From Archivesica marissinica (Eukaryota; Mollusca; Bivalvia; Venerida; Vesicomyidae), in assembly GCA_014843695.1 (NCBI GenBank), contig CM026390.1, positions 101,560,722 to 101,624,721 on the forward strand: 64,000 nt of DNA, read 5' to 3'. Both the position numbers and the translations under genes were made by a program. This document shows positions 1 to 64,000 of the stretch, one piece after another (the stretch's first letter is position 1; each line of letters opens with the position of its first letter). Below the pieces are notes generated by a model that saw nothing but the letters and a program-made list of their open reading frames with translations, did not search any database and was not told where the DNA came from.

Positions 1-400
1 ATGTAGCTGTCATGTAATCCGAGTGTTGGGAGTACTATGTAGATGTCATGTAATCCGAGTGTTGGGAGTACTATGTAGATGTCATGTAATCCGAGTGTTG
101 GGAGTACTATGTAGATGTCATGTAATCCGAGTGTTGGGAGTACTATGTAGATGTCATGTAATCCGAGTGTTGGGAGTACTATGTAGATGTCATGTAATCC
201 GAGTGTTGGGAGTACTATGTAGATGTCATGTAATCCGAGTGTTGGGAGTACTATGTAGCTGTCATGTAATCCGAGTGTTGGGAGTACTATGTAGATGTCA
301 TGTAATCCGAGTGTTGGGAGTACTATGTAGATGTCATGTAATCCGAGTGTTGGGAGTACTATGTAGATGTCATGTAATCCGAGTGTTGGGAGTACTATGT
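1..400. repeat. 36-bp minisatellite, about 11 copies
   Basis: A 36-bp unit beginning atgtagatgtcatgtaatcc repeats head to tail about 11 times, nearly without change; two units have gctgtc in place of gatgtc. The array is cut by the left window edge. The unit is a multiple of three, which keeps one frame open, but the repeated peptide is an artefact. Confidence 0.97.
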
Positions 401-2146
401 ATCGGCACCATAGATACCTAACCTCTAGGTATCGCACCATAGATACCTAACCTCTAGGTATCGCACCATAGATACTTAACCTCTAGGTATCGCACCATAG
501 ATACCTAACCTCTAGGTATCGGCACCATAGCCACCTAACCTCTAGGTATCGCACCATAGCCACCTAACCTCTAGGTATCGGCACAATAGCCACCTAACCT
601 CTCTAGCTATCGGCACCATAGCCACCTAACCTCTCTAGGTATCGGCACCATAGCCACCTAACCTATCTAGGTATCGGCACCATAGCCACCTAACCTCTGT
701 AGGTATCGGCACCATAGCCACCTAACCTCTGTAGGTATCGGCACCATAGCCACCTAACTCTCTAGGTATCGGCACCATAGCCACCTAACGTCTCTAGGTA
801 TCGGCACCATAGCCACCTAACCTCTGTAGGTATCGGCATCATAGCCACCTAACCTCTCTAGGTATCGGCACCATAGCCACCTAACCTCTCTAGGTATCGG
901 CACCATAGCCACCTAACCTCTCTAGGTATCGGCACCATAGCCACCTAACCTCTCTAGGTATCGGCACCATAGCCACCTAACCTCTCCAGGTATCGGTACT
1001 ATAGCCACCTAACCTCTAGGTATCGGCACCATAGCCACCTAACCTCTCTAGGTATCAGCACCATAGCCACCTAACCTCTCTAGGTATCGGTACTATAGCC
1101 ACCTAACCTCTCTAGGTATCGGCACCATAGCCACCTAACCTCTCTAGGTATCGGCACCATAGCCAACGCTCACCCATATGGTTTGTCGGAGGCGAGGGTA
1201 AATAAGCTCAATCATCATCATCACCATAGCCACCTAACCTCTCTAGGTATCGGAACCATAGCCACCTAACCTCTTAGTATCGGCACCATAGCCACCCTAA
1301 CCTCTCTAGGTATCGCACCATAGCCACCTAACCTCTCTAGGTATCGGCACCATAGACACCTAACATCTCTAGTATCGCACCATAGCTAACCTCTCTAGGT
1401 ATCGCACCATAGCCACCTAACCTCTCTAGGTATCGGCACAATAGCCTAACCTCTCTAGTATCGCACCATAGCCACCTAAATCTCTAGCACCATAGCCACC
1501 TAACCTCTAGGTATCGCACCATAGCCACATAACCTCTCTAGGTATCGGCACCATAGCCACATAACCTCTCTAGGTATCGGCACCATAGCCACCTAACCTC
1601 TCTAGGTATCGCACCATAGCCACCTAACCTCTCTAGGTATCGGCACCATAGCCACCTAACCTCTAGGTATTGGCACCATAGCCACCTAACCTCTAGGTAT
1701 CGGCACCATAGCCACTAACCTCTCTAGGTATCGGCACCATAGCCACCAACCTCTCTAGGATCGGTACTATAGCACCTAACCTCTAGGTATCGGCCCATAG
1801 CCACTAACCTATCTAGGTATCGCACCATAGCCACCTAACCTCTCTAGGTATCGGCACCATAGCCACCTAACATCTCTAGGTATCGCACCATAGCCTAACC
1901 TCTCTAGGTATCGCACCATAGCCACTAACCTCTCTAGGATCGGCACCTAGCCTAACCCTCTAGGTATCGCACCATAGCCACCTAACATCTCTAGCACCAT
2001 AGCCACCTAACCTCTAGGTATCGCACCATAGCCACATAACCTCTCTAGGTATCGGCACCATAGCCACATAACCTCTCTAGGTATCGGCACCATAGCCACC
2101 TAACCTCTCTAGGTATCGCACCATAGCCACCTAACCTCTCTAGGTA
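401..2146. repeat. ~32-bp satellite array, left block (noisy copy)
   Basis: The unit is 29-32 bp with core ccacctaacctctctagg followed by tatcggcacc and atag. Many units carry single-base deletions, such as tctagtatcg and cggcccatag, concentrated from about 1260 to 1960. A foreign segment of about 60 bp sits at 1163-1225. The block stops at the assembly gap. The variant order matches the block to the right of the gap. Confidence 0.95.
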
Positions 2147-3146
2147 NNNNNNNNNNNNNNNNNNNNNNNNNNNNNNNNNNNNNNNNNNNNNNNNNNNNNN
2201 NNNNNNNNNNNNNNNNNNNNNNNNNNNNNNNNNNNNNNNNNNNNNNNNNNNNNNNNNNNNNNNNNNNNNNNNNNNNNNNNNNNNNNNNNNNNNNNNNNNN
2301 NNNNNNNNNNNNNNNNNNNNNNNNNNNNNNNNNNNNNNNNNNNNNNNNNNNNNNNNNNNNNNNNNNNNNNNNNNNNNNNNNNNNNNNNNNNNNNNNNNNN
2401 NNNNNNNNNNNNNNNNNNNNNNNNNNNNNNNNNNNNNNNNNNNNNNNNNNNNNNNNNNNNNNNNNNNNNNNNNNNNNNNNNNNNNNNNNNNNNNNNNNNN
2501 NNNNNNNNNNNNNNNNNNNNNNNNNNNNNNNNNNNNNNNNNNNNNNNNNNNNNNNNNNNNNNNNNNNNNNNNNNNNNNNNNNNNNNNNNNNNNNNNNNNN
2601 NNNNNNNNNNNNNNNNNNNNNNNNNNNNNNNNNNNNNNNNNNNNNNNNNNNNNNNNNNNNNNNNNNNNNNNNNNNNNNNNNNNNNNNNNNNNNNNNNNNN
2701 NNNNNNNNNNNNNNNNNNNNNNNNNNNNNNNNNNNNNNNNNNNNNNNNNNNNNNNNNNNNNNNNNNNNNNNNNNNNNNNNNNNNNNNNNNNNNNNNNNNN
2801 NNNNNNNNNNNNNNNNNNNNNNNNNNNNNNNNNNNNNNNNNNNNNNNNNNNNNNNNNNNNNNNNNNNNNNNNNNNNNNNNNNNNNNNNNNNNNNNNNNNN
2901 NNNNNNNNNNNNNNNNNNNNNNNNNNNNNNNNNNNNNNNNNNNNNNNNNNNNNNNNNNNNNNNNNNNNNNNNNNNNNNNNNNNNNNNNNNNNNNNNNNNN
3001 NNNNNNNNNNNNNNNNNNNNNNNNNNNNNNNNNNNNNNNNNNNNNNNNNNNNNNNNNNNNNNNNNNNNNNNNNNNNNNNNNNNNNNNNNNNNNNNNNNNN
3101 NNNNNNNNNNNNNNNNNNNNNNNNNNNNNNNNNNNNNNNNNNNNNN
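2147..3146. other. Assembly gap, exactly 1000 N
   Basis: A run of exactly 1000 N interrupts the 32-bp satellite. The round length suggests a scaffolding placeholder rather than a measured distance. Nothing can be said about its content, and open frames drawn through it are meaningless. Confidence 0.99.
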
Positions 3147-5617
3147 TATGTATCGGCACCATAGATACCTAACCTCTAGGTATCGCACCATAGATACCTA
3201 ACCTCTAGGTATCGCACCATAGATACTTAACCTCTAGGTATCGCACCATAGATACCTAACCTCTATGTATCGGCACCATAGACACCTAACCTCTAGGTAT
3301 CGCACCATAGATACCTAACCTCTAGGTATCGCACCATAGATACTTAACCTCTAGGTATCGCACCATAGATACCTAACCTCTAGGTATCGGCACCATAGCC
3401 ACCTAACCTCTAGGTATCGCACCATAGCCACCTAACCTCTAGGTATCGGCACAATAGCCACCTAACCTCTCTAGCTATCGGCACCATAGCCACCTAACCT
3501 CTCTAGGTATCGGCACCATAGCCACCTAACCTATCTAGGTATCGGCACCATAGCCACCTAACCTCTGTAGGTATCGGCACCATAGCCACCTAACCTCTGT
3601 AGGTATCGGCACCATAGCCACCTAACCTCTCTAGGTATCGGCACCATAGCCACCTAACCTCTCTAGGTATCGGCACCATAGCCACCTAACCTCTGTAGGT
3701 ATCGGCATCATAGCCACCTAACCTCTCTAGGTATCGGCACCATAGCCACCTAACCTCTCTAGGTATCGGCACCATAGCCACCTAACCTCTCTAGGTATCG
3801 GCACCATAGCCACCTAACCTCTCTAGGTATCGGCACCATAGCCACCTAACCTCTCCAGGTATCGGTACTATAGCCACCTAACCTCTCTAGGTATCGGCAC
3901 CATAGCCACCTAACCTCTCTAGGTATCAGCACCATAGCCACCTAACCTCTCTAGGTATCGGTACTATAGCCACCTAACCTCTCTAGGTATCGGCACCATA
4001 GCCACCTAACCTCTCTAGGTATCGGCACCATAGCCACCTAACCTCTCTAGGTATCGGCACTATAGCCACCTAACCTCTCTAGGTATCGGCACCATAGCCA
4101 CCTAACCTCTCTAGGTATCGGCACCATAGCCAACGCTCACCCATATGGTTCGTCGGAGGCGAGGGTAAATAAGCTCAATCATCATCATCACCATAGCCAC
4201 CTAACCTCTCTAGGTATCGGCACCATAGCCAACGCTCACCCATATGGTTCGTTGGAGGCGAGGGTAAATAAGCTCAATCATCATCATCACCATAGCCACC
4301 TAACCTCTCTAGGTATCGGCACCATAGCCACCTAACCTCTCTAGGTATCGGCACCATAGCCACCTAACCTCTCTAGGTATCGCACCATAGCCACCTAACC
4401 TCTCTAGGTATCGGCACCATAGCCACCTAACATCTCTAGGTATCGGCACCATAGCCTAACCTCTCTAGGTATCGCACCATAGCCACCTAACCTCTCTAGG
4501 TATCGGCACCATAGCCTAACCTCTCTAGGTATCGCACCATAGCCACCTAACATCTCTAGCACCATAGCCACCTAACCTCTAGGTATCGCACCATAGCCAC
4601 ATAACCTCTCTAGGTATCGGCACCATAGCCACATAACCTCTCTAGGTATCGGCACCATAGCCACCTAACCTCTCTAGGTATCGCACCATAGCCACCTAAC
4701 CTCTCTAGGTATCGGCACCATAGCCACCTAACCTCTAGGTATTGGCACCATAGCCACCTAACCTCTAGGTATCGGCACCATAGCCACCTAACCTCTCTAG
4801 GTATCGGCACCATAGCCACCTAACCTCTCTAGGTATCGGTACTATAGCCACCTAACCTCTAGGTATCGGCACCATAGCCACCTAACCTCTCTAGGTATCG
4901 CACCATAGCCACCTAACCTCTCTAGGTATCGGCACCATAGCCACCTAACATCTCTAGGTATCGGCACCATAGCCTAACCTCTCTAGGTATCGCACCATAG
5001 CCACCTAACCTCTCTAGGTATCGGCACCATAGCCTAACCTCTCTAGGTATCGCACCATAGCCACCTAACATCTCTAGCACCATAGCCACCTAACCTCTAG
5101 GTATCGCACCATAGCCACATAACCTCTCTAGGTATCGGCACCATAGCCACATAACCTCTCTAGGTATCGGCACCATAGCCACCTAACCTCTCTAGGTATC
5201 GCACCATAGCCACCTAACCTCTCTAGGTATCGGCACCATAGCCACCTAACCTCTAGGTATTGGCACCATAGCCACCTAACCTCTAGGTATCGGCACCATA
5301 GCCACCTAACCTCTCTAGGTATCGGCACCATAGCCACCTAACCTCTCTAGGTATCGGTACTATAGCCACCTAACCTCTAGGTATCGGCACCATAGCCACC
5401 TAACCTCTCTAGGTATCGGCACCATAGCCACCTAACCTCTCTAGGTATCGGTACTATAGCCACCTAACCTCTAGGTATCGGCACCATAGCCACCTAACCT
5501 CTCTAGGTATCGGCACCATAGCCAACGCTCACCCATATGGTTTGTCGGAGGCGAGGGTAAATAAGCTCAATCATCATCATCACCATAGCCACCTAACCTC
5601 TCTAGGTATCGGAACCA
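3147..5617. repeat. ~32-bp satellite array, right block
   Basis: Same satellite as before the gap, with cleaner units. It contains three copies of the foreign segment of about 60 bp (from about 4130, 4228 and 5520) and an internal higher-order duplication: about 4610-4819 recurs unchanged at 5128-5337, an offset of 518 bp. It ends at unique sequence near 5618. Confidence 0.95.
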
Positions 5618-6121
5618 GCTCTCCCAGTGGACAAGTGGTTTTGAAATCAGTCTCTGGTTTCAATGGTTCGTTGTGTCCACCTTCCAGTTAGCTGTTCAAC
5701 AACCACGATATGCAACTTGTGCATCCTCAGTACGGTCACAATTCGAGGAGCGTCCGACATCACAGACTTTTAACAAACCCTCGACGTACATGTCTACGTA
5801 GCAGATTTTGTCAAGTATAACATCGCACGAAGGCATTTAGCACTGGTTATTTATTATCAGAAGTTCTCCCGCTATTTTATTATCCTCCAGGACAAAGACG
5901 ATGATTCATCAGTAGTTCACCCAATCTCAGACATGGTCTGGCATATTTATATAAAACGTTATAGAAATGTTCAATAGTACTGGGAGCTAATTGTTATTCA
6001 AATTGCATAACGAGCACCAGAGTTATGGCCCTTAGTATGTGCACAATAGGGTAATATTCTATGTATTATTATATTATTATTGAAACTTTATAGAAAGATT
6101 CTCTATATTGTTATATATGTT
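5618..6121. other. Single-copy sequence without recognisable gene
   Basis: AT-rich, non-repetitive sequence between the satellite and a SINE. I find no convincing exon, RNA gene or repeat. Confidence 0.6.
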
Positions 6122-6384
6122 ATATTTCGGGTTTTACGCCTGCATCAGCACCATTTCGGGCTATATTGCCGGCAGGCAGTTTACCTAACAACACCTTTCC
6201 TGGGCAGGCTCCAGCGGTTACCCAGTACTTGGGTGCACCAACCTCCGTAAGAAACTGCCAACTTTTTCATATAAATGAGACACAGCCTGAGCGGAGCTCG
6301 AACCCGTGACAATCAGTGATGATAGGTTACAGTGGTATGCAAGTCAGCGACCTTAACCACTCGACCACGGAGGCGGACAAGAAA
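6122..6384 (-). mobile_element. tRNA-headed SINE (family A), near full length
   Basis: Read on the minus strand it begins with cctccgtggtcgagtggtta, which resembles the A box of a Leu/Ser-type tRNA. A B-box-like gttcgagctcc follows, then a body containing tttcttacggaggttggtgc and cctttcctgggcaggc turned around, ending gcaggcgtaaaacccgaaat. The same body occurs at 48888-49165 (plus) and, truncated, at 21917-22045 and 50315-50455. The tRNA part lacks a proper cloverleaf, so this is a retroposon and not a tRNA gene. Confidence 0.8.
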
Positions 6385-6415
6385 GATTCTCTACATTATC
6401 AGGAAGATTCTAAAT

Positions 6416-6597
6416 TGTTGGGTGTACGTGTACCGGGGTATGTTGGGTGTACAAGTACCGGGGTATGTTGGGTGTACATGTACCGGGGTATGTTGGGTGT
6501 ACATGTACCGGTGTATGTTGGGTGTACATGTACCGGGGTATGTTGGGTGTACATGTACCGGGGTATGTTGGGTGTACATGTACCGGGGTATGTTTAG
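6416..6597. repeat. 25-bp minisatellite, about 7 copies
   Basis: The unit gtacatgtaccggggtatgt plus tgggt repeats about seven times directly after the SINE. Several frames stay open through it on both strands because of the repetition, not because of coding. Confidence 0.93.
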
Positions 6598-7132
6598 ATC
6601 AATGCTAGGCCACAACTGCATAAGGACGGTAATATTCTGGACATAGAAAATGTTATTGAGAAAAATACATGAATTGGAAATGTTGCGACTAGTGGTGGAA
6701 CAAACTGTAAGCACCCCAGATAGAAGCTTGGACTGCTTCACTAACTGGAAATAAAGAACACGATCAACATCATTGTCAAATTTAATATGCTATTCAAATA
6801 AATGTACAGAGCATGTTTTCAAGAATCCGTTTTTCATCATTTTGTGGTAAAAATATACAAGTTTTGTAATTATAAACAGTTCAGCCATATTCCTCATATA
6901 AGCTAAAGTCTACATTGTACATGTAAATCCAGTGGTCAACTTATCATTTACACACACATATATTAGTTTGCAATCTGCAACTAGATGTGTCAGCATTCTG
7001 CTACTTTCCTATATATATTTTATGTGGTGTATTGGTTTATAAATGTGCATCATGTTTATATCTCGCAATAAACTGCCACTCGCTGAAACTCATGATGAAC
7101 AAATGTGGACTATAACTGGTGTGCTGATCACA

Positions 7133-7300
7133 TCTCACGTGCTGCACATATCTCACATGCTGACCGTATCTCACGTGCTGACCGTATCTCACGTGCTGCA
7201 CACATCTCACGTGCTGCACACATCTCACGTGTTGCACACATCTCACGTGCTGCACACATCTCACGTGCTGCACATATCTCACGTGCTGACCATAACTTGC
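7133..7300. repeat. 18-bp minisatellite with an E-box in each unit
   Basis: Nine units of 18 bp, core tctcacgtgctgcacaca. Eight contain the palindrome CACGTG and one has CACATG. The unit is a multiple of three, so both strands stay open, without any coding signal. Confidence 0.92.
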
Positions 7301-9408
7301 ATACAGACAATAACTTGTGTACTCTGATGCTGCACACACATGCACTAGCATTCATTGTCAGTTTTATACAGTGGCTTTCTCTCAAAAGTTGAGCTGGAGC
7401 TAATGCGACTTATCCTTCCAGGAGTTCAGTAAAACCAATGCAGAGCATCACCACCTTCACTAACCATGGATAGCATCATGAGGAGGACCATTTAATGTTT
7501 AGTTTTATGACCTGAACAATAAACCAAAAACAACCCATAGCCCTGCAACATACCTTTCCCAAAGGATTCGGGTTTCCACTGAAACCATGTTTGCATAAAT
7601 AAATAAAAAAGCATGTTACTCATAGACAACCGAGATTCACTGTAACAATACTTAATGTTGTTCATATTTTCATTTCACATTGCAAAGTAATGAACACTGG
7701 TATTCAACATGTTGTAAAACTCTCTTTCGCTTGTTTGGAGAAATGAAAATTCTGCTTATAAAGTGGTCAGTAAAATGCTAAAAGACTGGGTCTCAGTAAA
7801 ATATGGATGGAAATGTACTCAATGACTCAAGTTCTTGTAATCCACAATATACCACATCTAAATGTTTCTTGAAAGGAAATCCGGTTTTCTGAACTTTATC
7901 TACAACTTTGGGTTGAGGGTGGCAGTGTTAGTGGGCAGTTGTTCGATTGGAGCAGCAGAAAGGATTAAATTAGACGTCCAGACCCCAAGCTTTCTACTGG
8001 AATTGCAGAAATGTGCAGCAAATATGTGTCTTCACAGTCAATAGTACTGCATTATCACTGTTCACATTAGAATTCACACTACCCGATTCTGTAGTTTGTT
8101 ATTTTATGTATATGTCAGTTAGGAATCACAGAGGAGTCTGAAGACGCCATGACGCTCACATGCAATGTCCGCTCCGACAACAATTTATACAGTAAAGTTG
8201 AATGCGAAAAATAAAGAGACAAGTTTGGTGAAGATGCATCAATATTAGTGGATGTGGCAGTGATCCCAATGGCTGAACCCGTGAACACTCACTAGGCAAG
8301 CTAATAAATAAATCTCACAATCTTCATGTATGTACATTACATATACATTATATTTACATTCATTCTGTTTAACATACTTGTGTAACACATACAACTAAGG
8401 CAATGATAATTTAACTGATATATTTATACCTGTTCCAATGACGAGTCAGAAATAGAAGCCATGTATAGTTGAATAATTGAAAGTCATATCCAACAACTGG
8501 ACTCCACGACTTAGGAAATATGTCTAAACACTAAACATATACTTAATATAAAACAATCATACTAACGAAGGAAAATAACGAATTTGATGTATTCCCTACC
8601 CGGGTCATTGATAGCATGGGAATGAATAATATAATCATTGATACCTGCCAGCTGATCAGTGTTAGAAATTCAAGTGTTTGATTGGATTGAGTAGATTGTT
8701 GGAGATACATACATGTATATGTACAAAATCAATCATTTAAATAATCAGCAATAACCCCACTGGCCTGTACACGATATGTTACAGGAATTCAGGGGCAATA
8801 CCGGCAGCTACTGAGGGGAGGGCATGTACTGTAGATGAGGGGGAGGGGATGTACTGTAATATTTGGTCAGGCTCAACCCATAAAGACTTATTTATACCAA
8901 ATATAATCGATTTTCATTTATCCAATGTCGGCAGGGGTTATAAAACAAAAATAAATCATATATTAGTAAACAATGCATACCATTGTCAACAGTAATTAAT
9001 GTCCAGATATTCATAATGTATTTCATTATTATTAAGTGCAAAATAAAACAAAAATATTTTATATCATGATAAACATTTGATTCTTGTACGACACTTTCCT
9101 GGATGAAAGCCTTGCCAACCAATAGAACTTGGTATTAGAAACAGATTTTGTAGGCTATATTAACATATTTGGAAACGATTCACCTAAGGATCATACAAGT
9201 AGTTTTCTTAAACATTGGCACTATCTATCTATGCAGGTAACCTGTGTAATCGGGGGATGTAAATGTATGTAAAGTGCAAAGCTATACAGACACAATAGTT
9301 TTGTGTAGATAATGTGTGAATAAATACAGGGTGAGTAAACCATGTGGGTTCTTGGTCCGAGACAATCTTCTTGGGTGAATTATTTAATGTGAAAACGCTT
9401 AGGCCAAG
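7301..9408. other. Gene-free AT-rich stretch
   Basis: About 2.1 kb with only short chance frames, all under 80 codons. No splice-flanked conserved peptide, tRNA or known transposon signature was recognised. Confidence 0.55.
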
Positions 9409-10453
9409 CATATACAATGTATAGAGGGCAGCTTAATACTTCCATAGATATGAACTAGTGTACAATGTATAGAGGGCAGCTTAATACTTCCATAGATATG
9501 AACTAGTGTACAATGTATAGAGGGCAGCTTAATACTTCCATAGATATGAACTATTGTACAATGTATAGAGGGCAGCTTAATACTTCCATAGATATGAACT
9601 AGTGTACAATGTATAGAGGGCAGCTTAATACTTCCATAGATATGAACTAGTGTACAATGTATAGAGGGCAGCTTAATACTTCCATAGATATGAACTAGTG
9701 TACAATGTATAGAGGGCAGCTTAATACTTCCATAGATATGAACTAGTGTACAATGTATAGAGGGCAGCTTCATACTTCCATAGATATGAACTATTGTACA
9801 ATGTAGAGGGCAGCTTCATACTTCCATATATATGAACTATTGTACAATGTAGAGGGCAGCTTCATACTTCCATATATATGAACTATTGTACAATGTATAG
9901 AGGGCAGCTTCATACTTCCATATATATGAACTATTGTACAATGTAGAGGGCAGCTTCATACTTCCATATATATGAACTATTGTACAATGTATAGAGGGCA
10001 GCTTCATACTTCCATAGATATGAACTATTGTACAATGTAGAGGGCAGCTTCATACTTCCATAGATATGAACTATTGTACAATGTAGAGGGCAGCTTCATA
10101 CTTCCATAGATATGAACTAGTGTACAATGTAGAGGGCAGCTTCATACTTCCATAGATATGAACTATTGTACAATGTATAGAGGGCAGCTTCATACTTCCA
10201 TAGATATGAACTATTGTACAATGTAGAGGGCAGCTTCATACTTCCATAGATATGAACTATTGTACAATGTATAGAGGGCAGCTTCATACTTCCATAGATA
10301 TGAACTATTGTACAATGTATAGAGGGCAGCTTCATACTTCCATAGATATGAACTATTGTACAATGTAGAGGGCAGCTTCATACTTCCATATATATGAACT
10401 ATTGTACAATGTATAGAGGGCAGCTTCATACTTCCATAGATATGAACTATTGT
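9409..10453. repeat. 46/48-bp minisatellite, about 22 copies
   Basis: The unit contains gtacaatgtatagagggcag, then cttaatacttccatagatat and gaactatt. The left third is uniform 48-bp units with cttaatac and mostly gaactagtg. The right part mixes 46- and 48-bp units with cttcatac and gaactattg; the 46-bp form lacks the 'at' of gtatagagg. This shows local homogenisation into two subfamilies. Confidence 0.95.
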
Positions 10454-10493
10454 GAAAATAGGTTGTGCAATCCACTAACACTGTTCACCATTT

Positions 10494-10725
10494 CAGGGTT
10501 CCCGCTGTCAGTCGCCAATGGTGCCAAAAAACAAATATTGTCGCTAAATTTTGTGAATTGGCGAAAATATTTGGCGCAACCTTTTTTTTTGGCACATGTT
10601 TTGTCAAATATTTATTTGTAAACTATATGGCTCTTAGTTGGCTCCAAGTTTTTTAAATTTGCTCCAGTGTTTTTCAATTGGCGACAGAAGTTGTGCAGAC
10701 AAACATTCAGACAGAGGGAACCCTG
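10494..10725. mobile_element. Small non-autonomous element with CAGGGTTCCC termini (hAT-like)
   Basis: The left end cagggttcccgctgtcag is mirrored at the right end, which read on the minus strand is cagggttccctctgtctg. The interior is AT-rich with ggcgaaaatatttggcg-type inverted segments. The terminal motif resembles hAT-type ends, but I could not find a clear 8-bp target duplication, so the superfamily is tentative. A related cagggttcc fragment lies near 33799-33850. Confidence 0.55.
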
Positions 10726-10965
10726 CATTTACAGTATATTTTCTGATTAACAGTACCGGTATATAATATGAATATTTTATGTACGAATAGTTATGAAGTT
10801 TATGTCCCTCGCAGTTAACCTGTTCCTTTAATAGGAAACCCAGGTAACATAAAATAGTCAACAGATAATTAAATAAAGAGAAAATGAACATTATCACAAA
10901 GCATCCTAGTATTTCTGAATAGTACAACAATTAGCAGCAGATCAGATTGTTTATATGAGACATGT

Positions 10966-11905
10966 GTCATGAACTGGAGAGGTACCTGTTGTCATGAACT
11001 GGGGAGGTACCTGTGTCATGAACTGGAGAGGTACCTGTGTCATGAACTGGGGAGGTACCTGTGTCATGAACTGGGGAGGTACCTGTGTAATGGTCTGGGG
11101 AGGTACCTGTGTAATGATCTGGGGGTACCTGTGTAATGGTCGGGGGAGGTACCTGTGTCATGATATGGGGAGGTACCTGTGTAATGATCTGGGGAGGTAC
11201 CTGTGTAATGATCTGGGAAGGTACCTGTGTAATGATCTGGGGAGGTACCTGTGTAATGATTTCGGGAGGTACCTGTGGAATGATTTGGGGAGATACCTGT
11301 GTAATGATATGGGGAGGTACCTGTGTAATGATCTGGGGAGGTACCTGTGTAATGGTCTGGGGAGGTACCTGTGTAATGATTTGGGGAGGTACCTGTGTAA
11401 TGATTTGGGGAGGTACCTGTGTAATGATTGGGGAGGTACCTGTGTAATGATCTGGGAAGGTACCTGTGTAATGATCTGGGGAGGTACCTGTGTAATGATC
11501 TGGGGAAGTACCCGTGTAATGATCTGGGGAGGTACCTGTGTAATGATCTGGGGAGGTACCTGTGTAATGATCTGGGGAAGTACCTGTGTAATGATCTGGG
11601 GAGGTACCTGTGTCATGCTCTGGGAAGGTACCTGTGTAATGATCTGGGGAGGTACCTGTGTAATGATTTGGGGAGGTACCTGTGGAATGATTTGGGGAGA
11701 TACCTGTGTAATGATATGGGGAGGTACCTGTGTAATGATCTGGGGAGGTACCTGTGTAATGATTTGGGGAGGTACCTGTGTAATGATCTGGGGAAGTACA
11801 TGTGTAATGATTTGGGGAAGTACATGTTTGTGTAATGATCTGGGGAGGTACCTTCATAATGATCTGAGGAGGGTATAATGATCTGGGGAGGGTATAATGA
11901 TCTGG
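10966..11905. repeat. 24-bp minisatellite, about 39 copies
   Basis: The unit is ggaggtacctgtgtaatgat followed by ctgg. Base changes cluster, and a run of variant units near 11276-11330 recurs near 11686-11740, which suggests a second-order duplication of roughly 17 units. The long open frames on both strands are products of the 24-bp period. Confidence 0.95.
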
Positions 11906-12136
11906 ACAGTAATGTTGCACATACCGATGCATTGCGATTCACAAATAAGAATTAAATCATACTTAATGATGTAATAGTGTATGACGTAAGTGTATGACAT
12001 AATAGTGTATGATGTAATAGTGTATGACGTACACACCAACAAAAACCTTAAGCACTGTACACACGAGAGATGACAAAGAATTTATTGTTAAGAAATATTA
12101 AAAGTACACAAAAAGCAACATTTTGATTTTCAACCT

Positions 12137-12687
12137 TGGACAGACTGATTAGACTGATTGCCCATTTAAACTTGGACAGACTGATCAGACTGATTGCCCA
12201 TTTAAACTTGGACAGACTGATCAGACTGATTGCCCATTTAAACTTGGACAGACCGATTGCCCATTTAAACTTGGACAGACCGATTGCCCATTTAAACTTG
12301 GACAGACCGATTGCCCATTTAAACTTGGACAGACCGATTGCCCATTTAAACTTGGACAGACCGATTGCCCATTTAAACTTGGACAGACTGATTGCCCATT
12401 TAAACTTGGACAGACTGATCAGACTGATTGCCCATTTAAACTTGGACAGACCGATTGCCCATTTAAACTTGGACAGACCGATTGCCCATTTAAACTTGGA
12501 CAGACCGATTGCCCATTTAAACTTGGACAGACCGATTGCCCATTTAAACTTGGACAGACCGATTGCCCATTTAAACTTGGACAGACCGATTGCCCATTTA
12601 AACTTGGACAGACCGATTGCCCATTTAAACTTGGACAGACTGATTGCCCATTTAAACTTGGACAGACCGATTGCCCATTTAAACTGA
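12137..12687. repeat. 27-bp minisatellite, about 20 copies
   Basis: The unit is cttggacagaccgattgccc plus atttaaa. Four units are 36 bp because the gactgat segment is repeated. The period of 27/36 bp keeps frames open on both strands; the apparent 223-codon minus-strand frame is not a gene. Confidence 0.95.
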
Positions 12688-13204
12688 TGAGCACAATACT
12701 TAAAAAAAATATTAACCAAAAATTAATCGCACTGCAAATAAGTCATGGGAATTTGAAAACTTGAAATATTAGCTACCATTTTGAATATTTATGACATAAC
12801 TACATAAGAAATTACTTAACCAAAATAATGAAAACATGAAACGGACACAAAAAACTTGTTGATTTGTATTATTCCACCTTCGTGCGTAATAATGGTAAAA
12901 ACCTGCATGCGTAATAAACTTTGCTTTATTAGTCAGTACCAATAAACCTTTTGTGACATCATAATGATGCGTGTATGACGTCATATGTTCACAGATTGTA
13001 TGATAAACTTCAGGTCATGAAAATTCAGTGATGTTTAAAAGTTATTTTATCAGAAGATAGGATAAATATAATATTAGGTACTGTCTTATAAATTTTAAAT
13101 TATTTATCATTTCCGAAAAAATACAAGGCTCGTCATACAAGGCTCAGCAGAGCCTCGCCAGCTTTATTTGCTCCAACTCGTCTATTAAATTAAAATTGAC
13201 ATCG

Positions 13205-13408
13205 TGTTCGTTTCAGGTGCGAAAGGTCCGGAGTTGGAACGCTGTTGGTGCTATTATAATCGTGTCCTTCAGCAAGCAAGGCATCTAAATTCCACGTTGC
13301 CTCATCCCTCTCCCTCGTGGCGATGGATTCCATCAGGAATGAGGTCTTGAGTGATTAATATAAGTTGTAAGAACTTGTTTCGCAATCAAGCTAAAATAAA
13401 TACAATGA
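13205..13408 (+). mobile_element. SINE-like repeat (family B), 5'-truncated
   Basis: Contains gcaaggcatctaaattccac, ccctcgtggcgatggattcc and the tail gagtgattaatataagttgt followed by aagaacttg. The same body occurs at 31255-31430 and 32450-32610, and the same tail ends the tRNA-headed SINE at 54324-54551. It is therefore read as a dispersed retroposon. Confidence 0.65.
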
Positions 13409-13795
13409 CCCAATATTCTCTATGCATAATATACATGTATACGCAAGTAGCTTTTAATAGAAATGTTAAATTCATTATTTGTGTTAATAAAATGTGTTTC
13501 ATTTGATTTGTTTTAAGTCCTGTGACTTGGTTAATCAAATATGACCACATCCATAACTTTCTATTTTGAATCATCATAACTGCATCATTTGCAGTGCGAT
13601 TTTCAAAACTCTTTCACAACACTACATTTTAGTGAGCTTTATTTTCCAAGATTAACTTGAATCTTGATGGTTTTCTTTTAAATTATGACATCTTTATTTA
13701 CATTTATTGTGTAAAGCTTATACGGTATACTTTGATTCCCAAATACATATAAATTACGAGTTAATAACATGTACAACATTCCCTCATATAAATAA

Positions 13796-14785
13796 CCAGG
13801 ACACTGTAGCTCTTGTTTCAGTAGTCGTCAATATCTACAGTAAATAACCAGGACACTGTAGCTCTTGTTTCAGTAGTCGTCAATATCTACGGTAAATAAC
13901 CAGGACACTGTAGCTCTTGTTTCAGTAGTCGTCAATATCTACGGTAAATAACCAGGACACTGTAGCTCTTGTTTCAGTAGTCGTCAATATCTACGGTAAT
14001 AACAGGACACTGTAGCTCTTGTTTCAGTAGTCGTCAATATCTACAGTAAATAACCAGGTCACTGTAGCTCTTGTTTCAGTAGTCGTCAATATCTACGGTA
14101 AATAACCAGGACACTGTAGCTCTTGTTTCAGTAGTCATCAATATCTACGGTAAATAACCAGGACACTGTAGCTCTTGTTTCAGTAGTCGTCAATATCTAC
14201 GGTAAATAACCAGGACACTGTAGCTCTTGTTTCAGTAGTCGTCAATATCTACGGTAAATAACCAGGACACTGTAGCTCTTGTTTCAGTAGTCGTCAATAT
14301 CTACGGTAAATAACCAGGACACTGTAGCTCTTGTTTCAGTAGTCGTCAATATCTACGGTAAATAACCAGGACACTGTAGCTCTTGTTTCAGTAGTCGTCA
14401 ATATCTACGGTAAATAACCAGGACACTGTAGCTCTTGTTTCAGTAGTCGTCAATATCTACGGTAAATAACCAGGACACTGTAGCTCTTGTTTCAGTAGTC
14501 GTCAATATCTACGGTAAATAACCAACACCCCAGGTCACTGTAGCTCTTGTTTCAGTAGTCGTCAATATCTACGGTAAATAACCAGGACACTGTAGCTCTT
14601 GTTTCAGTAGTCATCAATATCTACGGTAAATAACCAGGACACTGTAGCTCTTGTTTCAGTAGTCGTCAATATCTACGGTAAATAACCAGGACACTGTAGC
14701 TCTTGTTTCAGTAGTCGTCAATATCTACGGTAAATAACCAGGACACTGTAGCTCTTGTTTCAGTAGTCGTCAATATCTACGGTAA
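13796..14785. repeat. 52-bp minisatellite, about 19 copies
   Basis: The unit contains aaccaggacactgtagctct, then tgtttcagtagtcgtcaata and tctacggtaa. Units are nearly identical. One near 14521 has an insertion (accaacacccc) and one near 13999 lacks two bases. Confidence 0.95.
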
Positions 14786-15796
14786 ACCAAGGTGTTGTTA
14801 ACTAAACGACTACTGGCAGTAATATTTATGTACTGTACATTATGAACGAATAAATATGTTCTAAACCAATATTTATGCACTGAGCAGACAATTATTGTAC
14901 CAAAGAACAGAATCACACTTAAAACAGTATTCAGTATAAATCTGCGGTAGTGAACCATATTCATGAATTTAACTGGCTAATAATTTCATATACATTGATT
15001 ACAGAGATTCCGAGAGAAATAAACTGTAAACATATACAAGTAGAACATAAAGACTCACTGTGTATAGATCTAAATGTCTTCACATATGCTTCCAACATTT
15101 ATTTCCAGTACAACCTTTCCAGGTTGAGCATTGAACACTATTCTATTTACACATTTTTGCTTCTAGCATATTAAGGAAGGGTACAATTGCACTAATATAG
15201 TGAATATATAGTTGCACCCAACATGCACAATATCCATGCTCCAGCTACTGGCAGCTAGAGATAGTGCAGATAGGCGCATCCAATATATATTGTCAATTGG
15301 CAAGACACAATCAATTGATAGTTATTAATGGTATACAACAATGGTATACGACATGGTGTTTCCGATGTTTCCCAGCTCTTCTTGATACTGTATTGTTTTA
15401 TCTTAATGCTGATTATATATTTGTTATTAAGATGTTTTGGCAAGCTTTATTCTCACAGATTTATACTGCTGTATTATATTTAAATGGAAGGTATGATGGT
15501 CAATTTATGAAATAATAAGAGTGGATAAATATAGTAGCAACGTCTTTAGTATTCATTGAAAACGCTAATTGTCACTCAATTTGCAATAATCATTCTCCCT
15601 CGAGATATCAACATGTTGAATGACTGGCCCCGTGTTCAGATGTTAATTGCACCCTGTTAAACGGACAACTAAAACACCACGCAACAATGTTAAAGCCGCA
15701 CACCGGTAGCAGATGCAGGTTATTAATTGTACTGCCTTATTAGAAGATACATCCGACAATGCAATAAGTTTACAAGGCAGCTCTTATTTCGGTTTT
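14786..15796. other. Gene-free AT-rich stretch
   Basis: Only short frames of chance type. No recognised gene, RNA or repeat. Confidence 0.5.
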
Positions 15797-15895
15797 AACC
15801 CTTTCAACACCACAGGCCTCTAAATAGGCTTACAAAAAGTGTAGATCCAGATGAGCCGGCTCGACACTTTTTGCCAGTAATAATAATGACTATTT
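15797..15895. mobile_element. Fragment of TTAA-type MITE (family B)
   Basis: Begins ttaaccctttcaacaccaca, continues ggcctctaaataggcttac and agtgtagatccagatgagcc, the same order as one end of the complete copy at 32665-32908 read on the minus strand. The other end is not recognisable, so this is a truncated or diverged copy. Confidence 0.65.
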
Positions 15896-16759
15896 TGTAC
15901 AAAAAGTAGGACATGTGCAATTCAATAAATCCTGCAAACACAAAACGAAGATGTTTGGTACATGTACACTATTTTCAATGATGTTGTTGCTTGTTATAAT
16001 TCTATTCAAGATTTATATATATAACTGTTAAAGATAAAAGGTAAGGAAACCAGACTTGTCACCATACCACATTCCCAGAGGCTTGATTCAACACAATCAC
16101 AGTTGTTTCCCCATCAAATATGACAACTTGGGAAAAGATAACATTATGTACACAGGGCAGGACAATCAGGATATTCAACAGGAAATGGGGCATCACAAAA
16201 GGGACAGAAGGGTGCCAGAATAGAGGTGCAGCACCACTCTGTCCAAACTGGACCAGACCACTTTATCGTATCTATACAGATTTGCAGCAAAATGTTGTAC
16301 CATTGAATGCATCATTACTTGGCAACAAGATATTTTGGAATGCTTTTATTTTAGTGCCAAGCAGCCGATGGTTGCCAACACATGGTGACCCAGTGTTTCA
16401 ATCTGACATTACGTTCTCTGAGGAAATAATCCATTACTATAAATAATCCAATTTTGCAAACAAACAGCTAATTAATGAAATATAGATTAATTGCTAGAGT
16501 TTACGATGCAAATGTTGACAAACGGACAGAGGTACAAACACTAAGAACATCTGACCATGAGCCGTAAGCAGAGGTAACACAGCATGAGTGCCATACATTG
16601 ATAAGATGTGCAAGAAGTCTGCAGTATTACATGTGAGAACAGCAAGCAGATCGGGCCCTCTTGTTTAGTATCTGTTGTTGCTAGTGAGCATATGTTCAAA
16701 TCCTTGCATTCATGTGAATGTTAATAATGGAGAACTGTAATAACACAATACAACACGAC
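15896..16759. other. Gene-free stretch
   Basis: A 108-codon plus-strand frame at 16120-16446 has no recognisable domain and no supporting splice or family evidence. I see nothing else. Confidence 0.45.
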
Positions 16760-17085
16760 AAGCACCAAATCTCTCACTTATGTCTAGAGATGCTGTAGTA
16801 CAGCACTAAATCTCTCACTTATGTCTAGAGATGCTGTAGTACAGCACTAAATCTCTCACTTATGTCTAGAGATGCTGCAGTACAGCACCAAATCTCTCAC
16901 TTATGTCTAGAGATGCTGCAGTACAGCACCAAATCTCTCACTCAAGTTCGGAGTTGCAGTAGTCCCGTGTGTCGCCGGAGAGGAGAGCCGCAGTACAACA
17001 CCAAATCTCTCGTTTTAGTCCGGAGTTGCAGTAGTCCCGCGTGTCGCCGGAGATGAGAGCTACATCAGTACCGCACTCAGTCATG
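16760..17085. repeat. 41-bp array (about 4 copies) passing into a ~68-bp derivative (2 copies)
   Basis: Units of caccaaatctctcacttatg plus tctagagatgctgcagtaca repeat four times. Two longer units follow that share caccaaatctctc but carry gttgcagtagtcccg and gtgtcgccgga. The array lies about 120 bp downstream of the eRF3 stop codon and could fall within its 3' UTR. Confidence 0.85.
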
Positions 17086-17207
17086 TCAAAGTTGCAGTAG
17101 TATCACTGCCAATTAGCCAACAAAAACGTTCATACATGAGCAGAATAATCAGTATGCGTAACTATGATGTAGTTGCAGCTTGGTAATGTGTAAATGGCTT
17201 GTATTGT

Positions 17208-17251
17208 TTATTCTAATACTTTTAACACTTGACCTATCGCTATGGTTCGAC
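17208..17251 (-). CDS. GSPT1: eRF3 exon 14, C terminus
   Basis: Acceptor ttgcag, then the split Gly and [13 protein letters not shown] followed by TAA. This completes the conserved C-terminal strand of the family. The hexamer AATAAA overlaps the stop codon. Confidence 0.93.
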
Positions 17252-20200
17252 CTGCAACAAAAAAAACATACATGCAATAATATACAAACAAGCAAATTAG
17301 ATGAATTAATATCCTCCACCAAACTGCTTTAAACGGACAATATGTTGGACCTTTTGGTGAAATTAATTATGTGCATTTAGGGAATTGTGGCGAATATCAA
17401 GCTTTTATTTAATTTTGCCGAAAACTAATCAAAATCTATTTATAATAAGTCGTCATGACCGAAAATCATGGTCTCACACCTCGTTCAATACGAGGGATTG
17501 AATAAAAAAAAATTAACTTTTTCACAGCTACTAGAATTAAGACAATTAAGTGTTCTGATAACAATTGACCTTTCTGCCGATTTTGATTGACAGCTGGCGT
17601 TAGCCAATCGCATCGCACCATTCGCGCACACCCCCGGCAACGGCTTATCGCCGCCATCTTGTTAGACAAACAATGCATATTAGACAAACTAGTAACGAGT
17701 AGACAAATTTGAAAAGGCGTGAATTTGATCGAAAATACGGGTTTAAAATTGTTTTAATGATGTTGAAAATGTGTAGCTTTGGTGTGTGGGTTAGTTATAG
17801 TACAAAATTAGTCGATATCCTGGTGATCGACGTTAAATTCAACCCATTTCAAAATCCTTGGACAAATCTAAGTGTGTATATGAACCACAAAATACCAGAC
17901 AGCTGCTTTAAAAAAAATGCATCTATAAAAACACCGACTGACACTATATAGTCATACTTTTCTAGCAAACACAGCAATCAAATTTAAGCGTGTCACACTA
18001 TTTATTGGGAGTAATCAACAACTTACCGAATACCGGTACATCACAGAGACCGCCGACTTTATAATATCCCGATAGGGGCCTACTGCTATTCAAGATCAAA
18101 GTATTGCACATCGGAATTTAGCACTGATTGTGCTAATTGGTCAATTATAAAATGTGTGCACATAATTATAGTATTGATTACTACACCTAGTCATTGTTTT
18201 ATCGTTCTGTCAGACAAACGAGTTAGTTAGTAAAGTTTTAATCAAATCTGATAACGAGTGATCGTGATCTGAAATTATGTTTTGAAAAATAATTACAAAT
18301 TAATTAATGCTGTCTGTCATTGACAATGGTGAAAAGATGTAGTTACGGTCTGTGTGACAGTGATAGTAGATATCCAGATCGATTGATAGGTGACGTTAAA
18401 TTCGTGCCATTTCCAAAACCTAAGACAAATCTTGAAACATGTCTAAGGTGAATTAAGTTGTGTGGACGACCAAACAACCAGCTGAATACATCCAAAATTA
18501 ATGCAAACAGATATATTTGCACAAAAGTAAGTTGAAATTAATTTATTTATGCATAATAAAATATTTCGAAAAAATATATTCTGCATTTATAGATTTACTG
18601 TTCACAAGAGATATGTGAGTATAATGGTGATTAAAATTATACATGTGGTTCATACATATTGTCGTGGATGGTGGACTAGGGATCAGATAGTAGTAATAGT
18701 ACCCATGCATGTGCAGAGCTGTGGGATTCCCATATTAGCTCAGTGAACATACTGGTGTTCAGTTTTTGGGCCTAATGTTCGAGTCTTCTAGGAGGCATAG
18801 GGTCGAGTCTCTCAAGACGGTGGCATATTTCATTTCTTTTGATGTCAAAGTTGACACAATATGGTTGTTCACTCTTCCGTTGATTGCGAAAGCATTTTCC
18901 ACGAACGCTTAACACGTCCTCATCCGTTAAATATATCTGTACTTTAGAGAAATAACCTTCACTGAAGAACCTAAATCCTTGCTGTCTTGCTTTCAACGAG
19001 ATATTCTTATCTGGGTGAAATAAAACCGAGAAATTCGACGGAATTTTATCTAGATTAACTAGATGCAGGACTGCGTTAGACGCCATTTTGTTAGATAGCT
19101 TGTCTCGCGTGGTTACAGCGAGCACCGGTAACTATGGGGGGCGTGCCTAAGTAGCGTTTGCAGAAAGGTCAATTGGTCATATCCTGCCTGCAATCATGCC
19201 AATATGTGCACATACTGAAACCAACATTGACAATATGCCCAAACACTCACCTTCATCTCGTAACGTAAATCTGCCCATCTGTGGAAAGTCTGAGAATGTC
19301 TCCATACAGACCATTCCTGCATTCACGTGGAATCTTGCAATACCAATCTGGTCTTGCATTATAAACCGTGTTGGAGTTTTTGCACCAGTTTTTTTGTCTA
19401 TTAAACATATGAGGTTTCTAATAGTGACTTCCTCCTCCACTGTATTAAGATGTAACACTGCACTATATCCTGCACAGATTATTGACTTGTGCTCCAATAT
19501 CACAATCTGAAGTTCATAATATACAATCTGTAGGTCACAGTATACAATCTGAAGATCATTATATACAATCTAAAAATCAATATATGCAATCTGAAGTTCA
19601 TAATATACAATCTGTAGGTCATTATATCAATCTAAAGATCACTATATACCATCTGAAGATCATTATATACCATCTGAAGATCACTATATCAATCCGAAGG
19701 TCACTACAGTCAACTTGTTACAAGCCAACATATATTAAGCAGCCAGTTTCCCAATATGTTTTTTTAATATATATTTGACCTCTATTAAGCAGTCACTTTA
19801 TGTGATTCCCTTGGCTGACTGCTTAAGACAGGTTTGACTGTATATACCATCTGATGTGGAGAATTAACATGTTCAGGAGTAATGAGCAAACCTTTTAAGA
19901 AGAATTTTCTTTCATTATACAGTTTTGACCTTCCATCTACGTACGATCTCAAAAATTCGCAAAATATAAATACTCGTGACAAATAATGTTCTACTGTATT
20001 GCACCAATTTCTGACCTTTGATGGCTAGGTGTGACCTTGACCTTGCAGTTACGGATCATTGTTGTGCATAAGACTTTTGTGGAAACAAAAATGGGTCGGA
20101 TTGACGTTCCGACTTCTGCAAAACATAATAGTCATATATTCTTAGAAAGGGGGCATACTGAACAAGACTTAAGCAAACGTATTACCTACCTTTGCATCAA

Positions 20201-23200
20201 AGGTTCTACCTGTGTTACAGGGTGCATCTAATGCACATATCACAAAGCCTGGAGATACATCCTGAAAACAACAATCGTAGGTAAACTTTCTTTATTAACT
20301 GCTAAGCAAGTTCTCACACTCGTGTGTCACGCTTCTTCATGCGGGATGAAATTAAGAGCAGCCAGAGATGATCCACCTGCCTTATCTAGTGGCCACCGCA
20401 CAACCTCGTAAACTTCTCAAGACCAAGAATTGAACCAGGGTTGCAGTAGAGAATCAAATGTGCTAACCACTGTGCAAATCATATACCGTACAAGCAGCAA
20501 GTGTAGAGGATTACAGAACAGGGGTGACTATCACAAGTGGCAGTACAACAGAGGGTGCTATATCTATAATAGAACATCATATACCGTACAAGCAGCAAGT
20601 GTAGAGGATTACAGAACAGGGGTGACTATCACAAGTGGCAGTATAACAGAGGGTGATATATCTATAATAGAACATCATATACCGTACAAGCAGCAAGTGT
20701 AGAGGATTACAGAACAGGGGTGACTATCACAAGTGGCAGTATAACAGAGGGTGATATATCTATAATAGAACATCATATACCGTACAAGCAGCAAGTGTAG
20801 AGGATTACAGAACAGGGGTGACTATCACAAGTGGCAGTATAACAGAGGGTGATATATCTATAATAGAACATCTGCTACTTATTACGGCCGTCAATATAAA
20901 TGGTCAAATAATCATTGTGACAAAGTTTACTCCGGTCTTGCCAATAGGACATTAAAGGTGTATTCTACTTGTACAGCGATATGTTGTATTAGTACATTAG
21001 ACATTCAGCAAATATCTTCAGCTTGAAATGTATGCTCAAACGTAGTGTTTGGTGTAGGCAACTATAAATGGCAATTATGTTCTTGTGGATGCTAATTTAA
21101 GATAGCTCCGAGTTGGTGTCTCTACACAAGAGGGGGAATATGGCTATATGAAGGTGCTATAACTGGTGCTACTGTGGCGATTATCCATGCCTATAATTTT
21201 GATATGAGAATTATCTCTCATTTTCAGGAGCAGAGATGTGGTAATCCTATGCCTGACTTGTCCCCATGCCACGCCCTGCAACTTCAAGCAAAATAATCTC
21301 ACTAGTACATCAAAGTCTGATAGACCAGACAGAGACTAAAATATACAACGAAAACATGGGTTTGTTGATTCCTGGATTACAGTTACATGTGGCATATGCT
21401 AGAGGTAGAACCACTAACCTTCCGCAAACCAGTTGGATAGGCAACAAAAGTAGAACAAATTTAATTATTGCAAATAATATCGCGACTATACAATCATATT
21501 CCAGTGTCATACTGCTGCTGTGTCCTATCCTATTATATATTATCCTGATCAACTTTGGTGTTATTATTTGGTGTTATTATTTGGTAACTTTGGTGTTATT
21601 ATTTGGTGTTATTATTTGGTAACTTTGGTGTTATTATTTGGTAACTTTGATGTTATTATTTGTTTTACTAACTATCTGGGACATAATCAAATTCCTTTCG
21701 AGATCCGTTCTATGAATGTTTGGGATTGTTCCTGACATAAGCAGGTCTTTATCATTATTAACAAGATGAAATGTAATAGCTTCCCCTTATTTAGGGTCCA
21801 AAACACTCGAGTTACTGCTGATTTGCCCATTATTGAACTGTCCAAGATGCTGCCTCCATCGTGTTCACACAGCAATCTACGACACAAAGGGCCGGACAAA
21901 GGGTGATCCCAAAAGCATCATCACTGACTTGTATGCCACTGTAAATTATCATCACTGATGGTCACAGGTTCGAGCCCCGCTCTTATTTATATGAAAAAGT
22001 TGACAGTTTCTTAGTACTGGAGTCTGCCCAGGAAAGGTGTTGTTAATAAACTTAAATAAACAAAACCATCATCCAATATTAACAATACCTCTTCTTCTAC
22101 TCCGGAAACTTTACACTTGACATTTTCTCCTGGATGCACCTCATCAGTTTCCTCATCATAGGACCACAACTGCATAATCTTCACTGAACACTGTCAATAT
22201 ATATATATATAACCATAACTGTATATGGATGGACGCAATATGTTGCAATATGTTACACGACTCAATATGTTACATGACGCAATATGTTACACGACGCATT
22301 ACATGACGCAATATGTGTACACGACGCAATATATGTACACGGCAATATGTTACACGACGCAATATGTTACACGACGCAATATGTTACACGACGCAATATG
22401 TTACACAACACAATATGTTACACGACACAATATGTTACACGACACAATATGTTACACGACACATTATGTTATACGATGCAATATGTTACACGGTGCAATA
22501 TGCTACACGACACAATATGTTACACGACACATATGTTACACGACGGGTGTTTAAAATACATGTGCTTCATACAAGCCATTTCAATGACTTGATTGAACAA
22601 GCTCATACGGACAAATACCATTAAGTCAATAAAGCCTTGATGACGTTTGGACCACTGAAAGTTGTGTGACCCAGATACAGGATAACAGAGATAATTGCTT
22701 GTAAACACAAAATGAATCTCAATTTCATCAAACTTTTTAATTTTGTATCAACAACATAAATATCAGTGTTGCAAATAATATCTACCCTGTTTGGCATGAG
22801 TAAAACACTCTGATTCTTAGCGCAGATTCCCGACTCCACCTTGCCTATCAATATAGTACCCATATCTTTATATCTGTCCACGATAGGCATACGGAAAGGT
22901 TTATCTAATGCACGGCTGATGGCTGGAAGTCCGTCTAAGTACTGTATCAATGATGGACCTCTGTAACACAAGGGCATACATATTATACAACTGTTTACTG
23001 TTACAGTAAGTATAAACATAGTACATGTACATACATGAAAGTAGTGCAAGATGAGCTATTAAATGGGTAGAAATAATAATCTATTGAATTATTAGGAACT
23101 AACTTCCGAAGAATGGCTTGGCAGGTAATGTACTTAGTTGCCACTGTAAAGGAATGTGTTAGGAAACGCGCTTACAGTACACTACACGAGTTAAATGGTA

Positions 23201-26200
23201 CCATGTAATAAACGCGCTTACAGTACACTACACAGGTTAAATGGTACCATGTAATAAACGCGCTTACAGTACACTACACAAGTTAAATGGTACCATGTAA
23301 TAAACGCGCTTACAGTACACTACACGAGTTAAATGGTACCATGTAATAAACGCGCTTACAGTACACTACACAAGTTAAATGGTACCATGTAATAAACGCG
23401 CTTACAGTACACTACACAGGTTAAATGGTACCATGTAATAAACGCGCGTACAGTACACTACACAAGTTAAATGGTACCATGTAATAAACGCGCTTACAGT
23501 ACACTACACGAGTTAAATGGTACCATGTAATAAACGCGCTTACAGTACACTACACGAGTTAAATGGAACCATGTAATAAACGCGCTTACAGTACACTACA
23601 CAAGTTAAATGGTACCATGTAATAAACGCGCTTACAGTACACTACACAAGTTAAATGGTACCATGTAATAAACGCGCTTACAGTACACTACACGAGTTAA
23701 ATGGTACCATGTAATAAACGCGCTTACAGTACACTACACAAGTTAAATGGTACCATGTAATAAACGCGCTTACAGTACACTACACAGGTTAAATGGTACC
23801 ATGTAATAAACGCGCTTACAGTACACTACACAAGTTAAATGGTACCATGTAATAAACGCGCTTACAGTACACTACACAGGTTAAATGGTACCATGTAATA
23901 AACGCGCTTACAGTACACTACACGAGTTAAATGGTACCATGTAATAAACGCGCTTACAGTACACTACACAAGTTAAATGGTACCATGTAATAAACGCGCT
24001 TACAGTACACTACACGAGTTAAATGGTACCATGTAATAAACGCGCTTACAGTACACTACACAAGTTAAATGGTACCATGTAATAAACGCGCTTACAGTAC
24101 ACTACACAAGTTAAATGGTACCATGTAATAAACGCGCTTACAGTACACTACACAAGTTAAATGGTACCATGTAATAAACACTACACAAGTTAAATGGTAC
24201 CATGTAATAAACGCGCTTACAGTACACTACACAAGTTAAATGGTACCATGTAATAAACGCGCTTACAGTACACTACACAGGTTAAATGGTACCATGTAAT
24301 AAACGCGCTTACAGTACACTACACAGGTTAAATGGTACCATGTAATAAACGCGCTTACAGTACACTACACAAGTTAAATGGTACCATGTAATAAACGCGC
24401 TTACAGTACACTACACAGGTTAAATGGTACCATATAATAAACGCGCTTACAGTACACTACACAAGTTAAATGGTACCATGTAATAAACGCGCTTACAGTA
24501 CACTACACAGGTTAAATGGTACCATGTAATAAACGCGCGTACAGTACACTACACAAGTTAAATGGTACCATGTAATAAACGCGCTTACAGTACACTACAC
24601 AAGTTAAATGGTACCATGTAATAAACGCGCTTACAGTACACTACACAGGTTAAATGGTACCATGTAATAAACGCGCTTACAGTACACTACACAAGTTAAA
24701 TGGTACCATGTAATAAACGCGCTTACAGTACACTACACAGGTTAAATGGTACCATGTAATAAACGCACTTACAGTACACTACACAGGTTAAATGGTACCA
24801 TGTAATAAACGCGCTTACAGTACACTACACAAGTTAAATGGTACCATGTAATAAACGCGCTTACAGTACACTACACAAGTTAAATGGTACCATGTAATAA
24901 ACACGCGTACAGTACACTACACAAGTTAAATGGTACCATGTAATAAACGCGCTTACAGTACACTACACAAGTTAAATGGTACCATGTAATAAACGCGCTT
25001 ACAGTACACTACACAAGTTAAATGGTACCATGTTATAAACGCGCTTACAGTACACTACACAGGTTAAATGGTACCATGTAATAAACGCGCTTACAGTACA
25101 CTACACAAGTTAAATGGTACCATGTAATAAACGCGCTTACAGTACACTACACAGGTTAAATGGTACCATGTAATAAACGCGCTTACAGTACACTACACAA
25201 GTTAAATGGTACCATGTTATAAACGCGCTTACAGTACACTACACAGGTTAAATGGTACCATGTAATAAACGCGCTTACAGTACACTACACGAGTTAAATG
25301 GTACCATGTAATAAACGCGCTTACAGTACACTACACGAGTTAAATGGTACCATGTAATAAACGCGCTTACAGTACACTACACAGGTTAAATGGTACCATG
25401 TAATAAACGCGCTTACAGTACACTACACAAGTTAAATGGTACCATGTAATAAACGCGCTTACAGTACACTACACAGGTTAAATGGTACCATGTTATAAAC
25501 GCGCTTACAGTACACTACACAAGTTAAATGGTACCATGTAATAAACGCGCGTACAGTACACTACACAGGTTAAATGGTACCATGTAATAAACGCGCTTAC
25601 AGTACACTACACAGGTTAAATGGTACCATGTAATAAACGCGCTTACAGTACACTACACAGGTTAAATGGTACCATGTAATAAACGCGCTTACAGTACACT
25701 ACACAGGTTAAATGGTACCATGTAATAAACGCGCTTACAGTACACTACACGAGTTAAATGGTACCATGTAATAAGGATGACAACATTCTTGTACCATTTA
25801 GTTAGTTTATACAAATTTATTTTAGCTCAATTGCGAAACAACGCACAACATTGTTTTAATTGCTCTAGACCTAAATCCTGATGAATCTATTGCCATGTTG
25901 GAGAGAGAAGAGGCAATGTGGAATTTATGTGACTTTCCGATAGTGCAGTGTTAGTTTCAGACATGAGGCCCGGAATTCACACCCAACTGTGTAGCCCAAA
26001 CGATTGAACCATTTAACATGTGTAATGTACCATTCTGTAAGTCTGGTACCATATATCTTGTAAGTTATCTCATGACAATGACTTAGAATAAAGTCACCGC
26101 CACAGATGCTTAGTAAAAGTTGACTGCTTAATGGAGGGAATGCGAGAGTGACAGCTTGTATTTACATATACACCATCAGCTCAAGCAGTGTAATACCTAG

Positions 26201-29200
26201 CCACCTCCATCAAGGAACCTTTCATTGTATATACTGATGCCACCAGTGCGTCGGTATTCTTTCACAGGAGAAAGCCTCCTTCCAGTTGGCTCGTAGGTCT
26301 GTGATTCTACAAGGCTGTTTGTCTGTCTGAATCACTGCCCCGAGTGACTAGGGTTTTCCTCTACACTTTATCTGTTGCTGCTACCTCCGTTAAAACACGC
26401 ATAAAGAAGTCTGATATCTTACCTGTACCATGAGCAAAGACTTTCTGGAGGGACATCGCGTAGAAACGCTCCAGTTAGACCAGATACGGGGAAGAAATTT
26501 AGATCAGTTTTAGGATTGAAGCCACATTTCTTGAGATACGGAATTAGTTTTTCTTTACATTCATAATACCTGAAAATAGAAAGAACATTTGTGTTTAATT
26601 CTAGAAATTGATATCTACAGTAGTAGGTAGATTAATCTGGAATCAGACTACATGCCTGGTAAACAGCTCAAAAATACTACATAAATAATGTATATAGATC
26701 AGAATTCAAATGACACACATTGAGACGTCAATTAGAAATTCAATTGGTTGGCTCTACCGTAGGACATAGGCACATAGCAATTGCAGAATCTTAGAACGTG
26801 AAATAAAGTCTAACTGATGTACGACTACTAATCTCCTTTAGTGGGTTTATATATTACAAATCCAGCCATCTAAAACAAATCCAGCCATGTAAGACAAATC
26901 CAGCCATCTAAAACAAATCCAGCCATCTAAGACAAATCCAACTATCTACAACAAATCCAACCATCTAAAACAAATCCAGCCATCTAAAACAAATCCAGCC
27001 ATCTAAAACAAATCCAGCTATTGCTAGGAAATCTAATGAAAACAGCTGCTATACAAACCTCATTCAATTGTTTGTATTTGGGGTTTAACGTCACACCAAC
27101 ATCTTAAGTTATATGTCGACTTTCCAGCTATTATTGGTGGAGGAAGACCCTGGGTGCCCCTCTGAGCAGTATTTCAGGCGTGTGTGGGAACACGGGTAGA
27201 ACCACCAACCTTTCGCAAGCCAGCTGGATAGCTTCCTCACATGAAATCATTCGAAACCCAAGTGGGATTCGAACGAGTAGCGGCGAGAGGCAAGTGATTT
27301 GAAGTATCTGACCGTAACCACTCTGCCACAGAGGCCCCTATACAAACCTGGACTTTCTACTGTAGGATCTACAATCCTAGATTCCATCAACTATTGTGTA
27401 GGATCTACAATCCTAGATTCCGCCCACTATACTGTAGGATCTACAATCCTAGATTCCACCAACTATACTGTAGGATCTACAATCCTAGATTCCACCCACT
27501 ATACTGTAGGATCTACAATCCTAGATTCCACCCACTATACTGTAGGATCTACAATCCTAGATTCCACCCACTATACTGTAGGATCTACAATCCTAGATTC
27601 CACCCACTATACTGTAGGATCTACAATCCTAGATTCCACCCACTATACTGTAGGATCTACAATCCTAGATTCCACCCACTATACTGTAGGATCTACAATC
27701 CTAGATTCCACCCACTATACTGTAGGATCTACAATCCTAGATTCTACCCACTATACTGTAGGATCTACAATCCTAGATTCCACCCACTATACTGTAGGAT
27801 CTACAATCCTAGATTCCACCAACTATTGTGTAGGATCTACAATCATAGATTCCACCAACTATACTGTAGGATCTACAATCCTAGATTCCACCAACTATAC
27901 TGTAGTGTAGGATATACAATCCTAGATTCCACCCACTATACTGTAGGATCTACAATCCTAGATTCCACCCACTATACTGTAGGATCTACAATCCTAGATT
28001 CCACCCACTATACTGTAGGATCTACAATCCTAGATTCCACCCACTATACTGTAGGATCTACAATCCTAGATTCCACCAACTATTGTGTAGGATCTACAAT
28101 CCTAGATTCCATCAACTATTGTGTAGGATCTACAATCCTAGATTCCACCCACTATACTGTAGGATCTACAATCCTAGATTCCACCAACTATACTGTAGGA
28201 TATACAATCCTAGATTCCACCCACTATACTGTAGGATCTACAATCCTAGATTCCACCCACTATACTGTAGGATCTACAATCCTAGATTCCATCAACTATA
28301 CTGTAGGATCTACAATCCTAGATTCCACCCACTATACTGTAGGATCTACAATCCTAGATTCCACCCACTATACTGTAGGATCTACAATCCTAGATTCCAC
28401 CCACTATACTGTAGGATCTACAATCCTAGATTCCACCCACTATACTGTAGGATCTACAATCCTAGATTCCACCCACTATTGTGTAGGATCTACAATCCTA
28501 GATTCCACCCACTATACTGTAGGATCTACAATCCTAGATTCCACCAACTATACTGTAGGATCTACAATCCTAGATTCCACCCACTATACTGTAGGATCTA
28601 CAATCCTAGATTCCACCCACTATACTGTAGGATCTACAATCCTAGATTCCACCAACTATACTGTAGGATCTACAATCCTAGATTCCACCCACTATACTGT
28701 AGGATCTACAATCCTAGATTCCACCCACTATACTGTAGGATCTACAATCATAGATTCCACCCACTATACTGTAGGATCTACAATCCTAGATTCCACCAAC
28801 TATTGTGTAGGATCTACAATCCTAGATTCCACCAACTATACTGTAGGATCTACAATCCTAGATTCCACCAACTATACTGTAGGATCTACAATCCTAGATT
28901 CCATCCACTATTGTGTAGGATCTACAATCCTAGATTCCACCCACTATACTGTAGGATCTACAATCCTAGATTCCACCAACTATTGTGTAGGATCTACAAT
29001 CCTAGATTCCACCCACTATACTGTAGGATCTACAATCCTAGATTCCACCCACTATACTGTAGGATCTACAATCCTAGATTCCACCCACTATACTGTAGGA
29101 TCTACAAACCTAGACTCCGCCCACTCTACTGTAGGATCATCCATTTTATTAATTACAACAACTAGCTTTTTCACTCCTGCAGTTTTCACCAACATCGCAT

Positions 29201-32200
29201 GTTCTCGAGTCTGTCCTCCTCTTTCAAAGCCGGTTTCAAACTCGCCTCTTCTTGCCGATATCACCTAAATAGTTAGAATTCCAGTTACTACAGATAAATA
29301 GTACAATAGTTAGAATTCCAGTTACTACAGATAAATAGTACAATAGTTAGAATTCCAGTTACTACAGATAAATAGTACACTAGTTAGAATTCCAGTTACT
29401 ACAGATAAATAGTACAATAGTTAGAATTCCAGTTACTACAGATAAATAGTACACTAGTTAGAATTCCAGTTACTACAGATAAATAGTACAATAGTTAGAA
29501 TTCCAGTTACTACAGATAAATAGTACAATAGTTAGAATTCCAGTTACTACAGATAAATAGTACAATAGTTAGAATTCCAGTTACTACAGATAAATAGTAC
29601 AAATAGTTAGAATTCCAGTTACTACAGATGCTTATGTAGAATATTTGTTGTAATATAGAAAATAACACTGCAAATCAATGAGTTGTCCTCACATTTGAAC
29701 AGTTGTGAAGATGACGGATCAAGACTGTAATCCATTATTTATTAGCCTTGAGCATCAGTCATACATTGACATGAACTTTAATATCCTTCATTGTCAATTA
29801 ACCCATTTAATTCTGGATATATTTAACGGCTTTTGCAAACAACATAGATCCAGATCAGCCGCAGCGTGACGCTACACGCTGATCAGGATCTATGTTGTTT
29901 GCTACATAGCCAAGTGCGTTAGCAAGATCATCTGAATAGCAAACAGCATAGAGCTTGATCAGACGGCACATTCCGTGGTGGCTGATCTGGCTCTATGTTC
30001 TTTGCAAATACTGTTTGAACGGTATCCCGAATGAAATGGGTTAACCCTTTCAACACTGCATACAGTCTACACCCATTATGTCAAAGTCGGTTATGTCGAA
30101 TTCTCCGGTTATCTCGAAGTAAGATCAAAGTCCTGTTTCAGACACTATCATTTTTACATATAACTGGCTCTGTTTATATCGAATATATTTTTTGGTCCCT
30201 TCAGTATAAATGTGCAGTATTTAACACTTGTTATGTCAAAATGCCACGTTTGCAACTTTCATTCGGCAAATTTGCCTAATCAAAGACGGACAACCATGCC
30301 TGTACAAACAAACAATCAATAAAGATTGTTGAGGTGTTTACTGTGACAGTATTATCATTACAGGTACATACTTATCAGCAATCAACCAATCATTAATAAA
30401 TGGCTCATCCCAATAATTGCGATTCAATTAACATATATAGGCATACTTAAACGTGTCAATAATTAGTTTGTTCTTCGAAGCTCAGGAAAATTCTAACCAA
30501 GTGTTACCCGCAATGACAACAATGGACCATTATTTTAGCAAAATCCATCTTTCCCATGTAAATTCTAGGCAATCGGACATATGGAATCCGATAGAGTGTA
30601 AAAGAGACATGTTTAAATTCAAAAGAATACAGCAGACTATTTAATCGAGGATCAGAATCGAGGATCAGTTTATTACTATATCGTTAATGCACCGATTTTT
30701 TATCACAGTTTCGGATGTTATTTACATGTATGTGCTGCATTTTAGTAAATATTAAATACGATATTACAGTGTTATTTTATCAAGTGTGCCCAAGTCACGG
30801 TTACGATAATGACAACATGGAACATGATTTATGGGACAAATGTACGGTGGGTAAGGCTGTGATCTACTAGTACGAAAACAATCATCTTTGGAAATACAGT
30901 CAATATTCGCTATGTCAAACTTCGGTTATGTCGAAGTATTTTATTCGGTTTGACGGAATTCGACACAGCGGATGTAGACTATACCTCTAAATAGGCACAC
31001 GAATATGCATTTATGAATACTTTGAATTTCTTACCAGTACAGCTATATCAGCTTGTGAAGCACCACCAATCATGTTAGGAACAAAACTTTTATGGCCAGG
31101 AGCATCAAGAATGGTGAAATGTTTGTTTTCTGTCTCGAAGTATGCCCTTCCTACCTCCACTGTTTTACCCTTTTCTCTCTCCTCAGTGTTGGTATCCAGA
31201 GCCCATGATAGATACCTGTTGTTGAAGCAATAAGTACACTGATTGAAAATATATCTCCTGGAGCAGTTACGATTGTGCTCTTAGGCAAGCAAGGCATTTA
31301 AATTCCACATTGCCTCTTCTCTCTCCCTCGTGGCGATGGATTCCATCAGGAATAAGGTCTCGAGAGTGATCAATATAAGTTGTAAAAACTTGTTTCACAA
31401 TCGAGCCAAAATAAATTTGTATAAACTATATCTAATGGTCAGTGAGAACGCATCAGCTGTGAGAATGACAAACTTCTTGAACAAAACTTGCCCGATCCGT
31501 AACAGTTGATCTCTTCAAATTAAGCAATCTTGTTTGTGTCTCGGGCTACACTAGAGCATGACTATTCAAGCAGTTGTACCTATTATCTCGAGGATAAGTT
31601 ACAACCTTGGGGCATTGTTCAACAAGCTGCATTCTCAGGCATTCCAATTACCCGAGCACAACATTGAAAATAATGACCAATCATGTCTCAGTATTCAGTA
31701 TGGCTGCAAATCAGCATAAGTTAATAGTTCAACTAGGTGTACATACAGGAGTAGTGTCAACCCTCTATTTTATTTTCCACTTGTGTCAAACTACTTCTGG
31801 GGATCACATGTTTTCCAGGACAGGCGTAGCTGACATATGCGGTTAACAATCGGTAAAACTAAGCAATGATTGTCCTTGCTCACGGACATTACATATGTGC
31901 TGTGATCAAGTATCGAACCCAGGACCCTCCCATTCCAAATGCTATGCTCTACCATTGGACCATGGATTTCACAGCATGGAAACCAACTATTTTCAAGAAG
32001 TCTATACATTTTCTTTGCTGCATTTACTCCTCAGAAACAGTGGAGTATGATTATGCACATCCTAATTTATGCTCATTACAATTTAATACATGCATTACCC
32101 ATCGTGTGGTTTTACCATAAATACATTTTTATTGATTAAAGCAGTAACCTCCAAACTCAAATAGTAAACTAAAAGCAGTGAAAATATAATATTATCTTCT

Positions 32201-35200
32201 TCAAACTGAAATACAAAGTCAAAAGATCTTACCAAGTTTCTCTGTTTTTTTCTTTTGCTTCCCGTTCATACTTTTCCAATGTTCTTTTATCTACCATGCC
32301 GGTCAGATATCTGAAACACATCCATGCTCACTTAATAATAGACAAATATCTCGTCACACTACATCAACCAACTGTTTTTGCTATAACATGGTACCAGGAG
32401 CCAATTTCAATATTTAATTGCATAGTATTTCTTGCTAGTGTCTTGCTGGGGCCGTTATGATTGTACCCATAGGCAAGTCATTTAAATTCCACGTTGCCTC
32501 TTCTCTCCCTCGTGGCAATGGATTCCATCAGGAATAAGGTCTCGAGAGTGATTAATACAAGTTGTAAGAACTTGTTTCACAATCGAACTAAATTTGTATA
32601 AACTATGGAATTAAACACTGAAATAAGAAGATTACTCGGTGTATGATCAGTGACAATTTTTATCTTAAACCATTCAACACCAAGTAACTCACATGGACTG
32701 GTCCATGATGTTTTTAGACCAATAAATTAATAACAAAATTACATTTGGATCAGTTCATTTATCAAAATGGGTAATTATTTTTCTAAAAATAGTTATATTA
32801 CTTGAAAAAAGTGCAGATCCTGATGAGACGGCTCGTCACGAGCCGGCTCATCTGGATCTACACTATTTTGTAAGCCAATTTAGAGGTCTGTGGTGTTGAA
32901 AGGGTTAAAGTCACAACTTCTTTTAAGAAGGAAACACTAGAAAATATTTCAGTGTGTACACGCTGTTGATCAAACTTTAACTTAGCGTTAATCACCGCAC
33001 AACAATTTGACACATTACTACACGCTGTAGATCAAACTTTAACTTAGCGTTAATCACCGCACAACAATTTGACACATTACTGTTAACATCAATGGGTGCA
33101 ACAAAATTGTGCTCTCCTCTTGTATTTCGTTTTAGAACAGACACATACATACACTTATTGCTTTCCTATATGCTGAAGAACATGTGCTCAGGCAAATAAA
33201 TCAATATGTATGATGTAACTCAGATTAGGACCAAGCCTAACAGGGAGAAGAACTATATAAGTTTTCTTACGATCTAATCCCGTTCAGTCTACTGCTGTAA
33301 TATGTAAAATGTATATTTCTTGATTACATGTACAAATACTGAACTAAATAATGGCTAAACTAAGCCTAACAGAAATACTCTATAATAAAATACTTACAAA
33401 ATCTGTCCTCCAATTGTGGATTTTCCAGCATCTTTAAAATAAACAGAAATAATGATAATGATATAAAACAGTATATATTCAACATAAATAGGAACAATGA
33501 TGACAAATCTATGTTTTCACAAGTAGACAGAGCTAATCAATGTATATTATAAAGGTATGGCACCATAAACTGGTAACAAGTGTTTCACATGGAATCGCGG
33601 TCATAAATTATGTGTCATTCTAGGTCAGCATTTTTGGAAGAAGTGAGAGAAAGCGTGAGATCACTTCCTTAAATGGACTTATTTAATAAATTTCAACAAA
33701 ATATGGTTAAAATGCACAGTATGACCAGACCATTAAATACAACATTTGAATAGGGGTGCTTTATAATGGGCCAGTGTATCTTACTGGACAAAATTCAGGG
33801 TTCCTAGGGCGACTATTTTGCCCAGATCGCCCTCTAGAATGAGCCCTGGTATGTGGAACATGAGTGAGAATATGGATTCAACTGGATTTAGTATTCATAA
33901 GAATGAGCACTATAAATGTGTACACGTGATCAGAGTATGTGTACTAACCAACGTGACCAATGAAGATGATGTTCATGTGAGCTTTTTTCACTATCTGTTC
34001 TATATGGACAGGTTTTTTCTTTGGTTTCTCCACGTCACCTGCCCCCTCCGGCTCATCATTGTCATTCACCTCTGCCTCATCATCATCTTCCTCATTAGCT
34101 CCCCAATCATCAGCTAAGATATCAATGTAAATACATGAAATTACGAATATCAGACAACTTGCATACCTATTATAACTGACAATTTGAATGTCAGACAACT
34201 TGCATACCTATTATAACTGACGATTTGAATATCAGACAACTTGCATACCTATTATAACTGACGATCTGAATGTCAGACAACTTGCATACCTATTATAACT
34301 GATGATTTGAATGTCAGACAACTTGCATACCTATTATAACTGACGATTTGAATATCAGACAACTTGCATACCTATTATAACTGACGATCTGAATGTCAGA
34401 CAACTTGCATACCTATTATAACTGACGATTTGAATGTCAGACAACTTGCATACCTATTATAACTGACGATTTGAATATCAGACAACTTGCATACCTATTA
34501 TAACTGACAATTTGAATGTCAGACAACTTGCATACCTATTATAACTGACGATTTGAATATCAGACAACTTGCATACCTATTATAACTGACAATTTGAATG
34601 TCAGACAACTTGCATACCTATTATAACTGACGATTTGAATATCAGACAACTTGCATACCTATTATAACTGACGATTTGAATATCAGACAACTTGCATACC
34701 TATTATAACTGACGATTTGAATATCAGACAACTTGCATACCTATTATAACTGACAATTTGAATGTCAGACAACTTGCATACCTATTATAACTGACAATTT
34801 GAATATCAGACAACTTGCATACCTATTATAACTGACAATTTGAATGTCAGACAACTTGCATACCTATTATAACTGACGATTTGAATATCAGACAACTTGC
34901 ATATCTATTATAACTGACGATTTGAATATCAGACAACTTGCATACCTATTATAACTGACGATTTGGCCATCAAATAATAAGGATATTTGTTTGTGTATGA
35001 TCAAATTATATTTCACTGAATTAAAATTACAAGGAGAAAACTTACCAACATCTTTCCCTCCACCTACAATAGAAGATATAAGTAGTTTAAAGTCTGTTCC
35101 ACATTTTCTGCAATTAATAAATTAATAATTCACAATAAAAAGCATGTGGTGGCAGATTTTCCAGCAAATGGAATTGGTGTCTCACCTAAATATTATATTT

Positions 35201-38200
35201 CACTTTGAGGTAAGTGCAGGGATGTTGTTTTCTATTTAAATGGGTGTGTTGTATTTTACTTGTTTCAGCTAACTAATTAATGTACAATGTAATTTAGTAT
35301 CATGGCCATTTTGGACACCAAATCTGAACTACTTAAGCAACTTTTGATATTCTAGTTGCAACAAATTCTGCATCAATCCCATCAAAATTGGCCATGCTGT
35401 TTCAACCATGATGGCCCTGTATCATTCACCTGACTCAATTTTTACCCCAGTGTCATCATTTTAACAACTTTGAAAAGTATTGTACATTGACCATTACTAC
35501 CAAATGTTGCCAAAATCTGGCCGGTGGTTCGTTGAAGAATTTGTTTTATTTTTAAATGGTGGCCATCGTTTATTCGCGACAACCTCCATTTCAGCAAATC
35601 TGAAGAACCTACACCCATGGACTATAACTGTGAAATTTGGGTTATATGGCCAAGCAGTTTGGGTGAAGAAGAATTTTGAAACCATTCGGCAGCCATCTTG
35701 ATGACAAAATCTTCAGATATATTTTAATAACAATTCCATCAGATTGATCACCTCACCTCTTCGATTTGAGATATGACAGGACAATATTCGTTCAAAAATA
35801 AAATTTGACACCTACTTGACATTCTGGGCCATGCCCATTTTTTATTACGGGGTCAACATTTCAACAACTTTGAAGGAGCATTGCACATTGATCATTCCTA
35901 CCAAGATTCGGCAAAATCCGGCTGGCAGTTTGTGAGAAAACATTTTAAGAATTTGTGCTATTTTTATTAGATAGTGGTCATCTTGGATTACGCAATGGCT
36001 ATAGAACCAATGAGGACAAGACGTTTGAAAATGTTCACGGACGACGGACAGACATAATGTGGTAATAATACCTAGCATGAGCTTTGCTCAGGTGAGCTAA
36101 AAATTGTGGACAGATGGATGAATACTTTACTTCTACCAGGAGTTTATCCTGAGATAATGCCGAGATGAGCATAAAAGGCGAATGTTATATAACCACTCTG
36201 CTGAAGACAAACATATAAAAATGCGGAAAGACTTCTCATGATTGAGTGCAGGTGAATGAATACAAATAGGTCAGCGAATGTGAATTACCTTCGTCTTCAT
36301 TAACTGCCACTTTCATTTCAGTTGCTGGCTGCACTTCGGTTTCTGGTGAATCTAAAGTAAATTATAACAAGAACATATTGGAAAAAGCGCATTAATGTTA
36401 AAAAAACTCTATGAATTATTTATCAAATTGGTTAAAGCAAAAGGCCCAACCAATTCAAAGTGTCTAGTTGATGAGAATGAGAACATTTGTACAATCTATT
36501 ACTTGATCATAATTCATATACACGTAATTTACAAGTTTGTTATGATTGCAATTTATGAAGGGAATATGCCTCCAGCACATGTACACAGCTGTTTTGACTG
36601 TGTTTTGATCAATAGTTTCTCCAAACGCTATCATACACCAAAGCCAAAAAAATTGTAACCAGTCAAAGATACAATGAATACAGACTGTGTATCGATTTTT
36701 CTTTAATTGGAAAGCGCCGTCGTTAATGGTAAATAAAAGGTTAAAATATGGCACAAATGTTATTATGCAGATTTTTGGTCCAATTCTCGGAAAATCGCCA
36801 AATTAAAATTTTAGGAGCCATTTCTATCGTAAAATCGCCATTTGACTCTTGTGGCGACTGGCAGCGTGGCCTCTGTAAGTATAACATTCTAATGATTGCC
36901 GAAATTTTAAATCAATGGAACCTTCAGATATATTTTGGTGAATTACATGTATAGAGAAAACCATTATGGAATTATTTAAATTCTTATGGAGTTTCAATGT
37001 AGCACACTGGAGTAAAAAAAAACCTTGAGAGTTTGAAAATGTGTCTATTTTGTTTGTGTAAATGTTGATATTTTAGGGATATGTAGGGAGGGGTAGTGTT
37101 ACATTATGTTATTTCAGATTGGTCTAATGTCTACTGTTGCCAAACCTGCCAGGTCTTTTGTTGTTGTTTTTTGGCTGGTACTATTAGAAAGATTGCACAT
37201 TTTTGTAACTAAGTTTTTTTAGAGGGAGGCATTTCACAAGATTCAGAATCACTTGTATGATTAACAGAAGCCATTTTGAAAATTGGTTAACTCTCCAAGT
37301 ACCAATTCTATTTTATAGAAAACTTGCCTATAATTGATTATTTGGGACTATTCTGATGTTAACAATTTCTTTTATTTATTTACGAAAATAATTAAAGCAG
37401 CATTACATCGTAATAAAGGATGTTTTGGGTAAAATATGAATACTAATGTGTGTGTGTTTACAAAAATCGAAATAGTCGCGCAGAAACGATAAAATTCTAA
37501 TAAATTTAAACCGTCGTATAAGCGAATTTGTTTATCTACACACTAAATGTAAACACGCACAGCGCGCATGCGTGAAACAACAGAAACAACATAGGATCTA
37601 TCTTCCTCTAATGTCGAACCCCTCGCGAGGATGTAGAAATGTCCCTAAAAGACTTAGCCGACAGGGGTATGAATCAACATATCAAGTAATTTAATTAAAA
37701 AAGACAACGTGGGACAAATGTGGACGATGCATTCCGAATGTAAACAAGTGCGGACGATGCGTTTCGGTTGTAAACAAGTGCGTGACCGATCGACTCGGAA
37801 AGTCCTACTTTCGGTTTCGAGTTTGTTTTATCGCAAAGACACTGTTTACCAAATGAACATAAGCATACCCATACGTAAAAATTGAATTTTTCAAATATTT
37901 GTTATTTCATACGATGTAATGCTGCTTTAATCATAATTACTTTCCATCCGCGGCCACCAAAAGTTTGCTCAATTTGCTTGAGCTTGTGAAAATTATAAAT
38001 CTTTTGAAAATCGATCTTCAAACAGCTGCTGATGCAATTTCAGTCAACTATCCCCAAGCAATCATGGACAAGAATAAATTTCTTAATATTCGTTATATCC
38101 ATAATAGAAATTGTATGATGTTTGGTACCACTGTTTAGCTTATTCAATTGCCTACAAACCCAAATAATATTTTTTAAAATAGCGGTTACTATAGATGTAC

Positions 38201-41200
38201 AGAATTCGGTTACATGTGTTTAGGGTCAAAATGAAAAATACACAAACTGTGATATTGGTGTTATTGTGAGTATAATCACGTTTTGCAGCTCTCCTAATGG
38301 TTTTGTTGTAATTATTTGATTAATACCGGGTATGGCCGCCAGTTTGTCTGTAACCTGTACAATACGGCGTCTCATGGAATTGACGTAACGTTGCAAGACA
38401 TGTGCAGGTATGTTGTTCCATTCCATCTGCAGAGCATTCTGTAGGCCCTGCAAATTGTTGACGACATGTCTTGACCTAACTCTATGACCAAGAACATCCC
38501 AGATATGCTCGATTGGGTTGAGGTCAGGAGAAACGGCAGGCCAAGGCAAGGCGCTAACGCCATTTGCATTTAGGTATTGCTGCGTTAGCTGTGCGCGGAT
38601 GTGCATTGTCGTGCATCAATGTGGCGGGTGCATGCTGATTAACGAATGGAACAGCTACTGGTCTTAACACCTGCATTAAGATTGCCATTAACAATAACCA
38701 GATCAGTTTTCCTGTTTCCCATGATCCCGCCCCAAACCATAACACTGCCCCCGCCAAAACCTGTTTCTCTCTACAACACAGGCGTTAGCAAATCGCCCCC
38801 CCTCTCCTCCTAAATACCCCCACCCTCCCATCATGATGACTCGGGTTAAACCTAGATTCATCGGAGAAGACAATTCTATCCCACTGACGTCTTTGCCAGC
38901 GGAGATGAAGCCGTGCCCAATTCAAACGAGCAACGCGATGACGTCGTTCGAGTACATTAGCAACGTAAGCCCGTCTAGGTCTGATAGGCCGAACACAAAG
39001 ACGCAGACGACTCAGAACTGTGTCCCTGCTAATACCGTACTGCCTCGCTGTAGCGCTAGCACTTTGGAAACGACGCCTGGTGTGCGTCAGTTCAAAATGA
39101 CGGTCTAATATGACGTCAGTTACACGAGGCCTGCCGGTTTGAGGACCTTCGACAACTGGCACGAAGTTCACTTACTGTGTTTCTGTGACAATTAAATGCC
39201 CATGAAACAGTATCGATGGAGTCACCTCTGCTAAGCATCATCAAAGCTTCAATACATTGACGCTGAGAGAGTCTGGGTATGGCGAGTTTTGAAAATATTC
39301 AAATTGCTGTGTGTTTTTCTTACTCCTAGATGTTGTAAGAAAGTAATGAGAGATTATTTGACCGATTTCACATTTGTCCAGACATTGCACGGGCAAATCG
39401 TGCAAAATGCTTGTATAGGGACGTTACGTAACAATACTGACACAATACTGACAGATATAGTCATTGTTCAACACAGTGACAGGCGTGCTTCACGTGCTAC
39501 ACATATGAAATATTTATAACCGATATAACTATAGCTATCATAAAAAGAAACGTGCACACTTTCTTTTGCGTTTGAGTATACTTTAATTGCCGAGTTGATA
39601 TCCCAATCATCCCAACCAGTTTAATATCGCAAATTAGCCCTGTGTGTCAAAAGATTGTTATTCACATGCATTCCGAGACTAGTGCTGAAGCATATGTAAT
39701 GTGTACATAGTATAAATACAAATTGGTGTGCTAATTTTATCGTTTGTATTGGATACACACCACACTTGGTCGTGCACAGTCTTGACCCTCCTCAGTAGAC
39801 GTCGTTAGTGGTGTTGAGGAGTGTCTCCTTGAAGTTTCAAGTATTTAAGTTTCATGTTACTTTGTAAATTGTATAGTTCTACATTCTATCCCAGTTGCAA
39901 AGGTCACCAAATGATCATGAGTAGTTCATTTCAACATCTCAGCCTTCTGGGGTACTGCACCCAGATTAGTCTTGACAAACCAATAGAAATATATATGTCG
40001 ATTACACACAAAAAATGTTGATCTAACATTTAATTTTATTATGAACGAAATTTTGCGGTTCCACAATATTGTTGGTAAAGCATAAATTTCTTAAAAAATA
40101 AAGCGAACACATTCATTTCAATATCTATAGATGAAACTTATCTATCTATCTTCCTTTTATGTCAAACCCCTCGCGGGGACGTAGACATGTTGCGCGTCAA
40201 AAACCGCAAAGAAGTTAAAAGTATGAGTAGTTAAAAGCATTAAACTTTAAATTTAACATCTTTTTTATATGCATAATTAGTATTATTTGCGAATAAAACT
40301 AAAATTTATCGTGAGGAAGAAAGGGGAATTTTGATCAGCTGTTTCGCAAACTGGGACTATTCAGAATATTTTCGTTCATAATGTAAATTTAAATGAAAAT
40401 ACCACTTTTTTGCCAATTTACAGAATATTTATTAAAAGTTCAAGCTTTTATCTTGCGGTAAATCTATGCACGTTCATTATGAATAACCCAATGCAGGGTT
40501 ATTGCATATTATCCGAAACTTTGGTTGATAAAACTGCTTTGTCCCCAAGAAAACAATATACGAGTTTTCCGATTTATGTCAATAATTATTGGTAACACAT
40601 TTATAGTTTGTTTTTTCTTCTTCCGCCCATCTGATTATTATTGGGAGGTCATTCGGTTTTGGCAGAGAGTAGACCACCCACATTTCCTGTTTAATAACAT
40701 GTACTTGACTCTCCAACATGCATAGATGATAGAGTGACTGGCAAATTTCCCACATATCACCATTTATCACTTGTCCCTGAAAGGGAACAAACATACAGCC
40801 CTGATAATAGTGGTGAAAGTCTAGTTCTAACGATGGCTTGTTAGACCACTGGACAACGGAGGCTTAACGTTGAAGATGTATCCGATTAAACGTTAGATCC
40901 GAAAGTTCCTACACTTTCATAATTGGCATTATGCCCTAGCACATTATATAATGAATGAACATTTATATGTTTAAAACTCAAATAACTACTATCAAAACAC
41001 AACAGAAAGACTTGCCAGAAACATCACTTCCACCAACCCCACCGGAAGGCACAAAACTGTATGCATATGGGTTCTGTCCGGGGACAAACGAGGGTGCGTT
41101 TATGTTTAGGGCTGCAAGGGGTTTATCTAACGTATCATCTACTTGCGCTTCATTCACATCAGTATCCCATGAATCTGGAGCATTGCTTTGATTGTTTGTA

Positions 41201-41208
41201 GACGCCAT
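17208..41208 (-). CDS. GSPT1: Eukaryotic peptide chain release factor GTP-binding subunit eRF3 (14 exons, complete)
   Basis: eRF3 is the translational GTPase that joins eRF1 at stop codons and couples GTP hydrolysis to peptide release in the cytoplasm. The 14 exons total 1683 nt (560 aa plus stop) and every junction keeps frame. The first 56 residues carry two overlapping PAM2-like motifs for poly(A)-binding protein ([10 protein letters not shown] at 34-43, then YAYSFVP). An acidic linker follows, then the GTPase with G1 GHVDAGKST (144-152), the switch I region KGKTVEVG (about 199-206), G3 DAPGH (221-225), G4 NKMD (283-286) and G5 SGLTG (325-329). Two EF-Tu-like beta-barrels end in GRFTLRDEG (539-547) and GQVLKVLE. 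It is shorter than the roughly 635-aa human protein, mainly in the low-complexity N terminus. The start is chosen for the good AAAATGG context and the MAS...PDSWD opening. HBS1 and eEF1A are less likely because of the PAM2 motifs and C terminus. Introns are unusually rich in tandem arrays. Confidence 0.97.
17765..17948 (+). pseudogene. Degenerate THAP-type zinc-finger exon, copy 1
   Basis: The frame from [12 protein letters not shown] aligns with copy 2 ([12 protein letters not shown]...) through VKFNPF and TNL, but the second zinc-binding Cys is Trp and later similarity fades. It lies within the last eRF3 intron, on the opposite strand. Read as a decayed duplicate; low confidence on its exact ends. 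Confidence 0.5.
18326..18526 (+). pseudogene. THAP-like zinc-finger exon with an internal stop, copy 2
   Basis: Reads [20 protein letters not shown], then [18 protein letters not shown], a TGA at 18449-18451, and [12 protein letters not shown] ... NRYICTK ending at a good donor (gtaagt at 18527). The C-x4-C start, the FPKPK segment and the terminal YIC, where the C2CH finger would finish with a His in the next exon, fit THAP DNA-binding domains. The stop sits where these domains carry Trp, so TGG to TGA is likely. No downstream exon with the His was found, hence pseudogene or fragment. Confidence 0.65.
18770..19089 (-). CDS. Hypothetical protein fragment inside the last eRF3 intron (possibly SWIM/THAP-associated family)
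   Basis: An intact 105-codon frame from ATGGCGTCTAACGC ([20 protein letters not shown]) to a TAG. The middle reads [17 protein letters not shown], which resembles the region ahead of SWIM-type zinc fingers in invertebrate proteins; this is a recollection, not a search. No SWIM Cys/His residues follow, and the end ([15 protein letters not shown]) looks unrelated, so it may be the first exon of a truncated gene copy. It diverges from the THAP-like exons about 240 bp away. A related start (aacaagatggcggc on the minus strand) lies near 17655. Confidence 0.4.
19251..19506 (-). CDS. GSPT1: eRF3 exon 13 (codons 462-546)
   Basis: Begins [20 protein letters not shown] and ends [12 protein letters not shown] at donor gtgagt. 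The acceptor cttcag is the exon-proximal member of a ~20-bp tandem array. Confidence 0.97.
19497..19712. repeat. ~20-bp array repeating the exon 13 acceptor, 10 units
   Basis: On the minus strand the units read like gaacttcagATTGTATATT. The exon-proximal unit is the true 3' splice site. Nine of ten units keep AG at the same place (cttcag, ctacag, ttttag, ctttag), and one has cttcgg. Confidence 0.85.
20190..20261 (-). CDS. GSPT1: eRF3 exon 12 (codons 438-461)
   Basis: Codes for [20 protein letters not shown] plus FDAK; acceptor tttcag, donor gtaggt, phase 0 on both sides. Confidence 0.95.
20285..20475 (-). mobile_element. Old SINE-like fragment (tRNA-like head)
   Basis: On the minus strand there is tgcacagtggttagcacatt (A-box-like) and a B-box-like ggttcaattc, then a body with gtggccactagataaggcag and a tail with aagaaagtt. 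No second copy is seen in the window, so the call is tentative. Confidence 0.4.
20478..20873. repeat. 98-bp tandem repeat, 4 copies
   Basis: Units begin atcataccgtac-like (atcatataccgtacaagcag) at 20478, 20576 and onward every 98 bp, and include gaacaggggtgactatcaca. Located in eRF3 intron 11, just after the SINE-like fragment. Confidence 0.93.
21385..21445 (-). mobile_element. SINE fragment (same body as 27066-27343)
   Basis: Shares ggtagaaccactaaccttcc and gcaaaccagttggatag with the larger copy at 27066-27343. Only this central part is recognisable. Confidence 0.5.
21550..21662. repeat. Short array of ggtgttattattt / ggtaactt
   Basis: ggtgttattattt and ggtaactttggtgtta alternate for about 110 bp in eRF3 intron 11. 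Confidence 0.85.
21917..22045 (+). mobile_element. SINE (family A), internal fragment
   Basis: Contains ctgatggtcacaggttcgag (B box), gaaaaagttgacagtttctt and cccaggaaaggtgttgtta, shared with the full copy at 48888-49165. The A box and 3' end are missing. Confidence 0.65.
22089..22190 (-). CDS. GSPT1: eRF3 exon 11 (codons 404-437)
   Basis: Codes for [20 protein letters not shown], then [14 protein letters not shown], matching barrel II of the family; acceptor gacag, donor gtattg, phase 0 on both sides. Confidence 0.94.
22228..22547. repeat. 17-bp array, about 18 copies
   Basis: The unit is gttacacgacgcaatat with variants cacgacaca and catgacgc. It lies in eRF3 intron 10, starting about 40 bp from the exon 11 acceptor. 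All three plus-strand frames stay open; none is coding. Confidence 0.93.
22786..22960 (-). CDS. GSPT1: eRF3 exon 10 (codons 345-403)
   Basis: Codes for [20 protein letters not shown] and the start of barrel II ([20 protein letters not shown]); ends MPNR at donor gtagat. The open frame runs on past the donor into non-homologous residues, so the splice is placed where family similarity ends and exon 11 fits. Confidence 0.94.
23161..25774. repeat. 46-bp minisatellite, about 57 copies
   Basis: The unit is aaacgcgcttacagtacact, acacaagttaaatggtacca, tgtaat. The main variants are acaagt, acaggt and acgagt at one site, interspersed irregularly. One unit near 24176 lacks the first 18 bases. It fills most of eRF3 intron 9. 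Confidence 0.97.
26423..26569 (-). CDS. GSPT1: eRF3 exon 9 (codons 296-344)
   Basis: Codes for [20 protein letters not shown] and the G5 SGLTG; ends SLCSWYR across the junction. Acceptor tttcag, donor gtaaga. Confidence 0.96.
26868..27016. repeat. 19-bp array, about 8 copies
   Basis: The unit is aaatccagccatctaaaac, with some variants (catgtaagac, ctatctacaac), in eRF3 intron 8. Confidence 0.92.
27066..27343 (-). mobile_element. tRNA-headed SINE (family C), near full length
   Basis: On the minus strand it starts ggcctctgtggcagagtggt (tRNA-like A box) and has a B-box-like gttcgaatcccac, then the body gaggaagctatccagctggc, cacccagggtcttcctccac and cgttaaaccccaaatacaaa. I recall this body as common in bivalve genomes. 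It differs from family A in the body but shares the tRNA type. Confidence 0.75.
27361..29136. repeat. 36-bp minisatellite, about 49 copies, derived from the eRF3 exon 8 donor
   Basis: On the minus strand the unit is gatcctacagtatagtgggt, ggaatctaggattgta. The exon-proximal unit is the coding end of exon 8 plus its donor (GATCCTACAGTAGAGTGGGC, GGAGTCTAG, gtttgta), which differs from consensus at only four sites. Every other unit has AGga in place of AGgt, so no canonical donor copy survives, and TAG replaces GAG in the gene's frame. The long plus-strand frame is an artefact of the 36-bp period. Confidence 0.95.
29110..29264 (-). CDS. GSPT1: eRF3 exon 8 (codons 245-295), boxed in by two arrays
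   Basis: Codes for [20 protein letters not shown] through [14 protein letters not shown] with the G4 motif. The donor is the weak gtttgt, and its AG-gt junction lies inside the first unit of the 36-bp array. The acceptor tttag lies at the edge of the 37-bp array. Junction phases match exons 7 and 9. Confidence 0.95.
29265..29625. repeat. 37-bp array, about 10 copies, abutting the exon 8 acceptor
   Basis: The unit is agttagaattccagttacta, cagataaatagtacaat. On the minus strand each unit carries ttctaac, a branch-point-like motif. The last copy runs into the acceptor (ttctaactatttag) of exon 8. Confidence 0.92.
29798..30044. mobile_element. MITE with TTAA-flanked termini and two internal hairpins
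   Basis: Begins TTAACCCATTTAATTC and ends GAATGAAATGGGTTAA. Inside, 29836-29902 can fold (acatagatccagatcagc against gctgatcaggatctatgt), and 29940-30007 can fold likewise. There is no coding capacity. Its right TTAA is shared with the start of another MITE. Confidence 0.75.
30041..31005. mobile_element. TTAA-type MITE (family B) split by a later insertion
   Basis: ttaaccctttcaacactgca at 30041-30060 and tacctctaaataggca from 30982 together match the contiguous end of family B seen at 15797 and 32908. The break is exactly at TA, where the pogo-like element is inserted. The distal end of this MITE is not clear. Confidence 0.7.
30063..30981. mobile_element. Non-autonomous pogo/Tigger-like element, 919 bp
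   Basis: Left end CAGTCTACACCCATTATGTC, right end read inward TAGTCTACATCCGCTGTGTC, flanked by TA on both sides. Sub-terminal repeats ggttatgtcgaa occur at both ends. No transposase frame remains. The CAGT start, TA target and repeated sub-terminal blocks fit the pogo/Tigger branch of Tc1/mariner. Confidence 0.75.
31035..31215 (-). CDS. GSPT1: eRF3 exon 7 (codons 184-244)
   Basis: Begins [10 protein letters not shown] and carries switch I, the G3 motif DAPGH and [14 protein letters not shown]. Acceptor acag, donor gtaaga, phase 0 at the end. Confidence 0.97.
31255..31430 (+). mobile_element. SINE-like repeat (family B), truncated
   Basis: Shares gcaaggcatttaaattccac, cctcgtggcgatggattcca and the gtgatcaatataagttgt tail with 13205-13408 and 32450-32610. 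It lies in eRF3 intron 6. Confidence 0.65.
32233..32310 (-). CDS. GSPT1: eRF3 exon 6 (codons 158-183)
   Basis: Codes for [20 protein letters not shown] and KNRET, the family's helix after G1; acceptor tttcag, donor gtaaga. Confidence 0.96.
32450..32610 (+). mobile_element. SINE-like repeat (family B), truncated
   Basis: Third copy, with catttaaattccacgttgcc, catcaggaataaggtctcga and agtgattaatacaagttgta. In eRF3 intron 5. Confidence 0.65.
32665..32908. mobile_element. TTAA-type MITE (family B), complete copy
   Basis: Begins TTAAACCATTCAACACC and ends GGTGTTGAAAGGGTTAA. The centre holds a near-perfect hairpin (gatgagacggctcgtcacga against gagccggctcatctgga). In eRF3 intron 5. Confidence 0.78.
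32958..33081. repeat. 62-bp tandem duplication
   Basis: acacgctgttgatcaaactt through acaatttgacacattact occurs twice with one base changed (gttgat, gtagat). In eRF3 intron 5. Confidence 0.93.
33398..33431 (-). CDS. GSPT1: eRF3 exon 5 (P-loop)
   Basis: 34 nt giving [10 protein letters not shown], the rest of the G1 phosphate-binding loop; donor gtaagt. Confidence 0.96.
33949..34113 (-). CDS. GSPT1: eRF3 exon 4 (codons 92-146)
   Basis: Acidic linker [16 protein letters not shown], basic KPKKKPVH, then the start of the GTPase (MNIIFIGHV). Acceptor cttag, donor gttagt. The split Asp codon is the D of the G1 loop. Confidence 0.95.
34130..34967. repeat. 41-bp minisatellite, about 20 copies
   Basis: The unit is ttataactgacgatttgaat, atcagacaacttgcatacct, a. 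Its variants (gacgat or gacaat; aatatc or aatgtc) alternate. In eRF3 intron 3, starting some 20-30 bp from the exon 4 acceptor. Confidence 0.95.
35046..35063 (-). CDS. GSPT1: eRF3 exon 3, 18-nt micro-exon
   Basis: Codes for GGGKDV between acceptor ttgtag and a strong donor gtaagt. Phase 1 on both sides. It is short enough for gene finders to miss, and skipping it preserves the frame. Confidence 0.78.
35380..36105 (+). mobile_element. Dispersed repeat with internal duplication, ending gctcaggtgagctaaaa
   Basis: Two diverged copies of a block (attgaccattactaccaaat / attgatcattcctaccaaga, then aaaatctggccggtgg / aaaatccggctggcag) are followed by acggacgacggacag and catgagctttgctcaggtga. I recall repeats with this ending as frequent in bivalve genomes. 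No coding potential is evident; the small frames here are noise. In eRF3 intron 2. Confidence 0.6.
36289..36351 (-). CDS. GSPT1: eRF3 exon 2 (codons 65-85)
   Basis: 63 nt coding for the [20 protein letters not shown] region; acceptor tttag, donor gtaatt. Phase 1 on both sides, so it is skippable without a frame change. Confidence 0.85.
37392..37930. mobile_element. MITE with 17-bp perfect inverted termini and TTAA flanks, 531 bp
   Basis: AGCAGCATTACATCGTA occurs at 37396 and, inverted, ends at 37926. TTAA flanks both sides. The interior contains cgaacccctcgcgaggatgt, which recurs in related form at about 40160 (caaacccctcgcggggacgt). No coding frame. TTAA targets suggest piggyBac-type mobilisation. 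In eRF3 intron 1. Confidence 0.82.
38226..39171 (-). pseudogene. Decayed Tc1-like transposase
   Basis: The minus strand reads, in several frames, QTGRPRVTD, then [11 protein letters not shown] and [10 protein letters not shown] (first Asp), then [11 protein letters not shown] (second Asp), and [20 protein letters not shown] (Glu), followed by WNNIP and SMRRRI. These are the DD34E catalytic landmarks of Tc1-like transposases in the right order. At least two frameshifts and stops separate the parts and the N-terminal helix-turn-helix is largely lost. Diverged inverted ends may lie near 38219-38255 and 39290-39332. It sits in eRF3 intron 1, same strand. Confidence 0.9.
41016..41208 (-). CDS. GSPT1: eRF3 exon 1 (codons 1-64)
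   Basis: Starts [20 protein letters not shown] and contains the PAM2-like motifs. It ends TCTG followed by gcaagt, so the donor is GC rather than GT, leaving phase 1. The frame closes soon after if unspliced, and exon 2 fits phase 1 exactly. Confidence 0.93.
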
Positions 41209-42440
41209 TTTATTGGTTTTGATGTGTCAATATTCGTTTACAAATGTTGGGCAATCGCATGTGGACATTTCTGTGACGTCACGATATTCACGTGTTGGTG
41301 CGGAAATCACATTTAACGAGATATCTCTTAAATTCAATATTTTGACAAAATTTATTATAGCTGCCTATATTTTCATAACATTTAATCACAAGTTCCTCAG
41401 TATCGGATTTGGTAATACAATTATTTTTGTTAGAATAAAAAAATATACCAAATAGCTATACTCCAAAGAGGTCTGAGACCAATAAATATTTTCCTTATTC
41501 AATTCAACCCCCATTCAAATGTCAAGTTATTCACGTCACTAGAATGGTGCATCCTATTCCCAGTCAATATAATCTCAATGCAGTCCTACTTGAGTCAGTT
41601 ATCTCAGCTAACTACCTTGGCATTGATATCTCAAATAGCATGTCGTGGGAAGCTTAACGAAACCAAACATTAGTGTTTCTACATAGAAACATTAAGGTCA
41701 GATCGCATACACACAGACACACGCACGAATATTATGTAAATAATCACTAACTATGTAATGCTATAATTATTATTAAAAACACTGTCAATTTGTATAAATG
41801 TATTCAATGTACATAGTAAAAAGTCAAATGAAACATGCAATAAAATCTGCTTTTATGTATATCAAAGTCAATATTCCAGTGACCATATTCATATTGCATA
41901 ATCCATATATGCATACTCCATAAGATTAATGTCAGTGTACATGTAGGCCTACATTGAAACCATTAAAATTAACCATGTAACCATTGTCCATTAAATTGAA
42001 TACTATATTAACGAGTACTATAATGAAATGATAACATATATATATTTATATACACGATATTATTACAAACTATTGTTTTTAAAATTGCATTTAATGCAAA
42101 TAAATAGCTGCATACATAAAGATAATACACTATATTTGTCATTAAAATGATGAGCTAAACTAAACAGTTTTAATATTATTAATATTGAACTTGCTTTATT
42201 GTGTTGTTAAATGTATGGACTATTTACTTGACAACGATACATACCTTTATCACACTACACAGATATAGAACACAATCACAAAGAGACATGTCTATATTTG
42301 AACTATAAATCACGTACTCCAACTATACACATGCTAGTTGTACAATATCTCGAACATTTCGTTTTCCACGCAAGTTTTGAATAGAAAAATATCCTGAAGA
42401 ATGCTCACCATGAATACTGTAAGTTCTATTAATGTAAGAC
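41209..42440. other. eRF3 upstream region
   Basis: No coding exon seen. Immediately upstream of the eRF3 start (higher coordinates) lie a CCAAT motif on the minus strand at 41212-41216 and a CRE palindrome at 41274-41281. The rest is AT-rich. Confidence 0.5.
41274..41281. promoter_or_regulatory. Candidate CRE/ATF site TGACGTCA
   Basis: A perfect TGACGTCA palindrome 66 bp upstream of the eRF3 start codon, where a proximal promoter element or 5' UTR would be expected. Function is inferred from sequence and position only. Confidence 0.4.
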
Positions 42441-42449
42441 GTTTTAGAA

Positions 42450-43640
42450 ACTATCAAAAAATATAAGAATTGATTCAATACGTAAAATTCAATTTGTTTA
42501 TTACAAGAAACTCATTCGACCCTAAAAATTATGAACAACTGGAAAGCAGAATGGAAGGCTAGTCCTTCTTTAAAGTGGAAATAAAGGTAACAGTAAAGGT
42601 TTTGTTATTCTGTTGAATCAATCTTATTCAGGTACGATAACAAATTGTAAGTAAATCATTCAATGTCGTTTAATTTCATTAGACATTGAGATAAATGAAA
42701 AAGACGTTTTATCAAATAATGATAGCAGTGTTCAAGATTATAGAGGAACAACTTTCTATAATATCAGATAGAACTATTTTAGTTGGTGGTGATTTTAATA
42801 CTGTAATTAATATTGATATGGATAAAAAGAATGGTAGATCAGACAGACATAAAAATTGCCGAATAAAAATTAAAAAACCTATTCGAAAATTGTAATTTGG
42901 TCAACATTTGGAGATTATTAAATCCTGCAAAACTAAAATATACATGGCATTCAAATACGAAACCAAGAAAGTTCAGCAAATTAGAGTTCTTTCTGATAAC
43001 TGATGCACTGACAACTGTAATGAATAATTGTAGATTAAACCAGGATATAAAACTGATTGTAGAATTAAATATTAATTTAGTAAATCGAAATAAGGGGCCA
43101 TGCTATTTTAGATTAAATATAGTAGTTTACTGCTTGAAAAAGATTATCAGTTAAATATTAAAAATACTATCAATGAAATAACACATTCAAATAAAGATGC
43201 TAATCCAAATACAATGTGGGAACTTAAAAATGACCAATTCTTGAAGATTGAAGATATCAAAGTGTAGTCCAATAAGTCGTTTAAATGTTAACTATAAACT
43301 TAATACAAAGCTATTGCAGTCATAGATTTTTAATAGGTTGTTCACAAACATGTTTCCTAAAGGGTAGATATATTGGTGAAAAGTAACCTTAATTTTTGAA
43401 ACGATTGATTATGTAAATAAAAATAACATGTCGGAAATATTGCTGTTTGCGGTCTTTGATAAAAAGCTTTCGATAGCCAGAATCATGATTTTATGATTAA
43501 CATGTACTCAAGCATTTCATTGTGGTACTGAATTCAAAAAACATGTAGAGCAGTTGACTTGACATGGAGATAATTAATATAAACGAGTTTATAAATATGT
43601 GTAAATCTGATGAACTGATTAGTATATATATTTTTAAACG
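42450..43640 (+). mobile_element. Decayed L1/Tx1-like LINE (endonuclease and start of RT)
   Basis: The translation shows ILVGGDFNTVINIDMDKKNG and NLVNIWRLLNPAKLKYTWHS, typical of the apurinic endonuclease of L1/Tx1-type LINEs, then a degenerate GPCYFRLN segment. Near 43430-43490 a remnant (ILLFAVFDKKLSIA) resembles RT motif A (normally ...DFEKAFDS). Multiple frameshifts and stops; there is no intact ORF. In the intergenic region between eRF3 and LUC7L3. Confidence 0.8.
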
Positions 43641-43980
43641 ATGATGATGATTGAGCTTATTTACCCTCGCCACCGGCGAACCATATGGGCGAGCGCACTA
43701 AGAAGTTGTTTAGTTATTACTCATAGATTATAGACTACGGTGATTAAGTTGTGTGTGTTAATAATACGATTTGAATGCTCAGCCCGGCCATAGATTAGGC
43801 TACAAGCACCAAATTATATAGAGTCGGTACAGGAGTCACGCTGTACTAACACGCATCTTAATTCTATAATGTGTGAATTAGATGAGTAATGTTATTTGAT
43901 AACTCAGCCCCACCATAACTTAGGCTACGAGCATCAAAATACATAGGGTCTGTTTAGGAGTCACTCTAAACTGTCCTCGT
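43636..43980 (-). mobile_element. Dispersed repeat, end shared with the satellite insertions, with a ~130-bp internal duplication
   Basis: On the minus strand it ends catatggttcgccggtggcg, agggtaaataagctcaatca, tcatcatc, nearly the same as the foreign segment inside the 32-bp satellite at 1163, 4130, 4228 and 5520. Inside, ctcagcccggccatagatta and ctcagccccaccataactta begin two diverged copies. The ATC-repeat end suggests the 3' tail of a LINE or SINE. Confidence 0.55.
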
Positions 43981-43989
43981 ATCTCTTGA

Positions 43990-45388
43990 TATTATATATC
44001 TTTTCCATGTTCGATGATCTCTATGTCCTCGCACGCGACGCGCGATCAATTATCGACCCGATTTATTATGTTTCTAGCCGTTTATATGTCATTCTTTATG
44101 GTTCAAACAGTCACAAATCTTCAAAAACGGACATCAGAAACAGTTTAACGTTTGAATGTTTTCGGCTAGATGCAGCATTTGTAAGGATGTTTTTCATTGG
44201 TAGAAAAACTATCCATTTGTTGGTCCTAGCTCGAACTGTTTACTGATTGGTTGATTTTGAAGCCTAGCTTAGAGCTACTTTGTGACCGCAAGAACCTGTA
44301 CTAGTGTTAATATTGCAAACTTTGATTGTGACTAAAATAATTACATACATTATGATTAAAATATACAATGTTTTAATGAAAACATTACGTCTAGCTTATA
44401 GTTATCTACACTTGAATATTTCATATCAATTCAAGAGGCTATATATAACCACAACATTCTGTAGATATATAATGTTGTGGTTCTATAATTCTATGTTAGA
44501 ATTTTAGATGTTTGTGCCCAGATGATCTGTCTGCTGGTGTTTCTCAACAGCCTAATATGTGGTCTGAAGATACTTTGCGAACAAATATAAGCACTTCAGA
44601 CACATTCACTGAACCCAGGATACAATATGCTCCATTTATATATTTACAAGGGTTCAGTGTACACAGTAAAAAAATAAAAATAAAGATGTATATACTGTAC
44701 AAAAGGATGGAGTCTTTATGACATATTAGGCTATTAGAGCAGATTATCATGTCCCATTCCCAAATATAGGTTGAAGATGAAAGCCTCATGAACTTAAAGT
44801 TAAAAGTCTCTCTGCCTGTGCGTTACAATAAAAAATGGTACTAAAAACAGTGCCTCCATTTCCGCAGAAAATGTTCTGTATGTCTAATATATACAAACGG
44901 TTTCCTTTCAGGGCCACGTTAAAACTAACATTATAATATAAAAATAAATATATCATTTTATTTAAAACATTCGTTGGTAACGCACAGAGCAGAGTATTTA
45001 AGATACTGGTTGTTTTCATAATTCCTGATGTTTATTTAGTTGATGTCGCATCATGTACGATGGTGAACAGCCTAGGAGAGATCAAATTGGTGTCCGAGCC
45101 AGCAACGCACGCAGAAATCTAATTTATTGGACTGTGTGCAATTGGTCAGACTGCTTAATGAGATGTTTAGCTTCTACTACCTGATTATTTGTTGTTATAC
45201 CTAGGGAGCTATATATGTACATTTAAAACATTTCCATGAAGGTTTTATACAATTCATGCTTTTGTTGGTACTAAAAGGCTTATAGTTTAAATATATTTTT
45301 AAACATGTCTGTGTCTTACCTTTATAACCTAGAATATGAATACGCCGAGTAAATTTAGTTGCATTCAACCATCACTGAATAATTCAAA
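43990..45388. other. LUC7L3 upstream region
   Basis: AT-rich, with no convincing exon. A 12-bp perfect inverted repeat lies at 44447-44482. The last few hundred bases must hold the LUC7L3 promoter and 5' UTR, but I recognise no core promoter motif with confidence. Confidence 0.45.
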
Positions 45389-45493
45389 ATGGCGTCGAAC
45401 GCCTTGGCCGCTATGCTGGATGAATTAATGGGTAGGGACAGGAATTTGGCGCCTACAGATCAGCGAAGTGAACCTAAATGGGACGATCCAGAG
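45389..45493 (+). CDS. LUC7L3: LUC7L3 exon 1 (codons 1-35)
   Basis: MASNALAAMLDELMGRDRNL, then APTDQRSEPKWDDPE; donor gttagt, phase 0. Confidence 0.95.
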
Positions 45494-48400
45494 GTTAGTT
45501 GTTTTATCTGATAAAAATGTGCAGGTTTTGTGCTAACTGCATTGAATAATACAGTTGGAAATCTTCGTCGCGAAAACATATGATACTATTTTAGGAAATT
45601 TACTATTTTAGGTCAGACACTGCTATTGAAATTTCCATATGTCACCATTATAATATACAGTGCCCATATATCTTCCCCCAAAATAGTTTAGCTCAAAATA
45701 CACTAATTTTCAACATACTGACCTTTGAGCCACAATAAAATGTGAAATTTCAATAGGGTTTCAAGACCAATTGCGGTTTTTTAAATTTCCCACTAAAGTC
45801 TAAAGACACCAACCCCCTATACTATCGTCCGACTCCTTATAATGACGCTCACATGAAACGACGCGGCTTTTGTTTTGACCTTGTTTTCAATATTCACAAT
45901 ATCCGGTGACGTTATTTTCATCTGCAGTGGTTGTAAACATGATACGGGATTCCCCAGACTAAATGTGGAAAGTGAGAGATTACAAGATATTTTTATATCA
46001 ATGTTATTGCAATCAGTCTGTTTTAACAGCAACATTCAAATGCAACTTTGTGCATTACATTAAATAGCTAATATTTTGCAATATGCTACTGCAAACATAA
46101 CAATTTGTGGTCTGTCTGCTCAGCTAAGCACTGCGTATCGGTAGGTCACGTGACAATTGATTCACTGTTAGGAAAGGTGTATGCGTTATATACGTTATTG
46201 CTGTGATCATACGTTATTGCTGTGATCAGCTGAGACATACATATTACCATTAATGAGCAAGTATGCCATACAGAAATAAGGTGAAATGGATGTCCCCATG
46301 AATGATGATGTCTATTATCGGCGAAGTTACTGAACATAAAGCGACTATTTAGCTCAAATTGCACTTTTGCATGATCCCTGAGCCACCCGAACAGCGATAC
46401 TTCACATGTCGTGTATGTAATTGAATTACAAATGTTATCATTCTACTGGTTACATGTGCATTTAACAAAATCTGTAAAAACATACTTTATATTTCTCTTG
46501 TTACAATTGTTAGTGGGGAGACAGTAAAGATTGACTGCTAAACCTGTGAGAAGTACTGAGTCTGTTAATGTGGAATCATTGATTTTATTAGTGCGTAATA
46601 TTGCATACAAACTGCAATAACACACACACTTGTGTTTATTATTTTCTCTCTTATTTTGTAAATTGAATATAATATGTTTGACAGATACCTGAGCAAAATC
46701 ACTAGTCTACTACCTACCTCTACCATCTTATCAATAGCTGGAGACCAGCTAAGACAGGTGCAATGACAAACTAGATATGTACAAATACAGTAACTAATAA
46801 AGTACTCGCATGTCACCGCCCACCAAAATACACATGTTAACTAAACAGTCTAAATACACATGTAAATTAAATACACACCCAAATACACATGTGAACTAAA
46901 CACTCTAAATACACATGTATGTAAATTAAATACACACCCAAATTATGAAATACACATGTGAACTAAACAGTCTAAATACACATGTAAATTAATACACACC
47001 CAAATACACATGTAAACTAAACAGTCTAAATACACTTGTATGTAAATTAATACACACCCAAATACACATGTGAACTAAACAGTCTAAATACACATGTAAA
47101 TTAATATACACCCAAATACACATGTGAACTAAACAGTCTAAATACACATGTAAATTAATACACACCCAAATACACAGGTGAATTAAATACACTTGTAAAC
47201 TATATACACCTGTAAACTATATACACCTGTAAACTATATACACCTGTAATTTTGTCTTGCAGGTATGCAGATACTACCTTGTAGATTTTTGTCCACATGA
47301 GCTATTCACAAATACACGTGCAGATTTAGGTAAGTTTTCACCATACATGTGATTTACTATCTACATGAAAGACATCGGCATACTGGTGTGGTTTACGTTT
47401 ATTTATCAAAGCTACTGGTTGCTCATATGAGCAACACCTCATGAAGAGATTAGTCATATTAGATTTTTGGAGGATAGTGCAATGATACAGACAGCCCATT
47501 CCAGAGTCTCCTCTGGTTCATTTACGTGCACAGTGTAAAGCACCGACGCGACTGTTAATTTTATAGGCATATTGATGTGTTTATTGTACATGTATATGTA
47601 CTCATGTATGGTAGCTTTGTTTCCATGACTCAATAGTTAATTGTGCTGTTTGCAATGTCATTATGTTCAAAGTGAAACATGTGGCTTTGCTGAAATTGAG
47701 AAATTTTATTATAATAATATTGTCTATGCTGTAATGTTACAATACAAATAAAACTTTAGAAATTCATCACTCACTTATTGGTGTAACTGATTAGTTTAAA
47801 CAATATCTTAAGAATAAGACATAATGCAGGAATATGAAATAATTAATCATTAATGTAATAAATGATAATGAACTATTTCCTTTGTTGCAGGTCCATGTGA
47901 AAAAATACATGATGACCACCTGAGAAAAGAGTAAGCGTTAACAATATTAATTAATAGAAACATTATTCAGAGTACATGTATTTGTTGTTTGTCATTTGCT
48001 AAGCAATGGTAACTAAGCACTGTACAGTAGTTGATACCATTAACCAGCAAGATCCGAAGCTAGATGTGTGGATATGTCTCCGGATAGCTGTGTTACAATA
48101 TGAAATAACATTAAATGAATTGAACATACCTAGTAGTTTTAAAACAAATACATGTATGTGTAGAGTTTCAGAACACTCGTATGTCTATATAGCCCTTTGA
48201 GGATTTCACCTCAGGTTATCGATCCAGGACCATTATATTATATGTGTGATCACACCAGTCATGGTGGCATTAGTGACTAAAATACATGTATGTGATAATG
48301 AATTTAATGCAGTGGTCACATGCGAATTGGAGGGTGGGGCCAGAGATATCAGATTATTGGCAGGGCACTGCCTATCTAGTTGGGAACTGACTTGTTATAA

Positions 48401-51400
48401 CTTTATGGGACCTGGATGGCGAATCTTTGGATGGGGTGACACATATTTCTGTCCACCCTTGCAAACGCTTGATATTGCAGTTGCATGCGCAATTTTGTTC
48501 TCGAGCATTCCAGTGCATGTTTCCTATTGACAAACGCGAATATTTTCAAAACAGGCGAGTTAAAGATACTAAATTTGTTTGTTTACTTGAGTTATATATT
48601 CTCTGTGGACTTCTAGATACGGGGAAAATGCAGCATGTGTACGAATGCACAAACTGGTTTTTAGGAGGCCCCATAAGTGGTGAAATTAATTTTCTATGTG
48701 ATGTTGTTAACAAAGTAACATTGAGTTTTCTAGTTCTAAGCATGATAAAAACTTATTACAAATACAAAATAAACAAAACAATATATTATGGAAAATGTAA
48801 AGCATCGAGTAGCATCTAGTGCACTTTACATGTCAGTAATTTATCTGATGAAAAATGTATGTTTTTCCATTTTACTGTTTCGTGAAGTCCGCCTCCGTGG
48901 TCGAGTGGTTACGGTCGCTGACTTGTATACATACACTGTAACCTATCATCACTAATGGTCACAGGTTCGAGCCCCGCTCAGACCGTGTCTCTTTATATGA
49001 AAAAGTTGGCAGTTTCTTACGGAGGTTGGTGCACCCAAGTACTGGTTAAGCGCTAGAGCCTGCCCAGGAAAGGTGTTGTTAGGTAAACTGCCCGCCGGCG
49101 CTATAGCCCAAAATGGTGCTGATGCAGGCGTAAAACCCGAAATATAATATAAATATAACAACTATTTCGTGAACTTTTCCCCCCCGTCCCTTTATTTGAT
49201 CAATACAAAGTTACACACATGATTTTTTATTGTATTATTGTAGATTCTGTTAGATATAAATAAATTATGTCGGAAAATAGAAGTGTCCGGATAATGGGTC
49301 TTCTCTTGAATTTAAATTGGCATTGAAAAACATCAGTTTTTGGACAGAAAAGAGTCGCCACCCAGTACATGTACTTGTAAGCATTGTTGCATAATAACAA
49401 CTTTTCACTTTTTTATAGGTACCACGAAAGATACAAGAAAAGTACCCGTGTGGGTCGCTTAGGCTACGAGGACGATTTCTTACGTTATTTACAGACGTTA
49501 ATTAATGATGTAGAGAAAAGAATTAGACGCGGTCACCAAAGGCTGGCACTTAACAGCATGCAAGGCAATGTAAGTTGCTTCTCTCTGTTTGGGTTTTAGC
49601 CATGTATTTGTAGGAATGCCAGGTTTATAAAGCCTACATGTAACTGAATGGAAATATAACCAATGACTCTTAATACAGGGAAATCCTTGACCTGCTCAGT
49701 GTACCGCATATAGCTAACATCTACAGAGATGTGTAGATAAAATATACATGAATTTAAGAACATAATTAGCTTAAAATCATTTCTCTAAATTTACTATACT
49801 TGGAAATCATTTTTCGGGACTGATTAATTATCACAGTTGATAAATTATACAATGTCACCGGTATGACTGGTTCACACATTGGATTGATCACAACTTACAA
49901 ACACTATGAAGTAATACAATGTATCAAGCATTTTAATTCTCGATGATACAGAAGATGACTTCAGTCCATGTATCTCTTTGATTTCTGCAAATTATTTTAA
50001 CATCTACAATCGTTGTCATCATTTTATGTGTCTATCTATAGTGTCCCCCCCCCCCCCCCCCCCCGACTGAAAAGGGCAGGACGTATGTAGAAAAAGGGTA
50101 ATTTTTTTCATATTACCTGTCTTCAATATGGCAGAATTGATGGAAAGCCTGCCTTCCAATTATTGATCGTAAACCCCGCCCTCCAATTATTGATCGTAAA
50201 ACCTGCCCTCCAATTATCGATCCTAAACCCTGCCCTCCAATTATCGATACGAGGCATCGTGAGAAAGTAGTGTCTAACCTAGTGTCTAATTTGTTTCATT
50301 TTCATTATTTTTATTTAACGTCACTACCGGTTGCCCACTTAAGCGACGGGCAGGATACCTAACAGCACCTTTCCTGTTCAGGCTCCAGCGGTTAACCAGT
50401 ACTTGGTGCACCAACCTCCGTAAGAAACTGACAACTTTTTCATATAAAGAGACACAGTCATTTCCACTAAACAAATAAGTCCTATTAGTTTACATGTAAA
50501 TACATATCCGGGATTTCTTCTCGGCTCTTCTTTTTAAATAAAAGTTAGCAAATATAATATATCGATGATGTTCGACGATTGTTACTTTGCACTATATTGT
50601 AAAGCATATTACATAATTTTGACAAAGCCTTGTATTCTTTTTATTTTGCTGTTATGATTTTGGGGTATTTTATACTGTTTGTCAGTTTTTTATTGATAAA
50701 GGGAGATAATTAAATGTTATTTCCCGGAAAGACGGAAACAAACATGGGCCATATAACAAAAATCGTACATTTCTCTCAGCTACAATTTTCATTATCCATA
50801 AAATATTGTCATGGACCTTGGAAGATTATTACTTTTAACCAAACCAAACAATATTTTGGTACGAAGATGATTAAAAATTCTGACACTATTTACCTTAATC
50901 CACCTGAAATCTACACAAATCCTGCCATATATACCTCTATGTAAATGTTTAGTGTTTATAGCTGGTTGTCTGAATCTAAGAATGTGAAAATCACTGAGAG
51001 TAAACAGGATAAAAATGATGAACAGAAACATCTTGTTCTGAAAGTACTGTCAAGTATGCCCAAAACTTGCAGAAATTTATTTAATTAGTGGTTCAACACT
51101 TCCAGATTGAACCAATCCATGTTCATCAGGAAAGTAGCCTGCATACGGTATGTGCCACTCAGTACATACATGTGGAGTCCTATGTCAGTGCTCCCATACA
51201 GTATACCCCAATTGCTAAAGCTTTTCAGAATGTAGATGTGTAAGATCATACATGACATACACAATTTCATCACCGATTTCTTCCCAGATCCAAGTAAATC
51301 TTGATATTAGACTACAGTGCACTGCACAGTGGGTCATTTCACAGCATAAACGTGACACAACTATAATCGACAAACACAGGACTGACACGGGACTAAAGAC

Positions 51401-54400
51401 GGACAATTATAGGCAGGATTTCAATATTGCAATAATATGAGCTTGTTTTATTGAGAATATAGGCAAATGAGGGCAGGTATTTTCAGAAATATCGGGCAAA
51501 TGGGCAGACCCAAAAAGGGTCAGGGCGGGCTGCCGTCCTATTCTCCGATTCCTGCACAGGGGAAACACTATCTTCCTTAAGACTTTCAGATTAGTATTTA
51601 TTGAACGAATAATCGGTCAATATGATTATTTTCTGAGAAAGTGATATATATTTTTAGATGAATGGGAATCCAGCCAACCAGAAAGAAGAAAAGGTGCAGA
51701 TGTTGACGGAGAGAATTAACGACCTTGTACAAAAGGTATGCATATGTGCAGTATGGTAGTATATACCAACAATGCTACAGCAATCTGGACATTCAGTGAA
51801 CAAATATTTCATGAAATTCAGCATGGCACTTTTAGAACATTTAGAAACATATCCAGACTGACTGATTTGTCTAATATTTCAACGGGACAATACCAATGGG
51901 GGTATAATTAGTGTTGGGAGGTTCTTGAGCAAGCTACTATTTCAGTGCATGAATCCTGTTTAAGTATACTAGAGTGGTGGAACCTATGCTCGGCGTATTC
52001 CTATGCTCAGCGTATTTTTTCCATTTACATCCTTATTTAAAATATCTAAATAGTTTTAACCTATTTTCGCTGACACAGGTGAAGCATGGTTCAATAGCAT
52101 TCCGTTCTGCGTATTGGTAGCCTAATGCAACTGTCACCTGACTGGTTCAGTAGCAGAATATAAACAGACAACTCGTTGGGAGAATTTTTTCCATGAAATG
52201 ATGCGGTTTATAAGCATTTCAGGTAGCTATCCGAATTGGAACAAAATGCACAAATAACCAGAAAAAAAGTTTCTTATGAGTTGTAATATTGTTAGTTATT
52301 GATGTTACTAAGTCAAAATAATATATTCAGCATTTACCCATGCATAAATAAAAAAATTCATGTATGCCATGCATAGGTGCCCTAAAGTATCTAGTTCCCC
52401 ATGGAAACAGGTACCATTGCGATAGCTGTATTGAGGCGCATGGTTACGTAATGAAGCTAAACTTTTCAACAACAATTTTTTGAAAGTTGTGTTCACGATC
52501 CAAGAAAATAATAATATACGGCAAGTGCATTTAACTTTTTTTATAGGCCATGGTAATTGGTATGTAGGATTTACGCCGAGCATAGATTCCACCACTCTAC
52601 ATTCTTAGTGCATGCATCCTTTAGATCTTCCATGATACCCATCTGTTCCATACATATTGACTTCCATTTCTCTAAAGAACATGGTTTGTCTCTATTGGTT
52701 CCATCAAACATTGGTCTGATTTAAACAATATTTGCAGATTTTTTGTTTGTTTAAACTTTATTTATTTTACAACTATTGCGAAGCAAGTTTTAACAACTTA
52801 TATTAATCACTCTCGGTGGGATAGAACCGGAGTACCCGGAGAAAACCCACTTGTCTGATATGGCGACCACCGTACCATCTGGCATCTCACATACTTCCCG
52901 GTCCGAGGATATTGATCACCTTCAGTGATATTCTGTTTCAGTTCACATTGCCATTGTTTGTGCATTACATTGTTTCAGGCAGAGGAACTAGGCTGCGAAG
53001 GTAAAGTTGAAGAAGCTCAAGGCATTATGAAATTGTGTGACCAACTCAACGAGGATAGAACTCAGTTGCAAAATGTAAGATATTTTGACTTCCATTCAAC
53101 TAGTAGTACATTCAACAGTTTGTTAAAATTTGACATCCAATTACCCCAGTCATCTGAAGCAGAGGGATTCGGCACGTCTGAAGCAGAGAAAAGTTGGTCT
53201 GGAATGTCCATGCAGTTATACACGATACTTAAATTCGTGTCTCCTAAATATTTTTATGCTAATATCTTTATTGTTATTGTTAGAAAGATCCTTTTAACGT
53301 CGTAACAGCTACATTAAAACAAAATAAATATACCAACCAACAATTTTTAACAACACTGATTTTCCCAAATCACCCTCTGGTTTGAGCCTTGCATCTACAT
53401 GTGAGCGTTTCCCAAATCACCCTCTGGTTTGAGCCTTGCATCTACATGTGAGCGTTTCCCAAATCACCCTCTAGTTTGAGCCTTGTATCTACATGTGAGA
53501 GTTTCCCAAATCACCCTCTAGTGTGAGCCTTGTATCTACATGTGAGAGTTTCCCAAATCACCCTCTAGTTTGAGCCTTGTATCTACATGTGAGCGTTTCC
53601 CAAATCACCCTCTAGTGTGAGCCTTGCATCTAAATGTGAGCGTTTCCCAAATCACCCTCTAGTTTGAGCCTTGTATCTACATGTGAGAGTTTCCCAAATC
53701 ACCCTCTAGTGTGAGCCCTGTATCTACATGTGAGAGTTTCCCAAATCACCCTCTAGTTTGAGCCTTGTGTCTACATGTGAGATTATGTGGTGTTGGGATG
53801 CTCACTCAAACATTTCTATTAGCGCCGTTAGCTACTTGGTCTCTCGTCGAGTCAGGTCTTAGCTCTACTGGGGTTAGACTCTTGGGAAAGCAATCCTGCT
53901 GGTTAGTGGAAGGTATTTGGTTGTACATGGGTACACTATAGCTTTTGCTAAAAACAAACAAATAAAATGCATAAATATTTCTTCTTTTTTTCAGAATCCA
54001 ACACCTGATCCATACAATGAGCCGCTGAAAGCAATGGAAGTATGTACTGTATGTGGCGCCCTGCTGGTGGTCGGCGATGCCCAACAACGTGTAGATGAAC
54101 ATATAATGGGCAAACAGCATTCTGGCTATGCCAGGATAAGAGCATATGTAGAAGGCAAAAGAATGGTTGGTGTACTGCTTTGTTTAACAAATCTCTAGAT
54201 AGATGTTGTCACAATGCATAGCATGAATCCACTGCTTCAAAATCGTTGTTATTTAAACACTTCATTATGATCCTACATTTTCATGTGCATGTTTTTGAGA
54301 ACTGTATTTTCTCGATTTCCCCCAGGCTGTTCGATTAGCGCAGTTGTTAACGCGCTCGCTTCTCACCAATGCAACCCGGGTTCGATCCATGGACCGGGAA

Positions 54401-57400
54401 GTATGGGAGATGTTACTGTGGTTGCCAGATCGGACAGGTGGGTTTTCTCTGGGTACTACGGTTTCCTTCCACATGAATGACCACATTTACGCTTTCATTC
54501 GCGCCAACAAGAGTGATTAATATAAGTTGTTAAAACTTGCTTCGTTGTAGGCTGGTTACTGATCACTCTCCTGTCTATCCATGGTTACTGATCACTCTCC
54601 TGTCTATCCATGGTTACTGATCACTCTCCTGTCTATCCATGGTTACTGATCACTCTCCTGTCTATCCATGGTTACTGATCACTCTCTTGTCTATCCATGG
54701 TTACTGATCACTCTCCTGTCTATCCATGGTTACTGATCACTCTCTTGTCTATCCATGGTTACTGATCACTCTCTTGTCTATCCATGGTTACTGATCACTC
54801 TCTTGTCTATCCATGGTTACTGATCACTCTCTTGTCTATCCATGGTTACTGATCACTCTCTTGTCTATCCATGGTTACTGATCACTCTCTTGTCTATCCA
54901 TGGTTACTGATCACTCTCTTGTCTATCCATGGTTACTGATCACTCTCTTGTCTATCCATGGTTACTGATCACTCTCTTGTCTATCCATGGTTACTGATCA
55001 CTCTCTTGTCTATCCATGGTTACTGATCACTCTCTTGTCTATCCATGGTTACTGATCACTCTCTTGTCTATCCATGGTTACTGATCACTCTCTTGTCTAT
55101 CCATGGTTACTGATCACTCTCTTGTCTATCCATGGTTACTGATCACTCTCTTGTCTATCCATGGTTACTGATCACTCTCTTGTCTATCCATGGTTACTGA
55201 TCACTCTCTTGTCTATCCATGGTTACTGATCACTCTCTTGTCTATCCATGGTTACTGATCACTCTCTTGTCTATCCATGGTTACTGATCACTCTCTTGTC
55301 TATCCATGGTTACTGATCACTCTCTTGTCTATCCATGGTTACTGATCACTCTCTTGTCTATCCATGGTTACTGATCACTCTCTTGTCTATCCATGGTTAC
55401 TGATCACTCTCTTGTCTATCCATGGTTACTGATCACTCTCTTGTCTATCCATGGTTACTGATCACTCTCCTGTATATCCATGGTTACTGATCACTCTCTT
55501 GTATATCCATGGTTACTGATCACTCTCTTGTCTATCCATGGTTACTGATCACTCTCTTGTCTATCCATGGTTACTGATCACTCTCCTGTCTATCCATGGT
55601 TACTGATCACTCTCTTGTCTATCCATGGTTACTGATCACTCTCTTGTCTATCCATGGTTACTGATCACTCTCTTGTCTATCCATGGTTACTGATCACTCT
55701 CCTGTATATCCATGGTTACTGATCACTCTCTTGTATATCCATGGTTACTGATCACTCTCTTGTCTATCCATGGTTACTGATCACTCTCTTGTCTATCCAT
55801 GGTTACTGATCACTCTCCTGTCTATCCATGGTTACTGATCACTCTCCTGTCTATCCATGGTTACTGATCACTCTCCTGTATATCCATGGTTACTGATCAC
55901 TCTCCTGTCTATCCATGGTTACTGATCACTCTCCTGTCTATCCATGGTTACTGATCACTCTCTTGTCTATCCATGGTTACTGATCACTCTCTTGTCTATC
56001 CATGGTTACTGATCACTCTCTTGTCTATCCATGGTTACTGATCACTCTCCTGTATATCCATGGTTACTGATCACTCTCTTGTATATCCATGGTTACTGAT
56101 CACTCTCTTGTATATCCATGGTTACTGATCACTCTCTTGTCTATCCATGGTTACTGATCACTCTCTTGTCTATCCATGGTTACTGATCACTCTCTTGTCT
56201 ATCCATGGTTACTGATCACTCTCCTGTCTATCCATGGTTACTGATCACTCTCCTGTCTATCCATGGTTACTGATCACTCTCTTGTCTATCCATGGTTACT
56301 GATCACTCTCTTGTCTATCCATGGTTACTGATCACTCTCTTGTCTATCCATGGTTACTGATCACTCTCTTGTCTATCCATGGTTACTGATCACTCTCTTG
56401 TCTATCCATGGTTACTGATCACTCTCTTGTCTATCCATGGTTACTGATCACTCTTGTCTATCCATGGTTACTGATCACTCTCCTGTCTATCCATGGTTAC
56501 TGATCACTCTCCTGTCTATCCATGGTTACTGATCACTCTCCTGTCTATCCATGGTTACTGATCACTCTCCTGTCTATCCATGGTTACTGATCACTCTCTT
56601 GTCTATCCATGGTTACTGATCACTCTCTTGTCTATCCATGGTTACTGATCACTCTCTTGTCTATCCATGGTTACTGATCACTCTCTTGTCTATCCATGGT
56701 TACTGATAACTCTCTTGTCTATCCATGGTCACTCTCTTGTCTCTCTGTTGTAGAAGAGCAAGGAGGAGGAAGAAGAGAAGGAAGCCAAGCTGCAACAGGA
56801 GAGGGAGGAGAGGGAGAAGGAAAGGGAGGCAGAAAGGGAGGAACGTAAGAAGAAAGAGGAAGAGAGGAAGAAGGAACGAGAAGAGAGAGAGAAAGAACGA
56901 GAAAAGAGAAAGAAGCGCAGTAGATCAAGGAGTCGAAGCCGCAGATCCAGAAGTAGAGACAGGTGAGATTGTTGGAGATTTCGTTCATACATAGACCCTG
57001 GCATCAAAATTGGCTTAAGCCACGAACATCAAGTATGGGTCAGTAAATCTTCTGAAATTGGTCAAACGACTACAATAGAATAATAAGATATTGTATTGTT
57101 CATACAAGAATTGACCAGTAGCCGCCTGTCAATCAGTTCTAAGCTTAGAAAATAATGCCATTAGATATGGATATGGAAATTAATGGTATGTAAACATTTA
57201 GCAAATAGTACTTATATATATAGATAAAAATGCTAGCTAGTTACTTATAAAGATAAATCGGCAAACGTTAACGATATTCCTGCTTGTTGAGCAAACATAG
57301 AACTATTTATTTCTCATTCATTGGCACTGTTTGTATAAAGTCCATCATTCTATTGTTGATTTCTAATTGCTGATGAATAGTTACTAATCTGGATGCTCCA

Positions 57401-57648
57401 GGTATGTGATGCACCATATTCGAAGTGTTTAATCACCTTGTGTATACTGTATAATTTATACTAGTATTGTCATTGTAGGAAGAGAAGGTCGAGGAGTCGT
57501 AGTCGTCATCGCCGTAGATCACATAGCAGATCTCGGGACAGGCATCACAGGTCGCGACGTCATCGTAGTAGGAGTCATGAGCGTAGTTCTAGAAGTGAAG
57601 ACAAGAAGCGTAGATCGAGGAGTAGAGACAAAAGCAGCAAGAAATCCA
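45389..57648 (+). CDS. LUC7L3: LUC7-like protein 3, U1 snRNP-associated splicing factor (9 exons visible, 3' end outside the window)
   Basis: LUC7 proteins bind U1 snRNP in the nucleus and tune 5' splice-site selection. Nine exons give 362 codons in unbroken frame. The N terminus MLDELMGRDRNLAP is diagnostic of the family. A CCCH zinc finger uses C37, C45, C60 and H64. LGYEDDFLRYLQ and EKRIRRGHQRLAL (about 87-113) precede a helical region with GKVEEAQGIMKL. The second C2H2-type finger is VCTVCGALLVVGDAQQRVDE followed by HIMGKQH (C196, C199, H215, H221). A Lys/Glu/Arg-rich coiled coil (about 237-290) and an Arg/Ser domain (from 291) follow. The GDAQ and MGKQH wording and long RS tail favour LUC7L3 over LUC7L or LUC7L2. 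The human protein is 432 aa, so about 70 residues should lie beyond 64000, across an intron filled with a 15-bp array. The start has a good AAAATGG context. Confidence 0.96.
46830..47255. repeat. Irregular aatacacatgt array next to the LUC7L3 exon 2 acceptor
   Basis: Composite units built from acccaaatacacatgtgaac, taaacagtctaaatacacat and gtaaattaa repeat about eight times. They end in tacacctgtaaactata units whose last copy runs into tttgtcttgcag, the exon 2 acceptor. Confidence 0.85.
47263..47329 (+). CDS. LUC7L3: LUC7L3 exon 2
   Basis: VCRYYLVDFCPHELFTNTRA plus DL and a split Gly; first two Cys of the CCCH finger. Acceptor cttgcag directly after a short repeat array, donor gtaagt. Confidence 0.96.
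47891..47930 (+). CDS. LUC7L3: LUC7L3 exon 3
   Basis: 40 nt giving GPCEKIHDDHLRKE across the junctions; last Cys and His of the CCCH finger. Acceptor ttgcag, donor gtaagc. Confidence 0.96.
48888..49165 (+). mobile_element. tRNA-headed SINE (family A), full copy
   Basis: A box cctccgtggtcgagtggtta, B box ggttcgagccccgctc, body ttcttacggaggttggtgca and cccaggaaaggtgttgttag, end gcaggcgtaaaacccgaaat with an AT-rich tail (ataatataaatataac). The head-to-B-box spacing is longer than in a tRNA. In LUC7L3 intron 3. Confidence 0.85.
49419..49569 (+). CDS. LUC7L3: LUC7L3 exon 4
   Basis: YHERYKKSTRVGRLGYEDDF, then LRYLQTLINDVEKRIRRGHQ and RLALNSMQGN; acceptor ttatag, donor gtaagt. Phase 0 at the end. 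Confidence 0.96.
50045..50064. repeat. Homopolymer of 20 C
   Basis: Twenty consecutive C in LUC7L3 intron 4; length may be unreliable in the assembly. Confidence 0.95.
50150..50252. repeat. ~27-bp array, 4 copies
   Basis: cctgccctccaattatcgat plus cctaaa or cgtaaa, four copies in LUC7L3 intron 4. Confidence 0.88.
50315..50455 (-). mobile_element. SINE (family A), 3' fragment
   Basis: On the minus strand it has gaaaaagttgtcagtttctt, acggaggttggtgcaccaag and gaacaggaaaggtgctgtta, the family A body. The tRNA-like head is absent. Confidence 0.7.
51658..51735 (+). CDS. LUC7L3: LUC7L3 exon 5
   Basis: MNGNPANQKEEKVQMLTERI then NDLVQK; acceptor tttttag, donor gtatgc, phase 0 on both sides. Aligns with the family's EEKIQVLTDKI segment. 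Confidence 0.94.
51970..52599. mobile_element. MITE with ~25-bp inverted termini and TA flanks, 626 bp
   Basis: The left end GAGTGGTGGAACCTATGCTC and right end (inverted) GAGTGGTGGAATCTATGCTC both continue GGCGTA and are flanked by TA. No coding frame. The TA target duplication fits a Tc1/mariner-type element. In LUC7L3 intron 5. Confidence 0.85.
52746..52917 (-). mobile_element. SINE-like repeat (family B), minus strand
   Basis: On the minus strand it has gacaagtgggttttctccgg and agtgattaatataagttgtt, then aaaacttgcttcgcaat, as in the SINE at 54324. An A/T-rich tail follows. In LUC7L3 intron 5. Confidence 0.65.
52979..53074 (+). CDS. LUC7L3: LUC7L3 exon 6
   Basis: AEELGCEGKVEEAQGIMKLC then DQLNEDRTQLQN; acceptor tttcag, donor gtaaga, phase 0. 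The frame continues open past the donor but without family similarity. Confidence 0.95.
53340..53790. repeat. 47-bp minisatellite, about 9 copies
   Basis: The unit is tttcccaaatcaccctctag, tttgagccttgtatctacat, gtgagag. Variants include ctctgg, gtgtgagcc and gagcg. In LUC7L3 intron 6. Confidence 0.94.
53995..54165 (+). CDS. LUC7L3: LUC7L3 exon 7 (second zinc finger)
   Basis: NPTPDPYNEPLKAMEVCTVC then GALLVVGDAQ, HIMGKQH and RIRAYVEGKRM. Acceptor ttttcag. The donor is taken as gttggt at 54166, since exon 8 requires phase 0; this donor is weaker than its neighbours. Confidence 0.9.
54324..54551 (+). mobile_element. tRNA-headed SINE (family B), full copy
   Basis: Head gttcgattagcgcagttgtt (A box tagcgcagttg) and cccgggttcgatccatgg (B box), then ggtgggttttctctgggtac and the tail agtgattaatataagttgtt. 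It supplies the tRNA head missing from the truncated copies at 13205, 31255 and 32450. Family membership is inferred from the shared tail only. Confidence 0.78.
54552..56745. repeat. 29-bp minisatellite, about 75 copies, running into the LUC7L3 exon 8 acceptor
   Basis: The unit is ggttactgatcactctcttg plus tctatccat; the main variants are cctg for cttg and tatat for tctat. Each unit contains ctgat (branch-point-like) followed by a pyrimidine-rich stretch. The last partial units lead directly into ctctctgttgtag, the exon 8 acceptor. Confidence 0.96.
56754..56962 (+). CDS. LUC7L3: LUC7L3 exon 8 (charged coiled coil and start of RS domain)
   Basis: KSKEEEEEKEAKLQQEREER onward, then KKRSRSRSRSRRSRSRDR; donor gtgaga, ending in phase 2. 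The acceptor ttgtag follows directly on the 29-bp array. The overlapping frame starting at 56725 is a shadow. Confidence 0.93.
57479..57648 (+). CDS. LUC7L3: LUC7L3 exon 9 (RS domain), last visible exon
   Basis: KRRSRSRSRHRRRSHSRSRD onward to DKSSKKS. A strong donor gtaaga at 57649 leaves phase 1. If not spliced, the frame reads SKNL and stops at TAG 57660-57662, giving a shorter C terminus. Confidence 0.9.
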
Positions 57649-57671
57649 GTAAGAACCTTTAGTTGTAATCT

Positions 57672-60600
57672 TCATACCGATACAGTTCATACCGATACAG
57701 TTCATACGATACAGTTCATACGGACACAGTTCATACCGATACAGTTCATACAGATACAGTTCATACAGATACAGTTCATACCGATACAGTTCATACGGAT
57801 ACATTTCATACGGATACAGTTCATACCGATACAGTTCATACGGACACCGTTCATACCGATACAGTTCATACGGACACAGTTCATACCGATACAGTTCATA
57901 CAGATACAGTTCATACAGATACAGTTCATACCGATACAGTTCATACGGACACAGTTCATACCGATACAGTTCATACAGATACAGTTCATACAGATACAGT
58001 TCATACAGATACAGTTCATACGGACACAGTTCATACGGATACAGTTCATACGGACACCGTTCATACGGATACAGTTCATACGGATACAGTTCATACGGAC
58101 ACCGTTCATACGGATACAGTTCATACAGATACAGTTCATACGGATACAGTTCATACGGACACCGTTCATACCGATACAGTTCATACGGATACAATTCATA
58201 CGGACACCGTTCATACGGATACAGTTCATACGGATACAGTTCATACGGATACAGTTCATACCGATACAGTTCATACGGATACCATTCATACGGATACAGT
58301 TCATACCGATACAGTTCATACGGACACAGTTCATACCGATACAGTTCATACCGATACAGTTCATACCGATACAGTTCATACCGATACAGTTCATACAGTT
58401 CATACAGATACAATTCATACGGATACAGTTCATACAGATACAGTTCATACCGATACAGTTCATACCGATACAGTTCATACCGATACAGTTCATACGGATA
58501 CAGTTCATACGGATACAGTTCATACCGATACAGTTCATACCGATACAGTTCATACGGATACAGTTCATACCGATACAGTTCATACCGATACAGTTCATAC
58601 CGATACAGTTCATACAGTTCATACAGATACAGTTCATACCGATACAGTTCATACAGATACAGTTCATACGGATACAGTTCATACGGATACAGTTCATACA
58701 GTTCATACCGATACAGTTCATACCGATACAGTTCATACCGATACAGTTCATACGGACACCGTTCATACCGATACAGTTCATACGGACACAGTTCATACAG
58801 TTCATACCGATACAGTTCATACGGATACAGTTCATACGCATACAGTTCATACGCATACAGTTCATACGCATACAGTTCATACGCATACAGTTCATACGCA
58901 TACAGTTCATACGGATACAGTTCATACGGATACAGTTCATACGGACACCGTTCATACCGATACAGTTCATACGGACACAGTTCATACAGTTCATACCGAT
59001 ACAGTTCATACGGACACAGTTCATACGGACACCGTTCATACGGATACAGTTCATACGGACACCGTTCATACGGATACAGTTCATACGGATACAGTTCATA
59101 CAGATACAGTTCATACGGATACAGTTCATACAGATACAGTTCATACGGATACAGTTCATACGGACACCGTTCATACCGATACAGTTCATACCGATACAGT
59201 TCATACAGATACAGTTCATACCGATACAGTTCATACAGACACAGTTCATACGGACACCGTTCATACGGATACCGTTCATACGGATACAGTTCATACCGAC
59301 ACCGTTCATACGGATACAGTTCATACGGATACAGTTCATACGGATACAGTTCATACGGATACAGTTCATACGGATACAATTCATACGGATACAGTTCATA
59401 CCGATACAGTTCATACGGATACAGTTCATACGGATACAGTTCATACGGATACAGTTCATACCTATACAGTTCATACCGATACAGTTCATACCGATACAGT
59501 TCATACGGACACCGTTCATACCGATACAGTTCATACGGACACCGTTCATACGGACACCGTTCATACGGACACCGTTCATACGGACACAGTTCATACGGAC
59601 ACAGTTCATACGGACACAGTTCATACCGATACAGTTCATACGGACACCGTTCATACGGATACAGTTCATACGGATACAGTTCATACGGATACAGTTCATA
59701 CGGATACAGTTCATACCCATACAGTTCATACCCATACAGTTCATACGGACACAGTTCATACAGATACAGTTCATACCGATACAGTTCATACCGATACAGT
59801 TCATACGGATACAGTTCATACGGATACAGTTCATACGGATACAGTTCATACGGATACAGTTCATACGGATACAGTTCATACGGATACAGTTCATACGGAT
59901 ACAGTTCATACGGACACCGTTCATACGGATACAGTTCATACGGATACAGTTCATACAGATACAGTTCATACCGATACAGTTCATAAGGACACCGTTCATA
60001 CGGACACAGTTCATACGGACACAGTTCATACAGATACAGTTCATACCGATACAGTTCATACCGATACAGTTCATACCGATACAGTTCATACCGATACAGT
60101 TCATACGGATACAGTTCATACGGATACAGTTCATACGGACACAGTTCATACGGACACAGTTCATACACATACAGTTCATACAGTTCATACGGACACCGTT
60201 CATACGGATACAGTTCATACGGATACAGTTCATACGGATACAGTTCATACGGATACAGTTCATACGGATACAGTTCATACCGATACAGTTCATACGGATA
60301 CAGTTCATACGGATACAGTTCATACGGACACCGTTCATACCGATACAGTTCATACCGATACAGTTCATACGGACACCGTTCATACCGATACAGTTCATAC
60401 CGATACAGTTCATACCGATACAGTTCATACAGATACAGTTCATACCGATACAGTTCATACGGACACCGTTCATACCGATACAGTTCATACCGATACAGTT
60501 CATACGGATACAGTTCATACTGATACAGTTCATACCGATACAGTTCATACGGACACCGTTCATACGGATACAGTTCATACGGATACAGTTCATACGGACA

Positions 60601-63600
60601 CCGTTCATACCGATACAGTTCATACGGACACAGTTCATACGGACACCGTTCATACGGACACCGTTCATACGGACACCGTTCATACGGACACAGTTCATAC
60701 GGACACAGTTCATACGGATACAGTTCATACGGACACCGTTCATACGGATACAGTTCATACAGATACAGTTCATACGGACACAGTTCATACGGACACCGTT
60801 CATACGGACACAGTTCATACGGACACAGTTCATACGGACACCGTTCATACGGACACAGTTCATACGGACACAGTTCATACGGACACAGTTCATACGGATA
60901 CAGTTCATACGGATACAGTTCATACGGATACAGTTCATACGGATACAGTTCATACGGATACAGTTCATACGGACACAGTTCATACGGACACCGTTCATAC
61001 GGACACCGTTGACACGGACACAGTTCATACGGATACAGTTCATACCGATACAGTTCATACGGACACAGTTCATATGGACACAGTTCATACGGACACAGTT
61101 CATACGAACACAGTTTATACCGATACAGTTCATACGGACACCGTTCATACGGATACAGTTCATACGGATACAGTTCATACGGATACAGTTCATACGGATA
61201 CAACGGATACAGTTCATACGGATACAGTTCATACGGATACAGTTCATACGGATACAGTTCATACGGATACAGTTCATACCCATACAGTTCATACCCATAC
61301 AGTTCATACAGTTCATACGGACACAGTTCATACAGATACAGTTCATACCGATACAGTTCATACCGATACAGTTCATACCGATACAGTTCATACCGATACA
61401 GTTCATACGGATACAGTTCATACGGATACAGTTCATACGGACACCGTTCATACCGATACAGTTCATACCGATACAGTTCATACAGATACAGTTCATACCG
61501 ATACAGTTCATACAGACACAGTTCATACGGACACCGTTCATACGGATACCGTTCATACGGATACAGTTCATACCGACACCGTTCATACAGATACAGTTCA
61601 TACGAATACAGTTCATACGGATACAGTTCATACGGATACAATTCATACGGATACAGTTCATACCGATACAGTTCATACCGATACAGTTCATACGGATACA
61701 GTTCATACGGATACAGTTCATACGGATACAGTTCATACGGACACCGTTCATACGGATACAGTTCATACCGATACAGTTCATACCGATACAGTTCATACGG
61801 ACACCGTTCATACCGATACAGTTCATACGGACACCGTTCATACGGACACCGTTCATACGGACACAGTTCATACGGACACAGTTCATACGGACACAGTTCA
61901 TACGGACACAGTTCATACGGATACAGTTCATACGGATACAGTTCATACGGACACCGTTCATACTGATACAGTTCATACCGATACAGTTCATACGGACACA
62001 GTTCATACAGATACAGTTCATACCGATACAGTTCATACCGATACAGTTCATACCGATACAGTTCATACCGATACAGTTCATACGGATACAGTTCATACGG
62101 ATACAGTTCATACGGACACCGTTCATACGGATACAGTTCATACCGATACAGTTCATACAGATACAGTTCATACCGATACAGTTCATACGGACACCGTTCA
62201 TACGGATACCGTTCATACGGATACAGTTCATACCGACACCGTTCATACAGATACAGTTCATACGGATACAGTTCATACGGATACAGTTCATACGGATACA
62301 ATTCATACGGATACAGTTCATACCGATACAGTTCATACCGATACAGTTCATACGGATACAGTTCATACGGATACAGTTCATACGGATACAGTTCATACGG
62401 ACACCGTTCATACGGATACAGTTCATACCGATACAGTTCATACCGATACAGTTCATACGGACACCGTTCATACCGATACAGTTCATACGGACACCGTTCA
62501 TACGGACACCGTTCATACGGACACAGTTCATACGGACACAGTTCATACGGACACAGTTCATACGGACACAGTTCATACGGATACAGTTCATACGGATACA
62601 GTTCATACGGATACAGTTCATACGGACACCGTTCATACTGATACAGTTCATACCGATACAGTTCATACGGACACCGTTCATACGGACACAGTTCATACGG
62701 ACACAGTTCATACGGATACAGTTCATACCGATACAGTTCATACGGACACCGTTCATACGGACACAGTTCATACGGATACAGTTCATACCGATACAGTTCA
62801 TACGGATACAGTTCATACGGATACAGTTCATACGGATACAGTTCATACGGATACAGTTCATACGGATACAGTTCATACCCATACAGTTCATACCCATACA
62901 GTTCATACAGTTCATACGGACACAGTTCATACAGATACAGTTCATACCGATACAGTTCATACCGATACAGTTCATACGGATACAGTTCATACCGATACAG
63001 TTCATACCGATACAGTTCATATGGATACAGTTCATACCGATACAGTTCATACGGATACAGTTCATACGGACACCGTTCATACCGATATAGTTCATACCGA
63101 TACAGTTCATACAGATACAGTTCATACCGATACAGTTCATACAGACACAGTTCATACGGACACAGTTCATACCGACACCGTTCATACAGATACAGTTCAT
63201 ACGGATACAGTTCATACGGATACAGTTCATACGGATACAATTCATACCGATACAGTTCATACCGATACAGTTCATACCGATACAGTTCATACGGATACAG
63301 TTCATACGGATACAGTTCATACGGATACAGTTCATACGGACACCGTTCATACGGATACAGTTCATACCGATACAGTTCATACCGATACAGTTCATACGGA
63401 CACCGTTCATACCGATACAGTTCATACGGACACCGTTCATACGGACACCGTTCATACGGACACAGTTCATACGGACACAGTTCATACGGACACAGTTCAT
63501 ACGGATACAGTTCATACGGATACAGTTCATACGGATACAGTTCATACGGACACCGTTCATACTGATACAGTTCATACCGATACAGTTCATACGGACACCG

Positions 63601-64000
63601 TTCATACGGACACAGTTCATACGGACACAGTTCATACGGATACAGTTCATACCGATACAGTTCATACGGACACCGTTCATACGGACACAGTTCATACGGA
63701 TACAGTTCATACCGATACAGTTCATACGGACACAGTTCATATGGACACAGTTCATACGGACACAGTTCATACGGACACAGTTCATACTGATACAGTTCAT
63801 ACGGACACCGTTCATACGGAACAGTTCATACGGATACAGTTCATACGGATACAGTTCATACGGATACAGTTCATACGGATACAGTTCATACGGATACAGT
63901 TCATACGGATACAGTTCATACCCATACAGTTCATACCCATACAGTTCATACAGTTCATACGGACACAGTTCATACAGATACAGTTCATACCGATACAGTT
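57672..64000. repeat. 15-bp minisatellite, about 420 copies, running off the window
   Basis: The unit is cagttcataccgata; the variable part is cgg, ccg, cag, cgc or ccc, and the variant unit ends gacaccgttcata. Occasional 9-bp half units (cagttcata) occur. It begins about 24 bp after the LUC7L3 exon 9 donor. Frames of up to about 2000 codons on both strands result purely from the 15-bp period. Confidence 0.97.

Follow-up and report, generated by a model that had tools for sequence, protein, structure and literature searches.

The DNA analysed here is a stretch of 64,000 nucleotides from the bivalve Archivesica marissinica (contig CM026390.1; hereafter the window), in which the minus-strand gene is eRF3 (GSPT1). 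The eRF3 exons were located one by one with the human sequence as the query, and the position of the last exon is rough only. The exon at the centre of this analysis, numbered 8 in an earlier note on this DNA, is the sixth that was found. The features at its end are arranged as follows, a slash marking a splice junction:

29110..29264, minus strand: eRF3 exon VISARRGEF..., with a split Arg codon at its end (from homology and splice letters)
29108..29109, minus strand: donor GT of this exon, TAG/gtttgt (from the homologue alignment and splice letters)
26423..26569, minus strand: next eRF3 exon, ttttcag/GTATTATGAATG (from homology and splice letters)
29103..29138, minus strand: first unit of a 36-bp array, made of the 29 last coding bases of the exon and 7 intron bases
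27370..29102, minus strand: 48 interior units, with the donor GT in none and TAG in all
27341..27369, minus strand: shortened terminal unit, which keeps GTAGA and AGgtttgta

The peptide encoded at 29264-29110 aligns with eRF3a chains of solved structure (best E=1.9e-23), and the closest eRF3 among the 120 best matches listed of 7948 found is that of Mercenaria mercenaria, with 84% identity. The junction GAGTCTAG/gtttgt ... ttttcag/GTATTAT gives the split Arg codon. Two of the 120 sequences were dropped from the homologue alignment, and in 117 of the remaining 118 there is no length change across the junction at 29110; the solved eRF3a chains and the molluscan rows that were shown contain the motif DDPTV.W..R/Y. 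The donor at 29109 scores only 14th lowest of 35 donors from four genes, one of the 35 being probably not real because it was guessed where the first eRF3 exon ends. On account of this rank, the notion of an unusually weak real donor was dropped. At that first exon, near window position 41001, a good GT donor is absent where one would be expected, and TTTCTG/GCAAGT may represent a GC donor.

The earlier note had described the exon end and its donor as the first unit of an array of about 49 units in which only four of 36 sites differ, and each of these statements holds. TRF reports the array at 27358-29138 with period 36, 49.3 copies and 95% matches, and splitting it yielded 50 starts, namely the exon's own end (29138-29103), the 48 interior units and the 29-base terminal unit. 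The exon differs from the consensus at sites 13, 20, 24 and 31 (4/36). The interior units, 47 of them 36 bp and one 41 bp long, are identical to the consensus in 28 of 48 cases. Because the array enters the exon in register, chance is not at issue in the homology of exon and array. A search of the window with Rfam returned zero families at the gathering score.

The donor GT is missing from all 48 interior units (46 read AGga and two, at 28778 and 27873, read ATga), and TAG is present in every one of them. The claims that every derived unit reads AGga, carries TAG in place of the exon's GAG and has lost the donor are thus correct for the interior units, apart from the two with ATga, but not for the terminal unit, which keeps both GTAGAA and AGgtttgta. 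Translation read through from the exon halts in the next unit (DPTV-stop), as had been predicted for retention of the array.

The terminal unit is informative about the direction of copying. In the better-scoring alignment it has the exon's base at three diagnostic sites (13, 24 and 31) and a deletion at site 20, and its alignment scores 20.8 with the exon versus 15.2 with the interior units. The exon's C at site 20 is retained in the unit at 27441. Because the residues encoded by the exon end are conserved in eRF3 and the terminal unit equals the exon at the three comparable sites, the exon came first, as the earlier note had proposed, and we conclude from these comparisons that the array is derived from the exon, with the distal end as its older part. 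The opposite course, in which the exon end took its sequence from an independent satellite, is very improbable. Although the interior units resemble each other more than they resemble the exon, the exon end codes for residues common to the molluscan homologues and solved eRF3a, the interior units contain an in-frame stop, the terminal unit sides with the exon, and no other locus was found among the assembly candidates that were scored. A two-unit query against the 1.54-Gb assembly returned at least 23 matches, all at the eRF3 locus; since only the best candidates were scored (one candidate region) and common words were skipped, these counts are lower bounds and uniqueness is unproven. An assembly artefact, by which the array or its copy number would be wrong, is hardly credible. 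Another array in the window, with 32-bp units, is indeed interrupted by a 1000-N gap at 2147-3146, but at the eRF3 locus the units vary, the exon is undamaged, and both the terminal unit and the repeat that flanks the neighbouring SINE-like element are consistent, although the number of units may still be off.

Beyond the terminal unit, the following features were found:

27061..27337, minus strand: interspersed SINE-like element adjoining the terminal unit, of which the annexin gene has another, nearly full-length copy (77%)
27338..27349, minus strand: 5' flanking repeat AGGTTTGTATAG, which takes in the donor of the terminal unit
27049..27060, minus strand: 3' flanking repeat AGGTTTGTATAG, which leads into the remaining intron

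The flanking repeats are 12 bp long and identical, and the annexin copy of the element has, as judged by eye, a flanking repeat of its own. ARAGORN found no tRNA head in the element, and its tRNA-derived look is an impression only. The right flank of the array goes on as the intron sequence gtttgtatag, which is seen again behind the element. Because this flank continues into the remaining intron, the donor sequence and the bases that follow it are probably older than both the array and the SINE-like element. The Rogers model reportedly describes intron gain by AGGT duplication, with the new intron inside a former exon; the right flank gtttgtatag in eRF3 would point to an older intron.

The array at 29138 is not the only one at an exon boundary of eRF3:

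29268..29629, minus strand: 37-bp array of 9.8 copies, which ends 3 bp before the acceptor of the exon at 29110..29264
19497..19706, minus strand: second boundary array, with ..cag/ATTGTAT-like units of about 21 bp, the last of which is the real acceptor (19507/19506)
19251..19506, minus strand: eRF3 exon IVILEHKSI..., the start of which is found again in the units of the second boundary array

The units of the 37-bp array contain copies of ttctaactatt, a sequence that lies in front of the acceptor, and no clear exon sequence was found in them. At the second boundary array, the nine AG/AT sites listed are spaced by 21 bp, once by 20, and end with the acceptor at 19506; most of these sites, which were chosen by the AG/AT pattern, continue as ATTG like the exon. 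The AGs located 21, 42 and 63 nt upstream of 19506 are in frame and open, with IVYYELQ-type inserts, and the AG 84 nt upstream meets a stop in the reading. No insert at this acceptor was found in 117 of the 118 homologues, the remaining one being a truncated Mya protein.

We then added 240 kb of flanks around the window, in which genes were picked by homology to known proteins and by their coding score after masking of the arrays, and so independently of the arrays. Only one exon of UTP6 was found, and this gene was left out of the set, which consists of eRF3, LUC7L3, annexin and unkempt. No junction-crossing arrays were found in LUC7L3 and unkempt, and three arrays lie at annexin junctions:

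genome C5:101819195-101820736: annexin exon end and donor, 24 units including the exon itself, units of 62 or 69 bp with 56 exon bases and the donor
genome C5:101802869-101803034: second annexin exon end and donor in exactly two copies of 84 bp, a two-copy stage
genome C5:101805419-101806843: annexin acceptor array of 70 copies of the 21-bp unit CCCTCTATCATTGTACTTCAG, which ends exactly at the exon and forms a long ladder of AGs

In the acceptor array the unit repeats the intron end, but not clearly the exon. Read-through past the first annexin donor runs, as judged by eye, into a TGA in the second unit. Because 22 of the 23 derived copies in the 24-unit array keep the GT donor, donor loss is not general in such arrays, and the idea that it is a requirement for tolerance was dropped. 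Since these copies keep good donors, correct splicing of annexin presupposes that the exon-proximal site is preferred. Behind another annexin donor, a degenerate exon-like stretch matching at 18 of 22 bases was too short to count.

Arrays are abundant in this part of the genome: they make up 59% of the 304 kb, and in three 10-kb samples taken far away their shares are 28%, 34% and 99.9%. The four genes comprise 35 introns, 70 junctions and 78 arrays, and the arrays fill 53% of the intron bases. Some of these introns may contain missed exons, and the AG check fails for 10 of the 70 splice coordinates, all of them acceptors and nine of them off by no more than three bases. With random placement inside introns, 0.15 array ends touching or crossing a junction were expected versus 5 seen, and without eRF3 0.12 versus 3 (p=0.00025); this null bars exon overlap and therefore mainly tells that junctions are not avoided. 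An earlier test of the window only, which was post hoc, gave p=0.0011 within 5 bp. That arrays arise preferentially at exon junctions, for instance via transcription- or splicing-linked DNA damage, would fit the excess over the inside-intron expectation, with or without eRF3, and is nevertheless rather unlikely, as the founder unit, when left free to fall anywhere, gives an expected 1.55 junction-spanning arrays versus 4 seen (Poisson tail 0.07), and the data come from four genes in one region, one of them chosen for its array. Because of this random-founder expectation, to which the observed frequency of junction arrays is near, we prefer the neutral reading. The existence of like arrays in annexin and at acceptors, together with the share of intron bases that arrays fill in the four genes, also argues against a role of the 36-bp array in regulating eRF3, by which the TAG units would give a poison isoform or slow the splicing of a termination factor. 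We regard such a role as very doubtful, even though each interior unit contains TAG, read-through from the exon stops at once, and eRF3, as a translation termination factor, would be a fitting target.

With the neutral reading preferred, we give a probability of roughly 85% to the scenario as a whole, in which a junction-crossing duplication was tolerated by exon-proximal splicing and then expanded into a structure of the kind known as a mirage in amphioxus. A short tandem duplication would have spanned the eRF3 exon end and its donor. A duplication within the exon would alter the protein, whereas one across the junction would create two donors, of which the exon-proximal one would give the old mRNA. 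The exon-adjacent copy would have stayed in use for splicing, so that the mRNA need not have changed, and the extra copies would have become intron. In one of these, gt would have changed to ga, by which the donor was lost, and GAG to TAG, by which a stop arose, and this copy may have expanded by unequal exchange or slippage into the 48 near-identical interior units, the unit at the distal end retaining older states. The SINE-like element may have entered the end unit afterwards, at its donor sequence, or may have been there before. For acceptor arrays, the mirror argument of the donor case would apply.

The earlier note knew of no described case. Nonetheless, the same structure has been published as amphioxus 'mirages' (PMC3087553, PMC3902484), and it recurs in the same genome at another eRF3 acceptor and at the annexin junctions. 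In amphioxus, the mirages of the globins BflGb6 and BflGb9 and of Adh3 are minisatellite-like duplications of 5' and 3' boundaries with units of 10-160 bp; splice signals persist in many units, though not in all, haplotypes differ, boundary units are excluded from homogenisation, and RT-PCR points to regular splicing (PMC3087553). The eRF3 array is alike in that its unit holds exon (29) and intron (7) bases of a real junction in register, and the units of 36 bp in eRF3 and of 62/69 and 84 bp in annexin fall within the amphioxus range. Splice signals are kept in none of the interior units of eRF3, yet in its terminal unit, in nearly all derived annexin copies (22/23) and in many amphioxus units. 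A normal mRNA despite the array is indicated in amphioxus by RT-PCR; for eRF3, the related observation is protein collinearity (117/118 homologues). The eRF3 case further differs in its bivalve host, in its approximately 50 units and in the loss of all interior donors, and it is known from the DNA of one assembly.

Related structures are described in other reports. In lancelet PGBD5, duplications of 60 and 108 bp over splice sites comprise few imperfect copies, in contrast to the 48 near-identical interior units of eRF3 (PMC3902484). In the potato RdRp gene, tandem duplication across an intron-exon boundary supplied the splice signals for intron gain, whereas the copies seen in eRF3 are held by the present intron only (PMC4974935). 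Human internal tandem repeats with units of about 30 bp, some of them at exon-intron boundaries, change gene structure, and boundary duplication is discussed there as a route to a new intron; these repeats resemble the eRF3 unit in size, but have about four units on average and lie in segmental duplications (PMC2812944). A protostome likeness is found in earthworm metallothionein genes, where a minisatellite lies in an intron and one clone shows repeated exon copies that are absent from the transcript; a unit spanning the splice junction is not stated in the available text (PMC12783039). Among the literature matches listed, from a search outside of which most subscription journals lie, there was no mollusc case of such arrays.

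The eRF3 array is a real, well-preserved mirage with several siblings nearby, in a phylum for which no report was found. In the literature found, mirages are so named only from lancelets, and the eRF3 case extends them to a mollusc. The presence of several mirages in about 300 kb of mollusc DNA suggests that they go with genomes rich in minisatellites and not with lancelets as such. Copy number forms a natural series in this region, from two copies through 24 with donors kept to 48 interior units with donors lost. RNA data on this series would test the choice of the spliceosome among dozens of near-identical sites, as well as a possible contribution of such arrays to the growth or gain of introns. 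It is possible, at slightly less than even odds, that junction-crossing duplication represents a standing, genome-wide growth of introns from exon ends in this bivalve lineage, each case being nearly neutral as the exon-proximal site survives, and that acceptor arrays like that of eRF3 provide a ladder of alternative acceptors that stay in frame (+7, +14 and +21 residues).

Arrays were also observed at 13-26 bp from junctions in LUC7L3, annexin and unkempt, for which exon content is not claimed. In the window, a 29-bp array of 75 copies at 54553-56733 stops about 20 bp before a LUC7L3-like acceptor on the plus strand, and its unit looks, by eye, like the local pyrimidine tract. A 15-bp array of more than 420 copies at 57671-64000 begins directly behind a LUC7L3-like exon and exits the window.
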